A DNA stretch of 35,324 nucleotides from a virus: IMG/VR virus record IMGVR_UViG_3300037540_000288, positions 1-35,324 of that record; one strand, written 5' to 3'. Under the pieces are notes generated by a model, which searched no databases, was not told the DNA's origin, and worked only from the letters and a program-made list of their open reading frames with translations. Shown here in pieces: positions 1 through 35,324 of this stretch; within the stretch, counting starts at the first letter, position 1, and each line of letters starts with the position of its first letter. The position numbers and the translations under genes are program-made.

Positions 1-32
1 ATTTCCTGAAGCATGGGAACCGCCCGATGTTA
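1..32. repeat. Terminal redundancy, left copy (circular join)
   Basis: Identical to 35293-35324. Because the tape measure frame reads through the join, this is an overlap left by assembling a circular or circularly permuted genome and not a biological repeat. It starts ATTTCCTGAAGCATGGGAAC. Confidence 0.9.
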
Positions 33-1887
33 AGCCACCCTCTTCAAATTCAATAGAGTTTAAAGCCATCTTTCCAAGCTGTCCAAGTGCAATAATTGGC
101 CCGATTGTCAATAATGTCGCCCCGAAACTCATAGGTGCACCCGCCTGAGCCTTTGCAACCTCAAAAGCTACGTATAAATCAATAAGATTGATTAGTGAGT
201 CTCTAAGGGATTCGGCTATACTTTTGTTTGCTTTTTCAGAACCTAAAACCAAAACACCAAATAAATCCCCAAACCCTTTAGCTGTCGCAATAGCCGAATT
301 TTCATAAAATTCCTGCGTTAAGGATTGTATTTCCATTTCTTGCTCATACCTTAACCAATCAGCCTCTGAAATGGCCCGATTTTTGGCTTTATTAACTTCT
401 ACCTCGTGATCGGCTATATCTTCTTGGTTTTGCTTTAATATCTCTGCTGTGGCTATTGCTGAATCTTGTTTTCTTAGTTCAATATCCTCAAAACCTGTTA
501 ATGATTTTTCTAGGTTGTCTATATCTGAAGTATCCTCTTCAGTTCCTAGCTCTTTAAGCTTTTTGAAACCGTCTTTAATCGTGCCAAAAAAATCTTTTAA
601 ATGAGTCAGTTGTTTCTGACCTAACTGACTTTCAACGATACCAAACATTTCACTTAAAAGCCTAACATCACTATGCTTCATTTGCGATAAACCGCTTTCT
701 ATTCCTGAAAGGTGACTTTTTAATAAGTTAAATTTTTCTAGCAATTCAGCTTCTGTTAAACCCTCAAACATATCTTTTGTTTGTTTTCCTGCTTTTGTGA
801 CAAGGTTAAAATCATCAAACAAGGCTTGTATTTTGTCTCTTTCTGCTATTTCATCAAAAAACGGCTTTGCTGCCTTATACAACCCACCTATAACGCCTGT
901 TAATTTTTTTATAACTGGTGTAACAGCAAGAGTAATAATGTTTTTTAAAGCTAGCATTTCCTTATTGAATTTAAGTTGTGCCTCTTGTGCTTCAGAAATC
1001 TGATCTTCTACACCTGCAAGGCCTTTATTTACATCTGCTAAACTTAATAAGAATTTACCAGTGTCTTCACCCGCACCTCTAAAAACAGTAGCTAAAATCT
1101 CCCTTGTTTTTTGAGATCCAAGACCCAAATCTTTCATTTTTTGCGTAACTTCTTGCAGTACATCAAATACAGTCTTTTCTCCTCTAGCAATTTCATTTGT
1201 GATTCTTGAACCAACTAGACCAATGCCTTTTAAAGCTTTTACGACTGCGGGTGTCATTTCTGTTATCTGTAAATTAAACTCTTTTACTGAGTCAACCGCT
1301 TTATCGTTAAAAACCCCTTCTTGAATCGCTCTTGCTGATATTGCTAGAAATTCATCAGCCGTTACACCAATTTGTGAAAACTGACTTGAATATTCTCTTG
1401 CTTGCTCTAGTATTTCGTCGAACTGATCAGGCACTTTAGAGGCTGTCTTTTCGAGTAATGCAATAGCTTCTGATCCACTTATTCCAAACTCTTTTACAAG
1501 AGCTGTAGATGCTTTTATTTGGGCATTAAAATCAACTCCGAAAGTTTCAGATAATGCTTCCATTGTGTTATTTAGGTTTTCAGCTTCTGTTCTTGTAGTT
1601 TTCAATCTTTTTTGAATCAATGTAGTATTTTTGTCAAATGTTACAACCGCTTTTGATACCGCTTGAATACCTGAATAAACTTTTTTAACAACTTCTAGTG
1701 TTTGATTTAAAGCTATGTTGAACTTCCCAACCCCCGCAAACATATCTTTAAAAGATCGCTTGTTTTTTTTAGTGGATGTTGTTACAACTTTTTCAAGCTT
1801 TTTAACATTAACCCCACCCTTTTTTAGGGCTTCAATAAAATCCTTGTTGTTTAGATCAAGCGTGTATGTAAGTTTATTATCTGCCAT
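1..1887 (-). CDS. Tail tape measure protein, N-terminal 629 residues (continues at 35292 across the circular join)
   Basis: This is the major part of a 735-residue protein that starts at ATG 1887, runs to base 1 and continues in the same frame into 35292-34972. It should set tail length and act in DNA delivery. The N-terminus reads MADNKLTYTLDLNNKDF, followed by long helical, coiled-coil-rich sequence with many Ala, Lys, Glu and Gln. A segment resembling TVFDVLQEVTQKM is typical of tape measure proteins of low-GC phages. A hydrophobic stretch lies around residues 582-609 (FGATLLTIGPIIALGQLG). The gene starts one base after the tail chaperone ORF stop and follows the tube and chaperone genes, the standard place for a tape measure. 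At about 0.15 nm per residue it would predict a tail near 110 nm (inference). Confidence 0.9.
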   Translation of the reverse strand, partial: MADNKLTYTLDLNNKDFIEALKKGGVNVKKLEKVVTTSTKKNKRSFKDMFAGVGKFNIALNQTLEVVKKVYSGIQAVSKAVVTFDKNTTLIQKRLKTTRTEAENLNNTMEALSETFGVDFNAQIKASTALVKEFGISGSEAIALLEKTASKVPDQFDEILEQAREYSSQFSQIGVTADEFLAISARAIQEGVFNDKAVDSVKEFNLQITEMTPAVVKALKGIGLVGSRITNEIARGEKTVFDVLQEVTQKMKDLGLGSQKTREILATVFRGAGEDTGKFLLSLADVNKGLAGVEDQISEAQEAQLKFNKEMLALKNIITLAVTPVIKKLTGVIGGLYKAAKPFFDEIAERDKIQALFDDFNLVTKAGKQTKDMFEGLTEAELLEKFNLLKSHLSGIESGLSQMKHSDVRLLSEMFGIVESQLGQKQLTHLKDFFGTIKDGFKKLKELGTEEDTSDIDNLEKSLTGFEDIELRKQDSAIATAEILKQNQEDIADHEVEVNKAKNRAISEADWLRYEQEMEIQSLTQEFYENSAIATAKGFGDLFGVLVLGSEKANKSIAESLRDSLINLIDLYVAFEVAKAQAGAPMSFGATLLTIGPIIALGQLGKMALNSIEFEEGGLTSGGSHASGN

Positions 1888-2196
1888 TTAAGCCCCGATC
1901 TTTTGAGATTTAACCATGTTGAGTAAAAATCTGCATAAAATCCCAAGCTTGAAGTTGTTTGTTATCTTACCATTTACAACGTCACCACAGACAAGATCAA
2001 AAAGCTCATTAAAAGAATCTTGCTTACTCTCAACTAAAGATAGCAATCTTGATTCAACTTCTATGGCTTCAGATTTGGGATCTTCTAGTTTTTCCAGTAT
2101 CTCACAAAAAGTCAACCCATCAGGGCCGACTAGTTTTTTATTTAAAATGTCTTGTATTTTTTCAAGTTTTTTGATTTCTTCTATTTGGTCTTTCAA
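1888..2196 (-). CDS. Probable tail assembly chaperone, downstream (T-like) ORF
   Basis: A 102-codon helical ORF between the tube/chaperone ORF and the tape measure gene, the position of lambda T. It overlaps the upstream ORF by 35 bases in a different frame. Its only start at the 5' end is TTG at 2196, preceded by AAGGA seven bases upstream, so it could be translated alone. Alternatively it is reached by frameshifting at the A6 run 2172-2167, giving a fusion of about 308 residues. The sequence is charged and Leu-rich (KKLEKIQDILNKKL) with no catalytic motif. The role is inferred from position and overlap, not from a recognised family. Confidence 0.65.
   Translation of the reverse strand: MKDQIEEIKKLEKIQDILNKKLVGPDGLTFCEILEKLEDPKSEAIEVESRLLSLVESKQDSFNELFDLVCGDVVNGKITNNFKLGILCRFLLNMVKSQKIGA
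2162..2173 (-). other. Candidate programmed frameshift site (+1 or -2) between G-like and T-like ORFs
   Basis: On the minus strand the upstream frame reads CAA AAA ACT TGA, while the downstream frame reads AAA AAA CTT GAA over the same bases. A tRNA-Lys on AAA (2170-2168) can move +1 to 2169-2167, or -2, with perfect re-pairing, and then continue CTT GAA in the T-like frame just before the upstream stop. A canonical -1 heptamer is absent. The needed shift is +1 or -2, as known for some Mu-like and SPP1-like tail chaperones. No measured evidence. Confidence 0.45.
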
Positions 2197-2815
2197 GACT
2201 TAATCCTTTGCTTAGATAGCTATAAAATTTAAAAAGGGTTAAAACTATATCTCTTTTGTTTATTAAATGAATCGTGTCACCCTGACTCAACAATTCTTTT
2301 CTAATACTATCATAATATCTCAAGTTGTTTGTGACATCTATATTAAAACTGTAAAACTCATAAAAATAATGATTAAACTTTTGCCCTCTTGACAAGGTTT
2401 TTGTCATCTCTTGAGTTCTATATTTACCTTCTCTCTGTAATTTCCGAATCTGTATATCTGACATACATTCACCAATAATAAAACTACTTGCTGAATGCAA
2501 CCTGCAACTGTCACTTAAAAAATTAACGATCTTTAAAACGTGTAAATAGAGTAAAAAAAGATCAAAAATAATATTATAATCATGCTTGATTTTTAACTGA
2601 ATGGATAACTTTTTCATAAAATAATAATGTAGGTCAAAATATGAACGTGTAAGTTTTTCATAGTCTATTAAATCAAGTTCCCCCTGAAACATTAGAGAGC
2701 AAAATTCTAACGTTTCAAGAGAAAAGTCAAAACTAAAAAGATCATACTTAGAGCAGAATCTTTTTAGCTGGTTGTCGTATTCATTATAAAACTCAATCTG
2801 TTCTTCTTGGTTCAT
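2162..2815 (-). CDS. Probable tail assembly chaperone, upstream (G-like) ORF
   Basis: A 217-residue, mostly helical protein rich in Leu, Phe and Tyr, with no signal peptide or catalytic motif. ATG 2815 is preceded by AGGA. It lies immediately after the tail tube gene and before the T-like ORF and tape measure, the place where siphoviruses encode the chaperone that coats the tape measure during tail assembly. It ends TGA at 2164-2162, two codons after an A6 run, in the 35-base overlap with the next frame. Longer than lambda G (140 residues), so an unrelated tail protein is possible. Confidence 0.6.
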   Translation of the reverse strand: MNQEEQIEFYNEYDNQLKRFCSKYDLFSFDFSLETLEFCSLMFQGELDLIDYEKLTRSYFDLHYYFMKKLSIQLKIKHDYNIIFDLFLLYLHVLKIVNFLSDSCRLHSASSFIIGECMSDIQIRKLQREGKYRTQEMTKTLSRGQKFNHYFYEFYSFNIDVTNNLRYYDSIRKELLSQGDTIHLINKRDIVLTLFKFYSYLSKGLSLERPNRRNQKT

Positions 2816-2825
2816 AAATTTCCTA

Positions 2826-3362
2826 TTAAGCTAAAACAATTTCTCTAGCGGCTAAAGTATCAGCACTTGCTTTAACATTTTTAGCGAAATCCATAGGAAT
2901 TTGCATTTCTGCCCCGTCAACTGGATTCATCGCAAAGTTTAATTTCATCTGATGAGAAATCAATATTTCATCACCTGCAATAACTGTTAAATCTTGGGTG
3001 TCCGGATCGACTATTGCATCAGGATCACCAATTAAGCCAACTAATATACATTTTTTACCATTAAAGGCTGTTTTTAGCGTTTTGTATTCATCTGCTGTTT
3101 GACTCAAAACTTGCCATTCACCAGAGATATCTATAGACTGAACAACACTATTACCTTCAGTAGTGTTTTCTGAACGGTTTTTGCTAGGGTTGAATCCTGC
3201 ACCAGTTAATACGTCAATTTTAGTTGTATTTTCTGCTGTGTCTGCGATGTATGCGTTAATAACCGCCGCTGTGTAATCTGCGGGTAAATCTGTAGCATCT
3301 TTAATTGCCCACGTAATTTTTAATGACTCTCTATTTCCTGTATTTAATGTTGCTTTTGCCAT
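2826..3362 (-). CDS. Major tail tube protein
   Basis: 178 residues, Asp/Ala/Thr-rich and mainly beta in character, starting MAKATLNTGNRESLKITW. A central passage (VVQSIDISGEWQVLSQTADE) and a C-terminal passage (EILISHQMKLNFAMNPVDGA) read like the strands of the tube-protein sandwich. It sits between the tail terminator and the chaperone pair, the canonical place of the tube subunit, and is one of the few genes here with balanced composition suited to an abundant structural protein. Function comes from position and composition rather than a certain family match. Confidence 0.72.
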   Translation of the reverse strand: MAKATLNTGNRESLKITWAIKDATDLPADYTAAVINAYIADTAENTTKIDVLTGAGFNPSKNRSENTTEGNSVVQSIDISGEWQVLSQTADEYKTLKTAFNGKKCILVGLIGDPDAIVDPDTQDLTVIAGDEILISHQMKLNFAMNPVDGAEMQIPMDFAKNVKASADTLAAREIVLA

Positions 3363-3373
3363 CTTTTAAACTC

Positions 3374-3748
3374 CTATAGTTTAATTTGAAAATCTACAAA
3401 TTTTGTATTTGTTTCTTGATTCATTCCATCCCAGAGATCAATCTCTCCGGTTTGAACGCCTGCTATTCTGTTAAATATTAGTTCTAAGTCTATAGTTAAC
3501 TCTTCTCTTGTTGCACTTTCTGAACCACCTATACAACTATAATTGATTCCCATTTCAATATCAAATAGAATATCATATTTATTGTAGCAATTAGTTGTTG
3601 TATTTGATAAAACATGATGACCTATTGCTTTAAAAAAAGGACTCTTATAGCCGTCTCTTTTGTTTTCAGAATAGAAATTGTATTTGCTCGAAAAAAGAGC
3701 GTTTATTTTGCTTTCTAATAAATCTGTTTTAGTTTTTAATTTACTCAT
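3374..3748 (-). CDS. Probable tail terminator / tail completion protein
   Basis: 124 residues from ATG 3748. The open frame extends one codon further to TTG 3751, but the ATG overlaps the upstream stop as ATGAGTAA, which suggests coupled translation. Helical N-terminus (LKTKTDLLESKINALF) and a C-terminal half with alternating strands, including DILFDIEMGINYS and LTIDLELIFNRI, resemble the alpha/beta fold of tail terminators that cap the tube and join it to the head. The order gp10-like, this gene, tube supports the call. Confidence 0.6.
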   Translation of the reverse strand: MSKLKTKTDLLESKINALFSSKYNFYSENKRDGYKSPFFKAIGHHVLSNTTTNCYNKYDILFDIEMGINYSCIGGSESATREELTIDLELIFNRIAGVQTGEIDLWDGMNQETNTKFVDFQIKL

Positions 3749-4277
3749 CAAAAGCCTTTTTTATTGCTTCTTGTAGTTCATTTAAAAATAGTTCGTTTCC
3801 TGCTTTAAATCCGTCTCTATAATAAAATTTACCTTTAATTCCGTTTGCCTTAATAGCACCCCCGATAATAAAAGCCAAAGCCTTAATTCTTTTTTTTTGG
3901 TTGCTCCCAAGTTCTTTTTTTAAGTCCATATGGCCCAAGCTAACCTTTTTTCTTACCCACTTCTCCAGAGCTTCCATATTTGGCCACTTGCCTTTTTTAC
4001 GGCCGAACTCTTGTACTTTCCCGTAAGCGTAGCCCTTACTTTTTGCGTTACTTCCAAAAGATAATGATCTATTATTTCTTGATTTTGTTAGCTTTGGGTT
4101 TGTGTTGTTGCTTAGCCTTCCACTTGCATAGTTATTGTTTTTATCTTGTAGTTCTAGAGTCGTAGCCTTCATCTTGATACCGGCTCGTGTCATAACTTTT
4201 TCAACCGCTTTATTAAGCTTGATTATAGCTTTTTGTGTCGCTTCGTTGAATTGTTCATTTAAAGATTTTTGCTTCAT
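3741..4277 (-). CDS. HK97 gp10-like head-tail connector / tail completion protein
   Basis: 178 residues. The central motif YAYGKVQEFGRKKGKWPNME followed by ALEKWVRKKV matches the family signature in which a Gly-Tyr-x-x-x-Val-Glu-Phe-Gly segment precedes a Pro and a Trp-Val helix. The N-terminus is a basic amphipathic helix (LNEQFNEATQKAIIKLNKAV). Strongly basic overall. Overlaps its upstream neighbour at a single base (4277) and its downstream neighbour by eight bases, so the connector genes are tightly coupled. It should act at the neck of the virion. Confidence 0.78.
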   Translation of the reverse strand: MKQKSLNEQFNEATQKAIIKLNKAVEKVMTRAGIKMKATTLELQDKNNNYASGRLSNNTNPKLTKSRNNRSLSFGSNAKSKGYAYGKVQEFGRKKGKWPNMEALEKWVRKKVSLGHMDLKKELGSNQKKRIKALAFIIGGAIKANGIKGKFYYRDGFKAGNELFLNELQEAIKKAFDE

Positions 4278-4864
4278 TATATCGGCCTTGGAAAGTATAT
4301 TCTTGCCATTAAATCATCGCCATTTTCTAGCAACTCTTTTTTGAATCCCAGCAGCGACTTGACACCATATGTTTCATTGTCTCCCTTTCCTAGTTGAGAA
4401 GATTTCACTAGAATTTTACACTCTTTTATTTGCTGTAAAGTGAATCTTGAAAACGCACATATATACCAACCTAAAGCACTTTCGAAAATTTGTCTCTCTT
4501 CATTTAGAAAAGTTATTGATTCATTAAAATATTTGGCTTTTATGAGTATAGTATTATTAACCGTGTCAACCTTCAGAATATTATAGAAGCCGGCATAATT
4601 ACCGGCCTCTACTTCTATCTCATAACCAAAATACAAATGCTTTATAACTATTGAATCAAGCTCCACTAAAACACAATCCCCTTGCTCCTCAACTGAGACA
4701 GAGTTAAATGAGTCAGGAACAAGCTTGTTTTTCTTATACTTACCGTATTTACTTCTAAAAATAGTTGTTGCTGGTTGCTCTGCATTGTTAATATATGGTT
4801 GAGCATCTACATTTTCAGGAAAATATAAGTAAGTTTTTGCTAGTGTTAAAGCTTCAATTATCAT
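4277..4864 (-). CDS. Head-tail adaptor-like protein
   Basis: 195 residues located directly after the major capsid gene, where the adaptor that binds the portal ring is encoded. The N-terminal helix MIIEALTLAKTYLYFPEN is followed by beta-rich sequence and then a helical C-terminal region (FTLQQIKECKILVKSSQLG). A C-terminal LLGFKKELLENGDDLMARIY helix is also visible. No recognised catalytic residues. Identity rests on position, and a tail-completion role is the main alternative. Confidence 0.55.
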   Translation of the reverse strand: MIIEALTLAKTYLYFPENVDAQPYINNAEQPATTIFRSKYGKYKKNKLVPDSFNSVSVEEQGDCVLVELDSIVIKHLYFGYEIEVEAGNYAGFYNILKVDTVNNTILIKAKYFNESITFLNEERQIFESALGWYICAFSRFTLQQIKECKILVKSSQLGKGDNETYGVKSLLGFKKELLENGDDLMARIYFPRPI

Positions 4865-4866
4865 AT

Positions 4867-5856
4867 TTAGGCCGTCTGGTCAAAAGCTACTGCAACCTTG
4901 TCAAATGTACCGAACTGAAGATTCCAGAACATAGCAATTTGGTAGACTAAAGAAATCGGAGTTTTTATAAGCTCAGTTGATTTATTGAACTTCGCAACGT
5001 TAATCACTTTAATCATATTATCCAAAGGACACGCAATAATAGTCCCTTCGCTAATATATGGGGTGGCTACAACCGGCCTGCCGTTGAATTTTAGAACTGG
5101 TGCTTCCGTTACCAACTCTTTTGTGCTATAAGATGTAGTGTCGCCTATTTCATCAGCGTATTTGTCGTAATCCACTGTATTCATAAAATAAGTTACTTTT
5201 TTTCTCCACTTTATTCTTTGAACATTCCTTAAAGCTCTTAATGATTCAAGATAAGTTGTGTGACCGTCTGTGTCTACTGTCCTAACCTCGTCAATTGCAG
5301 TCGTTATAGGTTGTGTTCCAGTTGCTAAATTTGCTTTTGCGTTTACTTCAAATCCATATGGTTCTTCTGTCCCGTTGTCACCACTCCACATTTTATCTTC
5401 TAAATCATCACTAAAACTTTCTTGGAATTGGCCGTCTACTTTTTTGCTAAACCCCGTAGCACTTCTGCCTATTCGGGCCATGTTTGCGATTTGGTCGTAT
5501 TGTAAACTTAAGGCAAAATAGGCCTCTTTACATAAGACTGAAAGGCCGTTATTTCCTTTTTCCACTCCTGAAATGTCTGTTCCTGCTCTTAATGCTGCGG
5601 CTGCGGTCACCGCACCAGCACGGCCAAACATAACACCTTTGTTTAAAACGCTTGACATTTTTATGTCGTTTTGAAAAACCGTAATTGTTTTAATTTTGTT
5701 GAAAATATCTGCATTACCACCGATACCATCAAAAACAACTTGAGCTTCAGCGGGTAACAAGACACCTCCGACTTCGTAATCTGTAGCGGCTTTTTTTAAG
5801 TCTACCCCTTCAGAGCAGGCTTTAGCTATATTATACAACGAGTCTCTTTTTGCCAT
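4867..5856 (-). CDS. Major capsid protein (HK97 fold)
   Basis: 329 residues. A basic helical N-terminus (MAKRDSLYNIAKACSEGVDL) is followed by regions that fit the HK97 layout: a strand/arm segment, a spine-helix region near residues 105-160 containing FSDDLEDKMWSGD, a P-domain-like passage with SLRALRNVQRIKWRKKVTYF, and a C-terminal A-domain with LKFNGRPVVATPYI and IIACPLDNMIKVINV. The gene follows the protease/scaffold gene and precedes the adaptor. Only two bases separate it from the next gene. No N-terminal scaffold (delta) domain is apparent, in keeping with a separate scaffold. Confidence 0.85.
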   Translation of the reverse strand: MAKRDSLYNIAKACSEGVDLKKAATDYEVGGVLLPAEAQVVFDGIGGNADIFNKIKTITVFQNDIKMSSVLNKGVMFGRAGAVTAAAALRAGTDISGVEKGNNGLSVLCKEAYFALSLQYDQIANMARIGRSATGFSKKVDGQFQESFSDDLEDKMWSGDNGTEEPYGFEVNAKANLATGTQPITTAIDEVRTVDTDGHTTYLESLRALRNVQRIKWRKKVTYFMNTVDYDKYADEIGDTTSYSTKELVTEAPVLKFNGRPVVATPYISEGTIIACPLDNMIKVINVAKFNKSTELIKTPISLVYQIAMFWNLQFGTFDKVAVAFDQTA

Positions 5857-5878
5857 TTCTATATTCCTTTATTTAGTT

Positions 5879-6106
5879 TTAGTGATAAGAAACTTCTTCT
5901 GTTTTTTCTATTACGACCTCTTCTCCATCTTTTCCAGCATCAGACTTCACTATTCTTTTTTTTAACTCTTCAACTGTCTTTTTTAGCTCTGTAATTTCCT
6001 TTACTGAATCACTTTTTGCTATTGCTTCTTGCTCTTTTTCCTTTTCTGCTTTAAACACTGCTGAGACCGTTTTTGTAACTAAACTTACAATATCTTTCTC
6101 TTCCAT
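5879..6106 (-). CDS. Possible nested scaffolding protein (internal in-frame start)
   Basis: An internal ATG at 6106 (Met233 of the protease) is preceded by AAAAAGGGG with a six-base spacer, one of the better ribosome binding sites in this operon. Translation from it would give a 75-residue, highly charged coiled-coil protein (KEITELKKTVEELKKRIVKS). This mirrors lambda C/Nu3, where the scaffold is the C-terminal part of the protease gene. It is inferred from the start site and composition only. Confidence 0.45.
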   Translation of the reverse strand: MEEKDIVSLVTKTVSAVFKAEKEKEQEAIAKSDSVKEITELKKTVEELKKRIVKSDAGKDGEEVVIEKTEEVSYH

Positions 6107-6802
6107 CTTTTGCCCCTTTTTAATTTTTGATTCATTTTCTCTTTTTCTCTTTTTGAGTCTGAATTTATCTGTTAATTCATTTATAGAAGTGTTTAGCTGG
6201 TTAAGATTTATGTCAATGTTGCCAACTATATCATCTTGATTCATATCGCTTTTAAAGATCTCTTTCACAATATCGTTGAATTGTGAAGTTATATTTTCAA
6301 CACTTAATAGTGAATCGCTTTTTTCTACCTCTTCCAGCACTGCTTGACCTGCCATTGAAAAGCCTGTAATCTCATTGTTATCAATAGCCTTTTTAATATC
6401 AATATCAACTATTTCAACCGAACCAACCCAAGAACCCTTTTTTATATCCTGACCGTTTATAATATCATCTTTTTCCGTGATATAAGATTCAACTATAGAG
6501 TTCTTAGTAATCTTGTCGTTATGTTCAATATCAACTGTCAAACCACCTTTTAACGCTGAATGAGCCATTTTCTGAATATCTTCAACGCTCATTTTGTGGC
6601 CGTGGGTGTCGTATATTTCAGGCTCATAAATAACACCCTTTACAATTGACCAATCTTTCTTGTCACTCTTCATAATCTTAAAATCAAGCTTTTCTGACTC
6701 TGATTTTTTAAGAAAGAATTTCTTTCTATTTGCTCCTCTCTTGACTAGAGATATCTTATCAATAAGAGCATTTTTAATGCTGAATAGCTTATTTTGATTC
6801 AT
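5879..6802 (-). CDS. XkdF-like prohead serine protease with C-terminal scaffold region
   Basis: 307 residues. The protease domain spans about 1-160: ISLVKRGANRKKFF at the N-terminus, then GLTVDIEHND with candidate catalytic His94, IVESYI around 103-108, GSWVGSVEI, and ITGFSMAGQA with candidate nucleophile Ser149. These match the XkdF-like / S78-type phage head proteases. Residues about 160-307 are Lys/Glu-rich coiled coil, as for a scaffold fused to or nested within the protease. It lies directly upstream of the capsid gene. It should mature the prohead by cleaving scaffold and perhaps capsid N-termini. Confidence 0.82.
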   Translation of the reverse strand: MNQNKLFSIKNALIDKISLVKRGANRKKFFLKKSESEKLDFKIMKSDKKDWSIVKGVIYEPEIYDTHGHKMSVEDIQKMAHSALKGGLTVDIEHNDKITKNSIVESYITEKDDIINGQDIKKGSWVGSVEIVDIDIKKAIDNNEITGFSMAGQAVLEEVEKSDSLLSVENITSQFNDIVKEIFKSDMNQDDIVGNIDINLNQLNTSINELTDKFRLKKRKRENESKIKKGQKMEEKDIVSLVTKTVSAVFKAEKEKEQEAIAKSDSVKEITELKKTVEELKKRIVKSDAGKDGEEVVIEKTEEVSYH

Positions 6803-6823
6803 TTTAAAACTTTCCTTTTTCTT

Positions 6824-6852
6824 AAGATAATAAAAAAAACGTATTTTCTCAA
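6824..6852 (-). promoter_or_regulatory. Candidate internal promoter ahead of the protease-capsid genes
   Basis: Minus-strand TTGAGA (6852-6847), a 17-base spacer and TATCTT (6829-6824), about 22 bases before the ATG at 6802. It fits the TTGANN-N17-TANNTT form of the other promoters. The -35 overlaps the end of the upstream gene. It would give extra transcription of protease, scaffold and capsid. Confidence 0.4.
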
Positions 6853-6853
6853 C

Positions 6854-7168
6854 TCAAAACCTATCTATTATATTTTTTAATCCTTTTTGAATCTTCAATA
6901 AGTCTTCTTCAGAAATAAACTCTAATTCTGTATAGATCCTAAAATGTTCCCCGCCTATGACATACTGAACATAAATACAATCATTACAACAATCACAGTA
7001 TTTTGTTATCTCGATGGTCCCATCCCCAGAAGGGGCGGGACCTATAGTCCCGTCTTGGATATCCTGAATGACATTTGCTGAATTTACACTGGTTAGTTCA
7101 CCGATAAATGAGCCAATAATATCACCTTTAAATTCTAGATCTGAATCACCAATTTTAGTATATTTCAT
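6854..7168 (-). CDS. Small acidic Cys-containing protein of the head module, unknown
   Basis: 104 residues; not recognised. It carries a dense cysteine group, YCDCCNDC, near residues 57-64 and otherwise looks beta-rich with an acidic C-terminal helix (FISEEDLLKIQKGLKNII). The start overlaps the stop of the 1015-residue fibre-like gene (TAATG), so the two are translationally coupled and may work together, for example as a fibre partner or chaperone (inference). The cysteines could bind a metal. Confidence 0.6.
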   Translation of the reverse strand: MKYTKIGDSDLEFKGDIIGSFIGELTSVNSANVIQDIQDGTIGPAPSGDGTIEITKYCDCCNDCIYVQYVIGGEHFRIYTELEFISEEDLLKIQKGLKNIIDRF

Positions 7169-10100
7169 TAGAAGTTTTCTCCTGTGATCTTTATACCTCT
7201 AACAATTCCACTTACCCCGACCGCTGTTAATGCTCTTGCTCTTGCGGATGGAGCTATAGATCCTTGAGCTTTCCATTTACCCGCTGTGCCAGATGGCTGG
7301 ATATAATTTCCAATACTGACAGCAGTTGAACAATCGTACTCAGAAATCGAACCATAAATCACTATTTCATCATTTTGCGAACCACCCTCAAAAACTGGAA
7401 GTAATGCCTCAATGTTATTATCCACTGTATTCAGTATAACACTATTAGCGTTTCCTGAATCGACTATAACGACCTCTCCAGCTGTTACCGCCGTTACTGA
7501 TCTATGTGTTAGTCTAACCATGCCTTCAGCTAACCATTTTGAGCCGTCAAAGCGAAACTCTTTTGATACTGTACTGTTCCAACATTTATCAGACTCTGCC
7601 ATTCCTGTTAATGCCCACATTTGAGCCGTTGTTTTCGACCCGTGATATTGGACGCCGTTTATTGAACCACTTATTAAAACATTCCCAACAACCTCTAGTT
7701 TCTCACTAGGGCTTGTCTTATTTATCCCGACATTGCCACCTGTAAAATAAGAGTCTCCGCCTGAATCTAATTTATTTTTTAATGCGCCTGTAGAGTCATT
7801 CATGTATAACTGCGAATTAGACGAGCCATCATTCCATAAGCTAAATATATCATTTCCTAAAGTGTTTTTTACTCTGAATGTTTTTTCGCCGGGACTTGAG
7901 CTTTCTATTGTCTGCATATTTGTAAAAGGATTTGCTTGATCTAAATAAGCAATATTACTTGAATCTGTTAAGTTGCTACTTGCAATCGTGGTCGTATCAA
8001 ATATACTTGTTGCGTTATTCCAAATTGCAAATTGTCCATCATTTGGAGTATCTTCTCGACCTGCTAGGGCAACAGTATTACCAATGTCTCCAACTCTTGC
8101 CGTTCCTGCGTTGTTGATAACAATTTGACCATCATTAACACCGTCGTATAAATGAGCCTGTATTCCTGTATAGACTCCAGCTCCAAGCCCTGCAACTGCA
8201 TCATATCTAGTTTCAAGTAAATTGTCTGAAACTTGAACCGTTTGAGATTGAACTAGTGTTTCCACGTCAAGAGTACCGGTTACTGTTAGATTTGCTAAAA
8301 CTGGTGAGTCAGTGAATACAAGGTCAGTTTCTCCAGCGTTTACCTCAGGTATTTTATGTGCATTTCCTGTAAATGTTGGATCCGTATCCGTTAATTGTAG
8401 ATAGGTAGTAGCACCCGCAGAACCGCCACCGCCAAACAAAATATTTGTCTCTGTTTTGTCTACAATACTATAGATTGATTTAACTCCACTATTATCTACA
8501 ATATTAACTGCTGAACTGAATATTAAAACCCCTTTTGTATCTGCTGGTTGTTGGTATACTGCGTAGCGATTCAGGTCTTTTTCTGCATCTGCTGGGGCTG
8601 TTTTTGAATATGTTCCAGTTGGAAAATTAGCAAGTAATTGAGGTTTTTCTGTTCCTTTATTTGCAATAATAGAGACAACAACGGTATAACTTTTGTTTGT
8701 TAATGAACCCCCGCTTGCATCCGTCGTAATGGTCGCAAGATCTAAAACTGGTACATTTTGAGTTGTAAAGTCATTTGTGACAGAAATGCTGTCTCCAATT
8801 GTGCCATCAACCGTTAAATCTGGTATTGTTTCTTCAACGGTAATAGTGAAGTCAGGATCACTATAGTTCGTGCTGGCTACCCTGTAAATCCCGTCGTTTC
8901 CTGTGGAGTTGTTCATTTGTATCCATCTTGAATCGGGAAAGATGCTTGTTAAGTCTCCATCGTCTGATATCACAAAAGTTGACGCTGTTACGGCATCAAT
9001 TGAATACTGAGCCACATCTAGAATTTGGATGTTTTGGTCGTGTGCTTGCATTGCCACGCCTTCGGACGTTGACGGCCATAACTCGTTAGATGGGCCAATT
9101 GCCACAGTTGTTTTACAACCTGACTTATATGTTGCTGGCAGCTTCTCTCTTAATGCTTGCCCTGAGTGGACCACATGACCATTATTTCCCGTTTGCTTTA
9201 AATGATTGTTTATATTTTGATTCCTTTTTGCTCCCTCTTGTTTTGTCCTTGCAGCGTCGTAAACTGAACATTGAGCAATTAAACAATAAGTCTCATTTTC
9301 CGGAAAACTAGTGTTTGAGATAGTTAAGGCTTTTGTTGTTTCTGAAATATAAATATATTGCTCTTGTGCTACTGTGGGTGATCCCTGATTCAGTTCTATT
9401 GTTAATGGTGCGGTTGTTGTGTCTAGGGTGTAGAAATTGTTAAAAATACAAGTCAAGTTTAAGGTTGGATCAGAATTCTTTAAAGTCCCTGTAATTGTTG
9501 AACCGTCCGAGGTAATCAGAAAATCGAAGCTCTCTCTAATTGTGCCTATCCAAGCGTCGGCAAAGGTATCATAAATTGAGCTTGTCATACTGATTAATAT
9601 CTTGCCGTTTGGAGCGGGTAGGTTGTTAAATGAACCGCCAACACTCATTGCCCATTTTGGAAATTCTGGCTTTGTATCTGTGGTTAAACCGTCTTCACCG
9701 AACCACAATTGAGCCCCTGCTGAAACATGACTCAAATCACCACCTACAACACTTCCAAACCTAAAGGCAAGCCCTAATTCTCCGTTAGGGATTAAGCAAC
9801 ATGAAATTGATAACGTCCCTTGTAGCCTTTCCCAGTATCGTGAGTCAGTTAAGTCTGGCGTGGGAACTAAAAACCCCCCACCAACATCAAAAGCCCCTTT
9901 TAAGTGCAATCCTCTAAAAGGCTGAATATCGACACCTGTGTCATTATAGTATAGAATATAAATATCTTGCCCTACTTTTATAGTACCTAAACCATTTGAG
10001 TATTCAATAGCGTATATGTCACCGTTCCACGCCAAATCACCCGCTTCTGTTAGTGTCATTGGTGATGTTGTGTTAAACTTGACACCTGAGGCACTAATAT

Positions 10101-10215
10101 AATTAGCACCTAATAAAACGTCTTGAGTTGCTCCTGAATATGGAACTAGTGTTGATGGATCTACACCGCCCCCGCTTGTAGCAATTTTTGTTAGTGAATC
10201 AAAACCGCACCCCAT
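7168..10215 (-). CDS. Large fibre-like virion protein (1015 residues) encoded within the head module
   Basis: Starts MGCGFDSLTKIATSGGG, then a fibre-type motif PYSGATQDVLLGANYISASG (about residues 25-44) like the N-terminal repeats of phage fibres. The middle is beta-rich Thr/Asn/Ser sequence. Near residues 820-845 GNVGINKTSPSEKLEVVGN matches the short beta segment before the C-terminal region of many trimeric tail fibres, followed by TTAQMWALTGM and FRFDGSKW. The last 110 residues (AGEVVIVDSGNANSVIL, ending RGIKITGENF) form a separate beta domain resembling decoration-type domains. Its place between MuF and the protease, not with tail genes, suggests a head fibre or decoration protein, but a tail fibre cannot be excluded. 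Confidence 0.68.
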   Translation of the reverse strand: MGCGFDSLTKIATSGGGVDPSTLVPYSGATQDVLLGANYISASGVKFNTTSPMTLTEAGDLAWNGDIYAIEYSNGLGTIKVGQDIYILYYNDTGVDIQPFRGLHLKGAFDVGGGFLVPTPDLTDSRYWERLQGTLSISCCLIPNGELGLAFRFGSVVGGDLSHVSAGAQLWFGEDGLTTDTKPEFPKWAMSVGGSFNNLPAPNGKILISMTSSIYDTFADAWIGTIRESFDFLITSDGSTITGTLKNSDPTLNLTCIFNNFYTLDTTTAPLTIELNQGSPTVAQEQYIYISETTKALTISNTSFPENETYCLIAQCSVYDAARTKQEGAKRNQNINNHLKQTGNNGHVVHSGQALREKLPATYKSGCKTTVAIGPSNELWPSTSEGVAMQAHDQNIQILDVAQYSIDAVTASTFVISDDGDLTSIFPDSRWIQMNNSTGNDGIYRVASTNYSDPDFTITVEETIPDLTVDGTIGDSISVTNDFTTQNVPVLDLATITTDASGGSLTNKSYTVVVSIIANKGTEKPQLLANFPTGTYSKTAPADAEKDLNRYAVYQQPADTKGVLIFSSAVNIVDNSGVKSIYSIVDKTETNILFGGGGSAGATTYLQLTDTDPTFTGNAHKIPEVNAGETDLVFTDSPVLANLTVTGTLDVETLVQSQTVQVSDNLLETRYDAVAGLGAGVYTGIQAHLYDGVNDGQIVINNAGTARVGDIGNTVALAGREDTPNDGQFAIWNNATSIFDTTTIASSNLTDSSNIAYLDQANPFTNMQTIESSSPGEKTFRVKNTLGNDIFSLWNDGSSNSQLYMNDSTGALKNKLDSGGDSYFTGGNVGINKTSPSEKLEVVGNVLISGSINGVQYHGSKTTAQMWALTGMAESDKCWNSTVSKEFRFDGSKWLAEGMVRLTHRSVTAVTAGEVVIVDSGNANSVILNTVDNNIEALLPVFEGGSQNDEIVIYGSISEYDCSTAVSIGNYIQPSGTAGKWKAQGSIAPSARARALTAVGVSGIVRGIKITGENF

Positions 10216-10216
10216 T

Positions 10217-10507
10217 TTAAACCCCTTTCGCTAAAAGTAAAGTTACCGCTGTTCCTTCTCCACCCGCTTTAAACCAGACACTTCTCATGTGTAGAACGGG
10301 CAACCCTCTTCCTGCTGCTGAAGCGAAAACCCCCGCTTCAATATTCGAGAAAGTGATATTATCGGTATCGACACTAATCATAATCGTACCGGCTGGTACT
10401 TCGTATTCTGTGGCTGTCGTGTTGACTGAGGTTGTAACGACTTCAAACCTTGCTGAACTCTGGATTACAGCCCCTCTTACTGTTGGCTCTAGTTTTGTAT
10501 CTGCCAT
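10217..10507 (-). CDS. Small beta-rich structural protein, unknown
   Basis: 96 residues, no cysteines, mostly short Val/Thr/Ala strands (FEVVTTSVNTTATEYEVPAG; SVWFKAGGEGTAVTLLLAKG). The composition and size fit a capsid decoration or fibre-attachment protein. It lies between the MuF gene and the large fibre-like gene, one base from the latter. ATG 10507 is preceded by AGAAAGG. No known family was recognised. Confidence 0.6.
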   Translation of the reverse strand: MADTKLEPTVRGAVIQSSARFEVVTTSVNTTATEYEVPAGTIMISVDTDNITFSNIEAGVFASAAGRGLPVLHMRSVWFKAGGEGTAVTLLLAKGV

Positions 10508-10528
10508 TTTGAACCTTTCTTTTTTGAT

Positions 10529-11485
10529 TTATAAATCAGGATCTAGCCTTGAACGACAATTCTCATGCAGTGGCGTTCTAGGTATGTTTTTTCCAGGTAT
10601 TTTATTTATATCTCTATACTTTTTTACTGTCTTTTTACCTTGCGTTTCAGGGTTGGAAGTTCTTTTAATAGTCCTTGTTTCCCACTCCTCACCCTCATTA
10701 TCTGAAGCATAAACAAATGAATCATTCTTTTGCAGATAGTCAATAGTTTTGTTGTATGTTTTCCAGTTTGGCACGTTTTTAGCTTCATCATTTCTTATAA
10801 TGCTGTTAACATCATTATCAATCTTTTTTTGAAACTCGTTTGCTTCAACAACACTATATCTCTTGCCGTTAAACTTTCTACATGGATCAGTTGTCACTTT
10901 ATCAATTACAGCCCTGAAAATGTAAGTTGTGATATCGTTCTGCTCGTATGTGTTTAAATCTGCTCTTGACCTTGTTTGAGTATTCTTAGTTATTAATGTT
11001 GTTTTAGTATGTTTGTTGATTCTTTTATTTGATTTTTGAAATACCGTTTTTAATTCTGCTGTGGCATCTTCTACACTCTCACCAGATTCCCAAAGCTCCT
11101 CAAGTTTTTTCAAACTTTGCTCTTGATCGGTGAGAGTTTGATATTTAGAAACAAACCAGTTGTCTTTATGCTTTAAAGCTTCAAGAGCCTTTTGGTCCAC
11201 TTGAGAAAAATTATAATTCAACCCATACTTGATCTTTGATTCTTTAATAGCATCTAAATAAGCAACATCGGCAAATTTATTGTACACTTCTAACTGAGCA
11301 AATTCATTAACCATTTTTAATTCGCGATTCATTACTTCTTGAACCCTGTAATAGCCGTCTTTATTTTTATAATAAGCTGCAATAAAATCAGGAGCTTTAT
11401 TTAAAAGCATATCATATCTTTTTTTATAAAGCTTTGCTATTTCGATCAACGCCCTTTTGATTATGAGGTTTTCTTTTCTACTCAT
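10529..11485 (-). CDS. MuF / SPP1 gp7-like minor head protein
   Basis: 318 residues from ATG 11485. The open frame extends to 11506, but ATG 11485 overlaps the portal stop (ATGAGTAG). The N-terminal half is helical and charged. The C-terminal half carries the MuF signature: DPCRKFNGKRYSV around residues 201-213 and the terminal RTPLHENCRSRLDPDL, matching the conserved Cys, Pro-Leu-His and Asn-Cys-Arg residues. The family is a portal-associated internal head protein used in morphogenesis or ejection. Confidence 0.85.
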   Translation of the reverse strand: MSRKENLIIKRALIEIAKLYKKRYDMLLNKAPDFIAAYYKNKDGYYRVQEVMNRELKMVNEFAQLEVYNKFADVAYLDAIKESKIKYGLNYNFSQVDQKALEALKHKDNWFVSKYQTLTDQEQSLKKLEELWESGESVEDATAELKTVFQKSNKRINKHTKTTLITKNTQTRSRADLNTYEQNDITTYIFRAVIDKVTTDPCRKFNGKRYSVVEANEFQKKIDNDVNSIIRNDEAKNVPNWKTYNKTIDYLQKNDSFVYASDNEGEEWETRTIKRTSNPETQGKKTVKKYRDINKIPGKNIPRTPLHENCRSRLDPDL

Positions 11486-12788
11486 TACCAGTACCAAAAT
11501 CAACATTAAAACTCAAACTCTCTTTAACTTGCTTAAAATCGGCTGGTGAATACTCTTTTTTACCTATCTTTTTTCTATAATGATTCACATCATCAATGTT
11601 GCCCCTTATGATTAACTTGTCTTCATTTTGTATCTGGATAGTATCAATTTCTGTATTTTCCTTTTTGTCTTCAATCTTGAATGTGTCAAAAATTATTTTG
11701 GTGTTGTAGTTCGGATCTATGTATTTGAATACCGCATCATAATGCTCTTGTAAGAGTTTTATTTTATTATTGCCGTGTGTTTCAATATAGAGATTTATCG
11801 CTTCATTCTGACTTGTAGATGTTAGAGATGATTCGTTTGTTTTAATGCCTAAAAGCGTTGGGTTTGTTCCATTTCCAGCGAGTATTTCATCTCTATTTGA
11901 ATCTTGAATTTGTGAGAAGTCTTCTTTTGCTGATTGAGCGGGATTCATGAACTCAATTTGACCCTCTGAACTTGAGACGGGAATCACTAAAACCTCACCA
12001 GCTCCACTCACTGAGGAGTTTAATTTTCTTTTCCATTCTGCGATATTTTGTTGGTCCATTTCGTTGTCAGGGTCAACACCGATCAACTTTAATACTTGTC
12101 TGAATTTTGAGCCACTTTCCAGCCAGCTAGTGTTGTAAGTTCCAATTAGCCTATTTGTTTTAATCCCTTTTGTGGCCTCTAAATATAGGATATTCGGGTA
12201 AAAATCAGACCTTGAAGCAACTCCAGAAAATTCAAAAACCTCTTGATTCGATTTTGTTTCACTAAGTGAATCGGGAACACTAAACCTTGCAAGATTCTTA
12301 GTATAATCTCTGTTTGATTCTAAGGTTTCAGGTTCGATATCTGCAAATTTTGCATCTGGTATAATTTGAACCCATTCATTACCTTTTCTGTTTGTGTATA
12401 AATATTTTGGCGAAAGTGGATACATCTTCACAACCTGATTATTGCTGAACGCTAACTGATCGAAAAAAGAGTAATAGATTGCATCATTGAAAAGAGATGT
12501 TGAAAGGTAGCTCATAAAACTAATCTTTCTATCTTTCTGATCGTATAAATTATTCTTTAAAAATTCAATTATGCTTTTTGCGTTCTCTTCATCTTCAAAC
12601 TTGTAACCTGTTACTAAATTACTTTTAAATATTTGGGCTTGTTCGTGGTACGTGTTCTTAATTTCTGATAGAACTATCTTGTTGTATGTTGGGGCTACTA
12701 AATCAAGCTGTTTTATAACTTGATAGGTGTAATTATCTATAGTAGCCGTATTTGTGCTGTCTAATCCGAAAAAACTTATTTGACTCAT
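11478..12788 (-). CDS. Portal protein
   Basis: 436 residues, the first gene of the leftward virion operon. The C-terminal part has portal-type segments: WLESGSKFRQVLKL, NSSVSGAGEVLVIP, then the stem and tunnel region QIQDSNRDEILAGNGTNPTL with TNESSLTSTSQNEAINLYIE, resembling SPP1 gp6-like and other low-GC phage portals, where a loading helix follows a Pro-Xaa-Leu-Leu-Gly segment. It forms the dodecameric ring at the packaging vertex. ATG 12788 follows AAAGAGAAAGGG. Confidence 0.83.
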   Translation of the reverse strand: MSQISFFGLDSTNTATIDNYTYQVIKQLDLVAPTYNKIVLSEIKNTYHEQAQIFKSNLVTGYKFEDEENAKSIIEFLKNNLYDQKDRKISFMSYLSTSLFNDAIYYSFFDQLAFSNNQVVKMYPLSPKYLYTNRKGNEWVQIIPDAKFADIEPETLESNRDYTKNLARFSVPDSLSETKSNQEVFEFSGVASRSDFYPNILYLEATKGIKTNRLIGTYNTSWLESGSKFRQVLKLIGVDPDNEMDQQNIAEWKRKLNSSVSGAGEVLVIPVSSSEGQIEFMNPAQSAKEDFSQIQDSNRDEILAGNGTNPTLLGIKTNESSLTSTSQNEAINLYIETHGNNKIKLLQEHYDAVFKYIDPNYNTKIIFDTFKIEDKKENTEIDTIQIQNEDKLIIRGNIDDVNHYRKKIGKKEYSPADFKQVKESLSFNVDFGTGNE

Positions 12789-12811
12789 AAAAACCCTTTC
12801 TCTTTTACATT

Positions 12812-12844
12812 AATATAATAAAAAAAACAAGGAATTTTAAGAGC
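12812..12844 (-). promoter_or_regulatory. Candidate activated late promoter for the virion operon
   Basis: Minus-strand -10 TATATT (12817-12812), 17-base spacer, and a poor -35 TTAAAA (12840-12835) lying inside GCTCTTAAAA (12844-12835). The same decamer recurs exactly at 12880-12871, 36 bases upstream. A weak -35 overlapped by a repeated box is what one expects when a phage activator drives late transcription. Confidence 0.42.
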
Positions 12845-12870
12845 AAAAACAAAAAAGAAATATAAAGGCT

Positions 12871-12880
12871 TTTTAAGAGC
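12871..12880 (-). repeat. Upstream copy of the late-promoter direct repeat
   Basis: GCTCTTAAAA on the minus strand, identical to 12844-12835 and spaced 36 bases from it. A candidate activator binding site. Confidence 0.4.
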
Positions 12881-12896
12881 GTACTAGATTAAAACA

Positions 12897-12910
12897 AAAT
12901 ACTAGTATTT
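12897..12910. promoter_or_regulatory. Palindromic operator candidate
   Basis: AAATACTAGTATTT is a perfect 14-base palindrome. The 12-base core AATACTAGTATT recurs at 26948-26959 and the TACTAGTA core again at 25946-25953, in each case within about 30 bases of a rightward promoter. Downstream of it lies AGTATTT...AAATACT, a second inverted pair that reaches the -35. Confidence 0.55.
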
Positions 12911-12926
12911 ATTTATAAAATACTAC

Positions 12927-12955
12927 TTGACAAAGGAGGGTTTTAGCTCTAACTT
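12927..12955 (+). promoter_or_regulatory. Rightward promoter of the 13.0-16.0 kb block
   Basis: TTGACA (12927-12932), 17-base spacer containing GGGTTTTAGC, and TAACTT (12950-12955). It begins a unit whose first gene starts at 13000. The bases from the -10 onward, TAACTTGTAATTGTAA, are identical to those of the leftward promoter at 25240-25268. Confidence 0.7.
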
Positions 12956-12999
12956 GTAATTGTAAACAAAATTAAACTAAATTTAAGAAGGTGGGACTT

Positions 13000-13725
13000 A
13001 TGAATTATTATGGTGAAACACTTAAGCTTAGAGCAGGGTTGATGAGCATGGTAAGATTTGACAGCGTTCTTAATCCTGAAGAAAAAAAAATGAATAAGTT
13101 TATAGATGATTTTGTAAAATTATCTATAAAAAAAGAAGTGTCAAAAGATGATCTTGCTTTATTGATCGAGGATAAGAAAAGTATTTCAAATTGTAGTATT
13201 GCGGCTTGGAATCAACGGATAAAATGCATATTGTTTTCGTGTTTAGCCCCTAGCATAAGCCTAGATGATGTTGTTGATTGTTATCTGGAAAATAGCAGCA
13301 GGCTTATAGGCAAGGGTTTACTAGATCAGTTAGAGAGTTTTCTTGAAAGAAGACTCTATGCTACGAAAGAAAACTTTCTAAAACTAAAGGATTCTGGTGA
13401 TTGGAGTGGTTTTGTTGATTATTTTGGGAATAGAGATAGGTTGTGTTTTACTAATTTCACGCTTTATGTCCAATTATGCAATAAGTATAACGTTAAACAT
13501 AACGATATACTAAAAAATTTAGAGACTTATATAAAAAATGAAATGCATGTTTACCTAAACAAAACATCATTAACATATGCCTCACATAAAATAAACAGAT
13601 CTGAAACCATTAAAGACAAAGAGTCTGCGATTCTAGATATAGCAAACTACGTAATAGCTATAGCAGAAAACAAAAAACCAACAAAAAAACAGTATAATAT
13701 TAAATTTAAATTTTTTTATAAATAG
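13000..13725 (+). CDS. Hypothetical protein, first gene of the rightward block
   Basis: 241 residues from ATG 13000. GTG 12991 is in frame but the sequence AAGGTGGGACTT fits a ribosome binding site for the ATG. The same stretch GGTGGGACTTATGA stands before another phage gene start at 24890. Mostly helical (QRIKCILFSCLAPSIS; LLDQLESFLERRLYATKENF) with a lysine-rich C-terminus. No signal peptide or catalytic motif. Not recognised. Confidence 0.65.
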   Translation: MNYYGETLKLRAGLMSMVRFDSVLNPEEKKMNKFIDDFVKLSIKKEVSKDDLALLIEDKKSISNCSIAAWNQRIKCILFSCLAPSISLDDVVDCYLENSSRLIGKGLLDQLESFLERRLYATKENFLKLKDSGDWSGFVDYFGNRDRLCFTNFTLYVQLCNKYNVKHNDILKNLETYIKNEMHVYLNKTSLTYASHKINRSETIKDKESAILDIANYVIAIAENKKPTKKQYNIKFKFFYK

Positions 13726-13734
13726 GAGAATAAA

Positions 13735-14067
13735 ATGAGTTTATTAGAAGATTTAAATTATAGACCAAAGCGAGGCTTACTAGAAAGGTTTGTGTTATGT
13801 AGAATACATAATCCTAAAAATGAACCTTCGTTTTATGATAAATTAAATGAGTTAGATATCATGAAAGGGTATACTAATTCTGATGTAAAGTATTTTCCTA
13901 AAGGATATTACTTAGAGATTTGGGCTGAAGACCTAGAAAAGTTTAAAAAACATCACTCTGTTTTAGAAATTATAGAGAGATATGATAGAAGGTGTTTTAA
14001 AAATTCTAATCTAGAAACAACACACCACATACAACCAAACGGAGTCGAAAATGAAGGTAATAACTAG
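13735..14067 (+). CDS. Hypothetical small basic protein
   Basis: 110 residues. ATG 13735 follows AGGAGAATAAA. It contains PKRGLLERFVLCRIHNPKN and a Trp/Glu segment (YYLEIWAEDLEKFKKHH). Not recognised. The 3' end overlaps the next gene by 17 bases. Confidence 0.58.
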   Translation: MSLLEDLNYRPKRGLLERFVLCRIHNPKNEPSFYDKLNELDIMKGYTNSDVKYFPKGYYLEIWAEDLEKFKKHHSVLEIIERYDRRCFKNSNLETTHHIQPNGVENEGNN

Positions 14068-14323
14068 TAAAGTAGAACGGAGAATAGAGCCCATAATAGG
14101 GCAAAAGTACTTACTGGATAATAAAAAAGTAGAGTGTATCAAGCAGGGGGACTACTACAAAAGCTTCCCCACCAATAAGTGTGATGAATGCTGTATGAAA
14201 ATAGCGTGGTCTGAAGGAGGTATCATTTTTTCAGAATGTAGTTTTCCTAATGGTTATACCACTGTGTGTCACAAAGAAGAGAGGGAAGATAGCCTAGAAG
14301 TCATATTTTTAGAATTAAACTAA
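14051..14323 (+). CDS. Small cysteine-rich protein, possible zinc binder
   Basis: 90 residues, overlapping the previous gene by 17 bases. Cysteines at about 29, 44, 47, 48, 63 and 73 (KCDECCMK and later SECSF, TVCHKE) could bind a metal. It begins MKVITSKVERRIEPIIGQKY. Family unknown. Confidence 0.55.
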   Translation: MKVITSKVERRIEPIIGQKYLLDNKKVECIKQGDYYKSFPTNKCDECCMKIAWSEGGIIFSECSFPNGYTTVCHKEEREDSLEVIFLELN

Positions 14324-14335
14324 AAAGGATCTATT

Positions 14336-14737
14336 ATGAAAACAGAGGAAGAAGCTGAAATAGTAAAAATGAACAAAATAATAGAAAAGACAGAGGTTGA
14401 AGTGAAGAACGTGAACACATCCTCATGGTTATCTGGAGAAAAGCTCTATGTTGATCCAGATGCTCTAGGAGGGTTAACGAATATTAAGCCAAGTGTAAAC
14501 TTGTTCAAAACACCTGAAGACTATGATAACGCTCTACGCTTCGAATACGATCTTGAGGAGTTCGATATGTTTACATTCCCCGATGGGGACACAATTAGCT
14601 ATATGGTCAATCCTGAGCAAGAAGCCTTAACCGTCTATGAATTTGACGGCATGGAGTTTTATGAGATAGGAGAATCGCTTGAGGCTCTCATCGATGAAAT
14701 TAAAGCCGATGAAATTTATAGAAAGGAATTAGAATAA
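14336..14737 (+). CDS. Very acidic hypothetical protein, possible DNA-mimic or inhibitor
   Basis: 133 residues with about 34 Asp/Glu against about 12 Lys/Arg, so strongly acidic. It has FEYDLEEFDMFTFPDGD and YEFDGMEFYEIGESLEALID in the C-terminal half. It is also less AT-rich than its neighbours. Early-block acidic proteins of phages often mimic DNA to block host defence nucleases or regulators; that is inference here. ATG 14336 follows AAAGGATCT. The stop overlaps the next ATG. Confidence 0.58.
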   Translation: MKTEEEAEIVKMNKIIEKTEVEVKNVNTSSWLSGEKLYVDPDALGGLTNIKPSVNLFKTPEDYDNALRFEYDLEEFDMFTFPDGDTISYMVNPEQEALTVYEFDGMEFYEIGESLEALIDEIKADEIYRKELE

Positions 14738-14940
14738 TGAAAATAAACAACGATATAACAATTGAGCTTAGCCCTGAAGACTTGAGAAAAATAATAAGAG
14801 AGCATTATAAAAACAAGTATGATATCTCTTTAATCGGCTTTAAGGTTGATTATAATATGCCTTGTTGTGAAGCAGATTATAACGGAGAGTATTGCTACTT
14901 TTTAGACAAGGCAATTCTTACAGCAAAAGAGAACAAATGA
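14737..14940 (+). CDS. Hypothetical small protein
   Basis: 67 residues. Starts one base before the previous stop ends (TAATG), so coupled. It begins MKINNDITIELSPEDLRKII, with a later PCCEADYNGEYC segment carrying three cysteines. Not recognised. Confidence 0.52.
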   Translation: MKINNDITIELSPEDLRKIIREHYKNKYDISLIGFKVDYNMPCCEADYNGEYCYFLDKAILTAKENK

Positions 14941-15098
14941 AGATTCAAAAAAATAAAATATACCGTCACAAGCATTTCAAATACAAAGTTGAGGTGCTTG
15001 AAATTAGAGAGAAAACGGTATTGTGTGCAATTAGAGACAACACGCCAACGATGTACACAATACTAGAATTATTGATTAAAAATTTAGAGGAGATTTAG
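14937..15098 (+). CDS. Hypothetical small basic protein
   Basis: 53 residues from ATG 14937, which overlaps the previous stop as ATGA. An upstream ATG at 14892 in the same frame would be buried in the preceding gene. The sequence is basic (KIQKNKIYRHKHFKYKVEVL) with a strand-rich core, like small beta-barrel phage proteins. Unknown. Confidence 0.48.
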   Translation: MKIQKNKIYRHKHFKYKVEVLEIREKTVLCAIRDNTPTMYTILELLIKNLEEI

Positions 15099-15100
15099 GT

Positions 15101-15718
15101 ATGACTAAAATAGAAGAACTAAAAACTATTACAGAGATAGCGAGCGAGAATAAGCTACCTTACTACTCTGTTAGAAATTTTCTATACAACAACAAGCACC
15201 TTGACTTACAAAAGACGGCAATAACAAAGAAACTTATTAAATATTGCCCACACACATTTATAAGAGAGTATTTGAAGACTCAACAAGCAAAGGTTAGTGT
15301 GATTTTTGATACTAAGGACTACACGCACACAGATAAGGTTATGAAGATATTCGGTATTTCACAACAAAATTTAAAATACTTATACAACTTCAAGAAGTTA
15401 AAAAAACATATTAAGCTAGGAGTTAGAGGATATTTTTTCATAAAAAGTGAGGTTAAAGAGGCTCTAAGTAGGACAGATTTCTCAAAAAGAGGGATGTTAG
15501 CAGGTGGTAAAATCCCTGAAGATATTAAAAAATATGCCGAATTTCATGGTTATAAAATGTATAGCAATAAAGAAGAAGTTGTATTGAAAAAAAATAGAAT
15601 GTCTATCCTTTATACATTTATAAATAATCAATTTGAAATTTACAGAGATAAAAAATACTTAGAGTTTCACGGCAAGGATTACTTTTTTAGAAATTATTAC
15701 ACTAAAGTTTGGAGCTAA
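15101..15718 (+). CDS. HTH-type DNA-binding protein, possible phage regulator
   Basis: 205 residues with two helix-turn-helix-like segments: about 10-32 (TEIASENKLPYYSVRNFLYN) and about 78-115 (DKVMKIFGISQQNLKYLYN then LGVRGYFFIKSEVKEAL), the second resembling the MerR/excisionase winged helix in which a helix-turn-helix is followed by a Gly-Xaa-Arg-Gly-Tyr-Phe strand. It is the only clear DNA-binding candidate in this block and could be the activator of late genes. ATG 15101 follows GAGGAGATTTAGGT. Confidence 0.6.
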   Translation: MTKIEELKTITEIASENKLPYYSVRNFLYNNKHLDLQKTAITKKLIKYCPHTFIREYLKTQQAKVSVIFDTKDYTHTDKVMKIFGISQQNLKYLYNFKKLKKHIKLGVRGYFFIKSEVKEALSRTDFSKRGMLAGGKIPEDIKKYAEFHGYKMYSNKEEVVLKKNRMSILYTFINNQFEIYRDKKYLEFHGKDYFFRNYYTKVWS

Positions 15719-15720
15719 GA

Positions 15721-15825
15721 ATGTTGAATGAAGAAGTAGGATGTGTTTTAGATTTTGCTATTATAGTATTAATACTGGCGGGCTTAATAGGTATGTTTGT
15801 AATAACATTTAAAAAAAAGGATTGA
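15721..15825 (+). CDS. 34-residue single-pass membrane protein
   Basis: MLNEEVGCVLDFAIIVLILA, then GLIGMFVITFKKKD and stop. An acidic N-terminus, one hydrophobic segment of about 20-22 residues and a basic C-terminus predict N-out/C-in orientation. It lies two bases after the HTH gene, with GGAGC just before it, and three bases before the next ATG. Candidate functions include a mini-holin or a membrane-level exclusion peptide, neither shown. Confidence 0.55.
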   Translation: MLNEEVGCVLDFAIIVLILAGLIGMFVITFKKKD

Positions 15826-15828
15826 AAA

Positions 15829-16020
15829 ATGAAAGAATTTTGCTATGCTGTTAGTGCTACCCTAATAAAAGATACGAAAAATAGAATAAATATTATGACA
15901 GATTTAAGAAGAATCAAGGCTAATAGCAAAGAAGAAGCAATTGGAGTATACATTATGGAGGTCTCTGAACAATTCAAAGAGCATCAAATTTGGGTTAGGC
16001 CCGTTGCTATGCAAGTTTAA
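15829..16020 (+). CDS. Hypothetical small protein, last gene of the rightward block
   Basis: 63 residues (MKEFCYAVSATLIKDTKNRI). It contains LRRIKANSKEEAIGVYIMEV, resembling small phage proteins with an alternating strand and Ala-Ile-Gly helix. It follows AAAAGGATTGAAAA. Directly followed by the intrinsic terminator. Function unknown. Confidence 0.55.
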   Translation: MKEFCYAVSATLIKDTKNRINIMTDLRRIKANSKEEAIGVYIMEVSEQFKEHQIWVRPVAMQV

Positions 16021-16027
16021 TAATCCC

Positions 16028-16053
16028 AAGGGCTTAACGGCCCTTTATTTTTT
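16028..16053 (+). terminator. Intrinsic terminator of the rightward block
   Basis: AAGGGC (16028-16033), loop TTAACG, GCCCTT (16040-16045), then TATTTTTT. It stops rightward transcription before the convergent terminase gene, whose stop codon (16045-16047) overlaps the end of the stem. Confidence 0.85.
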
Positions 16054-17463
16054 ACCAAATTTTAACATATAACTTATAACTCCATACCGCAGCGAGTCCC
16101 AAAAATCAATTCCCATGTTACTCTTATCCTCTTCAGGCTTACTCCTAAATCCGTCCAGTTTTGCATCATAAATTCTTGAGTATTTCGGAATCTGCATTTT
16201 TAATGGGTCTTGCTTTGTCTTCTGTTTAATCAAACTTCTAGTTATATATCTATCACTTGCACATATGAATATCTTAAACTCTTTTAATTTGTTAATTCCG
16301 TCTAAAATCAATGTCTTTTGGGCGTTTTCTGCCTTATAGCCTTGATTCTTTATAGCTTGAACCATTAACCCGTTTTGGGAATCCCAAAATTGGTAAACTG
16401 TTTTTTTAACACCCTTCTTTTTCATTTCCTTGTAGATGTCTTGCGGGTCTGACAAGCTATTGTCAAAAATAATATCCTTAACGAATACAAGTCTCTTTCT
16501 TAGGTCTATAAAAATATCTAGTAAAACTAATGGATCTCGGCCAACTCCAGAACTGAAATCTCCACCATTTACATTAATCAGATACTTCTTTTTATTGATT
16601 GACTTCTCATAATAAAGTTGCTGGTTATTTGTGAGCTTGTATTTTTTAATATTTGATTCAAGCTTTTTCTTTCTAAACTCTCTATCTGTCATATAAGCGA
16701 ATTGTTTTTCACTAACAAAGAAATAGTTCTTGTTTTCTAAGAAGAATAAACCTTCAGTTCTTAAGGCTATTTCACCAAATCTTAACCGTCTATAATCATG
16801 CTCATCAAAGATTTTAATGGCTTCAAGTTCTGCGTAGTCTTCTTCAGTGGCAAATTCATTGTCATCTATAGTCGTTTTTAAAAATTCAATATTCGGAAAT
16901 TCATCTTGATTCTGAAACATTTTAACTGTGTAGTGGTCTGTCTCGGTGGGTGGGTTCATTACTAATACAAGCTTTTTCTTGAACTCCATAGACCCGCATA
17001 AAGACTTTTTAACCCCACTTTGCCCCGCTCTGATTGTGTTTACTAAAGCTGTGTAATGTGTTCTAAGTGATTGCTCGGCCTCTTCATAAATATATAAATC
17101 ATATTCAGAATCTTTTAGCGTTGCTTCTTTTCCAAGCATTCCAGTATATTCTATAGTTGAACCATTTATAAACTTGATTTTAGTTTCATTGTTCACTTTT
17201 ACAAGTGCAGAAATACCTAGTCTGTTTATTGATTCTTTATAGTTTGCGAATGTTGTTTTTCTCATTCCTTCAGTAAAGCATCTTAATAATAGAACCCTGA
17301 GCTTAGGAAAAAGAACACAAGAAAGCATTGCAAAATCTACAACAAACCATGTTTTACCTGATTTTCTTGAACCCCATAAAAAAAAATGCTTCGTGAAATT
17401 GAAGCATAATTTTTTATAGACCTCTTGAGTTTTTAGCTCATAGTTTCCTAAATCAACATTCAT
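16045..17463 (-). CDS. terL: Terminase large subunit (TerL)
   Basis: 472 residues. ATPase: Walker A GSRKSGKT (31-38, Lys37), Walker B-like YDLYIYEEAE (121-130) with adjacent acidic residues, and coupling segment LVMNPPT (167-173). Nuclease: Asp302 in GGDFSSG, Asp361 in FWDSQ and Asp456 in DFWDSLRYG fit the RNase H-like metal-binding triad. The layout is of the PBSX/Terminase_3 type. It is separated from TerS by four other genes instead of the usual adjacency. Positions 25-40 are encoded by a 49-bp sequence that also occurs, identical, in the gene at 18319-18906. Confidence 0.92.
   Translation of the reverse strand: MNVDLGNYELKTQEVYKKLCFNFTKHFFLWGSRKSGKTWFVVDFAMLSCVLFPKLRVLLLRCFTEGMRKTTFANYKESINRLGISALVKVNNETKIKFINGSTIEYTGMLGKEATLKDSEYDLYIYEEAEQSLRTHYTALVNTIRAGQSGVKKSLCGSMEFKKKLVLVMNPPTETDHYTVKMFQNQDEFPNIEFLKTTIDDNEFATEEDYAELEAIKIFDEHDYRRLRFGEIALRTEGLFFLENKNYFFVSEKQFAYMTDREFRKKKLESNIKKYKLTNNQQLYYEKSINKKKYLINVNGGDFSSGVGRDPLVLLDIFIDLRKRLVFVKDIIFDNSLSDPQDIYKEMKKKGVKKTVYQFWDSQNGLMVQAIKNQGYKAENAQKTLILDGINKLKEFKIFICASDRYITRSLIKQKTKQDPLKMQIPKYSRIYDAKLDGFRSKPEEDKSNMGIDFWDSLRYGVISYMLKFGKK
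17344..17392 (-). repeat. 49-bp perfect direct repeat, copy in TerL (Walker A)
   Basis: Identical to 18475-18523. It encodes KHFFLWGSRKSGKTWF in TerL. The flanking bases differ at both ends. Confidence 0.97.
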
Positions 17464-17466
17464 TTA

Positions 17467-17811
17467 CTATTCTGTCTCTTCAGTAAAGGACACTTTGACT
17501 GTCTCTTCGCCAACTTCTAAAGAACCTGTAACATTACCTCTTTTATGGCTTATTTCAATCTTGCTATCTGTGGTTACAACGACTATCTCCTTCGCAAAAT
17601 TAACACCCTCTACTATCTTGGGAATATCAACCTCACCATGTCTTAAAAAATCTGACTCCAAAACCGAATGAATACTTTTTGTTGATGCTCTCACAACGTC
17701 GTTACTAACTCCCTCAATATAGCTCTGATAAGCCGGTATTGCTATGCTTGCTAGAATTGCAACTATTATAGCTACAACCAGCACTTCAATTAATGTAAAT
17801 CCTTTTTTCAT
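17467..17811 (-). CDS. Phage-encoded type IV prepilin / pseudopilin-like protein
   Basis: 114 residues. A four-residue leader MKKG is followed by FTLIEVLVVAIIVAILASIA, with Phe+1, Glu+5, a 20-residue hydrophobic helix, Pro22 and Tyr24 of the mature chain, all canonical for type IVa pilins and pseudopilins cleaved by prepilin peptidase after Gly. The C-terminal domain is beta-rich and lacks cysteines, so it is a minimal pilin. ATG 17811 overlaps the upstream stop (ATGA) and has AAGGAG eight bases before it, so it is coupled to the phage packaging operon. It follows directly into TerL. A role in using or altering host pili, superinfection exclusion or secretion is inference. Confidence 0.88.
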   Translation of the reverse strand: MKKGFTLIEVLVVAIIVAILASIAIPAYQSYIEGVSNDVVRASTKSIHSVLESDFLRHGEVDIPKIVEGVNFAKEIVVVTTDSKIEISHKRGNVTGSLEVGEETVKVSFTEETE

Positions 17812-18011
17812 AAACCATTCTCCTTTTTATTTTTATTATTAAATATAACCCCTATTTCACACTCTCCAGTTTTTAGGATTTTTCCTATTACTAAAAATCT
17901 ATTTTCTAATTCATCATTTCTATCTTTTAACTTCTTGAGCTCCTTTTCTAATGACCGGTTTTTCTGCATTTCTTCAAGATGTCTACCCCTCCAATCTATT
18001 TCGTAATTCAT
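17808..18011 (-). CDS. Small coiled-coil protein, unknown
   Basis: 67 residues. Highly charged heptad-rich N-terminus, RSLEKELKKLKDRNDELENR, then FLVIGKILKTGECEIGVI. Ends in the overlap with the prepilin start. It could be a partner or chaperone for the accessory cassette, but no family is recognised. Confidence 0.55.
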   Translation of the reverse strand: MNYEIDWRGRHLEEMQKNRSLEKELKKLKDRNDELENRFLVIGKILKTGECEIGVIFNNKNKKENGL

Positions 18012-18032
18012 AAATCATTCTCCTGTTTGTTT

Positions 18033-18305
18033 TTATTTCTCAAAGCCTTCTGCAAAATCTCTTTCATCTCTTATAAGAACACAAGACCCCTCATGCAAAC
18101 ACGCTTTGCAATCGTTTTCCTTAAGACACGTTGCTATGTCTAGAGGTTGTTTGTTTTTAAGTCCTTTTATTGCAACTTTCAATAGCTCATTTGTTTTAAT
18201 AACTTGCTGTTCTGCCTTTAACAACCTCTCTTCAATGCTCTCTATTTTTTCTAACAATATTAGTATTGATGGTTTTGGTGAGTCATCTAATTCTGAATAG
18301 CTCAT
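18033..18305 (-). CDS. Coiled-coil protein with C-terminal cysteine motif
   Basis: 90 residues from ATG 18305, chosen because GGAGGGAAAACG precedes it; the open frame extends to 18356. Coiled coil around residues 15-50 (LEKIESIEERLLKAEQQVIK), then a C-terminal Cys group CLKENDCKACLHEGSC. The same kind of group (CSKENNCDDCHHKRIC) ends the neighbouring 195-residue protein, so the two seem to share a small metal-binding-type module. Confidence 0.57.
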   Translation of the reverse strand: MSYSELDDSPKPSILILLEKIESIEERLLKAEQQVIKTNELLKVAIKGLKNKQPLDIATCLKENDCKACLHEGSCVLIRDERDFAEGFEK

Positions 18306-18318
18306 CGTTTTCCCTCCT

Positions 18319-18906
18319 CTATTTATAGCAAATTCTTTTATGGTGGCAGTCATCACAGTTATTTTCTTTTGAGCAATGCTCTTCTTGAGACCTCAATCTT
18401 TCTAAACCCTCATGCATTCTTGTATTCGCTTTATTTCTTGTCTTTGTTTTTATTTTCTCGAAAATATCTGCTTTAAACCATGTTTTACCTGATTTTCTTG
18501 AACCCCATAAAAAAAAATGCTTCTCATTCTCTTCTTTTAGTTTTTTATTCTCTTTTTCAAGTTCAATGTTTTTCATGCTTAGCTTCAGCCACGATTCCGG
18601 CCAATCTATTTTATCCTCTTCTTTTATTTGATTCGACTTTCTGAGAAATAAAATATAAATACCATCATCTGTTTTTACTTGTAAAGCAAAAATGTCCCCG
18701 CTATCATCCCACACGCCCATGTATTCATAAGTTTGTACCTCAAGCCCTTTTTTATTACTTCCTGCAATTTCAGTGTGTATTTTTAAAACTTTGTCTTCTA
18801 ATGTCCATTTGTTATCTGTTAGGGTTTTAACCCCCATTTTTTGTTTGTTCATTATATTTAAAAACGATTCGCCTATAAACAACTGCTCTCTCTCTTCAGT
18901 ATTCAT
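18319..18906 (-). CDS. Hypothetical protein carrying a copy of the TerL Walker A segment
   Basis: 195 residues: an alpha/beta N-terminal region (IHTEIAGSNKKGLEVQTYEY; FALQVKTDDGIYILFLRK), a coiled coil (LEKENKKLKEENEK), then KHFFLWGSRKSGKTWF at 129-144 with no following ATPase fold, and a C-terminal Cys group CSKENNCDDCHHKRIC. The copied segment is encoded by the 49-bp repeat shared with TerL. Since no Walker B or other motor motif follows, this is not an ATPase. It looks like a coiled-coil/Cys protein of the cassette family into which the piece of terL was inserted in frame. Overlaps the TerS stop by four bases. Confidence 0.62.
   Translation of the reverse strand: MNTEEREQLFIGESFLNIMNKQKMGVKTLTDNKWTLEDKVLKIHTEIAGSNKKGLEVQTYEYMGVWDDSGDIFALQVKTDDGIYILFLRKSNQIKEEDKIDWPESWLKLSMKNIELEKENKKLKEENEKHFFLWGSRKSGKTWFKADIFEKIKTKTRNKANTRMHEGLERLRSQEEHCSKENNCDDCHHKRICYK
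18475..18523 (-). repeat. 49-bp perfect direct repeat, copy in the 195-residue gene
   Basis: Identical to 17344-17392, 1131 bp away and in the same reading phase. Recombination between the copies would delete 1131 bp, including the prepilin gene, and fuse the first 128 residues of the 195-residue protein to TerL from Lys25. Confidence 0.97.
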
Positions 18907-19499
18907 TTTTTCACCACTTTCTTTTCTTTTTCTTTAACAATTTGGCTCAATGTTTTACCATTGAAATTTACGTTTATATCTTTATTGCTGTCATTCTCTT
19001 TTAACTTGTAGTAGATATCTGCAAGTAGCCTTCTATTAGTTGTCTTACATTCAAGCTCTATAATTGTATTCCCGAACTTATCGAAGCTAATCTTCTTAAT
19101 ATTCTTAGTATCAACTTTGCTTAGATCTTTTAAAACTGGTACTATAGTTGTTTTAGTTGTATACTCGTTTGTTTCTACATCAAATATCTTTTTTTCTTCT
19201 TCAATAAAGTTATAATAGTTTTTATAATCATCCTCTAAAACCCTCCAAATATCCAATAACAATCCATCTTGGTTTTTCTGAATCCTTCTGTCTCTAGCTT
19301 TCCTTAATTGATCTAATCTAGTCTGTATTTTAGGTAATTTTAGAAGTTTATACGCTCTTTGTTCTGCTCCATTCTCACTATATTTTGATGCAATCGCCGC
19401 TTTTGTCCCGTTTTCAACCGCAACCATATTTTTACAAAAAAGTTCCATTTTTGGAGTTAAATTTTCCTTATTTTGCTCTTTTTTGTTTTTTTTTGCCAT
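18903..19499 (-). CDS. terS: Terminase small subunit (TerS)
   Basis: 198 residues of the Terminase_2 / XtmA type. The N-terminal signature LTPKMELFCKNMVAVENGTK then AAIASKYSENGAEQRAYKLL and PKIQTRLDQLR forms the DNA-binding helical region. The middle and C-terminus (residues 85-198) include DIWRVLEDDYKNYYNF and a lysine-rich tail. It recognises the packaging site and hands DNA to TerL. Four accessory genes intervene before TerL. Confidence 0.88.
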   Translation of the reverse strand: MAKKNKKEQNKENLTPKMELFCKNMVAVENGTKAAIASKYSENGAEQRAYKLLKLPKIQTRLDQLRKARDRRIQKNQDGLLLDIWRVLEDDYKNYYNFIEEEKKIFDVETNEYTTKTTIVPVLKDLSKVDTKNIKKISFDKFGNTIIELECKTTNRRLLADIYYKLKENDSNKDINVNFNGKTLSQIVKEKEKKVVKK

Positions 19500-19544
19500 T
19501 TTTTAACTCTTTTTAAATAGTAATCACTTAAATATAGTGACTTT

Positions 19545-20015
19545 TTAATCATTTTTCAATGTTTTTAATCTATCTCCTTTATAATATGCTTCATTATAGC
19601 TTTCACCATGTCTTTTCCTGATCTTCTCTATATTGTACTCTAACACGTCCTTAACGGTTAAATTCACTTCTGCTAACACCTTCAAACACCAGTTAAAAAC
19701 ATAGCTATGATGTTGATGGTCAATGTAATGCTGAATCACATTTTTCAAATCGCACATAGTTGAATCGATGTTAAATCTTGACAGGTTCTTCATAGTAATT
19801 ATTTCATAGTGAGCCAGATAATAAAAAACATCCCCAAACTCGGATAAATAATTTGGAATTGATTCATGATATTTTGCATCTGTGTACTCGGATAAGACTT
19901 CCCCAAGTTCACATATAATTTTTGAATCAATATAATTATATGCTTTCTGAAAGTTGTTGATATGAAACGTTTTGTTAGCCTCTACTTTATACCATGCCCA
20001 TAGTTGTTTATTCAT
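19545..20015 (-). CDS. MazG-type NTP pyrophosphohydrolase
   Basis: 156 residues from ATG 20015, chosen over ATG 20030 because GGAAGGA lies just before it. The all-alpha NTP-PPase signature is complete: CELGE (Glu36, Glu39) and SEFGD (Glu59, Asp62) give ExxE-N19-ExxD, the metal-binding pattern. The C-terminal NIEKIRKRHGESYNEAYY helix is typical of the family. Members hydrolyse (d)NTPs and, in phages, are proposed to alter nucleotide or alarmone pools. The start overlaps the stop of the upstream mini membrane gene. Confidence 0.82.
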   Translation of the reverse strand: MNKQLWAWYKVEANKTFHINNFQKAYNYIDSKIICELGEVLSEYTDAKYHESIPNYLSEFGDVFYYLAHYEIITMKNLSRFNIDSTMCDLKNVIQHYIDHQHHSYVFNWCLKVLAEVNLTVKDVLEYNIEKIRKRHGESYNEAYYKGDRLKTLKND

Positions 20016-20139
20016 TTTTTTTCCTTCCATAATTTACAGCCGTCCCCCACAAAAACAACACCACCAGTAATTTCCAATCATAAAAATATAATGTTGCTGT
20101 CACCGCAACCACACCTAACATTATGGCGAGTTTAAACAT
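20008..20139 (-). CDS. 43-residue two-segment membrane protein
   Basis: MFKLAIMLGVVAVTATLYFY, then DWKLLVVLFLWGTAVNYGRK and KNE. Two short hydrophobic segments separated by DWK predict a hairpin membrane protein. It overlaps both neighbours (ATGTTTAA with the zinc-ribbon gene, ATGAATAA with the MazG gene), so it is translationally coupled at both ends. A holin-like role is possible but unproven. Confidence 0.65.
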   Translation of the reverse strand: MFKLAIMLGVVAVTATLYFYDWKLLVVLFLWGTAVNYGRKKNE

Positions 20140-20461
20140 CTAAAACCCCTTTCCTTGTTTCTTCATTTATCAAGCTCCACTCTTCCTTGGTTGGTTGTCT
20201 TCTTATATTGCAGCAACTACACTCCATATCTGTATATTTAGCAGGAAACGTGTGTGTTTTCTTCCATTCGTGAACACCTCCGTTTAAACATGGTGCTTTA
20301 CCAGCCTCGTATGAAAAGCTAATTTCTGTGGTATACGTAAATGTTTTTTCGCAAGAATCGCAATCTTGTTGATATGTTTCATTTTCTCCATAACCATAAC
20401 CATCATCATGATCGACTTCTTGCCACTTCAAGCAATATGGGCATTCGACATCTTTATTCAT
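20132..20461 (-). CDS. Zinc-ribbon protein
   Basis: 109 residues. CPYC (7-10) with CDSC (34-37) forms a four-Cys zinc ribbon. A second metal-binding group is suggested by Cys58, His64 and CSCC (81-84), which resembles a family of small phage zinc proteins. The region between has DHDDGYGYGENETY. Starts inside the stop of the previous gene (ATGA). Likely a nucleic-acid or protein-binding adaptor. Confidence 0.68.
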   Translation of the reverse strand: MNKDVECPYCLKWQEVDHDDGYGYGENETYQQDCDSCEKTFTYTTEISFSYEAGKAPCLNGGVHEWKKTHTFPAKYTDMECSCCNIRRQPTKEEWSLINEETRKGVLDV

Positions 20462-20724
20462 TTATTAAACTCCTTTATTTTTCTAAAAGGCTGATAAAAG
20501 CCCGCTTGTTTTATTATATTCAAAATTAAATCATCTGCACTAGAAAACAACTCGCTTTCTTTAAAAGGTCTATTTATTTTATCAAAAACATAAGAAACCT
20601 TAAACTCTTCTTTTACTAGAGAAGAGCACTCTATTTTAACTATTTTTACAACCGCACATTGAGCAATGTTCTTGTGTATAAAATAGAGAAGGGCGCTCAC
20701 TTTAAACTTTGTTTTAAATTCCAT
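20458..20724 (-). CDS. Hypothetical small protein
   Basis: 88 residues, basic N-terminus (MEFKTKFKVSALLYFIHKNI) and a C-terminal helix (FSSADDLILNIIKQAGFYQP). It overlaps the zinc-ribbon gene by ATGA. Not recognised. Confidence 0.52.
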   Translation of the reverse strand: MEFKTKFKVSALLYFIHKNIAQCAVVKIVKIECSSLVKEEFKVSYVFDKINRPFKESELFSSADDLILNIIKQAGFYQPFRKIKEFNK

Positions 20725-20874
20725 CTAAAACCCCCAGTATTTTAGAGTTTCTGTGATCGCTTCAGGGTAATATCCAAAATAACCCGCTAGAGCTAAAACA
20801 ACGCTCATAACTAACTTTTCTAATTTACCTTTTTTAACACTCTTACCTGTCAATTTCTGCAATTCTTTTTTCAT
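20725..20874 (-). CDS. 49-residue single-pass membrane protein
   Basis: MKKELQKLTGKSVKKGKLEK followed by LVMSVVLALAGYFGYYPEAI and TETLKYWGF. A strongly basic N-terminus and one hydrophobic segment (about 21-40) predict an N-in/C-out protein. ATG 20874 overlaps the previous stop (ATGA), and the stop abuts the next ATG. Function unknown; small membrane peptides of this type include holins and exclusion proteins. Confidence 0.6.
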   Translation of the reverse strand: MKKELQKLTGKSVKKGKLEKLVMSVVLALAGYFGYYPEAITETLKYWGF

Positions 20875-21143
20875 AAATAAACCCCTTCGTTATAGTCAAT
20901 TTTTTTCTTTTTCTTTTTCTCTTCAAATAAATCTTCTATTGTGTTGCTCTCTTTTTTATTGTAAATAACCCGCCCATCTACTGCTAAATATTCTAAATCC
21001 TTTATTGTTACTATGCCTCTTTCATCGGAAGAAGTATAATAACAATATAATGTACCTCCTGTTTGCTGCACGGACTCGCAAGTATAAATACTCCAAGCCA
21101 CTTCGTTGTGCTTGTTAATGCTTTTTGCCTCAACCTTAATCAT
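20871..21143 (-). CDS. Hypothetical small protein at the head of the terminase operon
   Basis: 90 residues from ATG 21143, chosen because AAAGAGGAAAATTATT precedes it. An in-frame ATG at 21170 lies directly after the U-tract of the leader terminator and has no ribosome binding site. Strand-rich core (WSIYTCESVQQTGGTLYCYY) and a C-terminal acidic-basic tail (LFEEKKKKKKIDYNEG). Not recognised. Confidence 0.55.
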   Translation of the reverse strand: MIKVEAKSINKHNEVAWSIYTCESVQQTGGTLYCYYTSSDERGIVTIKDLEYLAVDGRVIYNKKESNTIEDLFEEKKKKKKIDYNEGVYL

Positions 21144-21170
21144 AATAATTTTCCTCTTTATTTTAGCCAT

Positions 21171-21259
21171 AAAAAAAGACCCTCCGTGGTGGGAAAGGGC
21201 CTATTTTGGGGTGAATATGAGCACTTGAAAAGACCCACCACAACCCTCTTCAAATGCTC
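21171..21259 (-). ncRNA. Structured leader RNA: pseudoknot/antiterminator versus intrinsic terminator
   Basis: Read on the minus strand from 21259: stem 1 pairs GAGCATTTGAA (21259-21249) with TTCAAGTGCTC (21229-21219), 11 pairs with one G-U, enclosing a 19-base loop. That loop contains GTGGTGGG (21241-21234), exactly complementary to CCCACCAC (21193-21186) downstream, giving an H-type pseudoknot. The same downstream segment lies inside a second hairpin, GGCCCT...AGGGTC (about 21202-21179), followed by TTTTTTT, an intrinsic terminator. The two structures compete, as in an attenuator. A free RNA of about 85-90 nt is an alternative. Confidence 0.55.
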
Positions 21260-21265
21260 TCTATT

Positions 21266-21294
21266 AGTTTAATGCTAATTCTTACTTAATGCAA
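21266..21294 (-). promoter_or_regulatory. Candidate promoter for the leader RNA and terminase operon
   Basis: Minus-strand TTGCAT (21294-21289), 17-base spacer, TAAACT (21271-21266). GCATTAA occurs twice, 18 bases apart, across the -35 and spacer. Transcription would begin about at the first base of stem 1 of the leader RNA. It lies about 10 bases past the stop of the 21304-21645 gene. Confidence 0.45.
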
Positions 21295-21303
21295 GTCTTA
21301 TTC

Positions 21304-21645
21304 TTACTTTTTTTCAACATCTCTTAACCTGTCTTCATGGTCACTAACAGCACTTTTTAAAAACGCCAATGATTCGCTAATGCTTCCTAGATTTTTAGAA
21401 ATATCTTGTTTTATTATTAGATCATCTCTTAGTTTGTCATCAATCTTAGATAGGGTTATCTCTTGCCTTGTTGCCTTCCTTTCTTGATTCAACTGTCTTA
21501 CTTCATAAATATCCTTAGAAACCTTCTTTTCAATTGCTCCGTCCACTTTATCGTCGTACCGGCTATAATATATAAAAAATACGCTTAGCACGGTACACAA
21601 TAGGGGAATCCAAGTATTAATGTTTTTTTCTGTTTTTTGAGTCAT
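21304..21645 (-). CDS. Membrane-anchored coiled-coil protein, possible holin/spanin-like
   Basis: 113 residues. Short basic N-terminus, one hydrophobic segment about 11-27 (TWIPLLCTVLSVFFIYY), then about 80 residues of charged coiled coil (DIYEVRQLNQERKATRQEIT) ending SDHEDRLRDVEKK. This build recalls phage proteins such as XhlA-type hemolysins and i-spanins, although XhlA has its membrane segment at the other end. It is one of the few lysis candidates here. Its SD and start codon are buried in a hairpin (21639-21685). Confidence 0.5.
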   Translation of the reverse strand: MTQKTEKNINTWIPLLCTVLSVFFIYYSRYDDKVDGAIEKKVSKDIYEVRQLNQERKATRQEITLSKIDDKLRDDLIIKQDISKNLGSISESLAFLKSAVSDHEDRLRDVEKK

Positions 21646-21685
21646 TTAAAAGCCTTTTATTTTGAAATATAAGGCTTCGTGACTC
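21639..21685 (-). promoter_or_regulatory. Hairpin covering the SD and start codon of the 21304-21645 gene
   Basis: On the minus strand GAGTCA and AAGCCTT pair with AAGGCTT and TGACTC (arms 21685-21680 / 21644-21639 and 21677-21671 / 21656-21650), leaving small internal loops. The AAGG that should serve as SD and two bases of the AUG are in the 3' arms, so translation would be blocked until the stem is melted. On the other strand the stem is followed by TTTTTT and would look like a terminator, but no gene uses it. Confidence 0.45.
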
Positions 21686-21699
21686 TTTTTTCAATTTAT

Positions 21700-22020
21700 T
21701 TATAATTTAACTTTCTTAAGAAAACCCCACAGCAAAGAAGTTTGTTCTTTGTTTATAGAGTTCCAGTCGAAATTGTTTAAATCTATTTTTGTATGACTTT
21801 TAAGCTCGTTGTTTTTATCTAAGTTACCATTATCAAGTTCATAATCAAGAGCATCTACCACTATATGAATGCCTCTCATTGAAAAATCATATATAATAGC
21901 TTTTTTTAAGTGCTTGACCATTATTATTTTATAAACATTATTAACCCCTTTTTTTTCTGTCCTGCTGATGTTATTCTCTGTATAAGAAACACGCTTTAGT
22001 TCTATAAAATATTCTTCCAT
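21700..22020 (-). CDS. Hypothetical protein
   Basis: 106 residues. Contains FIELKRVSYTENNISRTEKK at the N-terminus, KHLKKAIIYDFSMRGIHIVV in the middle and an acidic, Asn-rich C-terminus (NGNLDKNNELKSHTKIDLNN). ATG 22020 follows GGAGGTGAAAAG, an excellent SD. Not recognised. Confidence 0.6.
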   Translation of the reverse strand: MEEYFIELKRVSYTENNISRTEKKGVNNVYKIIMVKHLKKAIIYDFSMRGIHIVVDALDYELDNGNLDKNNELKSHTKIDLNNFDWNSINKEQTSLLWGFLKKVKL

Positions 22021-22039
22021 CTTTTCACCTCCATTTATT

Positions 22040-22495
22040 TTAGTTTTTAACCTTTTTTGGCTTATAATTGTTCAAATCTTGCCTTTCTTGTATAAGATTA
22101 GAGTAGTCATTTAGAGTCATGCTTATTTTATTACATACCTCTATCGTGGTATTGGTAGTAATGCTATTACAAAACCGGAAAGAGCTTGTGTAACCTATAT
22201 TGTTATATTCAAACATCAATTTAATTATATAAGGCTGCTCTATTATGTATCTAAACTCAATATTGCATTTAGATAATAAATGTTTAAGGTAATCAAGTTT
22301 AACACATATCAATTTATAAACAATGCTATTATCTGATATATTTCTAAACCCATAAGGCTTAGAGTTGTAAAACCCCATTTTATTAAGATCTAGTTCTAAT
22401 TTAATATCATTGTGAATATTACAATAATCTTGTATTTCGCTTGCCGTTAAAACCATTTGCCTAGCAATGCTTTTAATTTTTCCTCTTAACCCCAC
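22040..22495 (-). CDS. Hypothetical protein of the replication region
   Basis: 151 residues, basic, with IARQMVLTASEIQDYCNIHN and several Tyr/Ile-rich strands (FRYIIEQPYIIKLMFEYNN). ATG 22495 follows AGGTGAAAAGGTGG. It directly follows the DnaC-like gene, so a replication-related accessory role is possible. No family recognised. Confidence 0.57.
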   Translation of the reverse strand: MGLRGKIKSIARQMVLTASEIQDYCNIHNDIKLELDLNKMGFYNSKPYGFRNISDNSIVYKLICVKLDYLKHLLSKCNIEFRYIIEQPYIIKLMFEYNNIGYTSSFRFCNSITTNTTIEVCNKISMTLNDYSNLIQERQDLNNYKPKKVKN

Positions 22496-22509
22496 CTTTT
22501 CACCTCAAT

Positions 22510-23277
22510 TTATTTAATTATTTTAGTATCGTATTTTGCTCTTAAACTTTTTCCTTCTAACTCTTTAACATAATTAACATTGCTTAGCCTTTCCCACATT
22601 CGACCACCGACTAATTTTTTTATTGAATTTGGGGACTTATTACAAGTAACAATTACAGCCCTCATATATTCATACCTCTTGTTTATTATATTATACAGCA
22701 ATTGCTTTTCCCAGTCTTCTAAATCCACGCAAAAGAAGTCATCTATTAATAATAAATCAGCTTCGATGCATTTTTTAACATAAGCTAAAGCCACGGGAAT
22801 TACCCGCCCGGATTCACTTATTTTATTCCTTATATTTGTTTTAAATTCTGAAAAATCCACTACAAGTGGTATTTTTGATTCTGTTTTGTCTTTATTTGCC
22901 GTTACAATCATAAACTCTTTTGCTAACGCATAAACAAAATGTGTCTTTCCAATTCCATAACCACCACTTAAAATCAATCCTCGACCGTTAAACGTGGCTT
23001 TCTGGAGCAATCTAAAATATTCTGATAGTGTGGTATCCTTTAGAGAGAAATCGCTTAATTTGGCGTATTTATACCGTTTCGGCGTGTTTAACCTTGAGAA
23101 GATTAAGTTATAATTAGTTTCTACTAAAGTTTTTTGTATTTTCTTTGGTTTTGCTTTAGCATTTGCTAAACAAGATTCTAATGCTCCTGATAAGCCTCTC
23201 TTAACCTTGCTTTGCCCTGCTTTGTTTTTCTTTCTCTTACTGTCACTAATTTGTTTTAATAGCTTTAAATCATCCAT
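22510..23277 (-). CDS. DnaC/IstB-like helicase loader (AAA+ ATPase)
   Basis: 255 residues. Basic N-terminal tail (SKRKKNKAGQSKVKRGLS) then a AAA+ core: Walker A GGYGIGKT (105-112), Walker B DLLLIDDF (174-181), sensor I VIVTCN (208-213), and GGRMWERL (224-231) with candidate arginine finger. It would load the host replicative helicase onto the phage origin, as DnaC or phage loaders do. No DnaB-type helicase or polymerase is encoded, so it would recruit the host enzymes. Lies downstream of the initiator. Confidence 0.85.
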   Translation of the reverse strand: MDDLKLLKQISDSKRKKNKAGQSKVKRGLSGALESCLANAKAKPKKIQKTLVETNYNLIFSRLNTPKRYKYAKLSDFSLKDTTLSEYFRLLQKATFNGRGLILSGGYGIGKTHFVYALAKEFMIVTANKDKTESKIPLVVDFSEFKTNIRNKISESGRVIPVALAYVKKCIEADLLLIDDFFCVDLEDWEKQLLYNIINKRYEYMRAVIVTCNKSPNSIKKLVGGRMWERLSNVNYVKELEGKSLRAKYDTKIIK

Positions 23278-23299
23278 TCTTTAGCCTTAATTCTCTTTT

Positions 23300-24049
23300 T
23301 TAGTTATAATCCGATTCTAATATCATGCTTTTCTTAGGTTTGTAGTAATTAGCTTTGTAGTTACCTTCACTTTTCTTTTTCCATTTTCTTAAGGCTAAAT
23401 TGAAGTTTTTATACTTGTACCCTTTTAGCTCTATTCCTTCATCTAACTCCTTAATCATCTCTTTTAGATCTTCAGTTCCAAATTCAGATTCTAATTTTTC
23501 ATATTCAGATTTTGTTAATTTTACTTTTTCATACTCACCAAAAAGGAAAAATTTTTCTTTTTTACTTTTTTTCTTTTTATCTGTCTCTAACTCTATCTCT
23601 TTCTCTAACTCTATCTCTGTGTTACATTTTGTTACAACACTGTTACATTGTAACACTTTCTCGTTACATTGTAACGTTCCCGTGCCTGACTTATTTCTGA
23701 ATTTCCGTACACGTATTGCACTTTCTGTCTCTTTTCCAATATTTTTAATTGTCTCATGAAAAATAAGATCTTTGTTGTTAATTACTTCAGCTAGACCGCA
23801 TTTTTCTAAGAAAAAGAGAGTTGCTTCTATGTGTTCTTTCTTTTCATCAATCTCTAGCTCCAACTCTTCGGCCAACGTCTCCTCTATGCCATCAAATTCT
23901 ATTAAACCTTCTTTTTCTAAAGATAGCAATTGAAGTTTTAAATATATGAGTGTGTATATTTCACCCCCTGCAACCTTGCGTAGTTTTTTCATTCTCTTAT
24001 CCTGAAAAAAATCCTTTTTTAACTTTAACCAGAAATATTTCTTTGACAA
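23300..24049 (-). CDS. Phage replisome organiser / replication initiator
   Basis: 249 residues. The N-terminal domain MSKKYFWLKLKKDFFQDKRM through GGEIYTLIYLKLQLLSLEKE matches the replisome-organiser N-terminal family of low-GC phages. This part is winged helix in character and binds the origin. A linker at 120-140 (LQCNEKVLQCNSVVTKCN) reflects DNA iterons within the gene. The C-terminal part (ELDEGIELKGYKYKNFNLAL, then RKWKKKSEG) is typical of the helicase-loader binding region. It acts with the loader encoded next to it. The gene holds the likely origin. Confidence 0.83.
   Translation of the reverse strand: MSKKYFWLKLKKDFFQDKRMKKLRKVAGGEIYTLIYLKLQLLSLEKEGLIEFDGIEETLAEELELEIDEKKEHIEATLFFLEKCGLAEVINNKDLIFHETIKNIGKETESAIRVRKFRNKSGTGTLQCNEKVLQCNSVVTKCNTEIELEKEIELETDKKKKSKKEKFFLFGEYEKVKLTKSEYEKLESEFGTEDLKEMIKELDEGIELKGYKYKNFNLALRKWKKKSEGNYKANYYKPKKSMILESDYN
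23585..23676. repeat. Probable origin of replication: iterons inside the initiator gene
   Basis: TGTTACATTGTAACA (23641-23655) and CGTTACATTGTAACG (23662-23676) are inverted repeats with the core GTTACATTGTAAC. Further GTTACA units start at 23621 and 23631. The starts 23621, 23631, 23642 and 23663 are spaced about 10, 11 and 21 bases, in phase with the helix. Before them CTCTAACTCTATCTCT is repeated at 23585-23600 and 23603-23618, and a T-rich stretch (23551-23583) could be the unwinding element. An origin inside the initiator gene is common in lambda and lactococcal phages. Confidence 0.7.
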
Positions 24050-24072
24050 ATTAAACCTACTTTCTTAGTGAG

Positions 24073-24390
24073 TTATTTGTAAATATTAAAAGCGTCTATT
24101 TTCTTTAACTCTTCTACTAAACTTCTTACCAAAACTTCTCCTACTTCATCTGAATGTAAGCTTATTTCAACGTTTTTATAGAAGTAAATATTTTTTACAT
24201 AGCTATTTGGTTTAAAAAATCCGACCGTTTCTGGTACCGCTAACTTATCTATGCTTTCAGAAACATCTAGGCCATTTTCAATATTGTAGAGGGTTAATTT
24301 TTTTTCTAGTTCTGAAAGTAAATTACGGCATTCATGATGCTTTTGCAAAATTTCTGACATTTCTTCAATAATCTTAATATTTTTTTCCAT
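24073..24390 (-). CDS. Hypothetical protein
   Basis: 105 residues. Coiled-coil N-terminus (IKIIEEMSEILQKHHECRN; LLSELEKKLTLYNIENGLDV) followed by FFKPNSYVKNIYFYKNVEIS. It is upstream of the initiator gene in the same operon. Not recognised. Confidence 0.55.
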   Translation of the reverse strand: MEKNIKIIEEMSEILQKHHECRNLLSELEKKLTLYNIENGLDVSESIDKLAVPETVGFFKPNSYVKNIYFYKNVEISLHSDEVGEVLVRSLVEELKKIDAFNIYK

Positions 24391-24393
24391 CTT

Positions 24394-24603
24394 TTAACCT
24401 TTCTTATCTACTTTAACAATATAATGACCTAAACACACGCAGTCTTTCGAGGGTTTTTTGGTCCAATTACCCTCTTTATCTTTGGCCCCTTTTTTTGCTT
24501 TGTGAATCTGGTTTTTAAAGCTGGATAAAGACAGTTTTCTTTCTTCACACCAAGCCCGTAAATTTTTCACAGGCTGGTGGTCTATTAAGTATTTGATTTT
24601 CAT
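24394..24603 (-). CDS. Small basic protein, possible DNA binder
   Basis: 69 residues, very basic (LRAWCEERKLSLSSFKNQIH; KAKKGAKDKEGNWTKKPS). The segment CEERKLSLSSFKNQIHKAKK resembles a helix-turn-helix of small phage regulators. Overlaps the previous gene by ATGA. No family certain. Confidence 0.52.
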   Translation of the reverse strand: MKIKYLIDHQPVKNLRAWCEERKLSLSSFKNQIHKAKKGAKDKEGNWTKKPSKDCVCLGHYIVKVDKKG

Positions 24604-24890
24604 TTTGATCCTTTTATTTCAAGTTTTTCTGTTAACTTTTTAAACTCTTTTCTCGCTTTTTCTATTGTACTAAATTTTTTAACTAATGTAAAATATTTAG
24701 GAAACCCCTTTCCTCCGTTATTACAGCGAGTCCCGAAAGAAATCTTTCCTCCGTAATTCATTTCTTCTAATTCCCAACTGCCTGACGTGCTATAAGTACC
24801 ACCATCTTCAAACCCGCTCTTCTCTAGCATCTCTATGTTTTTCTTTCTTTCTATATCTCTTGCTGTAAAACCATCACAGAATATTGTCAT
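24600..24890 (-). CDS. Hypothetical protein
   Basis: 96 residues from ATG 24890. The frame extends to 24899, but GGTGGGACTT fits as the SD of this ATG and is the same sequence that precedes the gene at 13000. Contains FEDGGTYSTSGSWELEEMNY and a C-terminal basic helix (EKARKEFKKLTEKLEIKGSK). Not recognised. Confidence 0.55.
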   Translation of the reverse strand: MTIFCDGFTARDIERKKNIEMLEKSGFEDGGTYSTSGSWELEEMNYGGKISFGTRCNNGGKGFPKYFTLVKKFSTIEKARKEFKKLTEKLEIKGSK

Positions 24891-24913
24891 AAGTCCCACC
24901 GATTTTAGTTTAA

Positions 24914-25198
24914 TTATAATTGCTTTAAGTAATCTTCAAAAGTTGTTTTAGTGTTTGTTAAATATTTGATTTCTTCTTTATCTGTCTCTTCTAATAGTTC
25001 GTTTTCTATGTAATTTATTTTAGCTGTAAATTTCTTTACAGCTTGCTCTTTAGTTAATAGTTCTACGTTCCCATTGTTGATACTTGTAAGACCGTCTTTA
25101 TAGTCTTTTAGGAATAAACCCGCAAAACCTTCTTGTTTAGTTAATTCAGGATTAATAAGAACTGTGTTGTTTATGATAGCTACTTTATAATTTAACAT
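24914..25198 (-). CDS. Hypothetical protein, first gene of a leftward promoter
   Basis: 94 residues. Acidic and helical C-terminus (EQAVKKFTAKINYIENELLE, then ETDKEEIKYL). GGAG precedes ATG 25198. It is the first gene after the strong promoter at 25240-25268, as for an early gene. Not recognised. Confidence 0.57.
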   Translation of the reverse strand: MLNYKVAIINNTVLINPELTKQEGFAGLFLKDYKDGLTSINNGNVELLTKEQAVKKFTAKINYIENELLEETDKEEIKYLTNTKTTFEDYLKQL

Positions 25199-25239
25199 TC
25201 TCGACTCCGATTTGGGTTAGTATTATTGCTTACAATTAC

Positions 25240-25268
25240 AAGTTAACACAAAAAGTACGCCTTGTCAA
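25240..25268 (-). promoter_or_regulatory. Leftward promoter of the replication/terminase block
   Basis: Minus-strand TTGACA (25268-25263), 17-base spacer and TAACTT (25245-25240), followed by GTAATTGTAA, identical to the sequence after the -10 at 12950. Two direct repeats AAAAAGTACGC (25250-25260 and 25272-25282) flank the -35, 22 bases apart. Confidence 0.7.
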
Positions 25269-25282
25269 GCGAAAAAGTACGC
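25250..25282. repeat. Two 11-bp direct repeats around the leftward -35
   Basis: AAAAAGTACGC at 25250-25260 and 25272-25282. A start-to-start distance of 22 places them on about the same face of the helix, overlapping the spacer and the base upstream of the -35. Candidate operators for a repressor. Confidence 0.55.
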
Positions 25283-25293
25283 TTTTATTTGTT

Positions 25294-25563
25294 TTATTTG
25301 TTTTTACCTAGCAATTTCTTAATGTCTTCTATACTCCAGAAATATTTATTTTCTAGTACTGCATGAAGATTCTCTGTTACTTGTGTCATCGAAAACCCAA
25401 AAAAACCAAAGTTTCGAGATACTTCTTTTTTACTCTTAACTTCCTTTTTTAAGCCTTCTTTATTGAAGAGAAAGCCATTTATATATTCTACTATGTCGCC
25501 TTTTCTAAAGCCTAAAATATCGCTCTTTGCCTCCCATAAAGCCCCATTTTTAAAGAAGTCCAT
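25294..25563 (-). CDS. Hypothetical protein
   Basis: 89 residues, starting MDFFKNGALWEAKSDILGFR. Mixed strands and a C-terminal basic helix (FWSIEDIKKLLGKNK). ATG 25563 follows GGAGGAAAA and lies in the 3' end of the upstream gene. Ends before the promoter at 25240-25268. Not recognised. Confidence 0.52.
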   Translation of the reverse strand: MDFFKNGALWEAKSDILGFRKGDIVEYINGFLFNKEGLKKEVKSKKEVSRNFGFFGFSMTQVTENLHAVLENKYFWSIEDIKKLLGKNK

Positions 25564-25858
25564 TTTTCCTCCAATTTTTCTTTTTTAATATTTCTAAATA
25601 TTGGTGAATGTCGAATTTAATAAAGCTATGTTTTGCATCTATAAGCCATCTTTTATACAAAGAATACGCTTCTATAGATCGTAGTGGTATTTCTAAGAAA
25701 TCTGATACATCTTCTAACAGTAGACAGCATTTAGTGATAGATTTACCTTTTACTTCTTTTTTACAGTAATAAGCATACTGCTTTAATCTTTTAGTAGTGT
25801 TTGCGTTGTTCAAAATGTATTTTAATGTAAATACAGTCACTTCTCTCTCATTATACAT
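25550..25858 (-). CDS. Hypothetical protein, first gene leftward from the divergent promoter region
   Basis: 102 residues, basic (RLKQYAYYCKKEVKGKSITK; LKKKNWRKNGLL). A candidate helix-turn-helix-like stretch is DFLEIPLRSIEAYSLYKRWL. It is the gene closest to the promoter/operator region 25898-26001, so it could be an early regulator, but this is not established. ATG 25858 is preceded by GAGGG. Confidence 0.5.
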   Translation of the reverse strand: MYNEREVTVFTLKYILNNANTTKRLKQYAYYCKKEVKGKSITKCCLLLEDVSDFLEIPLRSIEAYSLYKRWLIDAKHSFIKFDIHQYLEILKKKNWRKNGLL

Positions 25859-25897
25859 AATGCCCTCAATTTTAGTTAATTTTTATCAGTTAATCTT

Positions 25898-25926
25898 AAG
25901 TTACAGTTAAAACAAAGTTAAGTCAA
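25898..25926 (-). promoter_or_regulatory. Leftward promoter of the divergent region
   Basis: Minus-strand TTGACT (25926-25921), 17-base spacer and TAACTT (25903-25898), upstream of the gene starting at 25858. The divergent partner is the promoter at 25973-26001. Confidence 0.62.
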
Positions 25927-25945
25927 GTATTTTTTAATAATCTAC

Positions 25946-25973
25946 TACTAGTACTTTATTTGAATAAAGTACT
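25946..25973. promoter_or_regulatory. Operator-like inverted repeat next to the rightward promoter
   Basis: AGTACTTTATT and AATAAAGTACT (25950-25960 and 25963-25973) are perfect 11-base inverted arms with a TG centre, ending at the first base of the -35. TACTAGTA (25946-25953) overlaps the left arm. It should allow a dimeric regulator to control both divergent promoters. Confidence 0.68.
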
Positions 25974-26001
25974 TGACAAGGGAAAGTTTTAGTATTAGAT
26001 T
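25973..26001 (+). promoter_or_regulatory. Rightward promoter of the 26.0-30.7 kb block
   Basis: TTGACA (25973-25978), 17-base spacer containing GTTTTAG and TAGATT (25996-26001). The first gene starts at 26047. Confidence 0.7.
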
Positions 26002-26046
26002 GAAGGTATTGAGACAATTAAGTTTAATTAAAAAAGTGGTGGAATT

Positions 26047-26400
26047 ATGAAAAATGATATGTTAACTGAGGCGGGTTTAGTGTTTTTTAAAAACACTAAA
26101 CTATTAAGAACGAGGTTAGAGGAGAAATACGGTATTAAAAAAGGTAAATATAAGGGGTATTACGTCCTTTTATGGAAGTATAATCACTCATGGATGTATA
26201 CTTATGATGACATTAAGAGTAAAAAGTCATTTGAGATAGTAAAATACAAGAAAGATTTTCTAAAATTTTTAGAAAAAAGAATACCTCAAATAGAGGAGCG
26301 TATAAAAGAAATTGAAAAAAAAATCAAAGCTTTTGATAAAAAAGAAATAAAAGAAGTAAAAATATTAGATGATATTTTACTCCAAGCTTTAAATCAATAA
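26047..26400 (+). CDS. Hypothetical coiled-coil protein
   Basis: 117 residues, basic. An alpha/beta N-terminus with YYVLLWKYNHSWMYTYDDIK and a C-terminal coiled coil (FLKFLEKRIPQIEERIKEIE). AAGTGGTGGAATT precedes the ATG. First gene of the rightward early block. Not recognised. Confidence 0.57.
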   Translation: MKNDMLTEAGLVFFKNTKLLRTRLEEKYGIKKGKYKGYYVLLWKYNHSWMYTYDDIKSKKSFEIVKYKKDFLKFLEKRIPQIEERIKEIEKKIKAFDKKEIKEVKILDDILLQALNQ

Positions 26401-26415
26401 AAAAATGGGGGAATT

Positions 26416-26661
26416 ATGAAAACACAAAAGGAACTAATAAACGAAGCTGACAACTTAAAATATGATGATGCTCGGTGGAGGTGGTTTTTAGAAAATGGAT
26501 GTGAGCCTGAAATGGGTGAACTTGTAATTAACAGTAGCGAAATAGGCATTAAATTCATGCGAGATGGCTGGCAAAAATGGGTTATGTTTGAATATAGTTG
26601 TAATTCGCCCGCTCTCTGCTCGATGCTCGATGCTGTTAATGTAAAATATACGCTTGATTAA
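26416..26661 (+). CDS. Hypothetical small protein
   Basis: 81 residues, with a Trp-rich DARWRWFLENGCEPEMGELV passage, and NSPALCSMLDAVNVKYTLD at the end. ATGGGGGAATT precedes the ATG. Not recognised. Confidence 0.52.
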   Translation: MKTQKELINEADNLKYDDARWRWFLENGCEPEMGELVINSSEIGIKFMRDGWQKWVMFEYSCNSPALCSMLDAVNVKYTLD

Positions 26662-26674
26662 AGAAAGGTTAATT

Positions 26675-26893
26675 ATGATAGAATTAGGCTTAATGGAAGC
26701 AATAAAAAAGAAGTTAGAGTTTGTTTGTCTTGAGGAGGTAGAGCATATTGAGAAAAAATACAGTGATTTAAAGGCAAGGTCTCAATGCACTGTAAACCAT
26801 AAAGGTCAAAATTACACGGTTGAGAATTTAGAGAATAGAGTCTTTTATAGAGTTCTTAATAGTAGCAAGGAAATCTTAGGGTATTTTATTTAA
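26675..26893 (+). CDS. Hypothetical small protein
   Basis: 72 residues from ATG 26675, chosen because GAAAGG precedes it; an in-frame TTG at 26654 is in the preceding gene. Contains EAIKKKLEFVCLEEVEHIEK and a C-terminal strand region (YTVENLENRVFYRVLNS). It is directly followed by the second promoter of this block. Not recognised. Confidence 0.5.
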   Translation: MIELGLMEAIKKKLEFVCLEEVEHIEKKYSDLKARSQCTVNHKGQNYTVENLENRVFYRVLNSSKEILGYFI

Positions 26894-26900
26894 AATTCGC

Positions 26901-26929
26901 TTGACAAGAGGGTTTTAGCTTTGTACCTT
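26901..26929 (+). promoter_or_regulatory. Second rightward promoter of the block
   Basis: TTGACA (26901-26906), 17-base spacer with GGGTTTTAGC and TACCTT (26924-26929). It lies about 70 bases before the gene at 26996. The palindrome at 26947-26960 follows the -10. Confidence 0.65.
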
Positions 26930-26946
26930 AGTACTGTCTTGTAATT

Positions 26947-26960
26947 AAATACTAGTATTA
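26947..26960. promoter_or_regulatory. Palindromic operator candidate downstream of the promoter
   Basis: AAATACTAGTATTA with perfect palindrome core AATACTAGTATT (26948-26959), the same core as at 12898-12909. It lies 17 bases past the -10, where a bound protein would block transcription. Confidence 0.55.
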
Positions 26961-26995
26961 AATGAATGGAAAATACTAAATTAAAGGTGGTGAAA

Positions 26996-27328
26996 ATGGA
27001 AAGATGTTTTTTAACTGACGGGTCGAGTTGGTTTAACGCCGATAATGCTGAGCATTATCAAGCAAGCTATGAAAATGGGTTTTGTCTGAGTTCAGGAAGT
27101 ACTATACAATACGAATCTCTTTATTTAACAGAGTCAAATGTATTCATTTTAAAGAAGTTTAGTGTAACTATGCCAACCATAACAAAGTATAAGAGAATCA
27201 CAAAAGAGGAGGCCCTAAAGTGGTTTTATGCAAATGAGTACTTAGTTGAGTTTGTCCCTCAAATAATGATAGATAAAAAATCATTCATGAGTGAATATGA
27301 AGCGTTGATTGAGAAAACAGAAATTTAA
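26996..27328 (+). CDS. Hypothetical protein
   Basis: 110 residues from ATG 26996, chosen because AAAGGTGGTGAAA precedes it; the frame extends upstream to 26966. Contains CFLTDGSSWFNADNAEHYQA and ITKEEALKWFYANEYLVEF. Not recognised. Confidence 0.55.
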   Translation: MERCFLTDGSSWFNADNAEHYQASYENGFCLSSGSTIQYESLYLTESNVFILKKFSVTMPTITKYKRITKEEALKWFYANEYLVEFVPQIMIDKKSFMSEYEALIEKTEI

Positions 27329-27348
27329 AAAAGAAAGTGGTGGAGAAT

Positions 27349-27555
27349 ATGAGCATACTAGAAGAGTATGAAACCCAAAAAAAAGAAAAAAATTGCCTTC
27401 ATTGCGGATTTAAAGGTATTTGTGAAAAATATCAAAGTCTTGTAAAAATTGCTCTATACGTCAGACTTGCAGGCTATAAAGAAGCTGATATTTCTTTAAA
27501 AATGGGGCAAGATTGTAACAGGTTTGAATATTATCTAGGAAGTAAATTTAACTAA
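27349..27555 (+). CDS. Small Cys-motif protein
   Basis: 68 residues from ATG 27349 after AAGTGGTGGAGAAT. Contains CLHCGFKGICEKY, a Cys-x2-Cys-x5-Cys group much like the C-terminal groups of the two proteins at 18033-18906 and the DUF2800 cluster, followed by helical sequence with another cysteine (GQDCNRFEYY). Possible metal-binding protein. Unknown family. Confidence 0.52.
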   Translation: MSILEEYETQKKEKNCLHCGFKGICEKYQSLVKIALYVRLAGYKEADISLKMGQDCNRFEYYLGSKFN

Positions 27556-27575
27556 AAAGAAAGTGGTGGTGGAAA

Positions 27576-28499
27576 ATGTCAAATGATATAGCGAAAAAAG
27601 AAAAAAATGAAATGACTGCACTGATTGAAAACTTACAAAGAGAATCCGAATATGCTCTTGAGGTGTCGAGAATTGATAACAACTTTGAGAGAATGATTAA
27701 ATCAGGATTAGTTATTAATAAAATCAATGCTATTGTGACCCCTAAATTCGTTAAAACATACATTATGCCCCTTCAAGGTTCAGTTTTAGGATTTAAAACA
27801 GACAAAGATACTAGTGGCGGGTATGATATTAGTGTTGTCACAAAGGTAACTAAAGAGGCTTTAGCCTTAGGTCTTTTAATGAATGGGAATTGTGTGAATA
27901 TTATCGGGAAAAATCTTATGGTTGTCAAGAATGGCTTCCAGATGAAAATAAATGAGCTACAAGTTAATGAAGATTTAGAAATTTACGATCATAAAGTATT
28001 GAGAGATGCTGTTAAGGCTGAATGGGATAGAGGTCAGATTGTCAAGGCTGGCAAGGTTGGCAGAATACAAGCAAAAGTAAAATTAACATGGACTGTAAAT
28101 AAAGAAGAAAAATCTAAAGTAAAAACGTTCTCTTGCAAGTTTAATGCGGGACAAGATGAGGATGCCACAAACGGAAAGATAGAGCGAAAAGCTTTAAGCT
28201 GGCTATATCACGAAATAACCTCAACCACCTTACCCACGCAAGACAGCGAAGAAAGAGAAGTTGAAGATATTAAGGAAAGCGATGTTGAAATTATCAGCAA
28301 CGATAAACCACTATTAAAGCCAGTTGAAAAAAACGCAAAGCAAATTTTAGAAGACAAGAGGTGTCCGATAAATATTGGAGACCTTCAGGCATGGACAAAG
28401 AAAATGCAATTAAAAGATGATGAAGCTTTTGGGATGTTAGAAAGCCATCCTGAACGAATCATTTCACAAGTTATGAACTATTTAGATTCAATCAAATAA
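27576..28499 (+). CDS. RecT-like single-strand annealing protein
   Basis: 307 residues. The middle resembles the RecT/Redbeta type of phage annealing proteins: IMPLQGSVLGFKTDK, then VVTKVTKEALALGLLMNGNC and NIIGKNLMVVKNGFQMKINE, with the late segment GKIERKALSWLYHEITS as in related proteins that end in a Lys-Ala-Glu-Arg-Lys helix. The C-terminus is Glu/Asp-rich. It is followed at once by a DUF2800 nuclease gene, the usual annealing-protein/exonuclease pair. The family is inferred from residue pattern, so confidence is moderate. Confidence 0.65.
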   Translation: MSNDIAKKEKNEMTALIENLQRESEYALEVSRIDNNFERMIKSGLVINKINAIVTPKFVKTYIMPLQGSVLGFKTDKDTSGGYDISVVTKVTKEALALGLLMNGNCVNIIGKNLMVVKNGFQMKINELQVNEDLEIYDHKVLRDAVKAEWDRGQIVKAGKVGRIQAKVKLTWTVNKEEKSKVKTFSCKFNAGQDEDATNGKIERKALSWLYHEITSTTLPTQDSEEREVEDIKESDVEIISNDKPLLKPVEKNAKQILEDKRCPINIGDLQAWTKKMQLKDDEAFGMLESHPERIISQVMNYLDSIK

Positions 28500-29557
28500 T
28501 GGATCATCATAAATTCGGGGCATCTTCCTTGGATGCCCTTGAGCTTTGCCCCGGAAAAGCAAATCTTGAGGAGTCCATGCCCGAATCAAAAAATAAATAT
28601 AGTGAGAGTGGTAATAGATGCCATTCAACTATGGAAACAAACGACGTAATAGACTTGACAGAGAAAGAAATTGATTATGTCGCAATTGCAAAAGAAAAAG
28701 AAGTTGAATATTTAGAAGAAATAAAAGAAACACATAAAATAAAAGAGCTCTTAATAGAACAAAAACTGAATCTCTTTTACGGATATGAATTATTGAATTT
28801 TGGAACGGCTGATAAAATAATATTAACAGAAAATAAAGCTTTTTCCATTGACTGGAAATTTGGGTTTGAAATATTTTCGATCTACTCAAGGCAATTTCAG
28901 TCATACGCAATTGCAATAATGCAGTTGTATGATGTTGAGGAGGTGGATATTTTTCTTTGTCAACCTACTAGAGAGTTTTATAAGAGAATTACTTATACAA
29001 GAACTGAGTTGCTTGAAAAACTAGAAGAAATTAAAATTATAATAGACAAGGCAAAAAAAGAAGATGCTGGTTGTATAGCAGGTGAAAAACAGTGTAATTA
29101 TTGCAAGGCTAAACTGAATTGCCACGCTTATATGAGAAAATTTAAACCTGCTGAATATCAGAAAAATAATATTGCTGAGGTTGATGATTCGGAATTATCA
29201 AGTCTCTATGATGATTATTTAATTATTAATAAAATAGGTAAAAAGTTAAAAGCTGAAATTGAAAAAAGAATTAAAAACAACGGATCTTGTGGTAAATACA
29301 GTATTAAAAAACTAAAAGGCAATAAAGAGCTTAAAGATATTAAGAAAGTCTTTAAAAAACTTAGTGGCTATATTGATGAATCCGAATTGTTAAGTTGTGC
29401 AAAGTTTTCTTTAACAGATATCAAAACCCTTGTAGCTCCAAAAATCAAGGCTGAAGCTGAAAAGATGACTAAAAAAGAGTCAGAGGAGTTATTTTTGAAT
29501 CTGATAAGCGAAGAAATTACACACGGTAAAAATAAAGAATCGTTAAAGAGAGGTTGA
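28499..29557 (+). CDS. DUF2800 / RecB-Cas4-like nuclease with Fe-S type cysteines
   Basis: 352 residues, starting inside the stop of the previous gene. N-terminal FGASSLDALELCPGKANLEE matches the DUF2800 signature. The nuclease core is GTADKIIL (Asp105) and FSIDWKFG (Asp118, Lys120) with RQFQSYAIAI. Cys17 and the C-terminal cluster CNYCKAKLNC (Cys199, Cys202, Cys208) match the four-Cys arrangement of Cas4/AddB-type Fe-S nucleases. It should resect DNA for the annealing protein. Confidence 0.8.
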   Translation: MDHHKFGASSLDALELCPGKANLEESMPESKNKYSESGNRCHSTMETNDVIDLTEKEIDYVAIAKEKEVEYLEEIKETHKIKELLIEQKLNLFYGYELLNFGTADKIILTENKAFSIDWKFGFEIFSIYSRQFQSYAIAIMQLYDVEEVDIFLCQPTREFYKRITYTRTELLEKLEEIKIIIDKAKKEDAGCIAGEKQCNYCKAKLNCHAYMRKFKPAEYQKNNIAEVDDSELSSLYDDYLIINKIGKKLKAEIEKRIKNNGSCGKYSIKKLKGNKELKDIKKVFKKLSGYIDESELLSCAKFSLTDIKTLVAPKIKAEAEKMTKKESEELFLNLISEEITHGKNKESLKRG

Positions 29558-29559
29558 TG

Positions 29560-29793
29560 ATGTTTTTACTATCAAAAAATGAAAATACAGCATCTATTAA
29601 AGGACTAAAAGAATTAAAAGAATTTTTGTATAAGACTTATCAGAAATATTTAAGGATGTTTTCCCATGATAGAATGAATGATATGTTTGATGCTAGTGTT
29701 GAATCTTGCGAAAAAATAATAAATAAAAAAAATAAAATTAGAATGATAAAATTTATTAAAGCGTTGCAAAATAATTATAACGCTAAACACTAG
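29560..29793 (+). CDS. Hypothetical small basic protein
   Basis: 77 residues from ATG 29560, the start best placed after GAGAGG; ATG 29557 is also in frame. Helical and basic (GLKELKEFLYKTYQKYLRMF; CEKIINKKNKIRMIKFIKAL). Not recognised. Confidence 0.5.
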   Translation: MFLLSKNENTASIKGLKELKEFLYKTYQKYLRMFSHDRMNDMFDASVESCEKIINKKNKIRMIKFIKALQNNYNAKH

Positions 29794-29823
29794 TGTATTC
29801 TTGTCTTAAAATAAAGGAAAATA

Positions 29824-30018
29824 ATGAATAAAGAATATATAATCGTTTCAAACTTCCCTTTTATGGGTGGTAAAGTTTATGCCCATAAGGGAATGTTATC
29901 GGTATTAACAAAAGAACACGCCTCAAGGTTTGTGTCAAAAGAGGAGGCTGAAGCGTTTTTAAATGAACCAGTAAACAAGGGCCGCTACGTAGATTATTCA
30001 ATAAAAGAGGTGGTTTAA
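29824..30018 (+). CDS. Hypothetical small protein
   Basis: 64 residues (MNKEYIIVSNFPFMGGKVYA). TKEHASRFVSKEEAEAFLNE near the middle is a helical segment, in line with small phage proteins. AAAGGAAAATA precedes the ATG. An ACACTAGTGT palindrome (29787-29796) lies in the gap before it. Not recognised. Confidence 0.52.
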   Translation: MNKEYIIVSNFPFMGGKVYAHKGMLSVLTKEHASRFVSKEEAEAFLNEPVNKGRYVDYSIKEVV

Positions 30019-30019
30019 G

Positions 30020-30403
30020 ATGAAAGAAGAAGATATTCAAAAAGCCGTTTGCCAGTATTTAGACTTAAGGAATGTTTTATACTTTGCTCCTATGAATGAA
30101 AATGTTTATTCCGGAATACTAAGGCATTACATTCCAAGATTAGCAACTAAGATTATTAGTTCAATAATGAATAAAGCAAAAAAAATGGGCAAGAAAAAAG
30201 GGGTTCTTGACCTGTTTATAATGCAATCCAACATGAAATATGGAGCTTTAGTTATAGAGCTTAAAACGCCTACGACAAAGCCGACACCTGAACAAATAGT
30301 CTGGATAAAAAGATTGAATCAAAATAATTATTACGCTACTGTTTGTCATTCTGTCAAGGAAGCTATAAGTATAATAGAGCTGTATTTAGATAATAAATTA
30401 TGA
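30020..30403 (+). CDS. VRR-NUC domain nuclease
   Basis: 127 residues. N-terminal MKEEDIQKAVCQYLDLRNVL, then GKKKGVLDLFI with Asp64, IELKTP with Glu80 and Lys82, and PTPEQIVWIKRLN, the full VRR-NUC pattern of the PD-(D/E)xK superfamily. Stand-alone phage VRR-NUC proteins cleave branched DNA such as Holliday junctions, so it fits the recombination module of annealing protein and DUF2800 nuclease. ATG 30020 is next to the previous gene. Confidence 0.82.
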   Translation: MKEEDIQKAVCQYLDLRNVLYFAPMNENVYSGILRHYIPRLATKIISSIMNKAKKMGKKKGVLDLFIMQSNMKYGALVIELKTPTTKPTPEQIVWIKRLNQNNYYATVCHSVKEAISIIELYLDNKL

Positions 30404-30747
30404 TACGTGTTTCACTTAAAATAAACGCCTCTGTTATTTTGCTGGTTAGCCTTATATTATATATAAATCTTAACGGGGGTGCTTTTATGGAGAATACTTA
30501 TTTAATCACGTCAATAATTTTTTCGGGAATGGCTGTTATGCTTAATATCATAGTTGTTGCTTTGCGGTTCATTTTTCATAATGACAAAATTATAGAGCTG
30601 AAGGTTGAATTAGAAGACAAGAAAAGAGAAGTAAACAAGATGTATTCTGAAGTTTACTTCATTCAGCAGGAAGTGAAAGAGCTTCGACTAATTAAAGAAG
30701 AAGCTCAAAAAAGACTTTTAGAAATGGGCGTTAAGAAATTATCTTAA
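30400..30747 (+). CDS. Membrane coiled-coil protein with two possible starts
   Basis: Starting at ATG 30400 (overlapping the VRR-NUC stop as ATGA) it has 115 residues with two hydrophobic segments (SVILLVSLILYINL; YLITSIIFSGMAVMLNIIVV) and a C-terminal coiled coil (ELKVELEDKKREVNKMYSEV). An in-frame ATG 30487 with GGGGGTGCTTTT before it would give 86 residues with one membrane segment. The two-form arrangement resembles dual-start holins (inference). It converges with the last tail gene, overlapping its 3' end by nine bases. Confidence 0.5.
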   Translation: MIRVSLKINASVILLVSLILYINLNGGAFMENTYLITSIIFSGMAVMLNIIVVALRFIFHNDKIIELKVELEDKKREVNKMYSEVYFIQQEVKELRLIKEEAQKRLLEMGVKKLS

Positions 30748-31413
30748 TGCTCTTAGAAAATAGTTGATACCTACTGCTGAAAAAGTTCCAACCGCAGCAT
30801 AAAGAAAAAGGTCATATTTTACGTTGTTTTGATCAAAATCAAAAAGAACATCTGTGCTTGTATTTGTTATTGTGTATGTGTCAGCAGCGATCGTAGTAGT
30901 CCATTCTTCAAGATTAGTTTCATTAATAAATGTTCCAGTGGTGTTATTGTATTTTCTTAGTTTAAGAATTAAAGTAACTCCCCCTGCTCCACTTGAATGA
31001 TAAAAGCTCCCTGTAAATTTATTCAAAATCGGAGCATTGTCAGTCCTTGAGCTTGCAGGCATAACCATAAATTCATCTGTAATGGAGTAAATGTTCTGTT
31101 CTGTAGCCGTTAAATCAATGCCATTGCCTGTAAAATTTACCCTCAACATTGGGAAAATATTTATATCTCCTGAAAACTCAATACTATTTGTCTCAATATT
31201 ATTAACATTTATCAGGTTGTTACTGTCAATATCAATATCTCCGAGGCCGTCGGGAGCTAAAATACCACTGAAAAAATTATTAAGATTCATTTTATAAGTT
31301 GTTGGATTGCCCGCAATATTTGCTAACTCTATTGGTAGATAATGCGTTGTCAAATCAAAGTCTTTTGTTGTTAGTTCGTTTAAGTACTGCGTTATGCTTT
31401 TGCCTTCACTCAT
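30739..31413 (-). CDS. Tail appendage or minor tail protein, last gene of the virion operon
   Basis: 224 residues, Asn/Thr-rich and beta-like. Contains SITQYLNELTTKDFDLTTHY and ANIAGNPTTYKMNLNNFFSG near the N-terminus, as in proteins that attach to tail-tip complexes, and VNFTGNGIDLTATEQNIYSI in the middle. It follows the adhesin-like gene and a small tail gene. Identity is by composition and position. Confidence 0.58.
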   Translation of the reverse strand: MSEGKSITQYLNELTTKDFDLTTHYLPIELANIAGNPTTYKMNLNNFFSGILAPDGLGDIDIDSNNLINVNNIETNSIEFSGDINIFPMLRVNFTGNGIDLTATEQNIYSITDEFMVMPASSRTDNAPILNKFTGSFYHSSGAGGVTLILKLRKYNNTTGTFINETNLEEWTTTIAADTYTITNTSTDVLFDFDQNNVKYDLFLYAAVGTFSAVGINYFLRALR

Positions 31414-31427
31414 AATTTCCCACCTTT

Positions 31428-31919
31428 TTATTCATAATATTTCATTAAAGTTTCACCATCAGAATCATAAACTTTTGTAATGAACTCCTGACTTTCTTCA
31501 TACATAGTACTCGGATTCACTATTTGCCTTCTATCGCTTGTCTCATGGGCCGATTGAACCGAATCAAGAGATATTATCACAGCATTATAATAAGGCTTGC
31601 CGTTGTCTCTCAAGGGCGTTATTGTGCAATTTGTTTCATGTGTTATTGAATCATCAATATCTTGCTTAAATTGAACCACTTGCCCATTTAGATCAATAAA
31701 CTCTTGCATATCTTCAGATGCTATTTCTTGAATCTTGATTTTAAAGTTGTAAGTATTGCCAAAGCTTTTTAAATATCTTTTACCTGATAAATTAGAAGTG
31801 AAAAGAGAAGATACTGGCATTAACTCCCAGTTCAACAACATAACATCATAGCCTAAATCTATTAAATCATCTCTAGTTTTGAGAAAAGATGACTCTTCAA
31901 TCTGGAAATTTCCTATCAT
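31428..31919 (-). CDS. Small tail protein, unknown
   Basis: 163 residues, beta-rich, with LNWELMPVSSLFTSNLSGKR and VVQFKQDIDDSITHETNCTI segments. It overlaps the adhesin-like gene at the start by ATGA and is followed by the last tail gene. It has no recognised domain and could be a tail-tip part. Confidence 0.52.
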   Translation of the reverse strand: MIGNFQIEESSFLKTRDDLIDLGYDVMLLNWELMPVSSLFTSNLSGKRYLKSFGNTYNFKIKIQEIASEDMQEFIDLNGQVVQFKQDIDDSITHETNCTITPLRDNGKPYYNAVIISLDSVQSAHETSDRRQIVNPSTMYEESQEFITKVYDSDGETLMKYYE

Positions 31920-33745
31920 AAAATTTCTCTTCCTATTCCGTTATTATAAATATAACCAACTTCCTCAGTTGTGAAATGATGTTTATCAAGAATAGCAGGG
32001 TTACAGATTGAACCGTTAAAGTAGTTATTTGAAACATCTACGCCGATAAAATCATCCCCGACATTAGCATTAGTACCAAATCCATCATATTCAGTTTCAA
32101 CCCCATTTACCCACATTGTGGGATTGTATTGTGTATCTTGAGATCCACCTAAGACACTCATATATGAAATTGAAATATGATTCCACTCGTTCATGACCAA
32201 GGTGTCAGTTTTTGCCATTCTAGCATTATCACCAGTTGCCCCATCTCTAGCTATTTTGAATCTTGTACCATTATTAACAAAAACAAGGTTTATTCTATAG
32301 TTGTTTAAAAATAGAATCGCTTCATCACTTGTAGGTAAAGAAGAAATCTTAATCCACAAGCTTACTGACCGTGTACTTGATCCTGCTATTCCTGTTAAAC
32401 TAGCATCTAGATACTCAGAACCGCTAAATTTTAAAGCTTTGCCGAACAATCCCGATTCAGTCATAGTTGAGAGATCTGTACTAGCTGTGAAGTTGTTTAA
32501 CCCTTTAGAGTCTACACAAGTTACACCACTTGTTTCACTAAATGAATAAGCATTTCTTAAAGTACCCAACCATGAACTCATTCCATAAACAATATTACCG
32601 CTTACACTTAACGCATCAAAGCCATTACTAGAGCTATCTTTCATATTACCATTAAATTTATAATGAACCACCTTTTCCATATCAGTAGATGCTAATGGGA
32701 ACTCTTCACCTCTCATATACGCAAGTGACTCCTCTCTGTTTATTTCTCTATTAGACGTGTTTACGTAAATTCTAAAATCACTAATTTCACCAATAAAATT
32801 AAGATTTGTTGAGTTTCCTTTTCTGAATGTACCAAAATAAAACCACCCATTCCCGGGTATCATTTCTGATAAGTCGTTGAAATCTGGCGAGAAAGAAGAA
32901 CCTGAAGCCCTATTGTCATCAGCATCGTATGCGTAAGTATCACTAAATGAATCAAAAGTACCTTGTATGTATGTTGTCAATTTGTCATATCTATTTGCAA
33001 TCCCTGTAACCTTCCTTGAGCGAACGTCCGATTCTTCATTAACCCAAGTTAATTTTATATTATCCTCAAACAGTGTTGATCCTGCGTTATACCCCTCTAA
33101 ATTATTAGAAATACAGAATCCTGATGCATTTAACCATTTTATTTCGTTAGAGAGTCTCCACGGCCAAGTTCCTAAACTCATTATTGCACCACCTTCGTTC
33201 TGTGCAATATTAGACTTATACAGAATGACAAGTTGTGCTGTGTGGTAGTTTTGTAATTTACTTACTAACGCAGCCGGCAAAGGTATTGTTTGAGAACCGT
33301 CTAAATAAATCGAGTTAATGGGTGAAGTGTCTACTTCAAAAACACCCGTGTCATTTATCCCTAGAACGTCAAATTCAAAGCTAGAATATTGATAGTTGTT
33401 TAATATTGTAGCTTGCTTTGTTTTAATCTTGACACTTTTTGATTCATTTTTAAACAGTTCATTAAAGATAGGTATTACGTCTTGATCTATAAAAGAATAC
33501 CCAAAGCCATCAAGACAAATAATTTTATTGATATTTGAAAGATCTATAACTAATGAATCTTGAATATTTTTAGCAATCAACTTTATATTACAATTATAAA
33601 TACCTTCCATATTTCGGTGCATATATGGCATAACGACAAGCCAGCATTCTATATAATCAGATTCGTTACTAGCATAAGGATAAAATTGGACCAATTCCCT
33701 ATCATGCTTTAATAAAAAAGTAAGTGCAGCAGGTATGACAAACAT
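31916..33745 (-). CDS. Tail adhesin with LamG / concanavalin-like domains
   Basis: 609 residues. The N-terminal part (1-150) is baseplate-like. Two jelly-roll regions follow: about 160-350 (GWFYFGTFRKGNST, NFIGEISDFRIYV) and about 365-609 (VVHYKFNGNMKDSSSNGFD, NAYSFSETSGVTCVDSKGLN, LKFSGSEYLDASL, SVSLWIKISSLPT, NEWNHISISY, MWVNGVETEYDGF, NGSICNPAILDKH), the order of strands seen in LamG-like domains that bind glycans or receptors. It is the best receptor-binding candidate of the phage. Sits after the baseplate-like gene. Confidence 0.75.
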   Translation of the reverse strand: MFVIPAALTFLLKHDRELVQFYPYASNESDYIECWLVVMPYMHRNMEGIYNCNIKLIAKNIQDSLVIDLSNINKIICLDGFGYSFIDQDVIPIFNELFKNESKSVKIKTKQATILNNYQYSSFEFDVLGINDTGVFEVDTSPINSIYLDGSQTIPLPAALVSKLQNYHTAQLVILYKSNIAQNEGGAIMSLGTWPWRLSNEIKWLNASGFCISNNLEGYNAGSTLFEDNIKLTWVNEESDVRSRKVTGIANRYDKLTTYIQGTFDSFSDTYAYDADDNRASGSSFSPDFNDLSEMIPGNGWFYFGTFRKGNSTNLNFIGEISDFRIYVNTSNREINREESLAYMRGEEFPLASTDMEKVVHYKFNGNMKDSSSNGFDALSVSGNIVYGMSSWLGTLRNAYSFSETSGVTCVDSKGLNNFTASTDLSTMTESGLFGKALKFSGSEYLDASLTGIAGSSTRSVSLWIKISSLPTSDEAILFLNNYRINLVFVNNGTRFKIARDGATGDNARMAKTDTLVMNEWNHISISYMSVLGGSQDTQYNPTMWVNGVETEYDGFGTNANVGDDFIGVDVSNNYFNGSICNPAILDKHHFTTEEVGYIYNNGIGREIL

Positions 33746-34972
33746 TTAACCCCTTATTGAATTTTTTTCAACTATTCGGTTATCAATTAAAGATATAGAA
33801 AAATCTTTATTATTGAAAGTGCATTTTCGAGCATTTTTTATATCTGAAAATCCTGACTCACCCGTAAACTTGTATTCTGTTTTATAGTACCCTGTAGGAA
33901 TTTGATAATTCAGTTTTACGCTTGTATCTTGAATAATATCGTAATAAGAAAAGTACCTGTAATAAGCGTGGTAATAACCGGCTTTTAATGTGTATTTTGA
34001 GCCGTCTTTACTGAATTTTAAAGGCGTGAAAACATGACTTAAATCTAAATTATCAGGGACTTCTATTTCTGTTATATCTAAATCCTTTCTGTATTCATAC
34101 TCAAAAAAGGTTGTTGTTGAATCAAGGATTTTCATTGCTTCTTTTTTCTTCTCAATAAATGTTGGCTTCTCGCTGTAATAAGTACTATCTAATTCTAATA
34201 CTGGATTTAATTCGCTTTGAATCGTGGCAAGATTGAAAAATTCAGGATCATAATATTTATTAGTGTCAAAAGTGTAATCTGAGACAACCTTCATAACAGG
34301 AAGCGACTTTACGATAAAATTAGTTGAATCCGTATTATCAACTTTAATAGTGAAACAATATATTTTTTGTAGTATTTCTAACAGTTCTGCCGGTTCAACA
34401 CTATTTTCATTAGCCCACAGCAAAAAGTCTTCATTTATGCTTATATCTTGCCTGAAAACATCGGGAATTCCTACACTAAATTTTGTGTCGTAATGATATG
34501 ATCTTGTGAAAGAGTCCTCTGTTATGGTTGCCGTTTCACCTATCGCAAGCGTACAAATCATAGCTAGTAAGGTGTGCATATTGTTTTCAATAATAAGATT
34601 AGAACCATCTAAGAATGAATCTAATAGCGGGTTTGGAATATAATCTTGACTATCGTTTAAGGTTAAAAACCTTTTGTCTTTTAAACTCTCAAACTCACTC
34701 GTTAACTGAACTTGAACGTGTGTGTCTGTATATTTGATTTCTGAAGCTGTATAAATATGTAGATTGTCTTGGATAGCAATTTTAAACACATCATTTTTTT
34801 TTACTAAATAAGCACACCCGATTAGTAAAGAGATTTTTAAATTCTGCTTTGAAAAATTCTGTGTATAGTCAAGATTTCTGTCTGAAACTATAAAGCTATC
34901 TAAAGAACAGTATTCAGTTATATCTATATCATTATACAAAACAGTTGAATCAAAAAAACCATTAAGAGCCAT
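33746..34972 (-). CDS. Baseplate / distal tail protein
   Basis: 408 residues, beta-rich, with many Tyr and Asp residues. The first gene after the tape measure; its ATG overlaps that gene's stop. It begins MALNGFFDSTVLYNDIDITE and continues with CSLDSFIVSDRNLDYTQNFS, like tail proteins that form the ring at the tube tip (Dit/hub type). No enzymatic motif was seen. Identity rests on position and composition. Confidence 0.65.
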   Translation of the reverse strand: MALNGFFDSTVLYNDIDITEYCSLDSFIVSDRNLDYTQNFSKQNLKISLLIGCAYLVKKNDVFKIAIQDNLHIYTASEIKYTDTHVQVQLTSEFESLKDKRFLTLNDSQDYIPNPLLDSFLDGSNLIIENNMHTLLAMICTLAIGETATITEDSFTRSYHYDTKFSVGIPDVFRQDISINEDFLLWANENSVEPAELLEILQKIYCFTIKVDNTDSTNFIVKSLPVMKVVSDYTFDTNKYYDPEFFNLATIQSELNPVLELDSTYYSEKPTFIEKKKEAMKILDSTTTFFEYEYRKDLDITEIEVPDNLDLSHVFTPLKFSKDGSKYTLKAGYYHAYYRYFSYYDIIQDTSVKLNYQIPTGYYKTEYKFTGESGFSDIKNARKCTFNNKDFSISLIDNRIVEKNSIRG

Positions 34973-35324
34973 TATGTGTTCTCCGTAATTATTCCGCCAG
35001 AACCGACTAAATTATTATTACTATAATTGACAGCTGAAGCAACTTCAGAACCATCAATCACAACATTAACCTGAATAGCTTCTCTAGTTGTATTGTTAGT
35101 AGTGTTTGTGGTATTCTGAACAGTGGAGGTTGAACCACCATTTTCAAAAGGAATCATATCAGCCCCTCCAAAATTAACGGCATCAAGCTTATTAACACCT
35201 ATTTCTGCTGTTCTCTTTTTAGAGAAAAAATATTCGCCACCCTCAAAGCTTTTAAAAACAGATGGTTCATCTCTTGTTGTGAATTTAGTGTCATTTCCTG
35301 AAGCATGGGAACCGCCCGATGTTA
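34972..35324 (-). CDS. Tail tape measure protein, C-terminal part (same gene as 1-1887)
   Basis: In-frame continuation of the gene that starts at 1887. Bases 35293-35324 duplicate bases 1-32, so the unique C-terminal part is 35292-34972 (106 residues plus stop). It is rich in Gly, Ser, Thr and Asn and contains two similar segments, EFEEGGLTSGGSHASGND and SFEGGEYFFSKK, before a Thr/Asn-rich tail. An in-frame ATG at 35157 lies inside this gene and need not be a separate start. The stop at 34972 overlaps the ATG of the next tail gene. Confidence 0.88.
   Translation of the reverse strand, partial: TSGGSHASGNDTKFTTRDEPSVFKSFEGGEYFFSKKRTAEIGVNKLDAVNFGGADMIPFENGGSTSTVQNTTNTTNNTTREAIQVNVVIDGSEVASAVNYSNNNLVGSGGIITENT
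35293..35324. repeat. Terminal redundancy, right copy (circular join)
   Basis: Exact copy of bases 1-32. Removing it gives a 35,292-bp circle. Confidence 0.9.

Follow-up and report, generated by a model that had tools for sequence, protein, structure and literature searches.

A putative phage leader element in which a 5' hairpin loop is complementary to the loop of an intrinsic terminator

The pR'-tR' region of phage lambda consists of a promoter, a short leader and an intrinsic terminator, with late genes expressed via read-through and a terminated small RNA (6S) released as a by-product. Phage antisense RNAs of the c4 and P4 CI type are small RNAs produced from a leader that itself contains the complementary segments. 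The loops of the guanidine-II riboswitch are short, conserved and ligand-binding. Control of the lambda late genes is attributed to Q (PMC7171158), and Q has been described together with its qut site (PMC11658703). The guanidine-II (mini-ykkC) riboswitch is made of two hairpins and a linker, and its loops are proposed to kiss (PMC7544219, PMC9094411). HK022 put, Bacillus subtilis EAR and Tn916 canT are structured antitermination leader RNAs found in mobile elements, which act on later terminators (PMC11658703).

The element considered here lies in a virus record of 35,324 bases with a G+C content of 33%, hereafter the window, by which we mean the whole stretch of DNA analyzed. The replisome organizer, a DnaC-like helicase loader, TerS, TerL, the portal and head proteins were recognized on the minus strand of the window, and an exonuclease gene on its plus strand. 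The element is located on the minus strand within a 133-nt intergenic gap between ORF 21645-21304 and ORF 21170-20871; replication genes are found upstream on the same strand. An earlier sequence-only reading had placed it upstream of the terminase operon. It is not immediately adjacent to the terminase genes: downstream come, in order, four small ORFs, TerS (start 19499), TerL (start 17463), the portal and the head genes. A Q or ArpU/RinA-type antiterminator was not recognized among the scanned phage proteins, most small ORFs being without any match, and a family search with the 99-aa ORF directly behind the terminator returned none. Elsewhere in the record, a 32-base identical repeat (1-32 and 35293-35324) is expected for a circular or circularly permuted phage contig. 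A 61-nt direct repeat with 92% identity (17332-17392 vs 18463-18523) places a copy of the TerL start region (HFFLWGSRKSGKTWF, Walker-A-like) inside ORF 18319-18906; the proteins diverge beyond it, and the repeat looks like a partial duplication or a recombination scar. The features of the element, with the basis of each, are as follows.

21266-21294, minus strand: promoter-like TTGCAT-N17-TAAACT (-35-like 21294-21289, -10-like 21271-21266); read from sequence
21219-21259, minus strand: hairpin 1, 15-bp stem, 11-nt loop GUUGUGGUGGG; RNAfold minimum-energy fold
21234-21241, minus strand: loop-1 kissing sequence GUGGUGGG; exact complement of the terminator loop
21203-21218, minus strand: linker of 16 nt, AUAUUCACCCCAAAAU, mostly unpaired; RNAfold
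21177-21202, minus strand: hairpin 2, the intrinsic terminator, 9-bp stem AGGCCCUUU / GGAGGGUCU, 8-nt loop; terminator scan, RNAfold -10.7 kcal/mol
21186-21193, minus strand: loop-2 kissing sequence CCCACCAC, the entire 8-nt terminator loop; loop-complementarity scan, RNAfold
21171-21177, minus strand: U tract, seven T, with an ATG at 21170 directly after; sequence
20871-21170, minus strand: 99-aa ORF beginning right after the U tract; ORF list, sequence

The promoter-like site announced by the sequence-only reading is present, though its score is weak: it has 8 of 12 consensus matches, under the scan threshold of 9 of 12, and 158 window positions score equal or better. The promoter is the weakest part of the element. 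The RNA start predicted from it (about 21260-21258) is flush with the base of hairpin 1, which reads GAGCAUUUGAAGAGG, then the loop GUU-GUGGUGGG, then UCUUUUCAAGUGCUC. The stem and matching loop described earlier are therefore found, with 15 pairs in the minimum-energy fold and not the 11 first counted, and the stability of this hairpin ranks third among the 43-nt folds of the whole phage window. The segment matching the loop does lie within an intrinsic terminator hairpin followed by seven U, as had been claimed. This terminator, whose stem closes with two weak U-G pairs, ranks top of the 13 terminator-like sites in the 16000-26000 interval of the window (3.2 expected), and the folded region has a z score of -2.8. 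A near-repeat is also seen between the top of hairpin 1 (GGUGGGUCUUUU, 21239-21228, minus strand) and the end of the terminator (GGAGGGUCUUUU, 21185-21174, minus strand); it is a possible alternative partner for the terminator 5' arm, or the trace of a duplication.

The complementarity between the two loops is exact over 8 nt, GUGGUGGG in loop 1 pairing with CCCACCAC, in agreement with the match first noticed, and no other perfect 8-nt partner for either kissing loop exists in the window. When the window was scanned for a hairpin followed by a terminator with loops complementary over at least 5 nt, this place was the only one returned. In dinucleotide shuffles of the window, an 8-nt match was obtained in 0 of 400 cases and a 7-nt match in 2 of 400, figures to be read cautiously because the test was picked after the feature was seen. 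Shuffled loci totaling 23.2 Mb yielded 29 matches of at least 7 nt and 5 of at least 8 nt, but no match of 7 or more kissing nt whose two stems reached 10 and 7 pairs; terminators are about twice as many in the real loci as in the shuffles.

The same anatomy, in an unrelated sequence, was found at 9466-9562 of the locus L005 (IMGVR_UViG_3300035134_000016). Here the order is a promoter (TTGCGT-N17-TATAAT) better than that of the window element, with the predicted start again flush with the hairpin, then the hairpin, a short linker, the terminator, a Shine-Dalgarno outside the hairpin and the ATG of a replication initiator, the genes behind the terminator being this initiator and a helicase loader. 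The hairpin has 16 bp and a 13-nt loop (CUACAGGACAGAUACGGG, loop AGUUGAGCGACGC, CCCGCAUCUGCCUUGUAG) and the terminator 12 bp, an 8-nt loop and U8 (GCCCUUGUAUGU, loop AGUCGCUC, ACAUACAGGGGC-U8). Kissing would involve GAGCGAC and GUCGCUC, 7 nt within both loops or 8 with one stem base, and GUUG occurs at the same place in the first loops of both elements. The distance from U tract to ATG is 12 nt in L005 and 0 nt in the window element. Scored against a covariance model of the window element, L005 reaches 8.1 bits (E 4.6), which is not above noise, and the element is absent from L114, which shares 57% identity with L005 in the DnaC/helicase loader. Although L005 is a single case found after a scan of several loci, its likeness to the window element hints at an RNA architecture that recurs; a pair of cases is too few to define a family. 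The difference between them would represent full covariation, should they be homologous or convergent forms of one device, because their sequences are otherwise unrelated.

The phage proved to be an orphan in the searched collections: no relatives were retrieved from IMG/VR with TerL, with the exonuclease or with the ORF that follows the element, nor from GTDB contigs with TerL, and only distant relatives of the replisome organizer were found in IMG/VR. A BLASTN search with the element in phages and plasmids returned nothing useful, and a second match inside the window (18221-18246) was rejected as chance similarity in a coding frame. Since no close relative was found, there is no covariation within one lineage. 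The pattern GTGGTGGG...CCCACCAC...T5 gave six matches in all of IMG/VR, none of the six with the fold of the element, and a covariance model built from the single element gave no other match above noise. The nearest phages to that of the window, G004 (related TerL) and G005 (related replisome organizer), are both devoid of the element. Besides L005, no look-alike was seen when the descriptor was applied to the replisome-organizer relatives and to loci added later, in total about 3.3 Mb of DNA from phages and prophages with duplicates included. No further member was obtained from PF09681 prophages belonging to the classes of one Erysipelotrichales and one Lachnospiraceae genome or from Butyrivibrio, Enterococcus, Streptococcus and Campylobacter phages, and a TerL search in 786 genomes of those classes found none. 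The kissing candidates L010, L021, L022, L164 and L174 were dropped, having weak hairpins or complementary segments that pair in one long stem. As a separate observation, in Butyrivibrio phage Bo-Finn (L058), at 16700-18200 and 19912-20001, small genes are immediately preceded by several terminator-promoter units that have a repeated TGTTGCAA-type motif in common, and a predicted promoter-terminator pair lies directly before the replisome organizer; kissing loops are absent.

How the two loops might act together can be read in several ways. According to the sequence-only reading the long-range pairing would break the terminator. In such antitermination by pairing, loop 1 would capture CCCACCAC and prevent the terminator from forming, and termination would occur when hairpin 1 is blocked. 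On paper, the isolated loop duplex (-14.4 kcal/mol) is indeed stronger than the terminator hairpin (-10.7 kcal/mol), the two closing U-G pairs are weak, and, judging from the sequence, AGGCCC of the terminator 5' arm is a potential partner of GGGUCU at the top of hairpin 1. However, the 8 complementary nt make up precisely the terminator loop and no part of its stem; an intact terminator can therefore engage in a kissing complex, and both pairings can coexist. Under the loop contact the terminator stem stays formed, with the possible exception of its two closing U-G pairs, which can open and thereby relieve strain. Also against displacement, hairpin 1 persists at every step of step-wise (pseudoknot-free) folding, the terminator being added as soon as its 3' arm is available. 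In L005 the terminator stem (-18.5 kcal/mol) by far outweighs the kissing duplex (-10.8 kcal/mol), so that kissing could not displace it. A competing antiterminator is possible on paper and is not the simplest reading; we consider antitermination by pairing improbable. What stands of the mechanism first proposed is the attenuator-like leader, which together with its other form, a small terminated RNA, is consistent with the anatomy found, while mutual exclusion of pairing and terminator is not supported. In a still less probable scheme, a translational switch, the kissing fold would hide GGAGGG in the terminator 3' arm, which would be the Shine-Dalgarno of the 99-aa ORF; this motif, entirely base-paired within the hairpin, is located 9 nt ahead of the first ATG (21170), but just downstream the frame offers a second ATG (21143) that has a Shine-Dalgarno of its own (AAGAGGAA), and in L005 the Shine-Dalgarno is not part of the hairpin.

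Alternatively, an ordinary intrinsic terminator may close the replication operon beside an unrelated strong hairpin, the loop complementarity being coincidental or functionless. We regard this as unlikely while granting it appreciable weight: conservation is absent from the nearest phages found, the promoter is weak, and large scans yield some such match, as did the 23 Mb of shuffles with their five of at least 8 nt. Coincidence sits poorly, however, with the absence of any 8-nt match in the 400 window shuffles, with a G+C-rich 8-mer pair placed exactly within two loops of a 33% G+C genome, and with the repetition of the anatomy in L005. The promoter-like site, the start predicted flush with hairpin 1 and the terminator, a layout shared by L005 with a better promoter, would also suit an independent small phage RNA of about 89 nt, stabilized by kissing and acting in trans on a host or phage RNA or protein, for which the terminator would merely be the end. 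A constitutive terminator would however silence the genes right behind it, and no trans target is evident inside the phage since no further perfect 8-nt complement of either loop occurs in the window, which makes such an RNA distinctly unlikely. Least probable of all, with hardly any chance in our estimate, is that the loops join separate RNA molecules by intermolecular kissing for the packaging motor, as in the phi29 packaging RNA; complementary loops in one RNA near terminase genes recall that case, yet the hairpins are 16 nt apart and can pair in cis, an Rfam match is absent, and the L005 element precedes replication and not packaging genes.

We tentatively favor, as plausible and short of probable, a leader/terminator checkpoint between the replication genes and the packaging and structural genes. 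In the window element, where the U tract abuts the ATG, and in L005, where the two are close together, no room is left for a promoter; the downstream genes (small ORFs, TerS, TerL, portal in the window; replication initiator and helicase loader in L005) therefore need read-through if the terminator works, and genes reached only by read-through favor a regulated or leaky terminator over a free-standing small RNA. In this checkpoint, RNA polymerase would start at the weak promoter of the element, if the site has promoter activity, or arrive from the replication operon, and the 5' hairpin would form first. Once the terminator hairpin folds, its loop may dock in vivo on the loop of hairpin 1 through an 8-bp kissing helix, and termination would yield a compact RNA of about 89 nt ending at the U tract. 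Expression of the genes behind the terminator would then occur by read-through only, the terminator being either leaky or overcome at the right time by a phage or host antitermination factor, as by lambda Q at pR'-tR'. The kissing contact would most likely stabilize or clamp the terminator fold and protect the terminated RNA, and loop 1, when occupied, would be a possible point of regulation.

A broader proposal, which we regard as doubtful, is that the element belongs to a fast-evolving new class of phage leader RNAs in which a 5' hairpin loop clamps the terminator loop and kissing sets the efficiency of termination, located where unrelated phages switch to replication or packaging genes. A kissing-controlled terminator of this kind, if real, would mean a protein-free contribution to the timing of the passage from replication to packaging, since the strength of the terminator would depend on loop-loop contact with the RNA transcribed immediately ahead of it. 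It would also provide a simple and testable model of how tertiary contacts involve a terminator loop, and it would supply a descriptor, namely a hairpin loop complementary to a terminator loop, for phage searches at scale.

Compared with the systems described so far, we class the element as a phage terminator leader outside the named families. Rfam 15, including the c4 antisense RNA and phi29 pRNA families, gave no match in the window at gathering score, the best sub-threshold match by E-value being Thr_leader with 19.1 bits vs 55. Complementary segments in one phage leader are shared with the c4 and P4 CI-type RNAs; unlike these, the element has no Rfam match, and its perfect target occurs just once in the phage genome. 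In contrast to the guanidine-II riboswitch, its loops are of 11 and 8 nt and form a predicted 8-bp kissing helix in a phage context without guanidine genes, and the guanidine-II (mini-ykkC) covariance model had no match in the window at gathering score or among the low-score matches. Like put, EAR and canT, it would be a structured leader in a mobile element tied to terminator read-through, whereas those RNAs act on distant terminators and here the second hairpin is the terminator itself, and no sequence or family match was found. In layout the element resembles lambda pR'-tR', where a terminator likewise follows shortly after the promoter, here a promoter-like site, with TerS, TerL and the portal gene farther along the same strand. 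It differs from pR'-tR' by the weak score of its promoter-like site, by the lack of a recognized Q-like gene among the scanned phage proteins, and by a long leader hairpin whose loop can kiss the terminator loop. We read it as a putative regulated terminator/leader at the replication-to-packaging junction, with a layout analogous to that of lambda pR'-tR'.
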